A stretch of DNA of 64,000 nt, from positions 1 through 64,000 of the forward strand of contig RQOG01000046.1 in assembly GCA_003854985.1 (NCBI GenBank), read 5' to 3'. Below, one piece after another: positions 1 through 64,000 of the stretch (positions are counted from its first letter, which is position 1; each line of letters opens with the position of its first letter). The notes under the pieces are model-generated. The model saw only the letters and a program-made list of their open reading frames with translations, searched no databases and had not been told where the DNA came from. Source of the DNA: Calditrichota bacterium. GTDB taxonomy: Bacteria > Calditrichota > Calditrichia > Calditrichales > Calditrichaceae. The position numbers and the translations under genes are program-made.

Positions 1-14
1 AACCCAACTCCCTG

Positions 15-42
15 CCCTTTCCCTAACAGATTAGGGAAGGGG
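15..42. repeat. Perfect-loop hairpin, dispersed-repeat or terminator-like
   Basis: Two 12-base arms (15-26 and 31-42) pair at 11 of 12 positions around a CAGA loop; the core arms are TTCCCTAA and TTAGGGAA. No T-tract follows on the + strand, so a plain terminator is not obvious. It could close a gene left of the window or be one of the GC-rich palindromes often scattered in intergenic DNA. Confidence 0.5.
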
Positions 43-110
43 AGAAAGAAATGTGTTAGGCTAAGATATCCGAACGGGGATGGGTCAAGAAAATTGCAAT
101 AAGGAGTTCT

Positions 111-150
111 CCCGATCACGATCACGACAACGATCAACGTCTAACGATTA
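111..150 (+). repeat. Half copy of the R1 palindromic repeat
   Basis: This 40-base segment matches, in reverse complement, the first half of the two longer R1 repeats at 28018-28119 and 28575-28675. They share blocks such as CGACAACGATCAACGT and AACGATTA. It ends two bases before the start codon at 153. Relative to the downstream gene it has the same orientation as the other two copies. Confidence 0.7.
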
Positions 151-152
151 TT

Positions 153-1439
153 ATGAAAGATTATATTAAGAAATATATTTCAAACATTCCTTTGTGGGCC
201 ATTGTGGTTACGGCTCTTGTGATCCGCCTGGCCTTCAATATCAATGTGTTTTTTGATGAATCGCTGGCCATGCAGTCCGACTCGGGCAGTTATTTACAGC
301 CCGCGAGGGAAATACTGGGTAGCGGAGGTTACGGCAGCGTATTACGCACACCGGGATATCCCCTATTTATCGCCCTGATATGGCTGATAACCCCGGGCGC
401 TTCCATTGCGGCGGTGATTGTATCACAGATTATTATCGATTCAATGGTTCCGCTGTTGATAGTCCGGATGAAAGGATTCTGGCAACCGGAAGACGCTCTG
501 AACAGAATGGGGGCGGTTTTATACGCGTTAAATCCTTTAGCGATTTATTACAGCGGTAAAATTATGAGCGAAGCTCTGTTTGTTTTCTGGCTGGTATTGT
601 CTTTTTATTTTTTTAAACAGTTTTTGAACGCAAATAAAACAAACCGATGGCAAGCGGTTTTCGGTACAACTCTGGCTGCGATACTGACCATATTGACCCG
701 GCCGGTTGGTCTATGGTTTTGTCTGCTGTATTTTGTAATGATGATGTTTATCCACAGGAATTTAAAACTTCAATTCTCATTGATTATCACGGTTGTTATT
801 CTTACGGCCATGATCTGGTCCTGGCGAAACTATGAAAAGTCAGGGATATTTACCTTGTCTACGATGAGTAATTATAATCTGTTTGTTTTTGGGCAAATTG
901 CGTATGCCGTTGATAAAAATCTTTCACAAAGAGAAGCGCAGAAGGTTTTCCAGCCGGCCCTGGAAACTGCCGCGCAGGGAACCAATTTAAGCTGGCGGGA
1001 AATCCCTGAATCAGGACAATTAGGTAAAAAGCTGATTTTAGAGAGTTTTGGAGCCGCTATTAAAACATCGGTGATAGGCTGGATTAAGTGCGCTTTTCAG
1101 CCCGGGTGGGGCGTGAACCAGATTAATCAAATGATATTTTCAGGAAAATATGAGATAGAAGAAGGCGGCGATAAAACCAACCTGAGCACCGGTTCCGCCT
1201 TGCAATTTCCGTTTTTTCAGAGGTTATGGAAACTGCCGGTTTTGGGGATATTACTGTGGATATACGGAGCGCTGTATTTAATTTTTCTATACAAAACCGG
1301 AATAGATAAATTCCGATCGATAAAGCACATGTCGACGCGTTTGATATTTGGAATTTGTATTTTATTTTTTATAATTATTGCCGGACCGCTGGGCTTTTCA
1401 CGATTTCGTTTTCCGGCGGAAGTGATCCTGTTGATATAA
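153..1439 (+). CDS. GT39/ArnT-like multi-pass membrane glycosyltransferase
   Basis: The protein has 428 residues and about ten hydrophobic segments. The N-terminal extracytoplasmic loop has the family arrangement of an acidic D-S-G-S-Y block (43-47) followed by R-T-P-G-Y-P (65-70), typical of PMT/ArnT-like enzymes that move a sugar from a polyprenyl-phosphate donor on the outer face of the inner membrane. It ends soon after the F-R-F-P-A block that lies near the C-terminus in relatives and is shorter than the usual 480-550 residues, so a C-terminal truncation at the TAA (1437-1439) is possible. Acceptor and sugar are unknown. The nearby polysaccharide locus suggests a role in glycan decoration, but the gene sits outside that locus and is less AT-rich. 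The start follows the R1 half-repeat with no clear Shine-Dalgarno sequence. Confidence 0.72.
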   Translation: MKDYIKKYISNIPLWAIVVTALVIRLAFNINVFFDESLAMQSDSGSYLQPAREILGSGGYGSVLRTPGYPLFIALIWLITPGASIAAVIVSQIIIDSMVPLLIVRMKGFWQPEDALNRMGAVLYALNPLAIYYSGKIMSEALFVFWLVLSFYFFKQFLNANKTNRWQAVFGTTLAAILTILTRPVGLWFCLLYFVMMMFIHRNLKLQFSLIITVVILTAMIWSWRNYEKSGIFTLSTMSNYNLFVFGQIAYAVDKNLSQREAQKVFQPALETAAQGTNLSWREIPESGQLGKKLILESFGAAIKTSVIGWIKCAFQPGWGVNQINQMIFSGKYEIEEGGDKTNLSTGSALQFPFFQRLWKLPVLGILLWIYGALYLIFLYKTGIDKFRSIKHMSTRLIFGICILFFIIIAGPLGFSRFRFPAEVILLI

Positions 1440-1612
1440 TTTTTCATGTAAGGCTTTTTTAAATTAACCACTGAGTTCACTGAGTGTCTCTGAGTTTAGA
1501 ATGAAAATTATTTTTTTACAATTTTTTTTTAGTGATGTTCGGTGGATTCGGTGGTAATTTATAGATGAAAACTTAATTTTCAGACACAAGGATTCAGGAG
1601 GAAAAAAAATAA
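1440..1612. repeat. Intergenic stretch with degenerate CACTGAG/CGGTGG repeats
   Basis: No gene is seen here. Bases 1468-1485 read as a near reverse complement of the end of R2 (16 of 18 positions), giving tandem CACTGAG units through 1499. Bases near 1532-1557 carry a second degenerate pair, TTCGGTGG and ATTCGGTGG. Together with R2 at 1613-1694 these form inverted, decayed copies of one short-repeat family around a T-rich spacer. Confidence 0.5.
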
Positions 1613-1694
1613 GAGGCAATAGTCAAAAGGCATAAGTACTCAGGCGCTCAAGGTCTTTGTAACTTAACTGTGTGTAATCAGTGAAATCAGTGGA
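1613..1694 (+). repeat. R2 dispersed repeat, copy 1
   Basis: The core at 1628-1694 (67 bases) is identical to 2639-2705 except for one base. The similarity extends about 15 bases further upstream with several mismatches. The end contains two tandem AATCAGTG units. The copy stops 11 bases before the start codon at 1706. Confidence 0.85.
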
Positions 1695-1705
1695 CAAGTA
1701 ATAAA

Positions 1706-1972
1706 ATGAAACCACAATCGCATGACACAAATATAGAAGCAGAAAAGGTATTAATTGAACTGGCGCGCAAAGCGGGTCCTGCCAGAAAGTTTGCCCAGGT
1801 TAGTTCAATTTCCGGTTTAATTATGGCGTTATCACGCCGGGCGATTGAAAGAGCCAATCCGAATTTAAGTAAACAGCAGATTGATATCCTTTTCGTTCGC
1901 TATCATTATGGTAATGATCTGGCTGACCGGTTGGAAAAATATCTCTTGGAAATTAAAAATACAGAATCCTGA
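1706..1972 (+). CDS. Small helical protein of unknown function
   Basis: This 88-residue soluble, probably all-helical protein has no signal peptide. Its C-terminal half, with A-N-P-N-L-S around 51-56 and a L-F-V-R-Y-H-Y-G block around 62-69, resembles small proteins I recall next to nucleotidyltransferase/AbiEii-type genes. That is a recollection of the family pattern, not a firm assignment. No nucleotidyltransferase follows here, only a 24-codon open stretch and then hicB, so it may be an orphan of a two-gene module. The ATG lies just after repeat R2 and lacks a strong Shine-Dalgarno sequence. Confidence 0.55.
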   Translation: MKPQSHDTNIEAEKVLIELARKAGPARKFAQVSSISGLIMALSRRAIERANPNLSKQQIDILFVRYHYGNDLADRLEKYLLEIKNTES

Positions 1973-2141
1973 GGCAGTGTTCATTATGTTTGTTGGTATT
2001 GATATTTCTTACACCTTTTTGTATGATAAAAACTATATCAGGGAAAATAATCTCAGATGAGAAAAATGATGACTGATATAATATTGAGCGTTTTTTATAT
2101 TGTGTCATGGATTTTTATAATAATTGTATGAGGAGGTGTTT

Positions 2142-2366
2142 ATGGAACGGATAGTGAACTTACATATAGAAAAATTACCGGAAGGATATTATCTTGCTAC
2201 ATCTGATAATCTTCAGGGGCTTGTCGTTCAGGGCAGAACCGTTGCAGAAACTATTGATATAGCCAGAGATGTGGCAAAAAAACTAATTGAAGCGCAGGAA
2301 GAAAATATTTCAAAATTAACGGTTTTTACAGACAGCTTTGATTATCCTTTAATAATAGGCGTTTAA
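2142..2366 (+). CDS. hicB: HicB-family antitoxin
   Basis: The predicted 74-residue protein has the HicB/DUF1902-like partial RNase-H-like fold pattern: an N-terminal strand, the short L-P-E-G-Y-Y-L-A-T-S block, then G-L-V-V-Q-G-R-T followed by a long helix. The frame can be opened earlier with TTG at 2124, but the ATG at 2142 is preferred because AGGAGGT lies at 2131-2137. The stop codon ends at 2366 and the ATG of the damaged hicA begins at the next base, the tight coupling expected of a hicBA operon. HicB antitoxins bind and neutralise the HicA mRNA interferase; here the partner is disrupted, so HicB is probably an orphan. Confidence 0.75.
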   Translation: MERIVNLHIEKLPEGYYLATSDNLQGLVVQGRTVAETIDIARDVAKKLIEAQEENISKLTVFTDSFDYPLIIGV

Positions 2367-2568
2367 ATGAGCCGGCTTTCTGGTTATAAAAATATTAAAA
2401 AGATTTGGATTTGAGTTTTACCGGAAGGCGGCCGGTAGTCATGAGATTTGGCATAATCCCTCGACAAATAAATATACAACGGTACCTAATCATTCAGGAG
2501 ATATGCCGGAAGGAACTTTAAGAGCAATTTTGAAACAAGCTGATATTGATATTAATGCTTTTAAATAG
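2367..2568 (+). pseudogene. hicA: Frameshifted HicA toxin (mRNA interferase)
   Basis: The ATG at 2367 opens a HicA-like start (M-S-R-L-S-G-Y-K-N-I-K-K) that stops at 2412-2414. From 2404 another frame continues for 54 codons to the TAG at 2566-2568. It carries F-G-F-E-F, the G-S-H block with the catalytic histidine, T-V-P-N-H-S-G and a C-terminal L-R-A-I-L-K-Q-A block, which together are unmistakably HicA. The join lacks about four residues expected in the first helix, consistent with a small out-of-frame deletion near 2400. HicA is a dsRBD-like RNase that cleaves mRNA; this copy should be inactive unless the break is an assembly error. Confidence 0.8.
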
Positions 2569-2623
2569 TTCTTATAGAAAATGGAAATCAGTAATCTGAA
2601 GGTGACAGGCGCAAAATACCAAG

Positions 2624-2705
2624 AAGGCGATAGGCAAGAGGCATAAGTACTCAGGCGATCAAGGTCTTTGTAACTTAACTGTGTGTAATCAGTGAAATCA
2701 GTGGA
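2624..2705 (+). repeat. R2 dispersed repeat, copy 2
   Basis: Bases 2639-2705 match 1628-1694 at 66 of 67 positions (C/A difference in the GCGCTCAAGG/GCGATCAAGG block), with weaker similarity back to about 2624. The repeat ends 9 bases before the start codon at 2715, mirroring the position of copy 1. Confidence 0.85.
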
Positions 2706-2714
2706 TAAATTTAT

Positions 2715-4070
2715 ATGAAAAAAATCATACTAATACTTCTTTCAGCCCTGCTGGTGTTTTGTTCATCGCCTTCCGGCAACGGCGGCGGGGATGATACAAT
2801 CGCCATAACCGGAACGGTGCAGTTACAGGGCAAAACCGATCACAGTGGGGTGGCCATTGGCTTGTACAAACCGGTAGTAATTGATACGGCCCTGGCGGCT
2901 ATTAATGCCCGCTATCCGCAAATCGGCGTAATACTCACCCAGGAAACGGAATTTGACCATCGTAAGGAGACGCCGGTGAAAACGGCGCTTACCTCAGCCG
3001 ACGGTTCGTTTGAATTAAGCGGCATCGAAAAAGGAATCTATCATGTGGTATTTACGGCCGATAGTTTCAGTATTGTTTATAAATTAAACCAGGAATTTTC
3101 ATCCGGACAAACCTTGTCCGCTGTGACCATAAAACCGGCGCTTTATTTATCGGGGACACTGAATCAGGATTTAACGGTTGAGAACCAGACGATCATTACA
3201 GAAAGCAATCTGACAATTGCGGCAGGCGCGGGTTTGACTTTAGGAAACAATGTGCTCTGGTTGTTAGGCGACAATGTTTTGGTAACGGTAAACGGCAGCC
3301 TGATATGCAATAATAATACAAGTTATATAAATATTGACGCCCTGGATGACGGGCATAAATGGAACCAGATGCGGATTAATACGGATACGGATCTCAATAA
3401 ATTAGTGGTTAGAAATTCCCAGAATGGATTACATTACTATAATTGTTCGGGCTTGGTAACAAACAGTAGATTTGAAAAACATAATAATCAATCGCTTTTA
3501 TATAATAATGCCAATGATAAATGGCTTAAAATAGATAAGTGTTTTATGAGCGATAACACCTTATCCTTTTTATTCATCGAAGGCGTTGATTCCATTACCA
3601 TAGACAATACGGTTTTATATAACACGGAAAAAGGTATTGACGCTTCGAATACGGTGTTTTCCTTACGTAATTGTCTGCTAAAAAAAATGACTAAAGGAAT
3701 CGATCATTTTTTTTCCGGGCATGCAATTATTTTATTTAATGGATTTGAAGATCAATGTGATGGTATTCAAATGGCTTATAAAGTTTTAGATGAGCTTTAT
3801 CCTATGAAATGGAATAATTTTGAAAATATTAGCTCTTATTGTTTAAGACTAAATCAGGATCTTAATAATCTTGCAATAAATTATAATAATTTTGATTCTA
3901 ACTGTCAAGGGTACATTATCAACAGTGCAGATTCAATAAATGCAACATATAATTTCTGGGGAATTACAAGTGTTGAAAAAATAAACCAGAAAATAACTAA
4001 TGGAAGTAGGGGAGTCACAATGATTCAACCTATTATAAGTGAGCGAATTATTAATGCTGGAATTAAATAA
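2715..4070 (+). CDS. Putative lipoprotein with CarboxypepD-reg-like and beta-helix domains
   Basis: The 451-residue protein starts with a lipoprotein-like signal ending at Cys16 (L-L-V-F-C; Phe at -1 is atypical), then a Gly-rich linker. Residues about 30-118 look like a carboxypeptidase regulatory-like beta-sandwich (G-S-F-E-L-S-G-I-E-K-G-I-Y). From about 140 to the end are short Asn-rich repeats with N-N-x-F/I-pattern turns, typical of a right-handed parallel beta-helix, often a polysaccharide-binding or lyase-like fold. No catalytic residues can be assigned. The 5' two thirds have ordinary GC, but from about 3690 the sequence turns strongly AT-rich like the downstream locus, so a recombination junction may lie inside the gene. 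Confidence 0.65.
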   Translation: MKKIILILLSALLVFCSSPSGNGGGDDTIAITGTVQLQGKTDHSGVAIGLYKPVVIDTALAAINARYPQIGVILTQETEFDHRKETPVKTALTSADGSFELSGIEKGIYHVVFTADSFSIVYKLNQEFSSGQTLSAVTIKPALYLSGTLNQDLTVENQTIITESNLTIAAGAGLTLGNNVLWLLGDNVLVTVNGSLICNNNTSYINIDALDDGHKWNQMRINTDTDLNKLVVRNSQNGLHYYNCSGLVTNSRFEKHNNQSLLYNNANDKWLKIDKCFMSDNTLSFLFIEGVDSITIDNTVLYNTEKGIDASNTVFSLRNCLLKKMTKGIDHFFSGHAIILFNGFEDQCDGIQMAYKVLDELYPMKWNNFENISSYCLRLNQDLNNLAINYNNFDSNCQGYIINSADSINATYNFWGITSVEKINQKITNGSRGVTMIQPIISERIINAGIK

Positions 4071-4193
4071 TCTAGAATTATAATTATTACCTAAAAAATA
4101 AAATTAAAATAATTGATTCTGTTAGTAAATTCAATATGCTAATTATAGAATTTTTTAAATAAGGTTTTTTTAATTATTACTATTTGTGTATCT

Positions 4194-5114
4194 GTGAAAA
4201 TATACCATTTAAAAATAAATAATTTTGGTGATGCACTGAATAATTGGCTCTGGCCAAAATTAATACCTAACTTTTTTGATAATGATGAAAATAATTTATT
4301 CATTGGAATAGGTACTGTATTAAATGCATGGTTACCCCAGACACCATACAAGATTGTTTTAGGCGCTGGGGCCGGAGGGAAAAAGCCTTTTCCGTTAATA
4401 AATGAAAAATTCAGATTATATGCATTGAGGGGTCCAATTTCTGCTAGGCTCTTGAATGTTAATACAAAATTTGGAATAGGAGATGGCGCAATATTACTTA
4501 AAAGTTTAAAATACCAACCAGTACACAAAGAATTTACCTTCTCATTTATGCCACACGTGGCTAGTAAAAGATTCTGGAATTGGAAGGAAATTTGTGATGA
4601 ATTATTAATCACATATATAGATCCTGAAGATAAAATAGAAAAAATTATTGAATCCATTCGCAAAACACAATACTTAATTACCTCAGCATTACATGGTGCA
4701 ATAGTTGCAGATTTGTTCCGTGTTCCACAAATACATGTTTATTCCTACAAAAAGTGGTTGAATAAAATTAAATGGGAAGATTGGTGCCTATCGGTAAAAT
4801 TGAAGTACAATGCTGTCGAAATAGGACCATTATATAGTCGAGATAGCATTAATGAGAAAATATATCGGGAATTAGATAAAAATAAGGTATTTCCTATATT
4901 AAATCCTATGATAGGGAATATTTCGAAGAAATTGATTAATTCTTTTTATTCTTTTGGGATGAATTACAATAAGGAAAAAGTACTTAATACTTTTCGATGG
5001 ATAGTAAAAAATAATCCTTCAATTATGAGTAAAGATGAAGATATTAATAACATTCATGAACAATTACAGGAAAAATTATTTAAATTTAAAAAAGATTTTT
5101 CAATAACAGGTTAA
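4194..5114 (+). CDS. Polysaccharide pyruvyltransferase family protein
   Basis: The 306-residue protein shows the family N-terminus N-N-F-G-D-A-L-N (9-16), a central G-A-G block (57-61), the A-L-R-G-P block (77-81), and the C-terminal T-S-A-L-H-G motif (163-168) with the conserved histidine-glycine. These enzymes (CsaB/ExoV/WcaK type) transfer pyruvate from phosphoenolpyruvate as a ketal onto a glycan, adding negative charge. It opens the AT-rich polysaccharide locus on the same strand as the genes that follow. The start is GTG; no strong Shine-Dalgarno is visible, as in most genes of the locus. The substrate cannot be told from sequence. Confidence 0.8.
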   Translation: MKIYHLKINNFGDALNNWLWPKLIPNFFDNDENNLFIGIGTVLNAWLPQTPYKIVLGAGAGGKKPFPLINEKFRLYALRGPISARLLNVNTKFGIGDGAILLKSLKYQPVHKEFTFSFMPHVASKRFWNWKEICDELLITYIDPEDKIEKIIESIRKTQYLITSALHGAIVADLFRVPQIHVYSYKKWLNKIKWEDWCLSVKLKYNAVEIGPLYSRDSINEKIYRELDKNKVFPILNPMIGNISKKLINSFYSFGMNYNKEKVLNTFRWIVKNNPSIMSKDEDINNIHEQLQEKLFKFKKDFSITG

Positions 5115-5200
5115 TAAACTTCTTTTAATATGCTAAAGTAAACAGACAAATTTATATTAGTTATTCGATAAACTATATATCTAAAAAAAATGGATTCTTT

Positions 5201-5836
5201 ATGAATTTAGTGCAGGTACATCATTCTCAATATTTCAGCTTAGGGTATAATTATAAATCAAGATGGATTGGATATTATAACCAAATAAAAGAGATTCACA
5301 ATAAAGAAGTAAAATCGATTCTTGAAATAGGAATTGGTAATGGAATAATTGCAACATTTCTGGAAAATATGAATTATAACATGGTTACTGTTGATATTGA
5401 CAAAAAACTGTCACCTGATATTGTATCTGATATAAATTATCTTCCATTTAAAACTGATACTTTCGATTTAATCGCTTGTTTTGAGGTGTTGGAACATCTA
5501 CCTTATGATCAATCGATAAGTATATTGAAAAACATGAAAAACATATCAAAAAAGCATGTTATTATTTCTATTCCAGACTCAACACCTTTCTTTAGAGTAG
5601 GATTTATTTTACCCATTATAGGTAAGTATGAGAAAGTTCTTCCAAAATTCTATAGAACGAATAAATTACCAAAGCATAAATTTGATGGTGAGCATTATTG
5701 GGAAATCGGTAAAAAAGATTATCATCTTAATAAGATTGTTAATGATATAAAAAGCATTGGATTTAATATTTATAGTACATATCGCATGTTTGAAAATCCA
5801 TATCATCGATATTTTTCACTTTTTAAAACATCTTAA
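5201..5836 (+). CDS. Class I SAM-dependent methyltransferase
   Basis: The 211-residue protein has motif I L-E-I-G-I-G-N-G (41-48), an acidic motif II residue in T-V-D-I-D, motif III L-P-F-K-T-D-T-F-D-L-I-A and the E-V-L-E-H-L block, all diagnostic of methyltransferase type-11 folds. It probably methylates a sugar or a glycan end during polysaccharide synthesis; the acceptor is unknown. The length is ordinary for the family. It lies between the pyruvyltransferase and the flippase with gaps under 90 bases and very low GC. Confidence 0.8.
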   Translation: MNLVQVHHSQYFSLGYNYKSRWIGYYNQIKEIHNKEVKSILEIGIGNGIIATFLENMNYNMVTVDIDKKLSPDIVSDINYLPFKTDTFDLIACFEVLEHLPYDQSISILKNMKNISKKHVIISIPDSTPFFRVGFILPIIGKYEKVLPKFYRTNKLPKHKFDGEHYWEIGKKDYHLNKIVNDIKSIGFNIYSTYRMFENPYHRYFSLFKTS

Positions 5837-5899
5837 TTCGCAAATTATTTTATTTTAGCTTTCAGGCAATTCAATAGAGAATATAAAACAATTCAATTT

Positions 5900-7390
5900 A
5901 TGATAACTAATTTAAAAGAACAGACAATAAAAAGTTTTTTTTGGGTATTTAATATAAATATAACAATGCGGATTTTGTCTTTTATACGGATTGTCATTCT
6001 TGCACGTATATTAAACCCTGATGACTTTGGTTTATTTGGTATTGCTTTGATTACGGTAAGTATTATCGAACAACTTACCCAAACTGGTTTTCAAACCGCT
6101 CTTATCCAAAAAGACTCTTCGATAAATGATTATTATAATGTTTATTGGACGACTCAGGTTTTGCGAAGTTTTGTAATATCATTTATTTTATTTTTTATTG
6201 CGCCATTGATCGCCTCATTTTTTAATGAACCGAGAAGTATAAATTTAATTCGTATTTTTGCTTTTACAATTATAATTAGAAGTTTTGTAAATCCAGCAAT
6301 TTTGATTTTAACTAAAGAGTTACAATTCAATAAAAAATATATATATCAGACAATTCCTAATCTTATTGATTTTATCATAACAGTTATATTTGCATTTTAT
6401 TATAGAAACGTATGGGCTCTGATATTTGGCTTAATTGGTAAGACCATGACTAGTTTAATATTGTCATACATAATTGTACGTCATACGCCAAAATTTGACA
6501 TAGATTTTTCAAAAATGAGAGAATTATCAAAATATGGGAGGTGGGTATTTTTAAATAATTTAATCGGATATTTATGTTTAGAATCTGACAAATTTTTTGT
6601 AAGCAAGATTTTTGGAACCATAAGTTTAGGATTTTATCAGATCGGTTATAGGTTTTCAAACTTATTAACAAGTGAAATTACTCAAACAATTTCTGCGGTG
6701 ACATTCCCAGCATACTCAAAAATACAAAATGAAAAAGCTAAATTAAAACAGGCTTTTCTTAAAAGTTTCAGATTAATCACATTCATATCCTTACCAATAG
6801 CTATCTTAACAATATACTTTGCAAAAGAACTAATAATTTATATATTAGGAGAAAAATGGTTGCCCGCAATTAATATTTTACGGTTTTTAGTTTTAGCTGG
6901 TATATTTAGATCAATATCAGCAATTTGGGGTTCATTGTATTATGCAACCGGTGTCCCTAAATATGATTTTATAAAGAATTTTTGCAGATTAATTATCATT
7001 CTGTCTTCAATTTTTCCACTTTTAAATCGATACGGAACCGAAGGAGCTGCAATATCTGTATTTTTGGGGAGTATTTTTACCATTATATTTGATCTCATTT
7101 ATATAAAATATTTAAACACATTAGATTTAAATTTAAAAGAGCTTAAAGAAAATTTTATTTTTAATAGTATTAGTGCTTCTTTTCTGGTTGCATTTATATT
7201 GATGATAAATTATATATTCTCTAATATAGACACCGGAATCATTTTTACTTTTTGTTTAATTTTTACCTGTATCATCATATATATATTTCCACAATATTTA
7301 TTTAAGAGGAAATTCAAGATTATTCCATTTTATGAATTAATGGAAACTATTACTAGTATGCTAAAATCGTTTAAATTGAAAGCATTATAA
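5900..7390 (+). CDS. Wzx-type polysaccharide flippase (PST family)
   Basis: The 496-residue protein has 12-14 predicted membrane helices and the PST-family N-terminus: F-F-W-V-F, an arginine-rich first loop, then I-L-N-P-D-D-F-G-L-F-G. The A-L-I-Q-K-D-S loop near residue 71 is also typical. Such MOP-superfamily proteins flip undecaprenyl-linked oligosaccharide units from the cytoplasmic to the periplasmic side of the inner membrane. With the Wzy/WaaL-like gene at 18552 and the initiating transferase at 24341, it supports a Wzx/Wzy-dependent pathway. The length fits the family. Confidence 0.87.
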   Translation: MITNLKEQTIKSFFWVFNINITMRILSFIRIVILARILNPDDFGLFGIALITVSIIEQLTQTGFQTALIQKDSSINDYYNVYWTTQVLRSFVISFILFFIAPLIASFFNEPRSINLIRIFAFTIIIRSFVNPAILILTKELQFNKKYIYQTIPNLIDFIITVIFAFYYRNVWALIFGLIGKTMTSLILSYIIVRHTPKFDIDFSKMRELSKYGRWVFLNNLIGYLCLESDKFFVSKIFGTISLGFYQIGYRFSNLLTSEITQTISAVTFPAYSKIQNEKAKLKQAFLKSFRLITFISLPIAILTIYFAKELIIYILGEKWLPAINILRFLVLAGIFRSISAIWGSLYYATGVPKYDFIKNFCRLIIILSSIFPLLNRYGTEGAAISVFLGSIFTIIFDLIYIKYLNTLDLNLKELKENFIFNSISASFLVAFILMINYIFSNIDTGIIFTFCLIFTCIIIYIFPQYLFKRKFKIIPFYELMETITSMLKSFKLKAL

Positions 7391-7500
7391 ATTAAAATTA
7401 GCATTAATATATAAGCAAATGAAGATGAATTTTTCATAAATTATCAAATGATAAGTCTATCAATATATAATTGATATTTTTTAATATTACTTTTTTTTAA

Positions 7501-9141
7501 ATGCAGATTTTAAAATTGCAGAACTCAGGTATATACAAATGGCAGAAGCATGATAAAAGTGCTATCAAAGGTTTTATATATGATAGTAATGGCAATTTGA
7601 TTAATAGTGAAAACTTTTTAAGTCAAATAATTCCATTAGTTAAAAATATGCAGTATAGTGAAGTATTCAATAAATTTTATGGGCACTTTTCTTTTATAAT
7701 AAATAATGATAATTATTTTATTATTTGTGTAGATAAGATTAGAAGCTTTCCAATATTTTATATATATAAAGATCGTAGCATTATACTCTCAGATTCGGCA
7801 AGATCCTTATTAGAAAATTGCAGAGATAAATCTTTAGATGAAGATGCCGTTAATGAATTTTTAAAATTGGGTTATGTAACAGGAACTCAAACACTCATAA
7901 AGGAATTGAAGCAACTAAAGGCAGGTCAATGCTTAGTATATGATAAAAAAACCGGAAGTCTAGAAATAAATAAATACTATCAATTTCTACACAAAGACAG
8001 TCTTTCCGGTGATGAAGAAAAATTATTCAAAATGCTGGATAATGTCCATGAAAGAGTTTTTTCACGATTATTTAATAGTCTAAATGGTAGACAGGTAGCA
8101 GTACCACTTAGCAGCGGCCTTGATTCAAGATTAATTATATTTATGCTAAAGAAGCTGGGATATAGCAATGTTGTTGCGTATACATTTGGACGGCCAGACA
8201 ATTTTGAAGCTGTGGTTTCCAGGAAAATATCCGATAAATTAGGATATAAATGGTTATTCGTTGATTATAGTCTGAAAAAATGGTATCAATGGTACCATAG
8301 TGAAGAAAGAAAAAAATTCTCTAATTATGCTGACAATTTGACAGCGATTGCGCATTTATTAGAGTGGCCTACAGTGAATTTTTTTAAAACTAACCGTGTT
8401 TTAAATGATGATTGTATTTTTATACCGGGGCATACTGGTGACTTTATAACAGGCATGCATATTCCTGAATGGTTTCTTGGAAAAAAATATATCTATCAGG
8501 ATGAATTATTAGATTCAATAATCAAAAAACATTATAATCTTTATGACTGGACTAAAAAAAGCCCTAAAGACTTCCATCTTTATAAACAAAAAATTTTATC
8601 TATAATTGAAGAGAAAGATATCTATTCACCAGATGAGGCAGCTAACAATTTTGAGCTTTGGGAATGGCAAGAGAGGCAGGCAAAATTTATATGTAATGCT
8701 GTGAGAGAGTATGAATTTTATAATTATGAATGGCGATTGCCATTTTGGGATGGCGAGTTAATGGATTTCTGGTGTAATATTCCTTTGAGATATAGAATAA
8801 AACGTAATTTATTTCATAAATATATGTTAAAATATTATTCAATCGAGACCTCTAGCTTAAGTCCTGTTATCAAGAATATTAGAAGAAAAAAACGATCAAG
8901 AAAGATATATGATTTATTAAGCAGAATAAATAAAGTATATATTTTTTTAAGAAAATTAAAAATATTTTTTAATTATTATCATCATCATCTTGCACTTCCA
9001 GGGGTATTAAAATTCTATGAATATATTAAGTATATTATTAAATATGGCAATGATGTACATATCACCTTATTTATTGATGCCCAATGGCAAATAAATGATT
9101 ATTATGAAGATTTTAATATCCCTAAAAAGAAAGTAAATTAG
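7501..9141 (+). CDS. Asparagine-synthetase-like amidotransferase without N-terminal Cys
   Basis: The 546-residue protein matches the two-domain AsnB layout. The N-terminal Ntn-glutaminase-like region (1-165) keeps the G-H-F-S-F (61-65) and I-R-S-F-P-I-F-Y blocks, and the synthetase domain has the ATP PP-loop L-S-S-G-L-D-S-R (203-210) and a later Y-N-Y-E-W-R-L-P-F block. The glutaminase nucleophile should be Cys2, but the protein begins Met-Gln-Ile and no Cys is near the start. It may therefore use free ammonia, depend on another glutaminase, or do different chemistry. AsnB-like proteins in polysaccharide loci amidate uronic-acid sugars; that role is inferred from context here. The C-terminus is Lys- and Tyr-rich. 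Confidence 0.75.
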   Translation: MQILKLQNSGIYKWQKHDKSAIKGFIYDSNGNLINSENFLSQIIPLVKNMQYSEVFNKFYGHFSFIINNDNYFIICVDKIRSFPIFYIYKDRSIILSDSARSLLENCRDKSLDEDAVNEFLKLGYVTGTQTLIKELKQLKAGQCLVYDKKTGSLEINKYYQFLHKDSLSGDEEKLFKMLDNVHERVFSRLFNSLNGRQVAVPLSSGLDSRLIIFMLKKLGYSNVVAYTFGRPDNFEAVVSRKISDKLGYKWLFVDYSLKKWYQWYHSEERKKFSNYADNLTAIAHLLEWPTVNFFKTNRVLNDDCIFIPGHTGDFITGMHIPEWFLGKKYIYQDELLDSIIKKHYNLYDWTKKSPKDFHLYKQKILSIIEEKDIYSPDEAANNFELWEWQERQAKFICNAVREYEFYNYEWRLPFWDGELMDFWCNIPLRYRIKRNLFHKYMLKYYSIETSSLSPVIKNIRRKKRSRKIYDLLSRINKVYIFLRKLKIFFNYYHHHLALPGVLKFYEYIKYIIKYGNDVHITLFIDAQWQINDYYEDFNIPKKKVN

Positions 9142-9166
9142 TTTATTCTAAATTAGAAATTGTATT

Positions 9167-9867
9167 ATGGAATATACTAATTGTATTTTTTGCAGTAATC
9201 ATGGTAATAAAATTGTAATTGAGGGAAATGGATACTCAGGAAGAAAATGTAACAAATGCAGACTAATATATATTTTACCGAGACCCAATTTAGTTGAAAT
9301 AAAAAATCTATATGGACATGATAAGGCACATATTTCTATAGATACATATTTAAATTTAAAATATAGAATTTATAAAAAATTATATGCCAAACGTACTCTT
9401 AGAATTATAAAACGTTATATAAAAAATAATTTGATGTTTGAGGTTAGATGTGGAGCCAATTTTTTTCTTACATAGTAAAAAAATTGGTTTTTAAGTCTTT
9501 TATAATAGAGTTTAATCCTATTTTATTTAGCTATGTTAGAAATGTTCTTAAAATACCAATTACAGAAACAAATACTGCAGCTGCCTTTACAAGTAAAACA
9601 TTTGATATTATATATCATTTTGAGGTATTAAGCCATTTTTATGATCCGATAAATGAATTTAAAATTATGAATAAACGATTAAATTTAAATGGTTGGATGA
9701 TATTTGAAACTGGTAATTTAGGCGAGGTTGATACTATCTATTAAAAAAATATGAAGGGATTTCAATATCAAGATAACCTCCATTATAATAAAGAAAATTT
9801 GATGAAATTGCTTAATTTAACTAGATATAAATTAATAAAGATCAAACATTATCTATTAATTACATAG
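9167..9867 (+). pseudogene. Decayed zinc-ribbon SAM methyltransferase
   Basis: The first frame (9167-9475) has a C-x2-C...C-x2-C zinc ribbon (C6, C9, C28, C31), then the region leading to motif I, read E-V-R-C-G-A-N where E-V-G-C-G is expected. It ends at 9475. A second frame open from 9448 carries the rest of the fold (F-D-I-I-Y-H-F-E-V-L-S-H-F), stops at 9742-9744, and then resumes in the same frame to 9867 with methyltransferase-like C-terminal sequence. This means one frameshift, one nonsense codon and one motif change. Relatives methylate dTDP-sugars or act in natural-product pathways. Several independent lesions make a single sequencing error unlikely. Confidence 0.8.
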
Positions 9868-10179
9868 TATTTTATTACTTTAAAATTTAAATCATTTAAG
9901 AATAGTATAAAAAAGAAATTCAAACAACATAAATAAATAACAAAAAATCTATTAATATTTTTAAAAACCGAAAATATAGTATAAATAAAATATATAAAAT
10001 TAGTTATATATTAAAATATTTATGGTATTATTTTAACCATATTTGTAAATAAAAATTAGATATATTTATTATAAAACAGAACGACCACAGACATTGATTT
10101 TTTCCATACAACAAATAAAGAATATATAATTTATTTTGTTTCTTTTAATTAATAACTTCCTATAAAATCACAGACTCAT
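9868..10179. other. AT-rich intergenic stretch, no gene seen
   Basis: About 310 bases of extreme A+T with A/T runs and stops in all frames. No repeat of the R1 or R2 type and no convincing hairpin is visible. It may be the decayed tail of the preceding methyltransferase plus a promoter region for the next gene. Confidence 0.5.
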
Positions 10180-11294
10180 ATGCCGAATAAGGATAAGATC
10201 AGATTTCTTTTTATTTCGCAAGATACTCTAAATATTGTTGGTGGTGGCAGAATTACACTTCGAAAATTAATAAGTTTTTTAAATAAACATCTTATTATAG
10301 ATATTATTGATGTTGTAAGTTTACCTCATGGTAACTATAGTCTAGAATATTATTTTGGCGATAATCATGGAATTAATTATTCTAATTATTTTAATCCAAA
10401 AATTTTTAATTATCTGCATTTACCAAAGGAATTGCTAATTCTTATTAGAGAATTATATTTTTCATTAATCTTTAAATATAAGATAAGAAAAATAAATCCA
10501 GATTTAGTATTTGTACAAGGAATAACTATTACAGTACCTGTCGAATTTAAGTCTATTTATTTTGTTAGAGATGTATATTATGGTGATAATTTGGTAAATC
10601 TATCAAAATGGAAAAAAAAATATTAATTCCTGTAGCTTATTTTAGAAAATTACGATTGAGGAATTTCAACTTACTAATAGCCAATAGCAGTTATTTATGT
10701 AATAAAGTATCCAGATATAATAATAGTGTTGAAATACTCTATCCCTTTGTAGATCCTATTGATAGTAAAAAGGGAAGTAATGATAGAAAATATCTAACGT
10801 TCTTAAATCCTTCAAGGGAAAAGGGAATAAGAATTTTTATTAGTATTGCTGAAAAGTTACAAAATAAATCGTTTATGGTTGTCGGTAAAATAAGTTCTAA
10901 AAATAGAATGATATTGCAAAGAATGGAAAATGTTACTTATGTTCCTTGGACAAACGAGATAAATAAAATATATCATGATACTAGAATTCTTTTAGTTCCA
11001 TCAATATCGACTGAGACTTTTGGACGAGTAGTAATTGAGGCAGCTCAATTTGGTATACCTGCTATAGTTAGCAATCAAGGCGGTTTGCCTGAAGCTATAG
11101 GCAAGAGTGGCCTTTTGGTAGATAATATTTTTGATGTTTCAGAATGGTTAAATAATATACAAAAATTTGATGATGCACAATTTTATAATAGCATGTCAGA
11201 TGAGGCAAGAAAGCATGCTAAAAACTTCTACACTAATAACATTAATCAATCATTTAGATCAATATTATTTAGAAATTTTAATTTGAGGTTTTAG
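10180..11294 (+). pseudogene. GT4 glycosyltransferase interrupted at an A9 tract
   Basis: Two overlapping frames together make one GT-B enzyme of about 370 residues. The first (10180-10626, 148 codons) is the N-terminal acceptor domain starting I-R-F-L-F-I-S-Q-D and has G-G-G-R. The second (open from 10608 to 11294) is the C-terminal donor domain with F-L-N-P-S-R-E-K-G and the E-x7-E region T-E-T-F-G-R-V-V-I-E-A-A. They join at nine A residues (10612-10620). One additional A, or a -1 slip on the tract, restores a continuous reading W-K-K-K-I-L-I-P. The gene could be truly broken, phase-variable, rescued by polymerase or ribosome slippage, or a homopolymer sequencing error. No other lesion is seen, unlike the preceding methyltransferase. 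Confidence 0.75.
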
Positions 11295-11302
11295 TATCTT
11301 AT

Positions 11303-12079
11303 ATGAAAATAAAATATAATGATGAATTTTTTTACCATAGTTTAAAGGGTTCCTTATCATCAGCTGAAATTATTATTCCAATTTTGTTTGAATATATTAA
11401 TCCTAGAAGTATTTTGGATATTGGATGTGGATATGGTGATTGGTTAAGTGTTTTTGAAAAAAGAGGTATTGATGATATTTTAGGTATAGATGGCCCTTGG
11501 GTAAATGTTCAATTCCTTAAAATAAGTAATAATAAATTTTTGGCTAGCGACCTTAATATATTACCAGCTATAAATAGAAAATTTGATCTTCTTTTATCTT
11601 TGGAGGTTGCAGAACATCTAAATCCTAAAAATTCTGAAGATTTTATCAAATACCTAATTGAAATTTCTCCTTTAATTTTATTCTCAGCGGCAATACCCTA
11701 TCAGGGTGGGACTAATCATATAAATGAAAAGTGGCAGTCTTTTTGGGTCTCTTTATTCGAAAAGAATGGATATATTGCTTTCGATATTATTCGTGATAAG
11801 ATATGGACAAATAAAAAAGTTGAATATTGGTACGCTCAAAATATGTTTCTATTTATTGATCAAAATAAACTAAAAGATTTTAAAGATCTTCAAAAAAAAT
11901 TTAAATCAAATGAAAATAAAATATATGATATAGTCCATCCTCAGAATTATATTGAAAAAAATCAATTTTTCAAAAATGTTGAAAACAATATCCATTTAAT
12001 CCCCTTGAAAATTATTTTTAAATCTTTTTTATATCTTCCAAGCAGTCTAATAAAAAAAGTTAAAAAAAAATTGAAGTAG
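11303..12079 (+). CDS. Class I SAM-dependent methyltransferase
   Basis: The 258-residue protein carries motif I I-L-D-I-G-C-G-Y-G-D (37-46), a G-I-D-G acidic loop, and L-L-L-S-L-E-V-A-E-H-L (motif IV region), followed by F-S-A-A-I-P-Y-Q-G-G, a pattern common in methyltransferases of glycan clusters. The last 60 residues are Lys-rich and probably helical. It starts 8 bases after the interrupted GT4 and so is probably cotranscribed with it. The acceptor is unknown. Confidence 0.8.
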   Translation: MKIKYNDEFFYHSLKGSLSSAEIIIPILFEYINPRSILDIGCGYGDWLSVFEKRGIDDILGIDGPWVNVQFLKISNNKFLASDLNILPAINRKFDLLLSLEVAEHLNPKNSEDFIKYLIEISPLILFSAAIPYQGGTNHINEKWQSFWVSLFEKNGYIAFDIIRDKIWTNKKVEYWYAQNMFLFIDQNKLKDFKDLQKKFKSNENKIYDIVHPQNYIEKNQFFKNVENNIHLIPLKIIFKSFLYLPSSLIKKVKKKLK

Positions 12080-12117
12080 TTTTCTATTATAAAATAAGTA
12101 AGATAAAGGTCTTAAAA

Positions 12118-13062
12118 ATGAATATTAAACTTAGCATAATTATTCCTTCTACAAACGATAATAAATACGTTGACGAATGTTTAAAATCATTTTATAAATT
12201 TAAATTTAACTTCACCTATGAAATTATTGTTATAGATAATGGATCGAAAATTGATGAATCGATTCTTTTAAAATCAAAATATCATAAAGTAGTATTTAAA
12301 AGGCTGGAGAAGAATTTAGGATATGCGGGTGCAATTAATGAAGGTTTAAATATTTCTAAAGGAGAATATGTTTTATTACCAGATGCGGACACAGTATTTT
12401 TAGATGATAAATTAAATAATGCAATAAAATATATGGATACTCAATCAAATGTCGGTATTTTAGGTCCAAGATTATTATATCCTAATGGAGAGTTGCAAAG
12501 ATCAATTGAAGTCAATATGCCATTATCAAGAAGACTCTTAGCCTATTTTTACAGTAGCCTCTTTTTAACGAAACTATTTAAAAAACATGATTTAAATCCA
12601 GAGCAACTTCAGGAGGTAACTTTTATTGTTGGCTCAGTGCAGTTAGTAAGAAGGAAAATGATTTATCAGATAGGTATGCTTGACACTCAATTTTTCTTTT
12701 CAGCTGAAGAACGTGATTGGTGTCTCAGGGCTATGAAAGATGGCTGGAAGTTAATATACTACCCTGATTGGAAAATGATCCACTATGGCGGAGGTGTTCA
12801 AGGTGGTGTTTGGTATTTATATAACTGGCACTCTAATTCTATGAGATTATATAAAAAATACTGGGGAATAAAGGGATTAATTTTGAGTAAAATAGTTTTT
12901 GTTCTTTATTCACTCACACATACATTTAAAAGTATTATTAAATGTGTGATTAATTTTAAAAAAGACCCATATTTATACCATAACTGGTTATTACTAATCT
13001 GGCATTTCGGTTTTATAAATGGGGATAAATTAAGAAATAGAGATGATATGCGTAGAATTTAA
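12118..13062 (+). CDS. GT2 glycosyltransferase, rhamnosyltransferase-like
   Basis: The 314-residue protein has the GT-A start L-S-I-I-I-P-S-T-N-D, I-V-I-D-N-G-S (37-43), the metal-binding D-A-D (89-91) and a later F-S-A-E-E-R-D-W-C-L-R block that includes the acidic E-D-W-like base region. This architecture is typical of WbbL-like enzymes that add a sugar (often rhamnose) to lipid-linked intermediates at the cytoplasmic membrane face. The length is normal. It is followed by the IS3 remnant, which breaks the otherwise tight run of the locus. Confidence 0.83.
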   Translation: MNIKLSIIIPSTNDNKYVDECLKSFYKFKFNFTYEIIVIDNGSKIDESILLKSKYHKVVFKRLEKNLGYAGAINEGLNISKGEYVLLPDADTVFLDDKLNNAIKYMDTQSNVGILGPRLLYPNGELQRSIEVNMPLSRRLLAYFYSSLFLTKLFKKHDLNPEQLQEVTFIVGSVQLVRRKMIYQIGMLDTQFFFSAEERDWCLRAMKDGWKLIYYPDWKMIHYGGGVQGGVWYLYNWHSNSMRLYKKYWGIKGLILSKIVFVLYSLTHTFKSIIKCVINFKKDPYLYHNWLLLIWHFGFINGDKLRNRDDMRRI

Positions 13063-13241
13063 TAGTACAATGATGAACAACTTTTGCCGGCTATAATAGT
13101 ATTTTAATTCTATTCAAGTTTAGGTCTGCAAATAAATAGATTTCTATTCTTGAAATTAGTTTTAATTTTCTATCTTTAATTGGTGTTTCAAAATATAATT
13201 CCTTTTAAAAAAATACTAAGTCTATATTAGAGCCTAAAAAC

Positions 13242-13715
13242 TGACCAGCGTTTAACGTGGAATTTTTAGACAGACAGGGGGTACATGAAACGAAAAAGTA
13301 TAGTTCGAAATTTAAATCCAGAGTTGCTTTAGAGGTTTTAAAAGGAGAGCTAACCATAAATGAAATAGCCATTGAATATAAAGTTCATCCTAATCAAACA
13401 ACCTTTGGAAGAATACTTTAAATTTTATAATGATGAACGCTCATATCAGGAGTTAAAAGGCTTTACTCCGATAATGACACATTTTATCAACGAAAATAAT
13501 ATTCAAGCCGTGGATAATTATGGAAAAAATGGAATTTCAGCACCAATAGCATAATCATACATGAAATAATTAATTAGAATAAAACCAGAAAAAGCTATCT
13601 ACATGTTAACAAAACAAAGAAAAAAAGCATAAAAAGAATATTATTACAGCTAATACACCTTATTTTTCTTATGCTTTTGGCTTGACAATAATGCGGTCCA
13701 CTTCAAAGAGTATCA
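13242..13715 (+). mobile_element. Internally deleted IS3-family insertion sequence remnant
   Basis: From 13281 one frame reads K-K-Y-S-S-K-F-K-S-R-V-A-L-E-V-L-K-G-E through Y-K-V-H-P-N-Q, the N-terminus of an IS3-family OrfA. Directly after this, another frame (13390-13554) reads L-E-E-Y-F-K-F-Y-N-D-E-R-S-Y-Q-E-L-K-G, the C-terminus of the integrase-type OrfB. The middle of both genes is missing. Candidate terminal repeats are TGACCAGCGTTTAACGTGGA at the left and the complement of TCCACTTCAAAGAGTATCA at the right; they match only partly, so the limits are approximate. A one-base loss in an A run also puts the apparent OrfA ATG (13285) out of frame. The element cannot transpose itself. Confidence 0.75.
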
Positions 13716-13774
13716 GTTGGAATTTTTAAAGTAACGACTTTGCTATTAATAAAAATAAAGGATAGACAAATAGA

Positions 13775-15223
13775 GTGCTTTTTAACTCAATTGATTTTGC
13801 AATTTTCCTGCCAATAGTTTTTATACTCTATTGGTTTGTAACCAGTAAATATCTGAAAATGCAAAACTTTTTAATCGTTGCTGCAAGTTATTTATTTTAT
13901 GGTTGGTGGGACTGGAGGTTTTTATCTCTAATTCTTTTTAGTACAATTGTTGATTATTCAGTTAGTTTGAAAATGAAAACGGAAAACAATCACACAAGAA
14001 GAAAAATACTTTTATGGACAAGTATCTTTGTAAATCTTGGTTTTCTTGGTTTCTTTAAATATTACAACTTTTTCTTAGACAATTTTATAACTGTTTTTTC
14101 GTTCTTCGGAACACAAATAAAAACAAATTCATTAAGCATCATATTGCCGGTTGGTATCAGCTTTTATACTTTCCAAACATTGAGTTATACAATAGATGTC
14201 TACAAAAAAAAACTTGAACCTACAAAAGATTTCATTGCTTTTTCTGCATTTGTAAGTTTCTTTCCACAATTAGTTGCTGGACCAATTGAACGAGCAACAC
14301 ATTTACTACCACAATTTTATAAAAAGCGTGATTTTGAATATTCAAAAGCTGTTGATGGTATGCGTCAAATTCTTTGGGGGTTATTTAAAAAAATAGTAAT
14401 TGCTGACAATTGTGCTGTATATGCAAATTTGATATTCAATAATTCAGCTGACTATTCTGGAAGTACATTAATTCTTGGGGTATTATTTTTTACTTTTCAA
14501 ATTTATTGTGACTTTTCAGGCTATTCAGATATTGCAATTGGCACTTCCCGTCTTTTCGGCTTTGATTTAATAAGAAACTTTAACTTTCCCTACTTTTCTA
14601 GAGACATTGCAGAATTTTGGAGAAGATGGCATATTTCCTTATCAACTTGGTTTCGAGATTATCTTTATATTCCACTAGGTGGCAGCCGTGGTGGAACTTT
14701 GATGAAAGTCAAAAATACTTTTATTATTTTTCTTGTGAGCGGATTTTGGCATGGAGCAAATTGGACATTTATTGTATGGGGTGCATTAAATGCTTTTTAT
14801 TTTTTACCGCTTTTATTAACTGACAGCAATCGGAACAATTTGGAAATAGTTGCAAAAGGAAAATTATTTCCAAACATTAAAGACTTTTTATTTATGTTGC
14901 TAACGTTTGGTTTGACTGTTTTTGCATGGATATTTTTTAGAGCAGAAAATATGGGTCATGCATTTAGCTATATATCAGAGATTTTATCAATTTCCCTTTT
15001 TAAAATACCATATTTCTATGGTAGAAGTCGAGCTTTAACAACGATTATTCTTATTGTGTTATTGGTCTTAATTGAATGGTATGGTAGAGAAAATCAGTAT
15101 GCTATTGCTCGTTTAGGTATAAAATGGAAACGCCCCTTAAGATATTTATTGTATTATTTAATTATTATTGCAATTTTTTGGTTTGGCGGAAAAGAACAGC
15201 AATTTATTTATTTTCAGTTCTAA
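13775..15223 (+). CDS. MBOAT-family membrane O-acyltransferase (AlgI/DltB-like)
   Basis: The 482-residue protein has about ten membrane helices and the MBOAT core: F-W-R-R-W-H-I-S-L-S-T-W (281-292, His286) and S-G-F-W-H-G-A-N-W (322-330, catalytic His326). The N-terminal F-N-S-I-D-F-A-I-F-L-P and A-A-S-Y-L-F-Y-G-W-W-D blocks are typical of the AlgI group. Such proteins pass an acetyl group across the inner membrane for O-acetylation of periplasmic polysaccharide, together with an SGNH partner; the next gene fits that partner. The start is GTG at 13775. The gene is visibly less AT-rich than its neighbours and lies 60 bases after the IS3 remnant, suggesting separate acquisition. Confidence 0.88.
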   Translation: MLFNSIDFAIFLPIVFILYWFVTSKYLKMQNFLIVAASYLFYGWWDWRFLSLILFSTIVDYSVSLKMKTENNHTRRKILLWTSIFVNLGFLGFFKYYNFFLDNFITVFSFFGTQIKTNSLSIILPVGISFYTFQTLSYTIDVYKKKLEPTKDFIAFSAFVSFFPQLVAGPIERATHLLPQFYKKRDFEYSKAVDGMRQILWGLFKKIVIADNCAVYANLIFNNSADYSGSTLILGVLFFTFQIYCDFSGYSDIAIGTSRLFGFDLIRNFNFPYFSRDIAEFWRRWHISLSTWFRDYLYIPLGGSRGGTLMKVKNTFIIFLVSGFWHGANWTFIVWGALNAFYFLPLLLTDSNRNNLEIVAKGKLFPNIKDFLFMLLTFGLTVFAWIFFRAENMGHAFSYISEILSISLFKIPYFYGRSRALTTIILIVLLVLIEWYGRENQYAIARLGIKWKRPLRYLLYYLIIIAIFWFGGKEQQFIYFQF

Positions 15224-15225
15224 CG

Positions 15226-16113
15226 ATGAAAAAATTTATTATTAAATCATTTTTATTATTTATTATACCATGTGTTATCTATGTAGCAACTTTTTATGTT
15301 TTAAAAGATAGCTTTAAACGACAACTTTCTAAATACTCAATAATTTTATTAGGCGACAGTCAAACAAAATTTATCAAAAATTCAGAAATATACAATCACT
15401 CAATTGATGGAAGTCCATATTTTGTTCATTATATATTTGCTTCAGAATTTATCGAATATTTAAAAGGCAAAAAAATTTATATTTCATGTAATTATCATAA
15501 TTTTTCAAAACTATATCAGAATAGGTTAGCTAATGATTCTCTGCTACCTGGATGGAGAGAATATGTTTTTAGACATATTGATAAATATGACATTTTTAAT
15601 TATAAACACTCAGAATTAAGGCCAGTTGACTTAGATTATACTTTATTTGATATAAAAAAACTTCCTGATTTATTCCGGGATATATATGTAAAAAGAAAAA
15701 ACTCAAACTCAATGGTTAACATAGTCTATGATACTTTGTCAATAAAAAATGAAATCAAAAGACATTGGTACGATCCTAGATATATGTTGAAGGATACTAT
15801 TCAAAGGAAATATTTAAATAAACTTGTTACTTTATTAAAAGAAAATAAATGTGAAGTAATTTTACTAAAAATGCCATTAACGAACTTTTACATTAAAAAT
15901 GTTCCTCTTCAAATAAAAAACGAGTTTCCCCTTTTATCAAACAAATATAGTATACAAATATTGGATCTAAATAATGCTTTATCAATTTCAAACCAGTATA
16001 TTTACTTTAAGGATTATGGCCATTTAAATAGTTTAGGTGATTCTTTAGTTATTGATTATTTTATTAAGAATGAAATAAAATCACAAACATATAAAAGCAT
16101 TTATGAGCAATAA
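15226..16113 (+). CDS. Membrane-anchored SGNH-hydrolase-like protein, MBOAT partner
   Basis: The reading frame is open from 15124, inside the MBOAT gene, but the ATG at 15226 three bases after the MBOAT stop gives a 295-residue protein with a normal signal anchor (residues 4-25). The G-D-S motif (43-45, in I-I-L-L-G-D-S-Q-T) and the C-terminal D-x-x-H (Asp263, His266, in D-Y-G-H-L-N) match blocks I and V of SGNH/GDSL enzymes. This supplies a candidate Ser-Asp-His triad in the periplasm. Beside an AlgI-like gene it probably transfers acetyl groups to the glycan, as AlgJ/AlgX/PatB do. The middle of the protein is not recognisable. Confidence 0.68.
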   Translation: MKKFIIKSFLLFIIPCVIYVATFYVLKDSFKRQLSKYSIILLGDSQTKFIKNSEIYNHSIDGSPYFVHYIFASEFIEYLKGKKIYISCNYHNFSKLYQNRLANDSLLPGWREYVFRHIDKYDIFNYKHSELRPVDLDYTLFDIKKLPDLFRDIYVKRKNSNSMVNIVYDTLSIKNEIKRHWYDPRYMLKDTIQRKYLNKLVTLLKENKCEVILLKMPLTNFYIKNVPLQIKNEFPLLSNKYSIQILDLNNALSISNQYIYFKDYGHLNSLGDSLVIDYFIKNEIKSQTYKSIYEQ

Positions 16114-16487
16114 CGAATGAATAAAATATTTTCGATTGTAACGGGATGAGGTTTATTAAACAAATAAAAAAAAGTTTGTCTATTTTACGCTTAGCCAAGA
16201 CATATCAAATTACCTTTAAATGTTGATAAAATGTTTAATTGGCTTTTGGAGAAAGACAGAGAGAAAAGAGTTAAATTATCGTGTTAAATGCACGATTATA
16301 TAAAAATTAAATTAATAAAATGTATTAGTGAATATATAGAAAATAAACCATCGTTAGAACATAATTCTATCAAAACAAAAAAAATATATATTATAAGTTA
16401 TTCAATATAAAAAAATAGAAATAAAAACTTAATAAAACCATCTCAACAAATTGTTAAGAATTAATTTTTAGTCAACTTATATAATTT
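16114..16487. other. AT-rich gap with possible gene debris
   Basis: About 370 bases without an intact gene. An ATG at 16117 opens M-N-K-I-F-S-I-V-T, reminiscent of a GT2 start, and then stops. Around 16180-16285 another frame reads coding-like sequence before a stop. Neither piece can be assigned. This may be residue of a lost glycosyltransferase; no repeat or IS end is recognised. Confidence 0.3.
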
Positions 16488-17453
16488 ATGAATAATATAG
16501 AAGTATCAATAATAATCATTGCTTATAATGAACAAGAAACAATTGGGACTTGTATAAAATCTTTAATTGAAGTATTTAATAGTATAGAAGAATCATACGA
16601 AATTATTTTAATAGATTCGGGTTCTTCAGATGACACGATTAAGATAGCCCAAAAATACCCCATAAAGATTTTTAAATACAGTAATGGAGAAAAAAATGCT
16701 TCAATTTCTCGTTATTTTGGATTAAATAAATCATTTGGTAAATATATTCTACATGTGGATGGTGACATTGTAATAGATAAAAATTGGATAGTATCTGCGC
16801 TGAATATCATCAAAAATAATGAAAACTTAGGAGCGATTGGTGGTTATTTATCGGAAAAATATAATGATGGTTCCTTTTCTGAATATCGTTTTCCAGTAAA
16901 CAGGAAATACGTAAATGAAGATTCGATCTCAGGTTTAGCGCTTTTCAGAAAAGATGCTATAATAGAAGCAGGGAATTGGAATATTAATTTGAGATCAGGA
17001 GAAGAAGTTGATTTAAGCCTTAGGATAATGTACGAAGCAGGATATGATATCTGGTTGATTCCACAAAGAATGGGGATTCATTACACCGAAAAATTAGGAT
17101 CAGTTAAGAACTTCTATAATCATCTTAAAAGTAACAGGCTTATTGCAACTGGTATATTATTCAGATTGAGTAGGTTTAAACTAAAATACTTAAAGTTTCA
17201 TTTAAAACGCAGTGATGAAATTGTTATTCAATTCCCGATAATGTTTGCATATTTCAGCTCCGTTTTTATATATCTGCCGTTTATTCTCATAGTATTAATT
17301 TTCGACATTCTTTATTCCTACTCAAAACGTGGTAATATAAAACAGGCAATTATAATGTTTTTTACTACAAAGCTATATGCTATGGGAACATTATATGGCT
17401 TTTTATGTCCCATAAAACATAAAAAAATAGGTAAGGTTTATAAGTTGAATTAA
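16488..17453 (+). CDS. GT2 glycosyltransferase
   Basis: The 321-residue enzyme has the GT-A hallmarks V-S-I-I-I-I-A-Y-N-E (6-15), L-I-D-S-G-S-S-D-D-T (41-50) and metal-binding D-G-D (91-93). The later G-L-A-L-F-R and R-S-G-E-E-V-D-L-S-L-R blocks hold the probable catalytic acid and product-helix region. Residues about 245-275 form one or two hydrophobic helices, so it is likely anchored to the inner membrane. The stop is one base before the next ATG, indicating translational coupling with the GT4 gene that follows. Donor and acceptor are unknown. Confidence 0.85.
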   Translation: MNNIEVSIIIIAYNEQETIGTCIKSLIEVFNSIEESYEIILIDSGSSDDTIKIAQKYPIKIFKYSNGEKNASISRYFGLNKSFGKYILHVDGDIVIDKNWIVSALNIIKNNENLGAIGGYLSEKYNDGSFSEYRFPVNRKYVNEDSISGLALFRKDAIIEAGNWNINLRSGEEVDLSLRIMYEAGYDIWLIPQRMGIHYTEKLGSVKNFYNHLKSNRLIATGILFRLSRFKLKYLKFHLKRSDEIVIQFPIMFAYFSSVFIYLPFILIVLIFDILYSYSKRGNIKQAIIMFFTTKLYAMGTLYGFLCPIKHKKIGKVYKLN

Positions 17454-17454
17454 A

Positions 17455-18555
17455 ATGCGAGTTCTTTTTTTATTTGAAATGAATATTTTAGAAAAAAATT
17501 ATAGAAATTTTAATTTTTTTCAAAGACTAAATTACTTTTCATCTCATTGCGATACTATGTTAATCAAACGGAAAAATAAGTTAGTGGATCCTTATTTTAT
17601 TGGCAAAATACAATTTATAGAATGTCCCTTTACTAATATTTTTTTTTATTTGTTTTTTTTAGTATTCTGGACAATAAAAGAACGTCAGAAATTTGATGTA
17701 ATTATTACTGGTCCGGGAATTGTAAATTTTGCAACGTATTTTATATCCGTATTTACTAAAAAAAAATGGGTGATTGATATTTGGGATATCCCATTCAGGG
17801 ATATGAAAAAAACTACAATAAGTAAAGTTAAAAATAAAATTGAAATTGAAATATTAAAAAGGATTTTAAAAAGAGCTGATTTATATATTACATCTATAAT
17901 TGTTCATTATGAACTTGAACAACTTAAACTCGATCCAAAAAAAATTAGAAAATACAAGAATGCTATATATCTTCAAGAAATTCCTTTATTGAAGCCACGA
18001 TTAAGTCATAATGAATTTATACTTCTAGTACAGCGTAGTTCTTTCGATGGAGAATACGGATTAAACCTAATAATTGATACATTTAAATTAGTGTCAAAGT
18101 ATATTAATTCCCGTTTATATATTATTGGTAGGATTAATCAGCACGTTGTAAAAGATACTTTAGATAGGAAAATTAAAGATCATATTATTTTTACAGGGTT
18201 TATAGATCATACTGAAGTGATGCAGTATATAGCTAATGCTCATGTATGTATTATTCCTTATCCGCAAATAGTAGATTTACAGCAAATTTATCCCATTAAG
18301 GTTATTGAATATTTGGCTATGAGCAAAGCGATTGTTTATAGCAATGTTGAAGGTGTTGTAGAACAGATAGGAGGGGCAGGAATTTTAGTTGATCCGCCTA
18401 CTGCAAATAATTTTGCAAAATCTATTATATTTTTATATAAAAATCCTGATAAAAGGAAAAAATTGGAAAAACTTGCTAAAAAAAGATCTAAAGAGTTTGA
18501 TGAATATAAAAAAAATGAACAAATATTTAATGAAATCAAAGCGGTTATTAAATGA
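17455..18555 (+). CDS. GT4-like glycosyltransferase
   Basis: The 366-residue protein has the GT-B arrangement: an N-terminal domain with a hydrophobic patch near 60-75 (membrane association), then a C-terminal Rossmann domain with V-Q-R-S-S-F-D-G-E-Y-G, I-I-G-R, F-T-G-F-I-D-H and P-I-K-V-I-E-Y-L-A-M-S in the nucleotide-sugar site. It begins one base after the GT2 gene and overlaps the next gene by four bases (ATGA), so the three form a coupled block. It probably extends the lipid-linked repeat unit in the cytoplasm. Confidence 0.82.
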   Translation: MRVLFLFEMNILEKNYRNFNFFQRLNYFSSHCDTMLIKRKNKLVDPYFIGKIQFIECPFTNIFFYLFFLVFWTIKERQKFDVIITGPGIVNFATYFISVFTKKKWVIDIWDIPFRDMKKTTISKVKNKIEIEILKRILKRADLYITSIIVHYELEQLKLDPKKIRKYKNAIYLQEIPLLKPRLSHNEFILLVQRSSFDGEYGLNLIIDTFKLVSKYINSRLYIIGRINQHVVKDTLDRKIKDHIIFTGFIDHTEVMQYIANAHVCIIPYPQIVDLQQIYPIKVIEYLAMSKAIVYSNVEGVVEQIGGAGILVDPPTANNFAKSIIFLYKNPDKRKKLEKLAKKRSKEFDEYKKNEQIFNEIKAVIK

Positions 18556-20009
18556 ATACATATTTTTCTTCAAAGAGTAATACCGTAATTAGAAATTCTA
18601 AAAAAAAGATAGCAAGATTTAACTATATTATTTTGGTTTTATATATATTTGCTATTTTCTATATAAGATTTTTTACAGAAAATTGGATAATTTTACCTCG
18701 TATATTTCAATTTATCGATCTTGGAATGGTTTTATTAACATTTATTTTAATTGTAACATGGATATTGAGGGGAAAAAGATTAAAATCAAACGGTATTAAT
18801 TCAAATTTATTAATTGGATATATTTTTATTTTATTAATTTCAAGTACTTTTAATATAATGCGCCTTGACCCAGCTGTATTAGGGACATATTTATTATTAC
18901 AATTTGGCCCTTTGGTGTTTTTTGTTTTTTTTCTAACTGCAAATTTTAATTATATCGTTATAAAAAAAATATTAAAGATTATATTCTTTACAGCTATAAT
19001 TCAAATCATTTTTTCAATATTTCAAGTACCTAAAGCTTTAGCGCAATCACCGGATTGGATCAATGGTACTTTTGGATGGAATAGTACTCAAATGCTTTGT
19101 TTCTTATCGACTTTTCTTTTTTGTGTTTTATCTTACTTTAGGGTTACAAGAAACAAAAAATATCGTAAAATAATTATTTTTATTTTAATGTTTGTAGTTT
19201 TTATTTTTTATATAGCAAGTTGGCGGGCTTTATGGATTTCATTTCCGTTAACTATAATCATTTTATTCTCTCTGGCTAAAGGCGGTTCGCATAAAATAAA
19301 GCAAATTTCCTTGATTGTGGGTATTATGTTAATTGTATTTAGTTTTTTTTATCAATTTACATCTATATATGGAGAAACTTATTCATATGAAAATAAAAGA
19401 ATTATAAAGTATTTAAATTTTAATTATAAAATAACAGATATCGGAAAAGTGAGAGCATTTTTATCGGTATTTAAAATGTACGGAGAAAATCCTGGTACTT
19501 TATTTTGGGGTGCCGGTCCAGGAACTTATGGAAGCCGTGCTTATAAAACATTTGCTCTTTCGTATGGCGGCAAGACAGATGTTACAGCAGGATTTGTTAA
19601 AACAAATTATTCAACAGATGTTGCCGAAAAGTATCTTTATAAATATGGCGGAGATGATTTTAGACCTATTACAAGTTCTTCTACATTACATGGATGGCAG
19701 AGTAGTTATGTATCCCTTTTAGGAGAAACAGGGATTTTGGGATTTTTTTTTGTAATAGGTATATACATTTCTTTATTTAAGTATCTTTATCGACTTCATC
19801 AAAGGTCCTTTGATCCTCTTAGTTATTCTTTAACATTGGGACTTATGGGATCTCTAATATTTTTAGCCCAGGTTTCTATCTTTGATGATTACTTAGCCAC
19901 ATTTCGGGTAACTTTACCAACATGGATGCTTATTGCAGTCACTATTCATTATTTTAAGTTAAATGCTGACAAATGGATGAAGAAAATTATAGCGATTAAA
20001 CAGAATTAG
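18552..20009 (+). CDS. Wzy/WaaL-type O-antigen polymerase or ligase
   Basis: The 485-residue protein has around 11-12 membrane helices and a large periplasmic loop near 265-380 containing G-A-G-P-G-T-Y-G and S-S-S-T-L-H-G-W-Q, then Y-V-S-L-L-G-E-T-G-I-L-G, the signature of the O-antigen ligase (Wzy_C) family. Such proteins polymerise repeat units or ligate the glycan to lipid A core in the periplasm; sequence alone does not separate the two. The A-S-W-R-A-L-W block in the middle is also typical. It overlaps the preceding GT4 by four bases, and the next gene begins immediately after its stop. Confidence 0.83.
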   Translation: MNTYFSSKSNTVIRNSKKKIARFNYIILVLYIFAIFYIRFFTENWIILPRIFQFIDLGMVLLTFILIVTWILRGKRLKSNGINSNLLIGYIFILLISSTFNIMRLDPAVLGTYLLLQFGPLVFFVFFLTANFNYIVIKKILKIIFFTAIIQIIFSIFQVPKALAQSPDWINGTFGWNSTQMLCFLSTFLFCVLSYFRVTRNKKYRKIIIFILMFVVFIFYIASWRALWISFPLTIIILFSLAKGGSHKIKQISLIVGIMLIVFSFFYQFTSIYGETYSYENKRIIKYLNFNYKITDIGKVRAFLSVFKMYGENPGTLFWGAGPGTYGSRAYKTFALSYGGKTDVTAGFVKTNYSTDVAEKYLYKYGGDDFRPITSSSTLHGWQSSYVSLLGETGILGFFFVIGIYISLFKYLYRLHQRSFDPLSYSLTLGLMGSLIFLAQVSIFDDYLATFRVTLPTWMLIAVTIHYFKLNADKWMKKIIAIKQN

Positions 20010-21164
20010 ATGATAAAAGTTGTAATAATTCAAGCATTCCTGCCACCTTATCGGATAGGTTTGTTTAATGCACTAGGACAATTTGATGATATTGAATTAC
20101 ATATAATGTTGCTATCATCAAAAAAGAAAAATAAACCTGAATGGGATAATATTACAGATAATGCCGGTTTTAATAAACATTATTGTAAGGGAATTCACCT
20201 CCGTTTGTCTCATGAAAGAACTGTGCATATTAATCATGACGTTATAAAAATATTAGTTAAACTCAAACCGGATTTAATCATCTTTGGTGGTTTTAATATC
20301 AGTAGCTTTCAAGCTGTAATTTATTCTAAATTAGCCGGAATCCCATGTATATTATGGTCTGAAGCAACAAAATATACAGAACAAAATGTATCTTATTTAA
20401 GATATAAATTCAGGCAATGGATTGCTAAAAAATCAACCTCATTTTTATCAGCAGGTAAAATGGCTAGTGACTATTTAAACACACTATTAAAAGAGAAAAT
20501 AAAGAAGCCAATTTTTGTTGGTTATAATTCAGTTGATGTTAATCTTTATCAAATTAAAAAATCACAAATATCTAATAATGATTTAATTCATTTTAAAAAA
20601 AAATTTTCCGGAAAAGTTCTATTATTTGTTGGACAATTTATTGAGAGAAAGGGCGTTATAGAGTTATTTGAAGTTTACAAAGAATTATATAAGAAACAAG
20701 AAGATATTAATTTGATTATGCTAGGAAGCGGCCCCATGGAAAACAAATTAAAATCTTATATAAATGATTACTCACTGAAGAATATATTTTTCCCTGGTTT
20801 TATTAATCAAAATGAAATTGCTAAATATTTTGCTGTAGCGGATATATTTATACTTTTAAGTCATTATGATTGTAATCCTCTCGTTATTTATGAAGCGTTG
20901 TCATTTGGACTACCAATAATAGCATCAAAACAAGTCGGAAATACTCCTGAATTTGTTCAAGATGGAATTAATGGATTCGTTGCAGATTATAAGGACATCA
21001 CATATATTGAACAAAAAGTAGACCAAATACTTTCTGATGATGATTTACTTAAAATTTTTTCTAAAAATTCTTTATTACTTAGTAAAAATGTATCGCATGA
21101 GAAAGTAGCAAAAACTTTTTATGATGCAATACAAAATACATTACATTTTTATGCCAATAATTAA
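20010..21164 (+). CDS. GT4 glycosyltransferase
   Basis: The 384-residue GT-B protein begins V-V-I-I-Q-A-F-L-P-P-Y-R with a classical start for the acceptor domain. Its donor domain has F-V-G-Q-F-I-E-R-K-G, L-G-S-G-P, F-P-G-F-I and the E-x7-E region N-P-L-V-I-Y-E-A-L-S-F-G-L-P. It starts directly after the Wzy/WaaL-like gene. The family retains stereochemistry and uses nucleotide-activated sugars at the cytoplasmic membrane face. Specificity cannot be deduced. Confidence 0.87.
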   Translation: MIKVVIIQAFLPPYRIGLFNALGQFDDIELHIMLLSSKKKNKPEWDNITDNAGFNKHYCKGIHLRLSHERTVHINHDVIKILVKLKPDLIIFGGFNISSFQAVIYSKLAGIPCILWSEATKYTEQNVSYLRYKFRQWIAKKSTSFLSAGKMASDYLNTLLKEKIKKPIFVGYNSVDVNLYQIKKSQISNNDLIHFKKKFSGKVLLFVGQFIERKGVIELFEVYKELYKKQEDINLIMLGSGPMENKLKSYINDYSLKNIFFPGFINQNEIAKYFAVADIFILLSHYDCNPLVIYEALSFGLPIIASKQVGNTPEFVQDGINGFVADYKDITYIEQKVDQILSDDDLLKIFSKNSLLLSKNVSHEKVAKTFYDAIQNTLHFYANN

Positions 21165-21201
21165 TAATATAAAAATATAATTAGATTTATATTTATTATC
21201 A

Positions 21202-22317
21202 GTGAAAATATTATTCATCGGCTCCTTACCTCCACCATACCACGGGGTTACGGTACAAAATCAACGTTTGCTAAATTCTAAACTACAGGATATTTTTAAA
21301 ATAATTCATTTGGATACGACCGATAAACGTGATCTTAATAATCTCGGTAAAATCGACATTGGCAATATTTGGCTTGGGATCAGTCATCTTTTCAGGTTAC
21401 TTTCTTTAGTTATTAGAAATAGGCCTGATATTATCTATCTGACTGTTGCACAAAATACAGTCGCGTTTTTACGGGATGGGTTGTTTATTTTATTAAGTAA
21501 AATTTTTTCGCGAGCTAAAGTGGTTATCCATTTTCGAGGAGGGAATTATTACAACTTTTACTCAGATTCACTATGGCTTTTAAGAAAATTTATGGATTTA
21601 GTTTATAATTATAGTGATTATGGTATTGTCCTGGGTAAAAATCTTATAAGCATGGTATCCAAATGGTTTGATGAGAAAAAAATTTTTGTGATACCTAATG
21701 GCACTGATTTTTTCGTTGATATATCAAAAAGGAAAAAGGATTTTTCGGAAATTAATATTGGCTATATTGGCTTTTTAGGACCTGAGAAGGGTACTTATGA
21801 ATTACTAAATATTTTCGAAGAATTAAGCACTGAATACTCTGATATTAAATTGATTTTAGCCGGTGAATTTGCTTATGGCAACATAGAGTTTAAAGAAGAT
21901 TTTCTAAAAAAAATAGCTACAAGTAAATATAAACATAATATAATTCTATCGGGTAAAATAATTGATAAACAAAAACAAGATTTTTTTCTTAATACAGATA
22001 TTTTTGCTTTTCCTTCATGGATCGAAGGCCATCCCAATGTTATCCTCGAAGCTATGGCCGCTAGTTGTCCGATTGTAGCTTCGGATGTGGGCGCTGTTTC
22101 TGAATCTGTTTTGGATGGATATAATGGATTTTTGGTTCCAGCCAGAGAAGAGGGGAAATTTAAAGTCAAACTATCTGAACTAATTAAAAATGAAGAATTG
22201 AGAAAAAAAATGGGAGAAAATTCTTTTTTACTTTATAAAGAAAAATTTACCAGCGATATCAATATTGATAAGATTATTAATGCGTTTCAAATTGCAGGTA
22301 CTGAACAATGCGTTTAA
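21202..22317 (+). CDS. GT4 glycosyltransferase
   Basis: The 371-residue GT-B protein has the glycine-containing N-terminal loop L-P-P-P-Y-H-G-V-T (10-18), then G-F-L-G-P-E-K-G-T, F-P-S-W-I-E-G-H-P-N-V-I-L-E-A-M-A (donor site with the paired acidic residues) and D-G-Y-N-G-F-L-V-P. The start is GTG at 21202. The 3' end overlaps the acyltransferase gene by ten bases, so the two are coupled. GC rises towards its 3' end, the first sign that the AT-rich island is ending. Confidence 0.87.
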   Translation: MKILFIGSLPPPYHGVTVQNQRLLNSKLQDIFKIIHLDTTDKRDLNNLGKIDIGNIWLGISHLFRLLSLVIRNRPDIIYLTVAQNTVAFLRDGLFILLSKIFSRAKVVIHFRGGNYYNFYSDSLWLLRKFMDLVYNYSDYGIVLGKNLISMVSKWFDEKKIFVIPNGTDFFVDISKRKKDFSEINIGYIGFLGPEKGTYELLNIFEELSTEYSDIKLILAGEFAYGNIEFKEDFLKKIATSKYKHNIILSGKIIDKQKQDFFLNTDIFAFPSWIEGHPNVILEAMAASCPIVASDVGAVSESVLDGYNGFLVPAREEGKFKVKLSELIKNEELRKKMGENSFLLYKEKFTSDINIDKIINAFQIAGTEQCV

Positions 22318-22970
22318 CCGATCAACAGTCACAAGTAAAACCAATTGTAAGAGCAATTCAATCCAAATGGAAATTGATGGATCTTGTTAAAAGTATATTG
22401 TTTACTCCGTTTTATCGCTTATATTTCTTAGTTAAAAATGTAAAATGGCAAGCTGGCTGGCGGATTTACGGCAAACCTGTTATTCATAAAACCAAAGGGA
22501 GCAAAATTGTTATTGGTAAAAATTTTACGGCCCGATCCTGGTTTACCTGTAATCCCATCGGCATTGATAATCCGGTCTTTTTAACCACCTGGAACCCCGG
22601 TGCGGAAATCATCATTGGCGATAACGTGGGCGTCTCCGGGACGGTAATCTGTTCGTATCAAAAAATTACCATCGGCAATAATGTAATGATCGGTGCCAAT
22701 GCCCGCATATTTGATACGGATTTTCATCCCATTGATCCCGGTACACGGCGTTATGGAACCGAAGATGTTCAGGTCAGCCCGGTTATTATTGGGGACAATG
22801 TTTTAATCGGATCCAATTCCATTGTGATGAAAGGGGTGACCATTGGCGAAAATTCTATTATAGGCGCGGGAAGTATTGTGGTAAAAGATATTCCCGCTAA
22901 TTGTATCGCAGCGGGTAATCCTGCTAAGGTGATTAAAGAAATAATGTCCACGAAAGACACGGATTATTAA
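22308..22970 (+). CDS. Hexapeptide-repeat (LbH) acyltransferase
   Basis: The 220-residue protein has a basic N-terminal helix and then left-handed beta-helix hexapeptide repeats (I-I-I-G-D-N, I-T-I-G-N-N, V-I-I-G-D-N, V-T-I-G-E-N) with the extended D-F-H-P-I-D-P loop that carries the catalytic histidine, and the closing A-A-G-N-P-A-K-V-I-K. This is the WbbJ/xenobiotic-type O-acetyltransferase layout, acting with acetyl-CoA on a sugar in the cytoplasm. The first 130 bases are AT-rich like the upstream locus and the rest is clearly GC-richer, an abrupt composition step near 22440. Confidence 0.85.
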   Translation: MRLTDQQSQVKPIVRAIQSKWKLMDLVKSILFTPFYRLYFLVKNVKWQAGWRIYGKPVIHKTKGSKIVIGKNFTARSWFTCNPIGIDNPVFLTTWNPGAEIIIGDNVGVSGTVICSYQKITIGNNVMIGANARIFDTDFHPIDPGTRRYGTEDVQVSPVIIGDNVLIGSNSIVMKGVTIGENSIIGAGSIVVKDIPANCIAAGNPAKVIKEIMSTKDTDY

Positions 22971-23010
22971 TAAAATATCACGAATTAGATTCTTAAAATT
23001 TTCTGAATAT

Positions 23011-23027
23011 ATCTGTGTAATTAGTGG
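23011..23027 (+). repeat. Short R2-like tail before a start codon
   Basis: ATCTGTGTAATTAGTGG resembles the shared end of R2 (CTGTGTGTAATCAGTG...AGTGG) with one unit missing, and it runs directly into the ATG at 23028. It is short, so resemblance by chance is possible. Confidence 0.35.
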
Positions 23028-24203
23028 ATGAAATCATTGAAAATACTGCTTATAATACATAACCAGGCCGGGACAGGACCTTATGAAAAGGTTTTGGAAA
23101 TGGCCGAAAGTCTGGCCAACGCAGGGCAGGAAATTACCCTTTTATGCACTTCTGCAAAAAACAATTTTCGTTTTTCCTGTTCATCTTCTGATAAACTGAC
23201 AATTGTTGAGAGTCCTGATCTGTTATGGGGTCAACTGCGCCAGGGAATAGATTTATGGAATATTGCCCGGCGCATTCTTTTTTTAAGGCAATTTGATTTT
23301 GATCTGATACATGCGATTGACTGCCGGCCGGCGGTTATCCTGCCTGCCTTATGGCTGAAATGGCGAAAGAAAATTCCGCTGGTTTTAAGCTGGTGGGACT
23401 GGTTCGGTCGCGGTGGGATTGCAATGGAAAGATCTGGTTGGTTATATGCAAAAACACTTGGAAGTATTGAAACTTTTTTTGAAGAGTATTTTAGAAAATA
23501 TGCAGATCAGGCGACTGTTATTAGTCATACTTTATATAAAAGATTAAATGATCTCGGTTATCCGCGTAAAAAAATTCATTTAATTCGCGTCGGTTGTAAA
23601 CCAAAAAAGAGCGCTTATTTTGATAAAATGGAAATACGTAAAATTTTTAATCTACCTGAAAAAAAAATTATCTTTTGTTATGCAGGCACACTTTATGAAA
23701 ACGATCTGCAATTACTTCTGAATGCGCTTAGTATAATAAAATCAAAATGCGTAGAAATGCCGCTTACAATTTTAATAGGAAAACATTATATCGAGCCATC
23801 TGTTATAAATAAGCTTAATATAATAACGACTGGTTATTTAAGTTCAATAAATGAAGTAAATCAATATATGTCAGCCTCTGATTATGGACTTATTCCTATG
23901 GTTACAAGTATCGCTAATAAAGCCCGCTGGCCTTCAAAAATTGGGGATTATTTATCCGCAGGTTTGCCCCTTCTTGCCACGCCCGTCAGTGATCTTCCTT
24001 TAATTTTTAAAAAATATCGAATCGGGATGGTTTCTAAAAAAGGAGATGCAGACAGCTATGCGGATATTTTATATTATGCGGTTAATATAAGTAATTCGGA
24101 GTATCAATTTATGCATAAAACCGCCTTTAGTTTTATTGATCAGGAACTCAACTGGGAAATTATATCAAATCATCTTTTAAAGATATATCAACTTTCCAAT
24201 TAA
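23028..24203 (+). CDS. GT4-like glycosyltransferase
   Basis: The 391-residue GT-B protein has an N-terminal half with G-T-G-P-Y-E-K (15-21) and H-A-I-D-C-R-P-A-V-I-L-P. The C-terminal half has F-C-Y-A-G-T-L, and S-A-S-D-Y-G-L-I-P followed by P-S-K-I-G-D-Y-L-S-A-G-L-P-L in the donor pocket; the usual E-x7-E acidic pair is less clear than in its neighbours. The first 430 bases have ordinary GC and the remainder is AT-rich, suggesting a mosaic gene. It is separated by 57 bases from the acyltransferase and by 137 from the initiating sugar transferase. Confidence 0.8.
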   Translation: MKSLKILLIIHNQAGTGPYEKVLEMAESLANAGQEITLLCTSAKNNFRFSCSSSDKLTIVESPDLLWGQLRQGIDLWNIARRILFLRQFDFDLIHAIDCRPAVILPALWLKWRKKIPLVLSWWDWFGRGGIAMERSGWLYAKTLGSIETFFEEYFRKYADQATVISHTLYKRLNDLGYPRKKIHLIRVGCKPKKSAYFDKMEIRKIFNLPEKKIIFCYAGTLYENDLQLLLNALSIIKSKCVEMPLTILIGKHYIEPSVINKLNIITTGYLSSINEVNQYMSASDYGLIPMVTSIANKARWPSKIGDYLSAGLPLLATPVSDLPLIFKKYRIGMVSKKGDADSYADILYYAVNISNSEYQFMHKTAFSFIDQELNWEIISNHLLKIYQLSN

Positions 24204-24340
24204 TTGTGAATATAAATATTATAAAAAGCTGTAATCGAAATTTGAATTTGTCATCTAAAAAAAATTGTTGTATTTTTAACATTAGAAAATAATATATTTG
24301 TTTTATTATTATTAACGAATTATTGGTTTTTTATTACAAT

Positions 24341-25759
24341 ATGATAGCAGGAAAGTATCGATTTTTTAAAAACTTAGCATTAACTCTGGATATATTTGCC
24401 GGGTTAATTGCGTTTTATATAGGTTTTGTTGTCAAGGAATTTTTTTTACCTTACGATATTCGTGGAGTAAATGTAACAGATGAATTCTGGATTACACTTA
24501 TAATCAGTGTAATTGTTTTCTACTTTTGGAGCCAGAGGTTTAATATTTATGATTCGCTTAATTATAAAAATTTTAAAAATATTACTCTTAATACCTTTTA
24601 TATTATCACAAGTTCAGGATTAACTTTATTTACTTTCTTTTTTATTTTCAGGTTTCAATCCATAAGCCGTATTTTTATTTCTCTATATCTTGTATTATCA
24701 TTTTTTTTGATAATATTAAGTCGCCTGTTAATGCAGTATATTTTACGTGAAAACAGAAGACAAGGTGTACTAAAAAGGAATATTATTATTGTTGGCACAG
24801 GCGAGCAGGCGAAGGAGTTTATATCCATTTTACAAAATCACGAATTCTGGAGAATGAATATTGTAGGCCTGCTGGATATTAATGAAAAGTTTGTCGGTGA
24901 AATGAAACATGGTTTTAAAATTATAGGAACAATTAAAGAATTGAAGCAAATATTGTTAAACCAACCTATTGATGAAGTGGTATATGCTGTTTCAATTGAT
25001 AGGATGAATAATTTAAAGGAGGTTCTTGATACATGTGAAGAAGTTGGTGTAACAACCAGAGTCACATCCAACTTTTTTAATATGATGATTTCCAAAACAA
25101 GAATTGAGCATCTGAATGGTTTACCGATTTTGACTTATTCACCAATACCTGATTTTTATGCTTCATTAATAATAAAACGAGTTATCGATATTCTATTATC
25201 AATAATTGTCTTGATTGTTTTTTCTCCGTTCTTTTTAATTATTGCCATATTAATAAAGCTTGGTTCTCCGGGTCCCCTATTATTTGTGCAGAAAAGGTTA
25301 GGGTTAAATGGCCGTCAATTCAAAATGTATAAACTTAGAACTATGGTTGAAAATGCAGAAACAATAAAAGAAGAATTTCAATTTAAAAATGAAATGAGCG
25401 GCCCGGTATTTAAAATAAAAAAAGATCCAAGGATAACAGGAATCGGTTCTTTTCTAAGAAAAACAAGTCTCGATGAATTTCCGCAATTTGTTAATGTTCT
25501 GAGAGGTGAAATGAGTATTGTAGGTCCCCGTCCTCCGGTTCCGCAGGAAGTTAAAAATTACGAACCCTGGCAGCGCAGACGCCTCTCTATGCGTCCAGGT
25601 CTTACATGCTTATGGCAAATTTCCGGCAGAAGCCATATTAGCTTTGATGAATGGATGAAACTTGATTTAAAATATATTGATAATTGGTCATTATGGCTGG
25701 ATTTCAAAATTATTTTTAAAACTATTCCTGTTGTTTTACTTGGTAAAGGCGCCTATTAG
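24341..25759 (+). CDS. Initiating undecaprenyl-phosphate sugar-1-phosphate transferase
   Basis: From the ATG at 24341 (TTG at 24323 is the alternative) the protein has 472 residues. It has four to five N-terminal membrane helices, then a Rossmann-like domain ([11 protein letters not shown]), then another hydrophobic segment and the catalytic PNPT domain. That domain carries K-R-V-I-D-I, F-V-Q-K-R-L-G, M-Y-K-L-R-T-M, S-L-D-E-F-P-Q, I-V-G-P-R-P and L-W-Q-I-S-G-R-S. This is the WbaP/WcaJ bacterial sugar transferase family, which starts the repeat unit by moving a hexose-1-phosphate to undecaprenyl phosphate in the inner membrane. Its position last among the locus genes is unusual but not unique. 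Confidence 0.9.
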
Positions 25760-25795
25760 TAGACGCTTTTATACTATTTCTTTCTTTTAAAAATT

Positions 25796-26326
25796 ATGGT
25801 AAAAGTTTTTTTTCTTGATCGTGATGGAATCATCAATAAAAAGCCTACTATCCATCGCTATGTAACCAAATGGGATGAATTTAAATTTAATCCGGATATT
25901 TTCCCGGTGTTAAAATCCCTGGCTGAAAAAGGTTTTCGCTTTGTTGTTATTACCAACCAGCAGGGAATCGGTAAAGGTGAATACACCGAAGAGACTCTGG
26001 CTGAAATTCACCGGAATATGATTAATGAATTGGATATTAAAGGCATTCATATTGATGGGGTTTTCCACTGTCCTCACCTGGAAAGCGATAATTGTTTTTG
26101 CCGGAAACCTAAACCGGGTCTTTTATATAAGGCCATGAATGAATTGAATTTTACCATTGATCTAAAAAACTCGTTCTTCCTCGGCGATTCGTATTCCGAT
26201 ATAAAAGCCGGTAACGCCTTTGGGATTAAAACAATTTTAATAGGTCCTGAATCGAAAGAGGAACTCATCCAGCCTGATTACCGGATCGATAAACTTACGG
26301 ATATTAAAAAATTGTTTGAAGATTAG
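25796..26326 (+). CDS. gmhB: HAD-IIIA phosphatase, GmhB/HisB-N-like
   Basis: The 176-residue protein has the HAD nucleophile and acid D8-x-D10 in F-L-D-R-D-G, motif II T-N-Q-Q-G, motif III lysine in C-R-K-P-K-P-G, and motif IV G-D-S-Y-S-D (Asp131, Asp135). The zinc-binding loop C92-x-H94...C100-x-C102 is characteristic of D,D-heptose 1,7-bisphosphate phosphatase and the N-domain of HisB. GmhB makes ADP-heptose precursors for LPS core or glycoproteins. No other heptose gene is visible here, so histidinol-phosphate or another sugar phosphate remains possible. It follows the sugar transferase by 36 bases. Confidence 0.8.
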   Translation: MVKVFFLDRDGIINKKPTIHRYVTKWDEFKFNPDIFPVLKSLAEKGFRFVVITNQQGIGKGEYTEETLAEIHRNMINELDIKGIHIDGVFHCPHLESDNCFCRKPKPGLLYKAMNELNFTIDLKNSFFLGDSYSDIKAGNAFGIKTILIGPESKEELIQPDYRIDKLTDIKKLFED

Positions 26327-26381
26327 CCAATAAATGTAAAACAAGACAATCCAAAACTTAAACCAATAAAGAATAACTGAA

Positions 26382-27998
26382 TCAATCCAGCCTTAACATT
26401 TCTTTCCACTCCAGCCATAGCTCCGCTCTGGCCGTCCATTCACTGTGGTTTTTCCCCTTAATATTCAAATAATTACCAAAATCATTATAAGCCGCTTCCA
26501 ACTGAATATTACCATATTTGAGCGGCCTGTAAAAAAAGGAAATTCCCGCCTGCAGATGTTTCTCCACAATACCAAAAGGAAAAGGCTCGGAATAGTCTTC
26601 GCCTGGCTCGCGCTCTAAAAAATCTTTATTGTAGGCTCCGGCCGTGTTTCCCTCTCCCTTGCGTAAGTAGCTTAAAAATACCCCTGATTTTAAATTACCC
26701 GCCCACCATTTATCTATCTTAACATAGTAGCGTTCCAGGTTGCTTTCCAGCGCATAACCTATAACCTTATTCCGGTGCAGATATTTTTCCCAGTCATAAT
26801 TCGGCGAATTATATGCGCGGTGCCGGAGATGAATGTATTCCGTATTAAAAAGACTTCCATTCCACTTAAAAAGATTACTCCATTTGACTCCCGCAATCAA
26901 ACCCCATTGATCCGGTTCAAGATCCAGCGCCGTTTTTTCCTCGATTTGAATATCGTCTACTAAAAACTCTCCGTATACTTCAACATTTTTAAAATACAAA
27001 TCCCATTCCGCGCTGTAAAAAACATTTCCATCGCGGTAATTTCGGTTTAACATATAAGCGTGATAAGATGTTAAAGGATTCATATAGGGCAGTTCCCACT
27101 GCACATCCGGGCCGCCGTATAAAACGATTTCATTCAAAGCAAAACGGTAGCGGTTTTTGTAATTATAGGATAAACGATGTCCATTAATAAAACGGTTGGA
27201 GAAATCATTCTTTTCTCTCAAAGCCGGTTCGGGATTCCGCCGCCGGTCAAGCATAATTCCCCAAAAATGCAATTGCAATGAGGATTTTCCGATCTGAAAG
27301 TAATACTGGTCAAAGGTGCGGCTGTTATCGGAAAATAAAAGCTGCCCTGTGCTGCCCGGCCCCAATTGCAGCCAGTCCCGGCCGAATTTTACTTTCAGCC
27401 AGTCATTATTGTATTCAAGATAAGCCTGTTCATTGTAAGCATATAATCCCGAGAATTTCTTTCCGATATAATCTTTATCGGCCTTATTAAAAACCACAAA
27501 ATTCCAGCAGGCAATTAAATCCGGGGTGAAATAAAAGACAACCAACGGATTCATTTTAAAATATCCGTCATTTGATTCATTTAAGCGCACTGCTCCGCCT
27601 CGAAGATAGCCGCCTGCTTTTAGCGTCATTTTACTTTCCGTTTTGCCTTCCGTTTCTTCTAAAAAGTTTTTGACCTTTTCAATTAAAACCTGCCATTTTT
27701 CACCTTCCTGTCTGGCAAGAAGATCAAATTCAGCGGAAAATTCTGCGAACATTTCTTTTAAAATTTTACGATCATTGGCGGTAGACTGGTCAATATTTTC
27801 TATTTGCAGCAGCGCTCTGGCAATTTCGCCCCGGTTAAACGGGCGCTGATTTCTGTTAAGCTGTGACAGACTGCCGTTCACAATCAGGTAATCAAGATAT
27901 GTATTGGCCCAGTGATAGGGCGGGAGTGTTTCCTGGGATAAAACCGTCACCGGCAGAATAAGAAGTAATGATAGCGTGTATAAATACTTTTTTATCAT
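26382..27998 (-). CDS. Wzi-like capsule-assembly outer-membrane protein
   Basis: The 538-residue protein has a signal peptide ending near A/S-Q22. It then shows Y-H-W-A-N-T-Y-L-D-Y-L and R-P-F-N-R-G-E-I-A in an N-terminal helical segment, followed by a long run of alternating aromatic strands (W-L-K-V-K-F-G-R-D-W-L, Q-L-H-F-W-G) of an outer-membrane beta-barrel. This fits the Caps_assemb_Wzi family, whose E. coli member binds capsule at the cell surface. It converges with the polysaccharide locus, which supports a role in displaying that polymer. A GGAAAGGG ribosome-site-like sequence lies upstream on the minus strand, between the start and repeat R1A. No terminator is evident between it and gmhB. 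Confidence 0.72.
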   Translation of the reverse strand: MIKKYLYTLSLLLILPVTVLSQETLPPYHWANTYLDYLIVNGSLSQLNRNQRPFNRGEIARALLQIENIDQSTANDRKILKEMFAEFSAEFDLLARQEGEKWQVLIEKVKNFLEETEGKTESKMTLKAGGYLRGGAVRLNESNDGYFKMNPLVVFYFTPDLIACWNFVVFNKADKDYIGKKFSGLYAYNEQAYLEYNNDWLKVKFGRDWLQLGPGSTGQLLFSDNSRTFDQYYFQIGKSSLQLHFWGIMLDRRRNPEPALREKNDFSNRFINGHRLSYNYKNRYRFALNEIVLYGGPDVQWELPYMNPLTSYHAYMLNRNYRDGNVFYSAEWDLYFKNVEVYGEFLVDDIQIEEKTALDLEPDQWGLIAGVKWSNLFKWNGSLFNTEYIHLRHRAYNSPNYDWEKYLHRNKVIGYALESNLERYYVKIDKWWAGNLKSGVFLSYLRKGEGNTAGAYNKDFLEREPGEDYSEPFPFGIVEKHLQAGISFFYRPLKYGNIQLEAAYNDFGNYLNIKGKNHSEWTARAELWLEWKEMLRLD

Positions 27999-28017
27999 AA
28001 AACATCAATCCCTTTCC

Positions 28018-28119
28018 AATTAATCGTTGAACGTTGATCGTTATCGTTGTCGTAATCGGGGAAGAATAATCGATCACGATAACGATCACAGCTTTTCGCT
28101 GATCAACGTCTCACCGATG
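28018..28119 (-). repeat. R1 palindromic repeat, copy A
   Basis: This 102-base element matches copy B (28575-28675) with three substitutions and a one-base indel. Its ends are inverted versions of one another (AATCGTTGAACGTTGATCG against GATCAACGTCTCACCGATG), so a long imperfect hairpin can form. It sits 20 bases upstream of the Wzi-like start on the minus strand. Together with copy B it brackets the four-helix-bundle gene as a direct repeat. Confidence 0.88.
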
Positions 28120-28140
28120 CATAATTTTAACAGTAACCAT

Positions 28141-28563
28141 CTATTGTATTTTATTTTCATCGCTGTCTGTTTCATCGACGTAACCACAATACTCAATAGA
28201 ATTTTCTTTTACTTCCCATGATTTTCTTGTCATTTTAGTAAGCATTGATACAATCCTGATTAATAATTTTTCTCCAAAATCATAATCAGTTTTATTGATT
28301 GCATTTCCTATAAGTAATACATCCTGAACAGCGGAACATTCTAAAGCAGATCCCCTGGCTATTGCAAAATAACGGTTTCGGTCATTTTCTTTGAATTTTC
28401 CATTTCCTTCTGCAATGTTTAATGGGATAGACTGTGATGCTCTTAGTATTTGATCTTTTGCGTAACGATGTTTACTACTAATTCCATTTACTAAACTATA
28501 CACAAATTTAACATATTCTAAAGATACAATATAAACATCTAATTTTTTATGTGAAAATTCCAT
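28141..28563 (-). CDS. Four-helix-bundle protein (S23 / 23S rRNA intervening-sequence type)
   Basis: The 140-residue protein begins K-K-L-D-V-Y-I-V-S-L-E-Y-V-K and has the family core R-A-S-Q-S-I-P-L-N-I-A-E-G-N-G followed by Y-F-A-I-A-R-G-S-A-L-E-C, the S23/IVP four-helix bundle related to the Avd proteins of diversity-generating retroelements. The function of stand-alone members is unknown; a pentameric bundle with a positive surface that may bind nucleic acid is the family view. No reverse transcriptase or template/variable repeats are near. The last 20 residues are acidic. It is flanked on both sides by near-identical R1 repeats, making a repeat-gene-repeat unit of about 660 bases. Confidence 0.85.
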   Translation of the reverse strand: MEFSHKKLDVYIVSLEYVKFVYSLVNGISSKHRYAKDQILRASQSIPLNIAEGNGKFKENDRNRYFAIARGSALECSAVQDVLLIGNAINKTDYDFGEKLLIRIVSMLTKMTRKSWEVKENSIEYCGYVDETDSDENKIQ

Positions 28564-28574
28564 TTTTTTCTTTC

Positions 28575-28675
28575 AATTAATCGTTGAACGTTGATCGTTG
28601 TCGTTGTCGTAATCGGGGAAAAATAATCGATCACGATAACGATCACCGCTTTTCGCTGATCAACGTCTCACGATG
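28575..28675 (-). repeat. R1 palindromic repeat, copy B
   Basis: This 101-base near copy of 28018-28119 is in the same orientation and lies 12 bases upstream of the four-helix-bundle start on the minus strand. It has the same internal sub-repeats (GTTGTCGTTGTCG, ATCACGATAACGATCACC). Its far end abuts the 3' end of the 5'-nucleotidase gene. Confidence 0.88.
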
Positions 28676-28690
28676 GCCAAGTGAGTATAA

Positions 28691-30358
28691 TCAGTCTTCT
28701 ATTTCAACCTTCCAGTTGTCGTCAACTTCCTGCAGGATAACGCCTTCTTTTTGGAAGTAATCAATTAGAATTGTTCTGATTTCCCGATTTGATTTCCAGA
28801 TGATTTCAGGGTCTTTAATTCCGGCTGCATTCATAAATCCCCCTCCGCCTGATGCCCGGTAACTGTTAACGGCAACCCGGTAATATTTTTCTTTTTCCAG
28901 TTGACTCCCATCGGAAAGCGTTAAATTAACGATTTTATTTCTGACCGATTTATCCTGTCTGCTTTCCATTGTCCTGTTTACCCGAATAGTATAATTAATT
29001 CCTTCGGCCATATCGTAATTATAACCGGCAATGTCCGGATCGTGGCCGGCAATGTATTCTGATTCTCCGGAATGATTATAATTTTTTAAATAGTATTGCG
29101 TCGAGTATTCAATATATTTTCTTATTTGTTCTCCGGTCATATTAATAACATATAGATAATTCTCGTAAGGATAAAGGCTGTAAATATCCTTCACTTTAAG
29201 TACGCTGTCTTCGATAATCAGCTTGTTGTTAAAAGAGCTGGCGAATGATATCTGCGCATCGGATGCCGCCATTTGCGCCTTGTTAATCTGTTCAATAGCC
29301 GGGGTGTCTTCAACGCGCGACCAGCGGGTATCCAGGACGCCGTTAATTTCCGCGATTTCCCGGCGGGTATATTCTAAGGTCTGCTGATGAAAAAAATCAG
29401 TAAGTTGAATAATGGATTCTGCAGCCTGCGCGTTATAGGCCGGTTCCAGCCAGCCGCGTTTGTTAATAATTTTATATTGTTGGTTAACCTTCCTCAGAAC
29501 AATTTGAGCTATGGCGATATGTTTTGCCCGGTGACCGGCGTTCAGCTTTAAGGGCAGATTAAGATTATTGGCTTTATCATATTCATCCGGGTATACTTCT
29601 TTATGGGAATGACCGGCGAATATTACATCAAAGCCGGGAACCTTGGCGGCAACCAGTCCGGAGGCATTTTCATTGGGAATATTCAACGCTTTTGTTTTTT
29701 CCGCGCTGTAGCCCGAGTCGAAGCCGGCATGGAAAAGTCCTATCAAAATATCCACTTCCGGCTTTAAGATATCGCAATATTTTTTTGCCGTGGAAACCAT
29801 ATCTGTCCATGTAATTCCCGGATAAAGCGATTCATCCAGCCACATGGGAATACCGGGCGTGGTTAATCCGATAACGCCAATCCGGATGTCATTCCTTTCC
29901 AGAATGGTATAAGGCTCGAAATAAGTTCTTCCGTCCTCCAGCAGGCTGTTAGCCGAAAGCCAGGAGAACCGCGATTCGGCTCGGGCTTTTTCATAAACAA
30001 ACACACCCTGCTCGATATCATGATTCCCGACGGCGAATGCATCGTATCCCATATAATTTAAAGTTAGAATCATGGGATTTAAGTAGGTGTTTTTCTCATG
30101 ATTGAAAAGATAGGTTAAAGGCGTTCCCTGTAGCAGGTCTCCTGCGTCCAGTAGAATAATATTTTTATGCCGGCGCCTGAAATCTGCAATTTTTGTATAA
30201 GCCTTTGCCAGCCCCAGGTCTGCCGGCTGATCTTTAAAATAATCGTAAGGCTGGATACAGCCGTGAACATCGGTGGTCGCCAATATAAAAACGGTATCCG
30301 TTTGCTGAGCCAGCAGTCCGGACGATAAAAAAACCAATAAATAAATTAATTGCTTCAT
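28691..30358 (-). CDS. Secreted 5'-nucleotidase / cyclic phosphodiesterase (UshA/CpdB-like)
   Basis: The frame extends to 30409, but the ATG at 30358 gives a proper signal peptide (M-K-Q-L-I-Y-L-L...L-A-Q) and has AGGAA upstream; the protein is then 555 residues. The metallophosphatase domain has T-T-D-V-H-G, D-A-G-D, G-N-H-D and A-G-H-S-H-K metal-binding motifs. The C-terminal 5'-nucleotidase domain has S-F-N-N-K and Y-P-Y-E-N-Y, ending in a G-G-G-F block. Such enzymes remove phosphate from nucleotides, cyclic nucleotides or UDP-sugars in the periplasm for salvage. The gene stands alone, divergent from yraN. Confidence 0.85.
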   Translation of the reverse strand: MKQLIYLLVFLSSGLLAQQTDTVFILATTDVHGCIQPYDYFKDQPADLGLAKAYTKIADFRRRHKNIILLDAGDLLQGTPLTYLFNHEKNTYLNPMILTLNYMGYDAFAVGNHDIEQGVFVYEKARAESRFSWLSANSLLEDGRTYFEPYTILERNDIRIGVIGLTTPGIPMWLDESLYPGITWTDMVSTAKKYCDILKPEVDILIGLFHAGFDSGYSAEKTKALNIPNENASGLVAAKVPGFDVIFAGHSHKEVYPDEYDKANNLNLPLKLNAGHRAKHIAIAQIVLRKVNQQYKIINKRGWLEPAYNAQAAESIIQLTDFFHQQTLEYTRREIAEINGVLDTRWSRVEDTPAIEQINKAQMAASDAQISFASSFNNKLIIEDSVLKVKDIYSLYPYENYLYVINMTGEQIRKYIEYSTQYYLKNYNHSGESEYIAGHDPDIAGYNYDMAEGINYTIRVNRTMESRQDKSVRNKIVNLTLSDGSQLEKEKYYRVAVNSYRASGGGGFMNAAGIKDPEIIWKSNREIRTILIDYFQKEGVILQEVDDNWKVEIED

Positions 30359-30480
30359 AAGTTTCCTAATATGCTTAATTATGCTTAAATTTAACCGGAC
30401 GGCAGGCAACTTCCAAACCGAATTGATTTTATTGTATTCGGAATATGGCTGAAATTAGTTTTAAAGAGAATAAGGGGGAA

Positions 30481-30885
30481 ATGATGACAAAGACAGATCA
30501 CTTATCTCTGGGCAGAAAAGGGGAAGAAGTAGCGGCTGAATATTTAAAGGAAAAAGGCTATGATCTCCTTTTCAAAAATTATCGTGCGGGAAATGGTGAA
30601 ATAGATATTATTGCCAGAAACAAGGAAATTGTGGTGATAATCGAGGTAAAAAGCTACCAGGCGGAACCATTGGGTGCGCCCGAATTCCGGGTTAATAAAA
30701 ATAAGCAGAAAATGATTATCAGAACAGCGCATTCCTTTTTAGCGGAGTATGAAGAATTCCAGAATCTGGACATGCGGTTTGATGTAATTTTAGTGAATTT
30801 TTCCAGCTGGCCGGTTGAAATTACACATCATAAAGCCGCGTTTTATAACGATAATTACTGGAATGATAATTATTTTAATAACTAA
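30481..30885 (+). CDS. yraN: YraN/UPF0102 family protein
   Basis: The frame is open from 30445, but the tandem ATGs at 30481 and 30484 follow a GGGGGA sequence and give the usual 120-135 residue length. The protein has L-G-R-K-G-E-E-V-A-A-E-Y-L, the restriction-endonuclease-like core G-E-I-D-I-I-A (catalytic Glu/Asp) and I-I-E-V-K, and ends with the family R-F-D-V-I-L-V block. YraN proteins are widespread PD-(D/E)xK-fold proteins of unclear role, thought to act on DNA. It runs 26 bases ahead of the aminotransferase on the same strand. Confidence 0.85.
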   Translation: MMTKTDHLSLGRKGEEVAAEYLKEKGYDLLFKNYRAGNGEIDIIARNKEIVVIIEVKSYQAEPLGAPEFRVNKNKQKMIIRTAHSFLAEYEEFQNLDMRFDVILVNFSSWPVEITHHKAAFYNDNYWNDNYFNN

Positions 30886-30911
30886 TTAAGAATCCCGGCG
30901 GGGAAGGGTTA

Positions 30912-32042
30912 ATGGATTTTAACGATTACAGAAAATTATTTCCGGTTACCCTGCAGAAAATATATCTTAATCATGCTTCCATTTCGCCTCTTTCTTCGCG
31001 GGTGACGGACAAACTGGATGAGTATATCGATGACAGAAGCTTTGGAAAAATCGATGTCTATAAAACGGCCCATGAAACCCGGGAAAAAACAAGAAACCTG
31101 ATAGCGAAACTCATTAATGCCGATCCGGATCGGATAGCCTTTATTACCAACACTTCCGACGGATTTAATCATTTGGCGCAGGGCCTTTCATGGCAGGCCG
31201 GCGATGAAATCATTTTAACGGATTATGAATTTCCCAGTAATGTTTACCCTTTTCTAAACCTGGAAAAACATGGCGTTAAAATTCGCTATGTGCCTAACCG
31301 CAGGGGACTGATTAAATTAGATGATATAGAAAAAATGATTAATTCCAAAACAAAACTGCTTTCCATTAGTTTTGTTGAGTTTTCCAATGGCTTTCGCAAT
31401 GATTTGAACAGCATTGGCGCCTTATGCAAATCCCATGATATTATTTTTTCGGTGGACAGCATCCAGGGATTGGGCGCAATACCTCTCGATGTGCAAAAAT
31501 CGAAAATTGATTTTATTTCCAATGGCGGGCATAAATGGCTGATGGGATTAATGGGCTCCGGGTTTATGTATATCGGTAAAAGGTTGTTTGAGAAAATTAA
31601 TCCCGCATTTACGGGCTGGCTGGGCGTAGAGAATGCCTGGGATTTTTTTAATTATAATCTGGATTTTTTACCGGATGCCAGGCGCTTTGAATATGCCACG
31701 CCAAATTTTATGGGCATCACCGCGTTGTGTGAATCAGTAAAGCTGTTGATGGATGCGGGTATTAACAATATCGAACGGCATTTGCTCCGTTTGGGGAAAA
31801 TCCTGGTGGAACAATTAACGGACCTTGGTATGGAATTCGCCGGTTCCATGGATTCCGGAGAATGGTCGGGTATTTACTCGTTTTCCGGTAAAGATATTGA
31901 ACAGTTATTTGATTATCTTGGCGATAATGATATTGTTTGCGCATTGCGCAGCGGAAGAATCCGGCTGGCGCCGCATTTTTATAATTCGGAAGATGAAATA
32001 AAGCAGGTAATTCATATAATTAAACAGTTTTATACAAAATGA
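30912..32042 (+). CDS. Class V PLP-dependent aminotransferase (cysteine-desulfurase-like)
   Basis: The 376-residue fold-type I enzyme has the N-terminal Y-L-N-H-A-S-I-S-P pattern, the PLP-phosphate region T-N-T-S-D-G, the cofactor aspartate Asp182 in S-V-D-S-I-Q-G, and the Schiff-base lysine K208 in G-G-H-K-W-L. This resembles the isopenicillin-N-epimerase/SufS-like subgroup. The flexible loop cysteine of true cysteine desulfurases is not evident near the expected C-terminal site, so the reaction (desulfuration, transamination or selenocysteine-lyase-like) is open. A GGGGAAGGG stretch precedes the ATG. Confidence 0.82.
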   Translation: MDFNDYRKLFPVTLQKIYLNHASISPLSSRVTDKLDEYIDDRSFGKIDVYKTAHETREKTRNLIAKLINADPDRIAFITNTSDGFNHLAQGLSWQAGDEIILTDYEFPSNVYPFLNLEKHGVKIRYVPNRRGLIKLDDIEKMINSKTKLLSISFVEFSNGFRNDLNSIGALCKSHDIIFSVDSIQGLGAIPLDVQKSKIDFISNGGHKWLMGLMGSGFMYIGKRLFEKINPAFTGWLGVENAWDFFNYNLDFLPDARRFEYATPNFMGITALCESVKLLMDAGINNIERHLLRLGKILVEQLTDLGMEFAGSMDSGEWSGIYSFSGKDIEQLFDYLGDNDIVCALRSGRIRLAPHFYNSEDEIKQVIHIIKQFYTK

Positions 32043-32074
32043 AATTTTAAGGAACAACAGCATTTGATCATTTC

Positions 32075-32104
32075 TTACTTGCGTCTTGTTTATTTATTTA
32101 TAAT
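32075..32104 (+). promoter_or_regulatory. Candidate sigma70 promoter for the CHASE2 cyclase
   Basis: TATAAT at 32099-32104 matches the -10 consensus; TTACTT at 32075-32080 is a weak -35 with an 18-base spacer. It lies about 100 bases before the cyclase start. The assignment rests on the -10 only. Confidence 0.35.
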
Positions 32105-32209
32105 TTATTTGCGGAAAAAAATCGAATATAGCAATATGATTATGCAGTACATAAGAAATTTTAGACAGCTGCAGGACCAGTTCCAAGAAATTTAACAGGG
32201 AGGCGTTGG

Positions 32210-34357
32210 GTGAAAAAACACTTGATTAAAATCGTATCGGGTGCGTTGTTGGGTATAGCAGCCGCGCTTATTATCTGGGTAATGTCTAATTACCTGGCCA
32301 AAGATCTGTTTTATACCTATGAGGCTAAAACGTATGATTGGCGCGTACCGCAAAAATTCGTTGACGATCTTACGGTAGAAGATATTGTCATCGTGGATAT
32401 TGATGCCACCAGCCTCAATGTTTTAGGCAAATATTCCCAATGGCAGCGCGAATATCACACCAAAGTGGTTAAGTTCCTAAGTGAATCAGGTGCTCTGGCT
32501 ATTGGCCTGGATATTCTGTATGATCCCGAAATCTGGCATCCCGAACAGGACGAGACTTTTATTAAACAGATAGAACAATCAGGTAATGTTTTTAATGCGC
32601 TGTATTTTGCCGATGCCGATTCCGACTTTTTCCGCTATGTCATGGACAAAGAACCAGACAGCCTGGATATTAACCGTTTTTCATGGAAATTGGAACCGGA
32701 AGATATGCGTATTTATAAAGAGGAAGATCGTTTTGAAAATGAATTTGTAGATCTTCTTAATGCCGGAGCTGGAGCAGGGCATGTTAATTTTAACGCGGAT
32801 GTCGACGGTATTGTCCGCAGTATTCATTTATTTGCCAGATTTAATGACCGGCTTTATCCATCGCTCAGTTTCAGCATGTTCACCGCATTGATCGGCGTTG
32901 ATAAAATTGATATTAGTGATGATTATATCAACCTCTTCCGTGGCGAAGAAAAGCTGACCGGTATTCCGATTGATAAAAATGGCAATATGCTGATTAATTA
33001 TGCGGGTGATTTTAAGACTTTCCGCTATATAAGTTTTTCCGATGTACTCAACCATCAGGAGAGAGGATTGGACAGCACATATTTTGAAAATAAAGTAGTG
33101 CTTATCGGTACCAGTCTGCCAGGTCTGTTTGATCTGCGCAGTGTGCCTTTTCAGCAGGCGTTCCCCGGTGTGGAAATTCATGCCAATATCCTCTACACGT
33201 TAATGCAGCAGAATTTTATTCACAAAGCTGATCCCCTTTTATCCCTGATTCTGCTTATAGCTCTTGGTATGATTCTGGGCATATTATTGAGCTATACCAA
33301 ACCGGTTGTAAGTTTTATTATCATAATAATTCTAAGCGTTGCCGAAGTGGGCCTGGCCGGTCATTTATATGCGCATAATAGCCTGTGGATTCAGATCATT
33401 AATCCGATTCTGACTATCTTTCTAACCTTTACCTTTGTATATATTTACCGCTATATAACGGAAGAAAAGGATAAACGTTTTATTCGCACGACTTTCAGTC
33501 ATTTTGTTACAAAATCCGTTGTGGATGAACTTTTAGCGCATCCCGAAAAAATTAAATTAGGCGGTGAGAAAAAAGTATGTACGGTTTTGTTCAGCGATGT
33601 GGCGGGTTTTACAACAATATCCGAACAATTATCGCCGGAAGCTCTGGTACATTTACTGAATGAGTATTTAACGGAAATGACCAACCTCGTTTTTAAGCAC
33701 GACGGCATGCTGGATAAATATGAAGGCGATGCGATTATGGCGGTTTTCGGCGCGCCGATCGAATTGGGCAATCACGCCTACAATGCCTGTAATGCGGCGC
33801 TTATTATGCAGATTCAACTGGAGAAAATGAGAGAAATCTGGCGCGAAGCCGGTAAGCCGGAATTGCATGCCCGGATCGGCATTAATACAGGACCGATGGT
33901 CGTCGGGAATATGGGCTCGGAAACACGCTTTGACTATACCGTGATGGGGGATTCTGTAAATCTTGGTGCAAGACTGGAACCGGCTAACAAAGAATACGGC
34001 ACAAACATTATTATAGGAGAGGAAACCTATAAGCAGGCGGGAAATTCATTAGTTGTGCGTCCGCTGGATTTATTGCGGGTTAAAGGCAAAACCGAACCGG
34101 TACAGGTTTATGAGTTAATCGGAACCGATATTTACAGACCGGATGAAGAGAGTTTAAAAATCCTGGAGTTTTTTCAGAAAGGATATGATAATTATCTGAA
34201 CCGCAACTGGGAATTTGCCGTCAAGTATTTTCAGGAAGCGTTAAGACTGCGGGCAAAAGACGGGCCGTCGCGCCGCTACCTGAAACGCTGTGAATATTTC
34301 ATGCAGAATCCACCTGCTGAAGACTGGGACGGCGTTTATACAATGACGACGAAGTAG
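32210..34357 (+). CDS. CHASE2-domain class III adenylate cyclase with TPR tail
   Basis: The 715-residue protein has an N-terminal membrane helix (about 10-28), an extracytoplasmic CHASE2 sensor (about 35-335, with D-I-D-A-T-S-L and G-L-D-I-L-Y-D), three helices (about 342-415), and a cyclase homology domain. The latter has metal aspartates D463 (F-S-D-V-A-G) and D507 (E-G-D-A-I-M), the adenine-selecting K503 and Y-T-V-M-G-D-S, and the transition-state pair N584/R588. Residues 645-705 look like one or two TPR helices. It should make cAMP in response to an extracellular or periplasmic signal. GTG start with GGGAGG upstream. No cAMP effector is in the window. Confidence 0.9.
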   Translation: MKKHLIKIVSGALLGIAAALIIWVMSNYLAKDLFYTYEAKTYDWRVPQKFVDDLTVEDIVIVDIDATSLNVLGKYSQWQREYHTKVVKFLSESGALAIGLDILYDPEIWHPEQDETFIKQIEQSGNVFNALYFADADSDFFRYVMDKEPDSLDINRFSWKLEPEDMRIYKEEDRFENEFVDLLNAGAGAGHVNFNADVDGIVRSIHLFARFNDRLYPSLSFSMFTALIGVDKIDISDDYINLFRGEEKLTGIPIDKNGNMLINYAGDFKTFRYISFSDVLNHQERGLDSTYFENKVVLIGTSLPGLFDLRSVPFQQAFPGVEIHANILYTLMQQNFIHKADPLLSLILLIALGMILGILLSYTKPVVSFIIIIILSVAEVGLAGHLYAHNSLWIQIINPILTIFLTFTFVYIYRYITEEKDKRFIRTTFSHFVTKSVVDELLAHPEKIKLGGEKKVCTVLFSDVAGFTTISEQLSPEALVHLLNEYLTEMTNLVFKHDGMLDKYEGDAIMAVFGAPIELGNHAYNACNAALIMQIQLEKMREIWREAGKPELHARIGINTGPMVVGNMGSETRFDYTVMGDSVNLGARLEPANKEYGTNIIIGEETYKQAGNSLVVRPLDLLRVKGKTEPVQVYELIGTDIYRPDEESLKILEFFQKGYDNYLNRNWEFAVKYFQEALRLRAKDGPSRRYLKRCEYFMQNPPAEDWDGVYTMTTK

Positions 34358-34406
34358 AAAAAAAACGATCAATTGTCATTGTTAATGAATTTATATCCAA
34401 AAAAAG

Positions 34407-34435
34407 TTGATATTGTAAAAAAAGATGCTTATACT
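34407..34435 (+). promoter_or_regulatory. Candidate promoter of the Rrf2 regulator gene
   Basis: TTGATA (34407-34412) and TATACT (34430-34435) are separated by 17 bases, a strong match to the housekeeping consensus. The expected start site is near 34442, within the inverted repeat of the candidate operator. This arrangement would allow autorepression. Confidence 0.55.
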
Positions 34436-34441
34436 TCCTAT

Positions 34442-34461
34442 ACTCTATCAAATTAATAGAG
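34442..34461 (+). promoter_or_regulatory. Candidate Rrf2 operator, site 1
   Basis: ACTCTATCAAATTAATAGAG contains a perfect 6-base inverted repeat, CTCTAT and ATAGAG, around a 7-base spacer. It lies just downstream of the candidate -10 box and ten bases before the regulator ATG. The same motif recurs at 34923-34942 with 16 of 20 identities. Confidence 0.5.
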
Positions 34462-34470
34462 ATTAAGCAG

Positions 34471-34908
34471 ATGTTATCAAAAAAGTCAAGATATGCGATA
34501 ATTGCCATGGTTTATCTGGCTAAACAGTTCGGAAAAGGTCCGGTATTAATTGGTCAGATCGCGGAAGAGGAAAAACTACCTAAAAAGTTTCTGGAAGGCA
34601 TTTTGTTTGAGCTTAAAAATGCCGGTATTGTAAACAGTCAGAGAGGGAAAAATGGAGGATATTATTTAATCAAAAATCCTGATGAAGTGCATCTTGCAAA
34701 AATCCTGCGTTTATTTGACGGCCCGATTGCACTGATTCCCTGCGTAACTTACCAGTATTATGAACCATGCCCGGAGTGTAAGGATGAGGATACCTGTGCC
34801 ATACGTAAAGTATTTAAAGAGATAAGAGATGTTACGGTGGAAATCTTAAAAAAAACTACTTTGGCAGAATTAATAAGAATTGAAAAAGAGCTTATGATCA
34901 AAAAATAA
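34471..34908 (+). CDS. Rrf2-family transcription regulator with cysteine cluster
   Basis: The 145-residue protein has the Rrf2 winged-helix N-terminus (K-S-R-Y-A-I-I-A-M-V-Y-L-A), the recognition helix region L-P-K-K-F-L-E-G-I-L, and the wing G-K-N-G-G-Y-Y-L. C91, C100, C103 and C109 form a cluster like the Fe-S-binding or redox-sensing cysteines of IscR/NsrR-type members, though the spacing differs from IscR. Directly upstream of sulfate-transport genes, it is probably their regulator, as CymR is for sulfur metabolism in Firmicutes. CymR itself senses through CysK and lacks this cluster. Likely autoregulated through the inverted repeat before its start. Confidence 0.88.
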   Translation: MLSKKSRYAIIAMVYLAKQFGKGPVLIGQIAEEEKLPKKFLEGILFELKNAGIVNSQRGKNGGYYLIKNPDEVHLAKILRLFDGPIALIPCVTYQYYEPCPECKDEDTCAIRKVFKEIRDVTVEILKKTTLAELIRIEKELMIKK

Positions 34909-34922
34909 TTTTTTTCATTTAA

Positions 34923-34942
34923 ACTATACTAAACTAATAGAG
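34923..34942 (+). promoter_or_regulatory. Candidate Rrf2 operator, site 2
   Basis: ACTATACTAAACTAATAGAG shares 16 of 20 bases with site 1, including the AATAGAG half-site and a TATACT hexamer, and ends five bases before the porin-like ATG. Binding here would block initiation or translation of the sulfate-uptake operon. The promoter for this operon is not otherwise obvious. Confidence 0.45.
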
Positions 34943-34947
34943 TATAT

Positions 34948-36246
34948 ATGAAAATAGTACTATTAAAATGTTATTTAATTGAAATCGTTTTTATTGCCTT
35001 GAATCTTCTTCATCCGCCGCTAATTTTATATGGCCAGCTTATCATAAATTCCGAACTGCGTCCGCGAATTGAGCACCGTGATGGCTATGGCAGTTTGCCG
35101 GTCGATAAAAGCGATCCGGCCTGCTTTGTTAGTCAACGCTCCCGCCTGAATATTCTTTACAGCGATTCGCTTTATAATTTCACATTTTCTGTTCAGGATG
35201 TCCGGGTATGGGGAGATGCAACCATTTATAAATCTACGGGCGTACATGGCAGCGAAGCGAGCCTGGACCTCTATCAGGCCAATTTTGAATGGTTTTTTCA
35301 TTCTCAGGCTTCTTTAAAAATAGGCAGACAAACTTTTGCAATCGATGATGAACGGCTGATAAGTCCGAGAAATTGGAATCAGAATGGTCTATCCTATGAT
35401 GCCCTGTTATTGCGCTATGGATATAATAAATGGAATATTAATTTGGGATTATCTCTGAATAATGATAAAGAGAATAAATATGGCAATTTATTCACTCCTG
35501 ATAAAATGAAAACGCTGAATTTTATTCATTTTCAAAGGCCCTTGGAAAGTTCAGGCCGGATTTCTTTTTTATCTATTGCCTCAGGTTTCACTAAATCAGA
35601 TACAAGTGAAGTTATTTATATGAAGGGAACTATCGGAACATTCATAAATTTTAAACTGAATAATATCGAATATTCAGGCTCTGCATATTATCAATTCGGG
35701 AAAAATAAATCCGGTGTTCCTGTGAGGGCTTATTTTTTAAACTCAAATTTAACGATAAAATCAAATGCGCTATCGGTGATGGCCGGAATAGATTACCTGT
35801 CAGGTAATCCTAAACAGGCAAATCCGGATAAAGACCGATTGTTTGATCTGCTTTATGGGACGCGGCATCGTTATTTCGGATCAATGGATTATTTTAGTGA
35901 TCCGATAAAATCCACGCATTCAAGAGGTCTGGCGGATATTTTAATCAAAGGGAATAAAAAGATATTTAAGGATTTTGCTGTCCAGGCTGATTTGCATTTT
36001 TTCTATTTGCAGGATAACAAACCTGTACTAAGCGATTATCTGGGAAAAGAGCTGGATTTGTCTTTTAGTTATCAATGCGCTCCCGTTATGAAATTAATTG
36101 GCGGCATATCTGTTTTTAATTCGTCAAAATATTTTTGTGCTATGCAATCAGGAAATGTTTCCGATCGTGTGCCTGTCTGGGCCTGGCTGACAATCGATTT
36201 TAAATTAAACCTTTATAATCAAGAGATTAATTCTTTGATACGGTAA
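34948..36246 (+). CDS. Outer-membrane beta-barrel (alginate-export/porin-like)
   Basis: The 432-residue protein has a signal peptide ending near Y28-G-Q30. It then has amphipathic strands: S-E-L-R-P-R-I-E at the start of the barrel, [23 protein letters not shown] and W-L-T-I-D-F-K-L-N at the end. These fit the Alginate_exp/OprD-like barrels. Three bases separate it from the upstream ATG of the sbp frame, so it is probably part of the same transcript as sbp, cysT, cysW and cysA. It may therefore be the outer-membrane route for sulfate or a sulfur-containing anion, which is inference from position. There is no Shine-Dalgarno sequence, and the leader may be very short. Confidence 0.68.
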
Positions 36247-36284
36247 TAATGAATATTGTGCAAATAAAAATGGAGGATCGAATA

Positions 36285-37367
36285 ATGAGTTTTAAATCTC
36301 TGGCTAAAAAAATAAATGCTTCTATTCATGCAATAGGTTTGTTATTTCTGTTCACATTACCGTTATTGGCCCAAACTGACATATCAATTCTCAATGTTTC
36401 CTACGATCCAACCAGAGAATTCTACCAGGATTTTAATGAAGAATTTATAAAGTATTGGAAATTAAAAACAGGCCAGAATGTTACCATAGAACAATCACAC
36501 GGTGGAGCAGGTAAACAGGCCAGGGCGGTTATAAGCGGGCTGGAAGCGGATGTGGTTACTTTGGCTTTAGCTTATGACATAGACATGATAGCAAAAAATG
36601 CCGGATTATTTCCAACTAATTGGCAGTCGCGTCTGCCTCATAACAGCGCCCCATATACATCGACCATAGTTTTTCTGGTTCGTAAAGGCAATCCCAAAAA
36701 AATAAAAGACTGGCATGATCTGATTCGAAATGGTATCGAAGTTATTACGCCTAACCCGAAAACATCCGGAGGGGCTCGCTGGAATTATCTGGCTGCCTGG
36801 GCATACGCTTTAAAAAAGGAATTAGGCGATCTTTCCAGACTTAAGAATCAGACTCCTGAAAATGAAATCCTGCAAGCAGAAAAAAATGCCCGTGAATTTA
36901 TTACGATGCTTTTTAAAAGAGTTCCGGTCTTGGATTCCGGCGCAAGAGGATCAACCAATACGTTTGTACAGAGAGGTATCGGCGATGTTTTATTGGCCTG
37001 GGAAAATGAAGCTTTTCTGGCAATCAATGAACTCGGTCCCGATAAATTTGATATTGTTGTGCCGTCGGTCAGCATGCTTGCAGAGCCGCCTGTCACGCTC
37101 GTCGATAAATGGGTGGATAAACATAAATCGCGTGAGGTAGCTCAGGCATATCTGGAACATCTATACTCTAAGACAGGTCAAAAATTAGCCGCAAAACATT
37201 ATTATCGGCCTGTACTACCTGAATACGCTGATCCGGAAGATATGAAGCGTTTTCCTGATGTACTGAGAATTTCCATTGATGAAGTTTTTGGCGGATGGGA
37301 AAATGTTCAGAAAAAGCATTTTAATGACGGAGGAATATTTGATCAGATTTATTTATCCGGAAAATGA
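36285..37367 (+). CDS. sbp: Sulfate ABC transporter substrate-binding protein
   Basis: The frame is open from 36249, but the ATG at 36285 has GGAGG at 36272-36276 and gives a normal signal peptide ending A-L/Q near residue 30, leaving 360 residues. The mature protein has [10 protein letters not shown], the [13 protein letters not shown] block, and W-N-Y-L-A-A-W, all diagnostic of Sbp/CysP sulfate- or thiosulfate-binding proteins. It works in the periplasm with CysT, CysW and CysA. The next gene follows after 44 bases that hold a small hairpin. Confidence 0.92.
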
Positions 37368-37376
37368 TTAATAAAA

Positions 37377-37392
37377 TGATGATAAATCATCA
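37377..37392 (+). promoter_or_regulatory. Intercistronic hairpin between sbp and cysT
   Basis: TGATGA and TCATCA form a perfect 6-base stem around TAAA. No T-run follows, so it is more likely an mRNA-stability or partial-attenuation element than a full terminator. It could help keep the binding protein in excess of the permease. The stem is short and AT-rich, so function is uncertain. Confidence 0.3.
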
Positions 37393-37411
37393 GCAATAAA
37401 GATTTGTTATT

Positions 37412-38260
37412 ATGATGAAATTCAAATTCAAAAAATACAGTCCTCTTCCCGGTTTTGGTCTGACTTTCGGATACACAATATTTTATCTGAGTCTTATTGT
37501 ATTGATTCCGTTAGCCGCTTTGTTTTTTAAAAGTTTCAGCTTAACATGGCATCAGTTCTGGGATACGGTTACTGATATAAGAGTTTTGGCATCATATAAA
37601 CTGACCTTTATGGCGGCCTTTATAGCGGCTTTGATAAATGCTGTTTTTGGCTTTATTGTCGCCTGGATTTTAGTACGATATCAGTTTCCCGGGAAAAAGT
37701 TTATCGATGCATTAGTTGATTTGCCATTTGCACTACCCACTGCAGTTTCCGGGATTGCCTTGACCACGATTTATTCGAAGAACGGATGGATTGGTCAGAT
37801 TTTAGAACCGATCGGCATTAAAACGGCATTTTCTCCATTAGGCATAATGATTGCGCTTACATTTATCGGTTTACCTTTTGTGGTACGCTCTCTGCAGCCG
37901 GCACTAGACGACCTTGATTTGGAAGTGGAAGAAGCGGCCGCTTGTCTTGGCGCAAACTGCTGGCAGACATTTTATAAAGTTATCTTACCTGCCGTACTTC
38001 CTTCATTGTTAACAGGATTTGCCCTGGCTTTTGCCAGGGGTCTGGGTGAATATGGATCTGTTGTATTTATCTCGGGGAATATGCCTCTGAAAACCGAAAT
38101 AACTTCTTTACTAATCATTTCAAAACTTGAGCAGTATGATTATGCAGGAGCTACGGCAATTGCCGTTGTGATGCTCATAATTTCATTTGTGCTTCTATTG
38201 CTGATTAATCTTCTGCAATCCTGGAACAATCGTAGGGTTAATAATGGGGGGGTAAATTGA
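37412..38260 (+). CDS. cysT: Sulfate ABC transporter permease CysT
   Basis: The 282-residue protein has six membrane helices and the binding-protein-dependent permease EAA-like loop E-A-A-A-C-L-G-A near residues 174-181, followed by F-Y-K-V-I-L-P. The block L-P-F-A-L-P-T-A-V-S-G-I is typical of CysT/CysU. The stop overlaps the TTG start of cysW. It forms the inner-membrane channel with CysW. Confidence 0.92.
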   Translation: MMKFKFKKYSPLPGFGLTFGYTIFYLSLIVLIPLAALFFKSFSLTWHQFWDTVTDIRVLASYKLTFMAAFIAALINAVFGFIVAWILVRYQFPGKKFIDALVDLPFALPTAVSGIALTTIYSKNGWIGQILEPIGIKTAFSPLGIMIALTFIGLPFVVRSLQPALDDLDLEVEEAAACLGANCWQTFYKVILPAVLPSLLTGFALAFARGLGEYGSVVFISGNMPLKTEITSLLIISKLEQYDYAGATAIAVVMLIISFVLLLLINLLQSWNNRRVNNGGVN

Positions 38261-39126
38261 CGGATAATGAATTAATTAAATTACCGGTTGATTATTTACC
38301 TGTCCACGTTCAGGCATCGGTAAGAGAAACAGGACTTGTAAAATGGCTGCTAATAATAATTTCAACTTTGTTCTTAGGATTTTTTCTCTTTATACCTTTA
38401 ATCACGGTATTTGCAGAGGCTTTTCGTAAAGGAATTGCAGAATATTTCAATGCCTTTTCCGATCCGGCCGCTATTGCCGCAATCAGACTAACGCTCATAA
38501 CAGCTCTAATTGCAATACCGGCTAATCTGATCTTCGGTTTAGCGGCTTCCTGGTCCATTGCCAGGTTTAATTTTCCGGGGAAAAATATACTGATCACTCT
38601 AATCGATCTTCCCTTTGCTATATCGCCGGTTATTTCGGGATTTATTTTTGTTTTATTCTTCGGACTGCAGGGCTGGCTTGGACCCTGGCTTGCTGAAAAT
38701 GATATTAAAATCATATTTGCCATTCCGGGAATCGTTTTGGCAACGATATTTGTTACATTTCCCTTCGTTGCCAGAGAGCTTATTCCTTTAATGCAGGAAC
38801 AGGGGAACGAAGAGGAGCAGGCGGCCATGTTACTGGGTGCAAGCGGCTGGAAAACGTTCTGGAAAGTTACGCTTCCAAATGTAAAATGGGCGTTACTTTA
38901 TGGAGTAATATTATGTAATGCCCGGGCCATGGGTGAGTTTGGAGCCGTATCGGTTGTTTCCGGTCATATCCGCGGAAAAACCAATACAATCCCGTTGCAT
39001 GTGGAGATTTTATATAACGAATATAATTTTGTTGCGGCCTTCGCGGTTGCTTCGCTTTTAGCGTTTTTAGCCCTATTAACCCTTGCGGTTAAAAGCATCA
39101 TTGAGTGGAAATATAAACATCCATAA
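38257..39126 (+). CDS. cysW: Sulfate ABC transporter permease CysW
   Basis: The 289-residue protein has six membrane helices, [11 protein letters not shown], the EAA loop ([12 protein letters not shown]) and the C-terminal [17 protein letters not shown] block characteristic of CysW. The start is TTG at 38257, four bases inside the cysT stop region and preceded by a run of seven G. It pairs with CysT in the inner membrane. Confidence 0.92.
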
Positions 39127-39140
39127 GCAGGATTTTTATA

Positions 39141-40232
39141 ATGAGTATAATCATTCACAATATCAGTAAAAAATTTGGCGCCTTTACCGCGTTGAATAAT
39201 ATAAATCTAAATATTCCCACAGGACACTTGGTAGCCCTGTTAGGACCTTCAGGATGCGGAAAAACAACATTATTGCGCATTATCGCCGGACTTGAAACAG
39301 CGGATACGGGTAAGGTCGAATTTGAAGGCGACGATTATTTTTCACCGGTGGTTTATGGAAAACGAATTGGTTTTGTTTTTCAGCATTATGCACTTTTCCG
39401 TCATATGAATGTGTTTGAAAATGTGGCATTTGGTCTGCGGGTTAAACCGCGCAAAAGCAGGCTATCCAAAGCAGAAATCAAGGATCGTGTTTTTTCGTTA
39501 CTCAGACTCGTTCAGATGGAGCACCTTTCTGATCATTATCCGGGACAGCTCTCGGGCGGTCAGCGTCAGCGTGTCGCCTTAGCCCGCGTGCTGGCAATTG
39601 AGCCAAAAGTACTTTTATTGGATGAGCCATTTGGCGCCCTGGATGCCCGCGTCCGGCAGGAATTGCGGCGCTGGCTTAAAAAATTACATGATGAAATTCA
39701 TGTAACCAGTATTTTCGTAACTCATGATCAGGAAGAAGCCATGGAAGTCGCGGATCAGGTTGTGGTTATGAATGAAGGTAAAATTGAACAGGTCGGAACA
39801 CCTGAAGAAGTTTATCATAAACCAGCTTCCGGATTTGTCTATAATTTTCTTGGTAATGTTAACCTTTTTCATGGCAGGATTGAGCATGGACAAATTCATA
39901 TCGGAGAAATTAGTATGGAATGGCCGGAAAATGAATTAGTAATTAATGAAGATAGTCATGAACAACTTAAAACAGCTACTGTTTTCCTTAGGCCTCATTT
40001 ATTGGAGATCGATAAAAGTCCAAATTATAAAAGCAGCTTCCGTGCAAAAATAAAACATATCAATGCCGCCGGCTCACAGGTAAAAATTGAGCTTGTAGCT
40101 TCCTGGGGCGATTCTATTGTAGCAGAGATTTCACATGAACGTTTTAAAGAACTCCAATTAAAAAAGAACATGGAGGTGTATGTTTCATTCGACAAGCAAA
40201 ATCTGTTTATAACTCCCGGCTTATTAACTTAG
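39141..40232 (+). CDS. cysA: Sulfate ABC transporter ATP-binding protein CysA
   Basis: The 363-residue protein has Walker [10 protein letters not shown] (33-41), Q-loop F-V-F-Q-H-Y-A-L-F, signature L-S-G-G-Q-R-Q-R, Walker [13 protein letters not shown] and the switch histidine in V-T-H-D-Q-E-E-A. The C-terminal TOBE-like domain (245-363) is that of CysA/PotA-type ATPases. It drives sulfate or thiosulfate import through CysTW. The gene ends the operon, about 190 bases before the bidirectional terminator. Confidence 0.93.
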
Positions 40233-40422
40233 TTATTTGATTCTCTTATGGAATATCAATATGTGTTAATTTACTGTATTGTCTAAAACGTAATTGACCT
40301 CATGTTATAAGGATCCTATTTAAATACCGCACCAAAAGTATATTTATAGGTCAAATTAGCGAATAAATTTATGTTGAAGAATTTTTCCAAATCAGTATTT
40401 GTTCGACGCGATCAATACAATA

Positions 40423-40466
40423 AAAAATCCGCTAACTATAATTTTGCAACTAATTAGCGGATTTTT
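40423..40466. terminator. Bidirectional rho-independent terminator
   Basis: Perfect 13-base arms (40423-40435 AAAAATCCGCTAA and 40454-40466) surround an 18-base loop. The stem has a GC-rich core (CCGC/GCGG) flanked by an A-run on the left and a T-run on the right. It lies between the convergent cysA and GH3 genes and so can end both transcripts. Confidence 0.85.
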
Positions 40467-40487
40467 ATGAATTGAAAATTTTATATT

Positions 40488-43280
40488 TTATTCCACCACA
40501 AACTTACCTTTTAACCGGATATCCTGCGATGAACTGCCGATCTGAATTTCAAATTCGCCCGGTTCAACGATAAAATCATTGGATTCTATATCGTAAAAAG
40601 ATAACTCGGATACAGGAATAGTAAAGTCGATGGTTTGTTCTTTTCCCGGATCAAGCGATATACGTTTAAAACGCTTTAACTGGCGCACAGATGTTTTAAC
40701 CGAGGCTTCGATATCGCTGACATAAACCTGAATCACCTCGTCGCCTTTAAATTTACCGGTATTTTTTACCGTGCATTGAAACTTAACTTCGCCGTTCTTA
40801 TCCATCTTCCCGGACATTAATTTCAGATTGCTGTATTCGAATGTTGTGTAGGAAATACCGTGTCCGAAAGGAAATAATACCGGTTTATCGAAATACATGT
40901 AGGTACGCGGATTATTGATAAGATCATAATCGGCGAAGGGCGGCAGTTGATCGGTAGACGCATAGAAAGTTTCAGGCAATTTCCCGCCGGGATTCACATG
41001 GCCAAATAAAACTTCGGCCATGGCCGTGCCGCCGGCCTGGCCGGCATACCAGGCTTCGACAATAGCCTTAGCGTACTTTTCAGTCCCGTTCAACGCCAAT
41101 GATCCGCCGTTAATCAATAGAATTATGATATTGGAATTGACTGTGGCAATTTCCCGGATAAGATCCTGCTGAACCTGCGGCAGATCGATGGTAGAGCGGT
41201 CATGTTCTTCGCCGGAAAGTCCGGGGAAAATACCCAGCGCCAGTATTACAACATCTTTACCGGCAGCGGCTTTTTTTGCCGATTCAAAATCCTTTTGACC
41301 TAAATCCCATGTTAACCGGGCTGAGGCGCCAAGGCTGTTATCAAAATGCTCCATGATAATTTCGTATTCCTTGCCGGCTTCAAATTCTACTTTCGCGCTC
41401 ATTGGTCGTTCGCCATGTTCAGTCCAATCGTCAATAAGGAGTTTTTTATTCAGATAAAGCCTGGAACCGTCATCGGTTCGTGTGCCGATACTAAAAGTTC
41501 TTGTTTCGGGCGGGATGATTTTCCCAGTCCAGCGCACCGAAAACTGGTCTGTTTGCACGCCCGGCGCCGCCGGCTGAACAGCCCATGTAAAATTGACCAT
41601 GGAATCTATCCGCGTATAAACCGGTTCGCCTTCCAGATTCATATTGTTAAAAAATTCCGCTTTCATGCCTCTTTTTCCCGTGCCTTCAACCTCTGTAAAA
41701 TATTGGACTTCGATAGGTTTCATGAACCCGCCGCCGATTTCGCAGCCTCTCGCATAAGCGACTTTAATTCCTGATTCAGATGCTATCTTCTTAACGCCTT
41801 CCAAAGGACTTATGCGGATATTCGGCCAGCCGCTGTATATTCCCAACTCACAGTTTTCAGCATTTGGGCCTATTACAGCTATTGATTTTAATTTCTTTCT
41901 ATCCAGCGGCAGGATGCCGTCATTTTTTAACAGAACGATGGCTTTCTGTGCGGTTTCCAGCGCCAGGTCGCGGTGCTCTTTGGCATCAAGTTTTTCTTTG
42001 GGAATGGAGCGGTAAGGCACAACTTCCGGCGGATCGAATTCCCCCAAACGAAATCTGGCGGATAATACCCGGGTTAAAGCGATATCCAGATCGTCCTCAT
42101 CAAGCAGATTTGCGTCTAAAGCTTCGCGCAGATATTTCCCATAGAATTCGCCGCAGTTTAAATCGCATCCGGCCAGAATGCCGCGGGCCGAAGCTTCAGC
42201 GCCGCTTTCAAAAAAATGATGTCCGGAAACCATATCATTAATCGCCCCGCAGTCGGAAACGACATAACCTTCAAATCCCCATAATCTGCGCAGCACATCG
42301 GTTAATAGATAATAATTTCCGCAGCAGGGCACGTGGTTTAATTCATTATAAGCGCCCATAATCGAATAGGCTTTTCCTTCCATGATAGCGCTTTTAAAGG
42401 CCGGCATGTAGTACTCCCATAAACTGCGCATATCCACATCCGAAGAACCGGAATGACGGCGGATTTCTTCGTTATTGGCGATGAAATGTTTCGGCGTTGC
42501 CACTACTTTCAGATAATAAGGATGATTGCCCTGCATGCCCTTTATAAAAGCAACGCCCATTTGGGACAGCAGGTAAGGGTCTTCGCTGTAAGATTCTTCA
42601 TTACGTCCCCAGCGCGGATCTCTGGCGATATTGACCGTCGGACTCCAATAAGAAAGGCCTTTTCCGGTAAGTTTATTTTTTACCCGCGCTTCATCGGATA
42701 TGGCAGAAGCTACCCGGAAAACCAGATCGGGATCCCACGTGGCGCCCAGTGCCACAACCTGTGGAAAAGAAGTAACGCCGACATCCAGAATGCCGTGCAG
42801 GGCCTCACTCCAGTAATTATACTTTGGAACGTTTAAACGCTGTATTTCTTTCGTCTGGTTGGATAACTGGCCGATTTTTTCTTCAATGGTCATTAAGCCT
42901 ATAAGATCGTTCAGGCGTTCTTTATAGGAGTTTGGTTTGAAAACGTTGATGACTACCGTATCGTGTATTTTTTTATTATGGTTGTCTGTTGCGGTTAATT
43001 GCAGCAGATAATATCCGGGGCGGGGAAAAGTTACTTCAGTTGTCAGACTGGCCGGATTCGCAAATTTAACTTGCGCATTAGCCGGACATGACCATGCCGT
43101 TTTTAAATTTTCAATTGCAACTTTAGCCTTAAGTTTTGCCGATTGCGCTTTCTCCCAGTTGATAATCTGGTAATCGCCTGCATCAATCGAATTTTCGGAC
43201 GTCTGCGCGAAAAGAAACACAGGAATACATAATAAAATAACGGTAAAATTAATCAAAGCGCTTAAATATTTTTTCTTCAT
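40488..43280 (-). CDS. Secreted GH3 glycosidase (beta-xylosidase/glucosidase) with PA14
   Basis: The 930-residue protein has a signal peptide (cut near A-Q26), a PKD-like beta-sandwich (about 35-112) and the GH3 N-domain (about 120-430). The N-domain includes K-H-F, R-D-P-R-W-G-R-N-E-E and the nucleophile D343 in V-V-S-D-C-G-A. Then come the GH3 C-domain with an inserted PA14 module (about 520-650) and a C-terminal Fn3-like domain. The S-D-C sequence instead of S-D-W resembles plant-type beta-xylosidases, suggesting activity on xylo- or arabino-oligosaccharides, though glucosides cannot be excluded. It should act in the periplasm or outside. No transporter or regulator for a sugar-use locus is adjacent. 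Confidence 0.88.
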   Translation of the reverse strand: MKKKYLSALINFTVILLCIPVFLFAQTSENSIDAGDYQIINWEKAQSAKLKAKVAIENLKTAWSCPANAQVKFANPASLTTEVTFPRPGYYLLQLTATDNHNKKIHDTVVINVFKPNSYKERLNDLIGLMTIEEKIGQLSNQTKEIQRLNVPKYNYWSEALHGILDVGVTSFPQVVALGATWDPDLVFRVASAISDEARVKNKLTGKGLSYWSPTVNIARDPRWGRNEESYSEDPYLLSQMGVAFIKGMQGNHPYYLKVVATPKHFIANNEEIRRHSGSSDVDMRSLWEYYMPAFKSAIMEGKAYSIMGAYNELNHVPCCGNYYLLTDVLRRLWGFEGYVVSDCGAINDMVSGHHFFESGAEASARGILAGCDLNCGEFYGKYLREALDANLLDEDDLDIALTRVLSARFRLGEFDPPEVVPYRSIPKEKLDAKEHRDLALETAQKAIVLLKNDGILPLDRKKLKSIAVIGPNAENCELGIYSGWPNIRISPLEGVKKIASESGIKVAYARGCEIGGGFMKPIEVQYFTEVEGTGKRGMKAEFFNNMNLEGEPVYTRIDSMVNFTWAVQPAAPGVQTDQFSVRWTGKIIPPETRTFSIGTRTDDGSRLYLNKKLLIDDWTEHGERPMSAKVEFEAGKEYEIIMEHFDNSLGASARLTWDLGQKDFESAKKAAAGKDVVILALGIFPGLSGEEHDRSTIDLPQVQQDLIREIATVNSNIIILLINGGSLALNGTEKYAKAIVEAWYAGQAGGTAMAEVLFGHVNPGGKLPETFYASTDQLPPFADYDLINNPRTYMYFDKPVLFPFGHGISYTTFEYSNLKLMSGKMDKNGEVKFQCTVKNTGKFKGDEVIQVYVSDIEASVKTSVRQLKRFKRISLDPGKEQTIDFTIPVSELSFYDIESNDFIVEPGEFEIQIGSSSQDIRLKGKFVVE

Positions 43281-43758
43281 GACAATCTCCCGGTTAATAC
43301 TTTAAAATGATCTTATTTATGATTAATTAACATTAATGGTATCAGTTATATCGCGATTTTCGTTATGCTCCCTGGTGTTATATTCCACAAATAATCTGTA
43401 AATTTATACTTTATTCATTTAAATGCAATCGTTGAAGTGAAATGGAAAAGGTTAATAATCTGAATAACCGCTGAGATTTTATCCGCCCGGATTAGCATTG
43501 AACCATCAGCCCTAACAGGCTTTTTGAATTATGATTCCAGGATATTTTTTGAAATATAAAATTTGATATTTGTAATTTAAGATTTGTTTGTTATTTGGAA
43601 TTTGTCCCAAAAGGGACTTTTTCGGAGTGATTTATTTTTAAGATTTAAAGTCCATTTGCATTTTCTTCCGGTGAAAATTATATTCGCCCTGCTTTTTTAA
43701 AGAATTTATTACACCATTTATGTGTTACAGATTTCTTTGAGAATAACGGAGAATTATA
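43281..43758. other. Divergent intergenic region with hairpins and an iterated TTTG-rich tract
   Basis: No gene is visible. Bases about 43550-43602 are an iterated AATTTG/GATATTTG low-complexity tract. A stem GTCCC-AAAA-GGGAC followed by TTTTT lies near 43604-43622, and a weaker AGCC...GGCT with TTTTT near 43510-43530. These look like terminators, yet both flanking genes diverge from here, so they may belong to a lost gene, an attenuator ahead of the DUF512 gene, or a dispersed repeat. Confidence 0.4.
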
Positions 43759-45054
43759 TTGCTTAAAATTGTAGATATAGAATCTGGTAGCATTGCCAGG
43801 GAATTAAATATTAAACCTGATGATTACCTGATTTCCATTAATAATCATCTTATTTCAGACCGCCTTGATTACCGTTTTTTCCAGGCCGAAGAATATGTCG
43901 AAGTATGTATCCAGTCGGAAGACGGTCAAACCATCTATGAAATTGAAAAAGATATTGATGAAGACCTGGGTCTGATTCTCGAAGAAATGAAAATGAAGGT
44001 CTGTGGTAATAATTGTGTTTTTTGTTTTGTATATCAAAACCCACGCGGCATGCGCAAGGCGCTGTATTTTAAAGATGAAGATTATCGTTTCTCCTTTCTC
44101 TACGGCCATTATGTAACCACAACTACATTAAAGCAGGCGGATCTGGAGCGGATCGTAGAACAACGATTAAGTCCGCTGTATATTTCGGTTCATTCCACCG
44201 AAGAAAAAACCCGTAGATTTTTGCTTGGCATAAAGCGCGATGATCATCTGATGGATAAGATAGAATACCTGACGGCCCATGGCATTGTGTTGCACACACA
44301 GGTGGTTTTATGTCCGGGAATAAACGATGGCCCAGTCTTTGAAAAAACCATCAACGATCTGAAACAGTATTATCCCGGCGTGAGGTCTGTGGCGGTGGTA
44401 CCGGTAGGGCTGACCCGTCATCGAGAGAATCTTACCCCTTTAAGAATGCACACCCCGGAGGAATTGAAACAAACAATCGCGCAAACCAATGCCCTCCGAA
44501 ATAAATTGGAAAAAGAATTGGGAGAAAATTTTATCTACCTGGCCGACGAATTTTTTATCAAAGCCGGGATGTCTTTACCCAAAGCCGGTTATTATGATGA
44601 GTTTTATCAGATAGAAAACGGGGTCGGTGAATTCCGGGAAATGATCGATCGGTTCAATGAAGCCTTACCGGGTTTTCCGTCGAAGTTAGAACGGCTTGTA
44701 CGGATTACATGGGTGACCGGCATGCTGGCAGCCGGATTTTTAGAAAATTTTATTATTAAACCATTGGTAAACAACATAGAAAATCTTCACGTTAATCTGA
44801 TACAGATAACCAATGAATTTTACGGGCCGACTATCGGCGTTTCCGGTCTGTTAACGGGGAATGATATTTTTAATACGTTAAAGGATATTAAATTGGGCGA
44901 TCTGGTTCTTTTGCCGCCAAGGATATTGAATGATGACGGGTTGCTGCTGGATGATTGGACAATAAACCAATTAACCGATGCGTTAAATACACCCTGCCAT
45001 GTTGTTACCGAACCGATTGAAAATATTGTTGAAACCATAATAAGGTGCACATAA
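43759..45054 (+). CDS. PDZ / radical-SAM-like DUF512 protein
   Basis: The 431-residue protein has an N-terminal PDZ-like segment (1-65; I-E-S-G-S-I-A-R-E-L), a C82-x3-C86-x2-C89 cluster typical of radical SAM 4Fe-4S sites (C-G-N-N-C-V-F-C), a TIM-barrel-like middle (S-V-H-S-T-E, H-T-Q-V-V-L-C-P-G-I-N-D-G) and the DUF512 C-terminal domain. The biochemical role is unknown. The start is TTG at 43759 with GGAG ahead. The next gene on the strand is der, an arrangement I recall from Clostridia as well, which hints at a shared role in ribosome or RNA biology. Confidence 0.85.
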   Translation: MLKIVDIESGSIARELNIKPDDYLISINNHLISDRLDYRFFQAEEYVEVCIQSEDGQTIYEIEKDIDEDLGLILEEMKMKVCGNNCVFCFVYQNPRGMRKALYFKDEDYRFSFLYGHYVTTTTLKQADLERIVEQRLSPLYISVHSTEEKTRRFLLGIKRDDHLMDKIEYLTAHGIVLHTQVVLCPGINDGPVFEKTINDLKQYYPGVRSVAVVPVGLTRHRENLTPLRMHTPEELKQTIAQTNALRNKLEKELGENFIYLADEFFIKAGMSLPKAGYYDEFYQIENGVGEFREMIDRFNEALPGFPSKLERLVRITWVTGMLAAGFLENFIIKPLVNNIENLHVNLIQITNEFYGPTIGVSGLLTGNDIFNTLKDIKLGDLVLLPPRILNDDGLLLDDWTINQLTDALNTPCHVVTEPIENIVETIIRCT

Positions 45055-45198
45055 AAAGTTATAATAAACGCCGCTATTCATCAACGTGGATGTAGATTAG
45101 ATAAGAATATTAACCGGTATTTATCAATTTTTCTGGAACATAAACGCTGAATTTATGTATCTTACAAATCTTTTATGATAATTAAAGAAAGGCAGTAA

Positions 45199-46509
45199 AT
45201 GGGTATTCCGACTGTAGCCATTGTCGGCCGGCCCAATGTGGGTAAATCGACTTTATTTAACCGCCTGATCGGTAAACGTAAAGCCATTGTGGATGACCAG
45301 CCCGGAGTAACCAGGGATCGTATTTATGATATTGTTGAATGGAGCGGCCAGCAGTTTGCTTTGATTGACACCGGAGGTTATCTGCCTGAATCATCTCAGC
45401 TGATGGATGCCGCGATTAAAGAGCAGGTAGATATTGCAGTGGACGAATCGGATCTGGTTTTGTTTTTGGTGGACGCTCAAACGGGAATCACAGAAGTCGA
45501 TGAGCAGATTGCCCGCAGACTTCAAAAATCAGGTAAGGATGTTGTAGTGGCGGTTAATAAAATTGACAGCGATCGCGAGGACCAGGAAAACCATCAATTC
45601 TACCGCCTGGGATTGGGCGATCCTGTGCCTGTTTCCGCAATGACCGGCCGCCAGTCAGGCGATTTGCTGGACGTTGTAATAAAAAAGATCAAAAAATATC
45701 AGTATGATGATGAACCGGCCGATCAGATTAAACTGGCGATTATCGGCAGGGAAAATGTCGGTAAATCATCGTTGGTAAATATGCTGCTTAATCAAAACCG
45801 GGCGATTGTAACCGAGATACCCGGCACCACCCGTGATTCCATCGATATAAATCTGAATTACCAGAAGCGTTCTTATTTACTGATAGATACGGCAGGACTT
45901 AAGAAAAAAAGAAAGATCAGGGAAAACATTTTGTTTTACAGTAATCTGCGCACCCGGCGCAGTATTCAGCGGGCGGATGTTGTGATTTATATGGTAGATA
46001 TTCAGGAAGGCATCAGCCGGCAGGATATTATGGTATTGGCAGAAGCCGCCGCTCAGCGAAAAGGCCTTGTCCTGGCTCTGAACAAATGGGATTTGATTGA
46101 GAAAGATTATAAGACATCACGGGAGCTTGAAAAAGACATTAATGATAAGCTGGGTGTTTTAAAATATATTCCCAAAATATTCATTTCGGTATTGGATAAA
46201 CAAAGACTATACAAAGCCATTGATCTGGCGACAGAGGTCTATGAAGAAAGAAAAAAGCGTATTCCAACATCGGAATTGAATGATTTTTTTCTGCCCCTGA
46301 TTAAAGCAAATACGCCGCCGGCCGTGAAAGGGAAAGAGATTAAAATTAACTATGTAACTCAGGTTCAAGCCAATCCTCCGGTAATAGTTTTTTATGGTAA
46401 TCATCCGGAATTGATCGTCGAGAGTTACCAGAGATTTCTGGAAAACCAGATGCGCCGTAAATTCGGATTCAGCGGGGTACCGCTGTTGATATCATTCAGG
46501 AAAAAATAG
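45199..46509 (+). CDS. der: Ribosome-biogenesis GTPase Der (EngA)
   Basis: The 436-residue protein has two tandem G-domains: P-loops G-R-P-N-V-G-K-S-T (9-17) and G-R-E-N-V-G-K-S-S, G3 D-T-G-G and D-T-A-G, and G4 N-K-I-D and N-K-W-D. The C-terminal KH-like domain contains F-Y-G-N-H-P and ends with R-R-K-F-G-F-S-G-V-P. The length is standard. Der is needed for assembly of the 50S subunit. A GAAAGG site lies before the ATG. Confidence 0.95.
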   Translation: MGIPTVAIVGRPNVGKSTLFNRLIGKRKAIVDDQPGVTRDRIYDIVEWSGQQFALIDTGGYLPESSQLMDAAIKEQVDIAVDESDLVLFLVDAQTGITEVDEQIARRLQKSGKDVVVAVNKIDSDREDQENHQFYRLGLGDPVPVSAMTGRQSGDLLDVVIKKIKKYQYDDEPADQIKLAIIGRENVGKSSLVNMLLNQNRAIVTEIPGTTRDSIDINLNYQKRSYLLIDTAGLKKKRKIRENILFYSNLRTRRSIQRADVVIYMVDIQEGISRQDIMVLAEAAAQRKGLVLALNKWDLIEKDYKTSRELEKDINDKLGVLKYIPKIFISVLDKQRLYKAIDLATEVYEERKKRIPTSELNDFFLPLIKANTPPAVKGKEIKINYVTQVQANPPVIVFYGNHPELIVESYQRFLENQMRRKFGFSGVPLLISFRKK

Positions 46510-48116
46510 TGTTAAAACATACTGTTTTCGTGTTAATCCTCTTGAGCTTGTCTCTGCAAGCCGGGAATCTGGAAGAAATAAAAAATTTTCTTCATGGACT
46601 CGGGCAGGAAACCGTTTTAACCCCGGAACCCCGCCGGTGCGGATTTAGTATCATGACGGATATTAAAATGCATTATAATCAACTGGATGCGGATTCAAAA
46701 ATGATGGCCGATAAATTATTGTCTGTTAATCTTACTAATTATCAGGATTCCATAATCAGTCCTGCCGGTCATTTTATCCTTTATTACGATACTACGGGTA
46801 ATGATGCCGTTGACAGCAAAGATAGTCTGGCCAACGGCATTCCGGATTTTATCGATTCCGCGGCGGCTGTTTTCGACCATGTCTGGCAAGTGGAAATTGA
46901 ACGGCTTGGATTTAAAAGACCTGTTGATGCTGAGGGCCGTCCGGTGGAACATTATCCGGTTTATTTTCAGGCTTTATCCAATATGTATGGTTACACATAT
47001 CCTGATCAGCCATATTATCCGGAAGAAGGTATTGTCCAGTATAGCAGTTACATCGTTATAGATAATGATTTTAAGGGATATTATTATACCAATGGATTAG
47101 ATGCGCTTAAAGTCACCGCGGCTCATGAGTTTAACCATGCTATCCAGCTAAGTTATCATGTACGCTTTAACGGCAGTTATGAGGATATCTTTTTAATGGA
47201 AATGACCTCCACCTGGATGGAAGATTATGTATATAATGAAGTGAATGATTATTATCAATACCTGAATTATTATGGCGGCATATTCTCCGATTTTTATAAT
47301 TTCCGGTTTAATTCAACAGGCGGTTATGATTATTATGCAAATTGTCTTTTCCTGCATATGATCAATAAAAAATATAATCCTCATACCATTGTCGAATTTT
47401 GGGAAACAATTCCGGCGGCGCCGGCTATAGAAGCAATGGATATAGTTTTGACAAATAAAGGCAGTTCCTTTGCCGAGGAACAAAATCATTATGCGGCCTG
47501 GCTTTATTTCACTGCTGACCGGGCCGTTGCAGGGCAGTACTTTCCGGAAGGAGCGGCTTATCCACAATTCGATTTACAGGAATTACCTGATAGTCCGGTG
47601 AATATCGCCTCCTATGGTATGAAAGTTTATAAGATTCCCATAAACGAGGGTGGATTTTACGAATCCCGGCTGACTGCTGATAACGATGACGGATGTTATA
47701 ATCATATTGTAGGAATAAGATTAGCCGGCAGAACAAAGTCCTTTAAAGACAGGCAGATTTTCTCAAAAAGCGAGAATGAAAATTTGTTTGTGACGCTCTC
47801 AAATCCAGCGACCTTTCCTCTTGCCGATGTGCAGTATTCTGTTAAAACCGCAGATGTATTTGTAAAAGGAAATCCGGTTAGTACTTCACAAAACGGGAAC
47901 CAGGTTATATTTGAAGCCGTTCCGGAATATGCGGTTATAACTATTTATGATATTCTTGGCAGAAAAGTGGAAACATTAAAACCAAATGGAACAGAAACGC
48001 AGGTGCGCTGGAATCTGACTAATATAAATGGCAGAAAACTTGCTTCGTCTGTTTACTTTTATATTGTCCGTTCCCACAATATCACTTCTAAAGGGAAATT
48101 TGTTCTTATACGTTAA
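46509..48116 (+). CDS. Secreted HExxH metalloprotease (MXAN_6640-like) with T9SS-type C-terminus
   Basis: The 535-residue protein has a signal peptide ending near A18-G19. The catalytic region has D-S-L-A-N-G-I-P-D-F-I-D-S (a calcium-loop-like block), Y-I-V-I-D-N-D-F, and the zinc motif H206-E-F-N-H210 in T-A-A-H-E-F-N-H-A, followed by a candidate third ligand in M-E-M-T-S-T-W-M-E-D. The last 75 residues (I-T-I-Y-D-I-L-G-R-K-V and S-S-V-Y-F-Y) match type A T9SS sorting domains found in this superphylum. It is probably secreted or surface-bound; the target is unknown. The GTG start overlaps the der stop by one base. Confidence 0.78.
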   Translation: MLKHTVFVLILLSLSLQAGNLEEIKNFLHGLGQETVLTPEPRRCGFSIMTDIKMHYNQLDADSKMMADKLLSVNLTNYQDSIISPAGHFILYYDTTGNDAVDSKDSLANGIPDFIDSAAAVFDHVWQVEIERLGFKRPVDAEGRPVEHYPVYFQALSNMYGYTYPDQPYYPEEGIVQYSSYIVIDNDFKGYYYTNGLDALKVTAAHEFNHAIQLSYHVRFNGSYEDIFLMEMTSTWMEDYVYNEVNDYYQYLNYYGGIFSDFYNFRFNSTGGYDYYANCLFLHMINKKYNPHTIVEFWETIPAAPAIEAMDIVLTNKGSSFAEEQNHYAAWLYFTADRAVAGQYFPEGAAYPQFDLQELPDSPVNIASYGMKVYKIPINEGGFYESRLTADNDDGCYNHIVGIRLAGRTKSFKDRQIFSKSENENLFVTLSNPATFPLADVQYSVKTADVFVKGNPVSTSQNGNQVIFEAVPEYAVITIYDILGRKVETLKPNGTETQVRWNLTNINGRKLASSVYFYIVRSHNITSKGKFVLIR

Positions 48117-48129
48117 TACGGATGGCAGG

Positions 48130-49158
48130 ATGAGGAAAATAAGTATCGTTTTATTTGTGATTTTTGAATTTAATTTTTTATGGGCATCAGGTAAGAATAG
48201 CCCGGACTATGTGTCCACATTCATGGATTATACGATTAACACCAGGTTCCGCGAAGCCGAAGCTTTTTTATCCAACAGAATTGTCGAAGGTGATTCCGGG
48301 TATCAGGTTTATTTTTACTATGCCTCCCTGCTGAATTCCAAAATGACTCATTATGAAAATAAAAATGATGCCGGGCAGTTCCTTCTATACATCGATAAAG
48401 TGATCGATAAAACCAATCGGTACATTCTTGAATCTGAAGATGTTGATTCTTCCGCCATGGCCGATTTATATTTTTACCGGGGGAGCGCTTATGGTTATCT
48501 GGCTTATTTTCAGGGCCAGGTCGGAGACTGGTATACCGCTCTAAACAATGGTATGCAGTCTTATGATGATTTACAGACTGCTTTGTCTTATGACAGTTCG
48601 TTCTACGATGCCTATCTTGGTATCGGTGTTTATAAATACTGGAAAAGTGCGAAATTGAATTTTTTGCTTTGGCTGCCCTTCGTGGAAGACCGGCGTCAGG
48701 AAGGTATTAATGATATCAAAAGAGCAATCGGTAATGCCTGTAATTCCCGCTATCTGGCAATTCATCAGCTTGTTTATATTCTAACCGATTACGGAGACTT
48801 TGATGATGCCCTGCGTTATGCACAGATAGGTGTGGAGGCGTATCCGAAAAGTCAGTTTATGTGGTGGGCCTATGCGCATTGTTATTACAAAAAGCATGAT
48901 CATTTAAAGGCTATCGAAGCTTATAAAACATTGCTGTCATTTGTCGAAGAAGACGATCAGGCCAATCCGATGCACTGGGTTGAAATTCATTTGAAACTGG
49001 CTGAAGTTTATCTAAGGATGGAAAACAGAAAACAGGCCGATTATCATTGCCGGCTTGTTCTGGCTAAATATCCCGAGCCGTTTCCCGAATCCGGAGAGGA
49101 GCGTCTTAAGAAAGCTATTCAAATGCTGCATGACATTAATTTTCAGGAATCAAATTGA
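48130..49158 (+). CDS. Secreted or periplasmic TPR-like protein of unknown function
   Basis: The frame is open from 48028 inside the protease gene, but the ATG at 48130 gives a good signal peptide (M-R-K-I-S-I-V-L-F-V-I-F...A-S-G) and 342 residues. The rest is helical with TPR-like patterns (A-Y-L-G-I-G-V-Y-K-Y-W, L-R-Y-A-Q-I-G-V-E-A-Y-P-K-S, Y-K-K-H-D-H-L-K-A-I-E-A-Y). It probably serves as a protein-interaction scaffold. It starts 14 bases after the protease stop and is likely cotranscribed with it. No enzymatic motif is seen. Confidence 0.65.
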   Translation: MRKISIVLFVIFEFNFLWASGKNSPDYVSTFMDYTINTRFREAEAFLSNRIVEGDSGYQVYFYYASLLNSKMTHYENKNDAGQFLLYIDKVIDKTNRYILESEDVDSSAMADLYFYRGSAYGYLAYFQGQVGDWYTALNNGMQSYDDLQTALSYDSSFYDAYLGIGVYKYWKSAKLNFLLWLPFVEDRRQEGINDIKRAIGNACNSRYLAIHQLVYILTDYGDFDDALRYAQIGVEAYPKSQFMWWAYAHCYYKKHDHLKAIEAYKTLLSFVEEDDQANPMHWVEIHLKLAEVYLRMENRKQADYHCRLVLAKYPEPFPESGEERLKKAIQMLHDINFQESN

Positions 49159-49282
49159 TAAATAACATTATAAACGGTGTTACGGTCTGAAAGGTAATAT
49201 GGCTTGCTTTAGTTTATATATACTTATAAATTACACGACTAAATTGAAAGAATTCAATTATTAAAGTATTCGAACGGAAGAC

Positions 49283-50056
49283 ATGGGAAAAATAATTACA
49301 ATTGCAAATCAAAAGGGTGGAGTCGGCAAGACAACAACAGCCATCAATCTGGCGAGTTGTCTGGCGATCGCCGAAAAACAAGTTCTTTTAGTTGATCTTG
49401 ATCCGCAGGCCAATGCCACCAGCGGACTTGGCATTATACCCGATGAACAAAAAATTTCCACGTACGAGGTTCTACTTGAGAATATTAATCCTAAACAGGC
49501 TATTATAAAAACCACGGTGCCTCATCTGGAATTGATTCCATCCCACATACGGCTGGTAGGTTCGGAAATAGAGCTTGTGGATAAAGAACAGCGGGAACGC
49601 CAGTTGGTCAAACGTATTTCCGGCTTAAAGGATAAATATGATTATATTTTGATCGACTGTCCCCCTTCGCTGGGTTTACTTACATTAAACGCGCTGACGG
49701 CCGCCGATTCGGTAATGATTCCGATTCAATGCGAATATTACGCGCTGGAAGGATTGTCACAGTTACTGAATACGATTCATCTGGTGCAAAAAGGATTAAA
49801 TAAAAATCTGACCATTGAAGGCGTTTTGCTGACCATGTATGATAACCGGCTTAATTTGTGTAATCAGGTAGCCGGAGAAGTCAGAGAATATTTCAAGGAT
49901 AAAGTATACAAAACCGTTATTAACCGAAATGTAAGACTCGGAGAAGCCCCCAGCTTCGGAAAACCAATCATCATGTATGATGCTGTTTGTATCGGTAGTC
50001 AAAACTATATGAGCTTAGCTGAGGAGATCTTAAGTGACAAAGGCAAAACCAAGTAG
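49283..50056 (+). CDS. parA: Chromosome-partitioning ATPase ParA (Soj)
   Basis: The 257-residue protein has the deviant Walker A K-G-G-V-G-K-T-T (10-17), Walker A' V-D-L-D-P-Q-A-N (38-45) and Walker [11 protein letters not shown]. It also has the Soj-like C-terminus with [10 protein letters not shown]. It binds DNA non-specifically as an ATP dimer and moves ParB-origin complexes. It opens a same-strand run that continues through parB to the ATP synthase. The last 23 bases overlap parB. A parS-like palindrome was not seen nearby. Confidence 0.95.
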
Positions 50057-50918
50057 GTTGGGACGCGGTCTCAGCGCGCTCATTCCGGAAACAGACACAT
50101 CAACTGCGGAGCTTGTAAAAGACGGGCATCTTTCCGATCTCGAAGTAGCGCTCATCCGGCCAAATCCATACCAGCCCAGGATGGAATTTGATCCGGAGTC
50201 TCTGGAAGAGCTTAAAAAATCAATCAGCGAAAAAGGCGTTATTCAACCTATTACCGTTCGTAAGGCGGACAAAGGTTATGAACTGGTAGCGGGGGAAAGA
50301 CGTTTACGCGCGGTTGTCGAGCTCGATTTACCCAGAATTCCCGCTTATATCATCAAAGTGGATACTAAAGAAGAAATGATGGAACTTGCCATCATTGAAA
50401 ATGTTCAACGTGAAAAGTTAAATCCGATTGAACAGGCCAAAGCTTACCAGCGGCTGATCGACGAATGCAAACTGACACAGGACGATGTGGCCCGGAAAAT
50501 TGGCAAAGAAAGATCGACGATCACCAATATAATCAGGTTATTAAAACTGCCGGAAAAAATTCAGGATAGTGTCCAAAAGGAAATGATCACCATGGGCCAT
50601 GCCAGGGCGCTGCTGGGTGTTGAAGACAGACAGATTCAATTGGACCTATGGAATAAAGCCATAAGAAACGGGCTGTCGGTACGAAAAGTGGAGCAGTTGG
50701 TTCAGGAAGCGCAAATTGCACCAAAAAATACGCCCAAAAAAGCCAGTAAGCGTTCAGTTTTTCTGCAGAAAGCCGAAGATGAGCTGCGTGAGATTTTTGG
50801 AACCAAGGTAAATATCCGTCCTAAAAAAGAAGGCGGCGCCATAGAAATCGAGTATTATTCGCCGGAAGATCTGAACCGTTTACTCGAATTATTTGAAGAA
50901 GTAAGTAAAGTATCATAG
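50034..50918 (+). CDS. parB: Chromosome-partitioning protein ParB (Spo0J)
   Basis: The 294-residue protein starts [10 protein letters not shown] after a basic lead. It has the CTP-binding motifs [14 protein letters not shown] and [11 protein letters not shown], a helix-turn-helix ([15 protein letters not shown]) that reads parS, and a C-terminal dimerisation segment. The GTG start lies inside parA with GAGGAG upstream. It is a CTP-dependent DNA clamp that loads at parS near the origin. Confidence 0.95.
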
Positions 50919-50928
50919 GATAAGACTA

Positions 50929-51741
50929 TTGGGAAAAGCAGCGCATCGCGAAAAAGAAAACCGGTATACTTCCATCATTGTAGTACCGGACGAAACAAAG
51001 GATCCGATTACACTGAAGTTTCGCAGTTATATTCTTTATTTGCTGATCGGAACGGGTATAGGTATTGCGGTATTGATTATTTTCGGTGCGGCGACTTACT
51101 GGAAGGTTGCCAGCGTTGCCCTGGATTACTCCCGTCTCGAAGAAGAAAATTTTAAATTGCGCAAAGGTCTGGAACAAATTGATAAGATCAGGGAAACCGT
51201 AGGCAAAGTCCAGCAATATGAAAAGAAACTGCGCAGTTCCATGGAAGGTTATGTCAGCATTGATAAAATTAAAGAAGGGGACACAACCCAGTTTAAGGGT
51301 CTGGAATTCGGCGGACTGAACATTCAAACAAGAAAAACACTGTTTACGAATATCCCTTCAATTCTTCCGGTGGAAGGTTTTATCGCCCGCGGATTCGAAA
51401 CCTCAGCCGTGCTGAATGATCCCCATACGGCTATTGATATAGCCGCGTCAGTCGGTACACCGATTAAAGCTCCCGCAGATGGTATTATTTTATTTTCCGG
51501 CTGGACCAATGAAGCCGGATATATGCTGATAATCGATCATGGGTATGGTTTTCTGTCCATTTATAAACATAACGAAAGAAATCTTGTAACCCGCCTTGAA
51601 CGGGTTGTTAAAGGTCAGGTGATAGCTTTGCTTGGGAACACAGGCGAAATTTCTTCCGGTCCTCATCTGCATTTCGAAATATGGCGCGATGGCGAACCGG
51701 TTGATCCGGCTATCTATGTAGGCTATGGTAAAAAACAATAA
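50929..51741 (+). CDS. Membrane-anchored M23 (LytM) metallopeptidase
   Basis: The 270-residue protein has a cytoplasmic N-terminus, a membrane helix (about 33-58), a coiled coil (65-105), and a periplasmic LytM domain with zinc ligands H166 and D170 (H-T-A-I-D) and H248 (P-H-L-H-F-E), a complete active site. It should cut peptidoglycan cross-links. TTG start ten bases after parB. The bactofilin that follows is a frequent genomic partner, as with Csd1 and CcmA that set helical shape in Helicobacter, so a cell-shape function is likely. Confidence 0.88.
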   Translation: MGKAAHREKENRYTSIIVVPDETKDPITLKFRSYILYLLIGTGIGIAVLIIFGAATYWKVASVALDYSRLEEENFKLRKGLEQIDKIRETVGKVQQYEKKLRSSMEGYVSIDKIKEGDTTQFKGLEFGGLNIQTRKTLFTNIPSILPVEGFIARGFETSAVLNDPHTAIDIAASVGTPIKAPADGIILFSGWTNEAGYMLIIDHGYGFLSIYKHNERNLVTRLERVVKGQVIALLGNTGEISSGPHLHFEIWRDGEPVDPAIYVGYGKKQ

Positions 51742-51759
51742 AAGTTGAGAGGTGTAATT

Positions 51760-52167
51760 GTGGCAAAAGACAGTTCAGACAACACATCAGCCGAAATGAA
51801 TATTATTGGTCGTGGCACAGTAATAGATGGCAACCTTCGTACTGACAGTAATATCCGGATTGACGGAAAAATCAAGGGAAAGCTGATATGCAAACATACG
51901 CTTACCATTGGTGAGGCCGGATATGTCGAAGGAGAAGTTGAAGCGGTGAACGGTATAGTCAGCGGAAAAATCAAGGGTAAGGTCAACATAATGGAAAAAC
52001 TGGTACTCCATTCCAAATCCAGTATTATTGGCGATCTGAAAGCCAAAAAGCTCATTATAGATGAAGGCGCAGTATTCGAAGGGACTTCGGATATGGGAAT
52101 TCAACCCTCCGGCGGTAGTCTGAAGGAGCACACCGCCCCGAATTCCGATGAAGTCACTAAAAAATAA
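51760..52167 (+). CDS. Bactofilin (CcmA family)
   Basis: The GTG at 51760, preceded by AGAGGTG, gives 135 residues; a TTG at 51745 would add five. The core is a run of short beta-helix repeats (I-I-G-R-G-T-V-I-D-G, I-R-I-D-G-K-I-K-G, G-Y-V-E-G-E-V-E-A) flanked by unstructured Ser- and Lys-rich ends, the DUF583/bactofilin pattern. Bactofilins polymerise without nucleotide into membrane-linked filaments that place cell-wall enzymes and, in Myxococcus, ParABS components. The 3' end overlaps the next gene by 20 bases, which couples it to the ATP-synthase genes. Confidence 0.9.
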   Translation: MAKDSSDNTSAEMNIIGRGTVIDGNLRTDSNIRIDGKIKGKLICKHTLTIGEAGYVEGEVEAVNGIVSGKIKGKVNIMEKLVLHSKSSIIGDLKAKKLIIDEGAVFEGTSDMGIQPSGGSLKEHTAPNSDEVTKK

Positions 52168-52387
52168 ACAAAATAGCGAAATTCGGGATTCATTTAATAA
52201 AGCGGCTCCCTATCTCAATATCGGATATACATTAATCGGTTCGATTATATTATTCGGCTTTCTTGGACACCTGGCTGATGAGAAAACCGGCATGGCTCCG
52301 GTATTCAGCCTGGCCGGTCTATTCTTTGGATTAGGGCTGGGCTTTTATAATATGTACCGGGTTATTAAGAATATGGAACAACGTTAA
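52148..52387 (+). CDS. atpZ: AtpZ/AtpI-family F0F1 ATP synthase accessory protein
   Basis: The 79-residue protein has two membrane helices (about 24-42 and 51-70) with the family pattern G-S-I-I-L-F-G-F-L-G and a G-L-F-F-G-L-G-L-G-F-Y-N-M-Y hairpin. AtpZ-like proteins are small subunits encoded at the front of atp operons and are linked to Mg2+ or Ca2+ handling and assembly. It overlaps the bactofilin gene by 20 bases and is one base ahead of the next gene. Confidence 0.8.
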   Translation: MKSLKNKQNSEIRDSFNKAAPYLNIGYTLIGSIILFGFLGHLADEKTGMAPVFSLAGLFFGLGLGFYNMYRVIKNMEQR

Positions 52388-52388
52388 C

Positions 52389-52769
52389 ATGAGATCGGGA
52401 AAATTTTTAACCGGTATTTTGATCATCCTGGCGGCATATATAGTCACCTGCTTTACACTAAATCAATTTTATGAATATACGCCGGAGATAAAAAGAGCCT
52501 GTTTGTACGCCGGTATCATCGCCTTTATAAATGTGCTTATTGCATTTTTTTCCATCCTTTTGATCGGCAAAAAACCGGCCGCAAATTTTACAAAATTATT
52601 TTTAATAACATTTTCCATTCGTTTCCTGTTTTTATTAGGAATAATTATCATAATATTGTTAAAAGGCGGGGCAGATCAGTTTACTTTTTTGGTATCCTTT
52701 TTTATATTATACTTCCTTTTTCAAATATGGGAGATTTATATAATACACAGGCATTTGAGACAGGTATAA
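52389..52769 (+). CDS. AtpI-like membrane protein
   Basis: The 126-residue protein has four predicted membrane helices and sits where the atpI gene is found in many operons, immediately ahead of atpB. Sequence conservation is weak (F-S-I-R-F-L-F-L-L-G and W-E-I-Y-I-I-H-R near the end), so the assignment rests mainly on size, topology and position. AtpI helps assemble the c-ring. It starts two bases after atpZ. Confidence 0.6.
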   Translation: MRSGKFLTGILIILAAYIVTCFTLNQFYEYTPEIKRACLYAGIIAFINVLIAFFSILLIGKKPAANFTKLFLITFSIRFLFLLGIIIIILLKGGADQFTFLVSFFILYFLFQIWEIYIIHRHLRQV

Positions 52770-52773
52770 GAAG

Positions 52774-53628
52774 ATGATTTCAGAACAGCATAGCGCGGTT
52801 TCCGATACTTTATCAGCCGGTGAAGAAAATCTCGGGCAATGGATTCTTCATCACAGCCAGAACAGCGATGTCTGGGATCCTATTCCGTTTCCGGGGTGGC
52901 ATATACATTTGCCGGTATTCGAGCCTTTTCAGCTTTTCGGGATAACGATCGATCTGTCCATTACCAATCATGTGGTTATGTTATGGATTGCCGGATTGTT
53001 TGTTATTGTGCTTTTTATGCTTACCTATAACGCCAAAAAGAAAATACCAAGCGGATTTGGGCATATACTGGAATTGCTGGTTTTATTTGTCCGCGATGAT
53101 ATTGCCATTGCCAACATGGGGGAAAAGGAAGGGAAAAAATTTACGCCTTTGCTGGTTACCTTCTTTTTCTTTATTCTGATGGCTAACCTGATGGGATTGA
53201 TTCCCGCTTTTTCCACGGCCACGAGCAATATCAATGTTACGGCCGGATTGGCCTTAATAACATTCGGCTCTACACAGGTTTACGGTATAGCCAGGAACGG
53301 ATTTATCGGGTATTATAAGAACCTTGTGCCGCATGGCGTACCCATTCTGTTGTGGCCGTTGATGTTTGTCATAGAACTGATGGGTTTATTAGCCAAACAC
53401 GTCGCATTAACCATTCGTCTTTTTGCCAATATGACGGCGGGACATATTGTCTTGTTTGCTTTATTGGGTCTGATAATTGTATTTAAAACTTCTCTGATGT
53501 CCATTGTCTCAGTACCGTTTGGGATATTTGTATATTTTCTTGAAATTTTAGTGGCTTTTATTCAGGCATATATATTCACAATATTATCCGCCTTGTTCAT
53601 AGGTATGAGTGTGAATCCTGAGCATTAG
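52774..53628 (+). CDS. atpB: F0F1 ATP synthase subunit a
   Basis: The 284-residue protein has five to six membrane helices, the M-A-N-L-M-G-L-I-P-A block (136-145), and the essential R215 in T-I-R-L-F-A-N-M-T-A-G-H. The N-terminal 50 residues form an extracytoplasmic extension rich in His and Trp, longer than in E. coli. It forms the ion half-channels next to the c-ring. It is followed by a 38-base gap containing the atpE ribosome site. Confidence 0.93.
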   Translation: MISEQHSAVSDTLSAGEENLGQWILHHSQNSDVWDPIPFPGWHIHLPVFEPFQLFGITIDLSITNHVVMLWIAGLFVIVLFMLTYNAKKKIPSGFGHILELLVLFVRDDIAIANMGEKEGKKFTPLLVTFFFFILMANLMGLIPAFSTATSNINVTAGLALITFGSTQVYGIARNGFIGYYKNLVPHGVPILLWPLMFVIELMGLLAKHVALTIRLFANMTAGHIVLFALLGLIIVFKTSLMSIVSVPFGIFVYFLEILVAFIQAYIFTILSALFIGMSVNPEH

Positions 53629-53666
53629 TAAAATGAATATTAAACTATTAATACAGGAGGTTTGAA

Positions 53667-53900
53667 ATGGGTGAATTAGCTTTAGCGTTAGCTTATCTTG
53701 GCGCGGGAATCGGAGCGGGTTTTGTTACCTTCGGCGCCGGTTATGGTATCGGGAAAATTGCGGCGTCTGCAATGGACGGCACGGCCAGACAGCCGGAAGC
53801 CGGCGGCGCTATTCGAACGACGATGATTATTGCCGCCGCTATGATCGAAGGCGTTGCGCTGTTTGGAGCCGTTATCTGCTTTATGCTCAGCAATAAATAA
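53667..53900 (+). CDS. atpE: F0F1 ATP synthase subunit c
   Basis: The 77-residue hairpin has helix 1 with G-A-G-I-G-A-G, the polar loop A-R-Q-P-E-A (40-45), and the ion-binding carboxylate E61 in helix 2 (M-I-E-G-V-A). Na+-type rings usually carry a Gln in helix 1 and Ser/Thr after the Glu; here the corresponding positions are Ile and Gly, so H+ coupling is favoured (inference). AGGAGG stands ahead of the ATG, the strongest ribosome site of the operon, as expected for the most abundant subunit. Confidence 0.94.
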   Translation: MGELALALAYLGAGIGAGFVTFGAGYGIGKIAASAMDGTARQPEAGGAIRTTMIIAAAMIEGVALFGAVICFMLSNK

Positions 53901-53916
53901 GCACAGGGGATAAGTT

Positions 53917-54411
53917 ATGTTGGATCTTAATCCGGGGATGATTCTCTGGACATGGATAACTTTTTTTGCGGTTTTTATTGTGCTGTATCTTGTGGCTTTA
54001 AAACCCATGCTAACAGCCATTACAAACCGTGAACAGGGTATTAAAAATGATCTGGAGTCAGCCCAGAAACAGAGGGAAGAGGCGGAAGCCATTTTGGAAG
54101 AGCATCGTAGACTGATGGCCAAAGCCGATGAAGACGGGCAAAAGATTATCAGGGAAAATCAGCTTTTGGCTGAGAAGACGAAACAGGATATTTTAGAAAG
54201 CGCCCGGAATGAATCGGATAAGATGATTCATCAGGCTAAGGAAGAAATCGAGCGCGAAAAGCAAAGTGCTCTGAATTCCCTGCGGGCAGAGGTAGCCGAT
54301 CTGGCCATAAATGCCGCTGAGCAGATCATCATGCAGAATCTGGATCAGGAAAAGCAAAAAAAAGTTGTTGATGAATATTTAAAGTCGATGCCGAAATCTT
54401 TAAATAATTAA
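53917..54411 (+). CDS. atpF: F0F1 ATP synthase subunit b
   Basis: The 164-residue protein has one N-terminal membrane helix (about 8-28) and a long charged coiled coil (E-A-E-A-I-L-E-E-H, E-E-I-E-R-E-K). It ends with a helix containing A-I-N-A-A-E-Q-I-I. It is the peripheral stalk subunit that joins subunit a to the delta subunit. The length is standard, and only one b-type gene is present. Confidence 0.93.
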   Translation: MLDLNPGMILWTWITFFAVFIVLYLVALKPMLTAITNREQGIKNDLESAQKQREEAEAILEEHRRLMAKADEDGQKIIRENQLLAEKTKQDILESARNESDKMIHQAKEEIEREKQSALNSLRAEVADLAINAAEQIIMQNLDQEKQKKVVDEYLKSMPKSLNN

Positions 54412-54424
54412 AAAAGGTTTATCA

Positions 54425-54958
54425 TTGAGCCGAGTTGCCAAACGATATGCAAAAGCGATCTTCCAGCTTGCCGTGGAACAAAAACAATTACCGGCCTATA
54501 AGGAAGATTTTGAACGCATAAAAAATCTCATTCACGAAAGTGGAGATTTTCGATCCTTTCTTTTAAATCCGCTGTTGAATGACCATCAGAGAGCTGATAT
54601 CATAAAAAAAATTTTTGAGGGTAAAGTTTCCGAATCCGTATTAAACTTTTTGCTGCTCACTGCGGAGAAAAGGCGTCTGTCTTTGATTGAAACAATGGTT
54701 GATTATTTTAACAAAATGTATCTGGATTATAATAACCAGATCGAAGGAGAGCTGATAAGCGCTGTAGAAATTCTGCCTAAGCAGTTTGATAAAATCAAAG
54801 CCAGCGTTGAATCGGCTGTCGGCAAACAGGTTATTTTTACAAAAAGACTGGAACCGGCTATCATCGGCGGATTTGTTGTTAAAGTAGGCGATTCAGTTAT
54901 AGATAATAGTATTCGTTATCAGTTGAACAAACTGCGTGAAAAACTGAAAACGCAATAA
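54425..54958 (+). CDS. atpH: F0F1 ATP synthase subunit delta
   Basis: The 177-residue protein begins S-R-V-A-K-R-Y-A-K-A-I-F and has the R-D-F-R-type mid region, L-L-T-A-E-K-R-R-L and the C-terminal G-G-F-V-V-K-V-G-D-S-V-I-D block of OSCP/delta. TTG start at 54425 after a short gap. It caps the F1 head and holds the peripheral stalk. The order F-H-A-G-D-C is the classical one. Confidence 0.93.
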   Translation: MSRVAKRYAKAIFQLAVEQKQLPAYKEDFERIKNLIHESGDFRSFLLNPLLNDHQRADIIKKIFEGKVSESVLNFLLLTAEKRRLSLIETMVDYFNKMYLDYNNQIEGELISAVEILPKQFDKIKASVESAVGKQVIFTKRLEPAIIGGFVVKVGDSVIDNSIRYQLNKLREKLKTQ

Positions 54959-54979
54959 GTACAAAAAAGAGGTATTTTC

Positions 54980-56500
54980 ATGGGAAATGCAGTAAGACCC
55001 GATGAAGTCTCTGCGATATTAAAAAAACAATTAAAAGACTTCCAAAAAGAATCGGACGTATACGAAGTAGGAACCGTTCTGCAGGTCGGCGATGGGATTG
55101 CCCGCGTATATGGACTGGAAAAAGTAATGGCCGGCGAACTTGTCGAATTTCCGAATGAAGTAATGGGTATGGTTTTAAACCTTGACGAAGATGATGTCGG
55201 TGTGGTATTGTTTGGCGAAGATACGCTGATCAAAGAAGGTGATACTGTTAAACGCACCCAGCGCGTTGTGGAAATTCCCGTTGGCGATAGTCTTGTCGGT
55301 CGGGTTGTAAGTCCTTTAGGGTCGCCATTGGATGGTAAGGGAAAAATCGAAACCGAGCAATTTACCCTAATGGAAAGAAAAGCTACCGGTGTAATCACGC
55401 GTCAGCCGGTTAAGGAGCCCCTGGCCACAGGTATCAAAGCCATAGACGCCATGATTCCGATCGGACGCGGGCAAAGAGAACTGATTATCGGCGACCGTCA
55501 AACGGGTAAAACTGCGGTCGCTCTGGATACGATTATCAATCAAAAAGGCAAGGATGTAATATGTATTTATGTAGCGATCGGACAAAGAGCCTCTACGGTT
55601 GCCAAAGTGGTAAGAACGCTGGAAGAATTCGGGGCTATGGAACATACGATTGTTGTATCCGCCAGCGCCAGCGAACCGGCTCCCCTGCAATACATTGCGC
55701 CTTACAGCGGGGCGGCAATGGGAGAATTTTTCCGTGATAACGGGCGGCATGCTCTTGTCATCTATGATGATTTAACCAAGCATGCCTGGGCCTACCGACA
55801 GGTGTCCCTGCTCCTGCGTCGTCCACCTGGACGCGAAGCCTATCCCGGAGATGTGTTTTATCTGCATTCCCGGTTACTCGAGCGGGCGGCAAAGTTAAAT
55901 GATGAATTGGGCGGCGGATCGTTAACCGCCTTACCGATCATTGAAACACAGGCCGGAGATGTTTCCGCTTATATTCCGACCAATGTAATTTCAATTACGG
56001 ACGGACAAATCTTCTTGGAATCGAATCTGTTTTTTTCCGGTGTGCGCCCGGCTATCAATGTGGGGATTTCCGTTTCCAGAGTTGGCGGCAACGCCCAGAT
56101 AAAAGCTATGAAGCAAGTTGCCGGCCGGCTGCGTCTGGAACTGGCCCAGTACCGCGAGATGGAAGCGTTTGCAAAATTCGGATCCGATCTTGATGCCGCC
56201 ACCCAGCAGCAATTAAGACGAGGCGAAAGACTTGTTGAAATTTTGAAGCAGGGGCAATATGTGCCCGTTCCTTTTGAAAAACAGGTGGTGGTAATTTATG
56301 CCGCGACCAACGGTTTTCTGGATAAACTTCCGGTAAACACGCTGCAAAGATTTGAAAAGGAATTTCTGGAGTTTTTAGACCTGAAATACAAAGACTTAAT
56401 GCCGTTGATTGCCAAAGAACAGGTGTTAACGGACCCGATTAAAGAGCAATTAAATAAAGCGTTGGAAAAATTTTTAGATCAGTTTAAAGTCGAAGCATAA
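54980..56500 (+). CDS. atpA: F0F1 ATP synthase subunit alpha
   Basis: The 506-residue protein has the N-terminal barrel ([14 protein letters not shown]), the Walker A-like G-D-R-Q-T-G-K-T (about 168-175), the V-I-Y-D-D-L-T-K-H block and the catalytic-interface arginine region S-V-S-R-V-G-G. It is the non-catalytic nucleotide-binding subunit of F1. The length is typical. It is separated from atpG by two bases. Confidence 0.96.
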
Positions 56501-56502
56501 AA

Positions 56503-58802
<2,300 letters not shown>

Positions 58803-58886
58803 GAGAATTTATAAAGATGATAATCGGGCATGTAAGGCATTCAAGTTTATTGGCGATTTGCCGAGCATTTCAAGGGTAATATTATT

Positions 58887-59294
58887 ATGGCAGGATTGAA
58901 CATAGAGATATTAACGCCATTTGGGAAAATTTATACTGACGAGATTAAAAGTTGTATAATCCCTGGAATGCTTGGTCAGTTTCAGGTTTTAAAAGACCAT
59001 GCTTCCTTGCTGGCTGCAGTTGACATTGGAATGATAACTATTGAGGAAAAAAACGGTAAAAAAATAACGCTGGCAACAAGCGGCGGTTATTGTGAGGTAG
59101 AAAATAATAAAATAAAATTGATTGTTGAGTCAGCGGAGAAAGCCGATAAAATAAATATTGAACGCGCTAAAGATGCAAAAACACGTGCAGAAGAAAGACT
59201 TTGTTCTAAGCAGTCCGGTTTGGATTCGGACAGGGCAAAAGTGGCTCTGGCGCGGGCGTTAAACCGGCTTAAGATAGCCGGTTTGAAAATTTGA
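58887..59294 (+). CDS. atpC: F0F1 ATP synthase subunit epsilon
   Basis: The 135-residue protein has the N-terminal beta-sandwich (I-E-I-L-T-P-F-G, I-P-G-M-L-G-Q-F-Q-V-L, D-H-A-S-L-L) and a C-terminal helical hairpin (A-E-E-R-L...A-L-A-R-A-L-N-R-L). Epsilon couples the c-ring to gamma and can inhibit hydrolysis. It closes the operon; the following 128 bases have no strong terminator. Confidence 0.93.
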   Translation: MAGLNIEILTPFGKIYTDEIKSCIIPGMLGQFQVLKDHASLLAAVDIGMITIEEKNGKKITLATSGGYCEVENNKIKLIVESAEKADKINIERAKDAKTRAEERLCSKQSGLDSDRAKVALARALNRLKIAGLKI

Positions 59295-59422
59295 GTCTAA
59301 AAAACCCGGTTCTTCAGGCCGGAAAATATATCTATCGGTTTTACTTATCCTTGACTCGGCTATAAATAATATTAAATTAAGGCACATACCAACACCGATA
59401 AATTTAACTTTAGGTTGAAATT

Positions 59423-62020
59423 ATGAGTAAGAAATTTCATTCTTGGTATTATTCTTTCTTCTTGGCTTTGCTTCTAATCTCAAATGGATTTACACAGCGT
59501 TATTATGCCGCAACGGATGAGTACAGCGTGGCGCTCAGGGAATATGTGGAAGATTTGCTTATAAACTTCGGAAAAGACGCTATCGACCGGGAGAGATTCC
59601 TTGTCCAGCAAATCAGAATGATTAATGACGAAATTAAAAGCCGGGTTGGGGATATACAGGAGATAAAAGATAACTATTTTGAAAGAATGGAAGACCGGCT
59701 CGATGAAGTGCGGGAATTAAAAAGCAGGGTATCCGAATCAAATTCACCGAAATTACTTCATTTCATCACCCAGTTAGAGGGAAGAATTGAACAGACTCTG
59801 GAAAACAGAACGATGGATTTCAAACAGCAGAAAGTCATCGAGGATGCAATCCAGCTGCTGCATATCGCCGAAGAAGTCGTTCAACTCGATCCGAGTGCGC
59901 GTCTGGATACAGATCCCAGAATCTCAAAAGGAATGGAAAATACCGGGACTTCGCTGGTAAAATCTTTTGGCGGCGATCCGGGACCTGTTTACGGCTCAAC
60001 AATCACCGGGCCGGTTACTATTTATGATGTGTATAAGGAATGGGGTCTTTCTGAGCGGGTTAAATATATGTCCCGCTGGACGGATGTTGAAATTATAAAA
60101 AACCGGTTGCTGCGCGATGCCACCGTAGATGAAAAATACCGCATGCTTCAGCGTGAAATCAGCGTAGCTTCCCAAATGTTTAATTATGGATTTTTTGATT
60201 ATTCTGAAAAAGCATTCGGAGAAATACTAACCCGGTATGATTTTACCAAGAATCTTGATGATATCCTGTTTTATAAAGGAGAATCTAATTACCTGCAGGG
60301 TCAATACAGGCAGGCCAGGGAAGATTACAGAAAGCTTATCAAAGAATATCCTACCTCTGAATTTATTGGAAATACTTACAAACGATTAATGCAAATTGCT
60401 TATCACTTTGATGATTATCCTTTGGTTTTAGGGCGCCTGAATGAAATGAAAGCTATTGTTTCTTCCGGCGATCCGAACATGGAAGAGGCGTTAATGCTTG
60501 CCGTCGTTTCAGCCATAAAAGGGAATTCTTATGAGCAGGCGGTATCCAATGCGACGCAAATTCCGCCAACTTCGATCTTTTATAAACAGGCGCAGTTTGT
60601 TTTAGGTGAGGCCTATGCAGGCGCTAACGATCTGGAACAATCGAAGAATGTTTTTATCACTCTGCTTAATGAACCTGGTTTAGGTGCGGATTTCAGATTT
60701 ACCATTCTTCTTAAACTGGGATATCTGCATTATGAATTAAAGGATTATTATAAAGCTCTTGAGTATTTTGATCAGATCGGCAGTCATTACAGCAGGTATG
60801 ACCGGGTTCTTATCGGTAATGCCTGGAGTTATTATCAATTGGAGTTGCTGAAAGAAAAAGAACAGGATTTTAGTGTTACCAAAAAGCACATTGAAACGCT
60901 TTTGGAGTATTTCTTCGATTCCGATTATTATCTCGAGGCCAAAACCCTGTTAGGATATATTAACCAGCTTGAGAAGAATGTCGATGGCGCTATCTATCAT
61001 TTTGATTATGTTTATCGCACCAAGGACGTAAAATTATTATCTGACCAGATGAATAAAGAGCAGGAAAGTCTGTTGGAAGCCTATATGGAAGCTGATAATT
61101 ATGAAAAAAATGCGCTGGCGGAAAACAATAAAGCCGCTTTCAGCCGGGCGGTCGAGGCAAAAAGAAAAGTGAGGGATCCTCTTCTCAGTTTATCCTATTC
61201 CGATTTAAGCAGTACCGGTGTTTCGACACAGGATGAAGTGATGAAGATGAAGAATCAGCTTGATGAATTGGACCGCTTGCGGGAAGTTGCCGAGAATAGA
61301 GAACGCGGTGACCTTGTAGAGCGAATTGAATCGTTACAGCTGAAAATTTTACGCGCGGTTAATGCACTGCCTACGGCGCAGCCTTCCAAATTAGGCGTTA
61401 ATTATTTTGATGTACATCCCATGGCCCGCAAGCAGAGCGTGATCGAAAATGAAAACATTAAAAGAATGAAGCTTAGGGAAGATACACGTCAGGAATTCGA
61501 ACAAATTGTTCGTAAGATTTCCTCTCTTGACGTTGAGATACGGAATGCAAAAGCAAGAAGAGATTACAAAAAGCTTGTCGATCTGGAATTAAGCAGAGAC
61601 CGGTTCAAAGAACTGGCTGATAAACTTGATCTTGTCGGCACCCAGGCCTACAGTTTTGATCTGGAAAAAAGCAATATCAATCTGGATCACTGGAGCGACT
61701 ATGGCGCCTTTGGTATGGCTAATGTTAATTTTGCTATTCGTGGCATGGAAACAGAACAGATTACCTATATGTTGAAACAGGTTCAGGAAATAAACGATTT
61801 GCTGGAACAACGCAAGAAAAATATTGTATATCAGATTGAACTTATCGAAAATGAAATTACACTGATGACGCGGCAGGTTCGCCGTCAGGAGAGAATTCGG
61901 GAACGTGAAGAATTGGAACGCCAGTTCCGCGAAACTTATTTTGATACGCATGACAGCGAACTTGATTACAATCCTGATACCACGGAAATACCAAAACTGC
62001 AGGATGAAACCGCTGAGTAG
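59423..62020 (+). CDS. Large secreted TPR / coiled-coil protein
   Basis: The 865-residue protein has a signal peptide (cut near T-Q25). It then has a helical region with a coiled coil (45-150), a TPR series from about 235 to 540 (A-F-G-E-I-L-T-R-Y, Y-L-Q-G-Q-Y-R-Q-A-R-E-D-Y-R-K-L-I-K-E-Y-P, K-A-L-E-Y-F-D-Q-I), and a Glu- and Arg-rich C-terminal coiled coil (620-850). No enzymatic motif is visible. A periplasmic or outer-membrane scaffold role is likely. It is paired with another TPR protein that begins 26 bases downstream. A weak TTGACT...TAAATT promoter may lie at 59351-59378. Confidence 0.7.
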   Translation: MSKKFHSWYYSFFLALLLISNGFTQRYYAATDEYSVALREYVEDLLINFGKDAIDRERFLVQQIRMINDEIKSRVGDIQEIKDNYFERMEDRLDEVRELKSRVSESNSPKLLHFITQLEGRIEQTLENRTMDFKQQKVIEDAIQLLHIAEEVVQLDPSARLDTDPRISKGMENTGTSLVKSFGGDPGPVYGSTITGPVTIYDVYKEWGLSERVKYMSRWTDVEIIKNRLLRDATVDEKYRMLQREISVASQMFNYGFFDYSEKAFGEILTRYDFTKNLDDILFYKGESNYLQGQYRQAREDYRKLIKEYPTSEFIGNTYKRLMQIAYHFDDYPLVLGRLNEMKAIVSSGDPNMEEALMLAVVSAIKGNSYEQAVSNATQIPPTSIFYKQAQFVLGEAYAGANDLEQSKNVFITLLNEPGLGADFRFTILLKLGYLHYELKDYYKALEYFDQIGSHYSRYDRVLIGNAWSYYQLELLKEKEQDFSVTKKHIETLLEYFFDSDYYLEAKTLLGYINQLEKNVDGAIYHFDYVYRTKDVKLLSDQMNKEQESLLEAYMEADNYEKNALAENNKAAFSRAVEAKRKVRDPLLSLSYSDLSSTGVSTQDEVMKMKNQLDELDRLREVAENRERGDLVERIESLQLKILRAVNALPTAQPSKLGVNYFDVHPMARKQSVIENENIKRMKLREDTRQEFEQIVRKISSLDVEIRNAKARRDYKKLVDLELSRDRFKELADKLDLVGTQAYSFDLEKSNINLDHWSDYGAFGMANVNFAIRGMETEQITYMLKQVQEINDLLEQRKKNIVYQIELIENEITLMTRQVRRQERIREREELERQFRETYFDTHDSELDYNPDTTEIPKLQDETAE

Positions 62021-62045
62021 AGTTGAATTTTTGACGGGTAAAACT

Positions 62046-64000
62046 ATGAGAAAAAAAATGAACATTTTAAAAAATAATAGGATTCTTTTTGTAATCATTT
62101 CCGCCTTATTTAGTATAGGATTAATATCCTCTGTATATGCGCAGGAAAAGGAAAAATTCGCTTTTGGCGATACCCTTTTTAAGAGGATGACTATCGATGA
62201 TCTGATTAATATCCGCGAATATTATGGCGACAGGGTTCATGATCTGCGTAAAGATGAGGACCGTACTTTCCAGAAAGGTATGGAACTCGGCGAAAGCTTT
62301 TTAGGAGAACGCGGTGAAAATATAACAAACCGGGATAAACTGTATATCCGGATTGCGGAATATTATATCGATAAGGCCTATGCGGATTTCGAAGATTCGC
62401 AGGTCGGTTACGAAGAACAATATAAAGAATATGAAAAGCAATATGAATTGTTTGAAAAAGGTCAACTGGAACAGGAGCCTGCCCAGCCGCAATTTCCCAA
62501 AGTCGATTATACTAAACCGATCGAAATCTATGATCGCCTGATGAATGAATATCCTTCCAGTGATTATGCGGATGATGCACTTTACAGTAAAGCCTGGTTA
62601 TTGGAAAGAATGGGACGGGGCGGTGAAGGCCGCAGGATTTATCAGGAAGTAATCGATAAATATCCGGACAGTCCTTTTGCTCCCGAAGCCTATATCCAGC
62701 TTGCGGAGTATTTTTTTAATCCCCGTGAAGATAAAACGGATGAAGAAGAAAACGTTGTAGAATTGCAGAAGGCTATTCAATTATATAAAAAAGTGCTCAA
62801 ATACAGGGATTCCAAACGCTATGATGAAGCTTTATATAAATTAGGATGGAGTTATTATAAACTTGCGGCCAGAGAACCTGAAAAGTATAATGATGCAATT
62901 TCGTATTTTATGGCTGTAGCGGATGATATTGAAAGAGCAAAGGAATTGGATCCGCGCTCTCTTATCACAAATGTCAATGTGCGCGATGAAGCCATTGAAT
63001 ATGTGGGCATCAGTTTTACTGATGAATCTTATACTACCCGCGGCGTGGACAAAGCCCGTGAAATGCTGATGAATATCGGCGATCGTCCTTATGGGCCGGA
63101 AATCATGCAGGCCATAGGCCAGACCTATCAGAAAATTGACGAAAAAGATAAAGCGATATATGCGTTCGAAAATTTATTGGATATGTATCCGAGATACAGA
63201 AAAGCGCCGGCTATGCAAAAGGAAATTGTTGACGCGTTATACGCCCTGGGACGCGATAAAGAAGCTTATGATGCCAGAACAAAGTTATATCAGACTTATG
63301 GACCGAAATCAGAATGGTACAAGGATTTGGAAATATCGGATGAGAAAGATCGTTTGACCAATATCGAAGCGGCTTATAATATCAGCGAACAAGCGCTTCG
63401 GACAAATTTATTGATTGATCTGCAGGATGCTCAGGAAATGGACGCTGAAGGTACGGATGGCAAACCGAAATATGAGGATTTTGCCAAGTTATGCGAAATT
63501 TATCTGGATATATTCGCTGCGGACTCCAATGCATATAGTATTAACTGGAACTATGCCATTGCTCTTGACGGCCGCTTAGGACGTCTGGAACAGGCTTATG
63601 AGGAATACATCCGTGTAAGTAATGATTACCTGGAAACTACCTACCAGCAGAATGCGGCTTTAAACGCCGTATCCATTGCAGATTCGTTGGTTAAACTAAA
63701 ATACGGCCGGAAAGATACAACGGTAACTTTTGACTTTGCTGATCTGGCTAAGCTTAGCCCTGAATCATTAACGCCTGAAGAAACAAGACTCATCGAGGCT
63801 TATGACAATTATATCCGGTTATTCCCATCGGGACAGTATACGCCTAATTTTCTTGCTGCTGCAGGCGGAATCTATTATAATCATAAGAAATTTGCTGAAG
63901 CCAAAGTATACTATCAGACGCTTGTCAAAAGATTCCCGGGCGCCGAAGAAAAAAGTCTGGCTATGCAGTCGATTATGGATTCCTATTTTGCTTTAGGAAA
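62046..64000 (+). CDS. Secreted TPR protein, cut by window end
   Basis: The ATG at 62046 opens a frame with no stop to the last base, giving at least 651 codons; the C-terminus is outside the window. A signal peptide (M-R-K-K-M-N-I-L-K-N...V-Y-A-Q) is followed by an acidic Tyr/Glu-rich segment (about 100-150) and BamD/YbgF-like TPR units (P-I-E-I-Y-D-R-L-M-N-E-Y-P, Y-Q-E-V-I-D-K-Y-P-D-S-P-F, Y-Y-Q-T-L-V-K-R-F-P-G). It follows the preceding TPR gene by 25 bases and they are almost certainly cotranscribed. Function is unknown; envelope biogenesis or gliding-type scaffolds are possibilities. Confidence 0.75.
   Translation, partial: MRKKMNILKNNRILFVIISALFSIGLISSVYAQEKEKFAFGDTLFKRMTIDDLINIREYYGDRVHDLRKDEDRTFQKGMELGESFLGERGENITNRDKLYIRIAEYYIDKAYADFEDSQVGYEEQYKEYEKQYELFEKGQLEQEPAQPQFPKVDYTKPIEIYDRLMNEYPSSDYADDALYSKAWLLERMGRGGEGRRIYQEVIDKYPDSPFAPEAYIQLAEYFFNPREDKTDEEENVVELQKAIQLYKKVLKYRDSKRYDEALYKLGWSYYKLAAREPEKYNDAISYFMAVADDIERAKELDPRSLITNVNVRDEAIEYVGISFTDESYTTRGVDKAREMLMNIGDRPYGPEIMQAIGQTYQKIDEKDKAIYAFENLLDMYPRYRKAPAMQKEIVDALYALGRDKEAYDARTKLYQTYGPKSEWYKDLEISDEKDRLTNIEAAYNISEQALRTNLLIDLQDAQEMDAEGTDGKPKYEDFAKLCEIYLDIFAADSNAYSINWNYAIALDGRLGRLEQAYEEYIRVSNDYLETTYQQNAALNAVSIADSLVKLKYGRKDTTVTFDFADLAKLSPESLTPEETRLIEAYDNYIRLFPSGQYTPNFLAAAGGIYYNHKKFAEAKVYYQTLVKRFPGAEEKSLAMQSIMDSYFALG

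Follow-up and report, generated by a model that had tools for sequence, protein, structure and literature searches.

The gap between two co-directional genes of a Calditrichota bacterium holds a small four-helix-bundle gene bracketed by two palindromic repeats (R1), and this unit is one member of a bacteria-wide family of tiny, apparently mobile cassettes in which such a gene sits between self-pairing short-repeat arrays that differ from copy to copy. The length of the repeat follows the family tree of the protein, suggesting that the protein reads the repeats. The unit was found in the window, i.e. the whole stretch of 64,000 nucleotides analysed here (contig RQOG01000046.1, positions 1 to 64,000), where a sequence-only reading had described two nearly identical, directly oriented repeats around an S23-type gene. 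This observation proved correct. The two R1 copies are 101 nt long, 96% identical, direct and spaced by 557 nt, and each one folds into a long hairpin (DNA MFE of -23.3 and -20.8 kcal/mol, z of -4.2 and -3.0, with 0 and 1 of 200 shuffles as good). The intact ORF between them codes for a protein of 140 aa that matches Pfam PF05635, the 23S rRNA-intervening sequence protein (72.9 bits, cut-off 33.8), and TIGR02436, "four helix bundle protein" (the S23/IVP family). No Rfam family matched. Both neighbouring genes are on the same strand and the unit fills the gap between them (Table 1).

Table 1 Coordinates in the window of the repeat-gene-repeat unit, its neighbours and other repeats
Position	Strand	Feature	Remarks
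28141-28563	-	S23/IVP four-helix-bundle gene	140 aa, PF05635/TIGR02436, window-type (period-6) clade
28571-28671	.	R1 palindrome upstream of the gene	degenerate hexamer arms
28014-28114	.	R1 palindrome downstream of the gene	direct copy, 96% identical
28023-28058	+	5' arm of downstream R1, ATCGTTGAACGTTGATCGTTATCGTTGTCGTAATCG	hexamer-periodic array, best lag 6
28071-28118	+	3' arm of downstream R1	complementary to the 5' arm, with a small side hairpin (AGCTTTTCGCT)
28691-30409	-	upstream host gene, metallophosphatase/5'-nucleotidase-like	the unit starts about 20 nt after its stop
26382-27998	-	downstream host gene, Wzi/capsule-assembly-like (not searched)	orthologue directly adjacent in G016 without the unit
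111-150	-	gene-less R1-like arm elsewhere in the window	
1588-1697 and 2599-2708		another direct repeat pair	110 nt, 85% identical, 1011 nt apart; not examined

The sequence-only reading had proposed that repeat plus gene could be a small non-autonomous mobile cassette in which the protein helps the repeat move, or a selfish module whose protein binds the palindrome, and had made this depend on R1 copies elsewhere being linked to such genes and on orthologous loci showing presence and absence of the unit. The link to R1 did not hold. In this genome (4.06 Mb in 180 contigs) a whole-genome search with R1 found two full copies, both at this place, and about two dozen R1-like arms elsewhere (E <= 1e-3), none of them next to an S23 gene, so that only 1 of about two dozen R1-like places has one. 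We rejected the idea of R1 as a family with its own transposed copies, since the others are partial arms mixed with other intergenic palindromes. The intergenic regions of this genome (loci L003-L029) are mosaics of several palindromic modules besides R1: AACCCATGATTTTAATCATGGG, AAATCGTTAAAACGATT, CCCTACCCCTTAATCCCCTTCCCTAA, CAATGCCGAACGCCGATTGGCGAAG and ATTACGAATTACGAATT. The genome has four PF05635 genes, and reading the flanks of the other three showed that each has its own, quite different short-period repeats, GGAATGCGGAATGAGG around locus L033, CAAATTTCAAATAACAAAC and its inverse around L034 and TTGCCTATCGCC-type around L031, so the link is not to R1 but to an architecture. The other condition was fulfilled: at the window's own site, genome G016 (same order) has the two orthologous neighbouring genes adjacent with a gap of about 115 nt, without S23 gene and without R1. 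This gap (L038), after the 5'-nucleotidase gene, holds another hairpin-like repeat, TGTCATTCCGAGCG...CATGACA. Overall, the proposed interpretation is supported in part, and for reasons beyond R1: the unit belongs to a family whose members appear and disappear at orthologous sites, have gene-less derivatives and have a repeat period that follows the protein tree, while that the protein binds or moves the repeat is inferred and not shown.

In order to describe the architecture we compared 250 nt upstream with 300 nt downstream of 95 S23 genes from about 45 genomes of several phyla by local alignment. Inverted matches scored >=30 in 74% of them, against 1.9% of 421 other genes in the same loci (p=4e-40). 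An independent set of 80 loci (76 named genome records of GTDB species and 4 cyanobacterial plasmids) gave 70% against 4.8% (p=3e-27). Across 173 S23 genes from many phyla, the upstream and downstream flanks form an inverted pair of degenerate short-period arrays in 72%, against about 2-5% of control genes, although about a quarter of S23 genes show no clear array pair. Size-matched control genes gave 2.1%. The match is within the element, as arms taken from different elements of the same genome reached 30 in only 2.0%. Typical arms are GGTAAAGGGTAAAAGGTAAAAGG and its complement, AGTAGGCAGTAGGC and GAGTTATTAAGTTATTG. The upstream arm has more G than C in 112 of 117 untied cases (112:5) and its period is almost always 7 (64) or 8 (28) nt. 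Among 129 S23 genes with co-directional neighbours 124 lie in the same direction and 5 in the opposite one; ordinary genes in the same loci give 299:34, so selection for co-direction is part of this and the bias can come from selection rather than from the mechanism. The direct orientation of the window repeats is exceptional in a family where the inverted pair is the rule; the window shows it in another form, with a palindrome on each side, shared with its nearest relative in G016.

A profile search of genome contigs with a narrow alignment returned loci that include several Flavobacteriaceae operons where S23 occupies different gaps in different species. We therefore read one gap, between the 3-hydroxyacyl-CoA dehydrogenase and thiolase genes (identified by reading), in the genus Flavobacterium and a few relatives. 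Of 115 parsed genomes, 25 have no element (gaps of 6-36 nt, 18 of them 6-9 nt), 52 score as a gene-less hairpin, 17 carry an S23 element and 21 are mixed, including about a dozen weaker short-period hairpins. Of the 52, one (L287) is a run of N, five are a different GCCCCCTAACCCCC inverted repeat and one (L350) is not periodic. REP-RAYT elements (Y1_Tnp ORF with TAGCTCCGTAGGAGC repeats) and a REP-only array occupy the same gap (L291, L303, L332); two of the mixed rows, L291 and L303, are REP-RAYT elements, and the L291 ORF is PF01797. By reading, S23 genes of one lineage always carry GTATTAAG arrays (12/12) and those of the other TGTATAATGTA arrays (5/5), at the same site. In ten genomes with a gene-less hairpin here and an S23 element in the next gap, the array type agrees in nine, also by reading. 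The rows of this site are related by descent, so that the counts are not independent events. In locus L250 a gene-less hairpin is tandemly duplicated together with the start of the downstream gene (ATGAAAACAGCCTAT). No target-site duplication was defined, since the empty sites are too short and the arrays too periodic, and this criterion of a MITE or DNA transposon speaks neither way. Covariation by RNAalifold on one family of gene-less hairpins gave no clear answer because the arrays slip in the alignment. All 17 S23 elements fold as RNA with the terminal arms paired (18-59 pairs) and 51 gene-less hairpins have a median z of -3.9.

The nearest relative found of the window protein (in G016, 37% identity) also has a hairpin-gene-hairpin build in direct orientation, with a different sequence. 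More distant relatives in other phyla carry CGATAGCGATAGCGAT, CGAGCACGAGCACG and CGGGCTCGGACTCGG arrays. On a tree of proteins less than 70% identical these nine form one side of a branch (SH-aLRT 92) and all nine have a best period of 6, a period found in only 1 of 165 other S23s, whose periods are otherwise 7-8. For the window and its G016 relative the period call is weak on its own (best lag 6, identities 0.63-0.71). Period 6 against the rest needs 2 changes on the tree, against a shuffled mean of 9.8 (minimum 8 of 300), and periods 7 and 8 are also clustered (23 changes against 31.9, minimum 27).

The same build was found in the classical 23S rRNA intervening sequence (IVS) of a same-family relative, G005, where an S23 gene lies in 23S rRNA bounded by heptamer arms, TTCAAGGAGCAAGGTTCAAGGTACAAGGAG and CCTTGCGCCTTGATCCTTGTTCCTTGA. 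In Coxiella, tandem heptamers GACAGAT next to the S23p ORF vary in number between strains (PMC4990558), and the IVS is regarded there as a selfish element. The rRNA IVS, found in Leptospira and Coxiella, thus looks like the same kind of cassette in another location. The window unit shares with it the protein family but lies between two protein-coding genes instead of inside 23S rRNA, and has direct palindromes and hexamer arrays. As for the complementary ends that loop out the ORF in the IVS, each R1 is self-complementary but the inverted match between the flanks of the window gene scores only 27, a value that leaves the presence of such a stem here undecided, although the stem is typical for the family. 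Excision by RNase III was not measured. The gene-less copies of the family, the tie between array period and protein clade and the arrays flanking free-standing S23 genes were not found reported in the literature searched, which covered few subscription papers.

REP-RAYT elements (BIME/REPIN) also have a small gene between palindromic repeats, gene-less copies in intergenic gaps and repeats that co-vary with the protein (PMC2817692). The window genome likewise has about two dozen R1-like arms with one place bearing a gene. However, the window protein, matched only by PF05635, is a four-helix bundle without known enzymatic motif and not an HUH Y1 transposase, the window copies are direct instead of inverted (though each is palindromic), and the arms in the family are long degenerate periodic arrays that differ for every element. 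The accessory protein Avd of DGRs has a homologous four-helix fold (PMC10053308), and the PF05635 relatives 2gsc and 2rld deposit five chains each. No reverse transcriptase (PF00078) was found in this genome, which is about 95% complete; a template/variable repeat was not looked for. MITEs are also short gene-less inverted-repeat elements resembling the ends of gene-bearing ones, but here the terminal sequences are not conserved between copies.

We consider it likely that the unit is a free-standing relative of the 23S rRNA IVS, a small selfish cassette riding in operon gaps, with gene-less derivatives, that is analogous to REP-RAYT without being one. What the data show is that an S23 gene sits between self-complementary short-period arrays, in the sense strand between the stop codon of one gene and the start of the next, that the arrays are particular to each element with matching arms and a period that follows protein phylogeny, and that gene-less hairpins and completely empty sites exist at orthologous positions. 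The rest we infer: the cassette would be transcribed from the host operon, the arms would pair and loop out the gene (tolerated as the IVS is in rRNA), and the pentameric S23 protein (pentamer stated in PMC4990558) would recognise its own array class in trans, letting gene-bearing and gene-less hairpins spread or be copied within the genome. No transposition was observed, the protein has no known catalytic motif, and for Coxiella it has been argued that S23 is not expressed in vivo (PMC4990558). The mobility enzyme and the biochemistry are unknown; the nuclease or replicative step is likewise unknown and is probably supplied by the host or by a transposase. In the window, the arms being full palindromes on both sides gives the direct R1-gene-R1 look.

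Among other explanations, the hairpins might be mobilised by an unrelated enzyme such as a Y1/REP-type transposase, the S23 gene being a passenger or an RNA-binding chaperone that merely helps hosts tolerate the insertion. We regard this as doubtful but possible. The lack of a catalytic motif and the REP-RAYT elements in the same Flavobacterium gap are in its favour, and Y1_Tnp is clearly commoner in S23-bearing genomes (64/75 vs 33/71, p=7e-7), an association confounded by mobile-element load and relatedness. However, eleven S23-bearing genomes have no Y1_Tnp hit, among them G101 and G133, each a single contig, and a passenger would not predict that array period follows S23 phylogeny. It is unlikely that the excised hairpin RNA is reverse-transcribed and re-inserted, as in a retro-element. 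The sense-strand bias, the RNA hairpins enclosing the ORF, the location inside rRNA and the Avd-PF05635 relationship could be read in this way, but PF00078 is not associated with S23 (25/75 S23-bearing vs 20/71 S23-free genomes, p=0.59) and is absent, besides this genome, from the single-contig G005 with 9 S23 genes and from G006 with 12.

Equally unlikely is that the S23 genes are ordinary host genes and the arrays mRNA-stabilising or processing hairpins selected in operons, presence and absence reflecting only loss and drift. The location is operonic and sense, hairpins between cistrons are common and several sites are conserved across genera. But arrays are element-specific within one genome, two S23 lineages occupy the same gap with different arrays, empty sites of 6-9 nt exist, copy number ranges from 0 to 19 among genomes, and elements occur in rRNA and in plasmids, one of them typed as conjugative. 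S23 cassettes were found in Nostocales plasmids (L234-L237), one inside a ribonucleotide reductase gene pair, with heptamer-like arrays that recall cyanobacterial STRR repeats. A chance arrangement, in which two copies of an abundant genomic palindrome happen to flank a small gene, is very improbable: R1-like arms are numerous in this genome, but the only two full-length copies both flank the S23 gene, the nearest S23 relative has the same build with a different sequence and the clade shares period-6 arrays.

A more far-reaching reading is possible, although we hold it only tentatively. There might be a widespread class of bacterial selfish elements recognised through repeat period and polarity rather than through a fixed terminal sequence, in which a pentameric four-helix protein reads 6-, 7- or 8-nt periodic hairpin arms, keeps the two arms of each element matched and mobilises gene-less hairpins. 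This would explain both rRNA intervening sequences and many intergenic low-complexity palindromes of bacteria. PF05635/TIGR02436 proteins are common, often multi-copy and without a known function, and their rRNA-borne relatives have been called selfish elements for decades without a mechanism. The link between protein clade and repeat period gives a concrete, testable recognition hypothesis, unites rRNA intervening sequences with free-standing copies in operons, and offers an origin for many unexplained low-complexity palindromes between bacterial genes.
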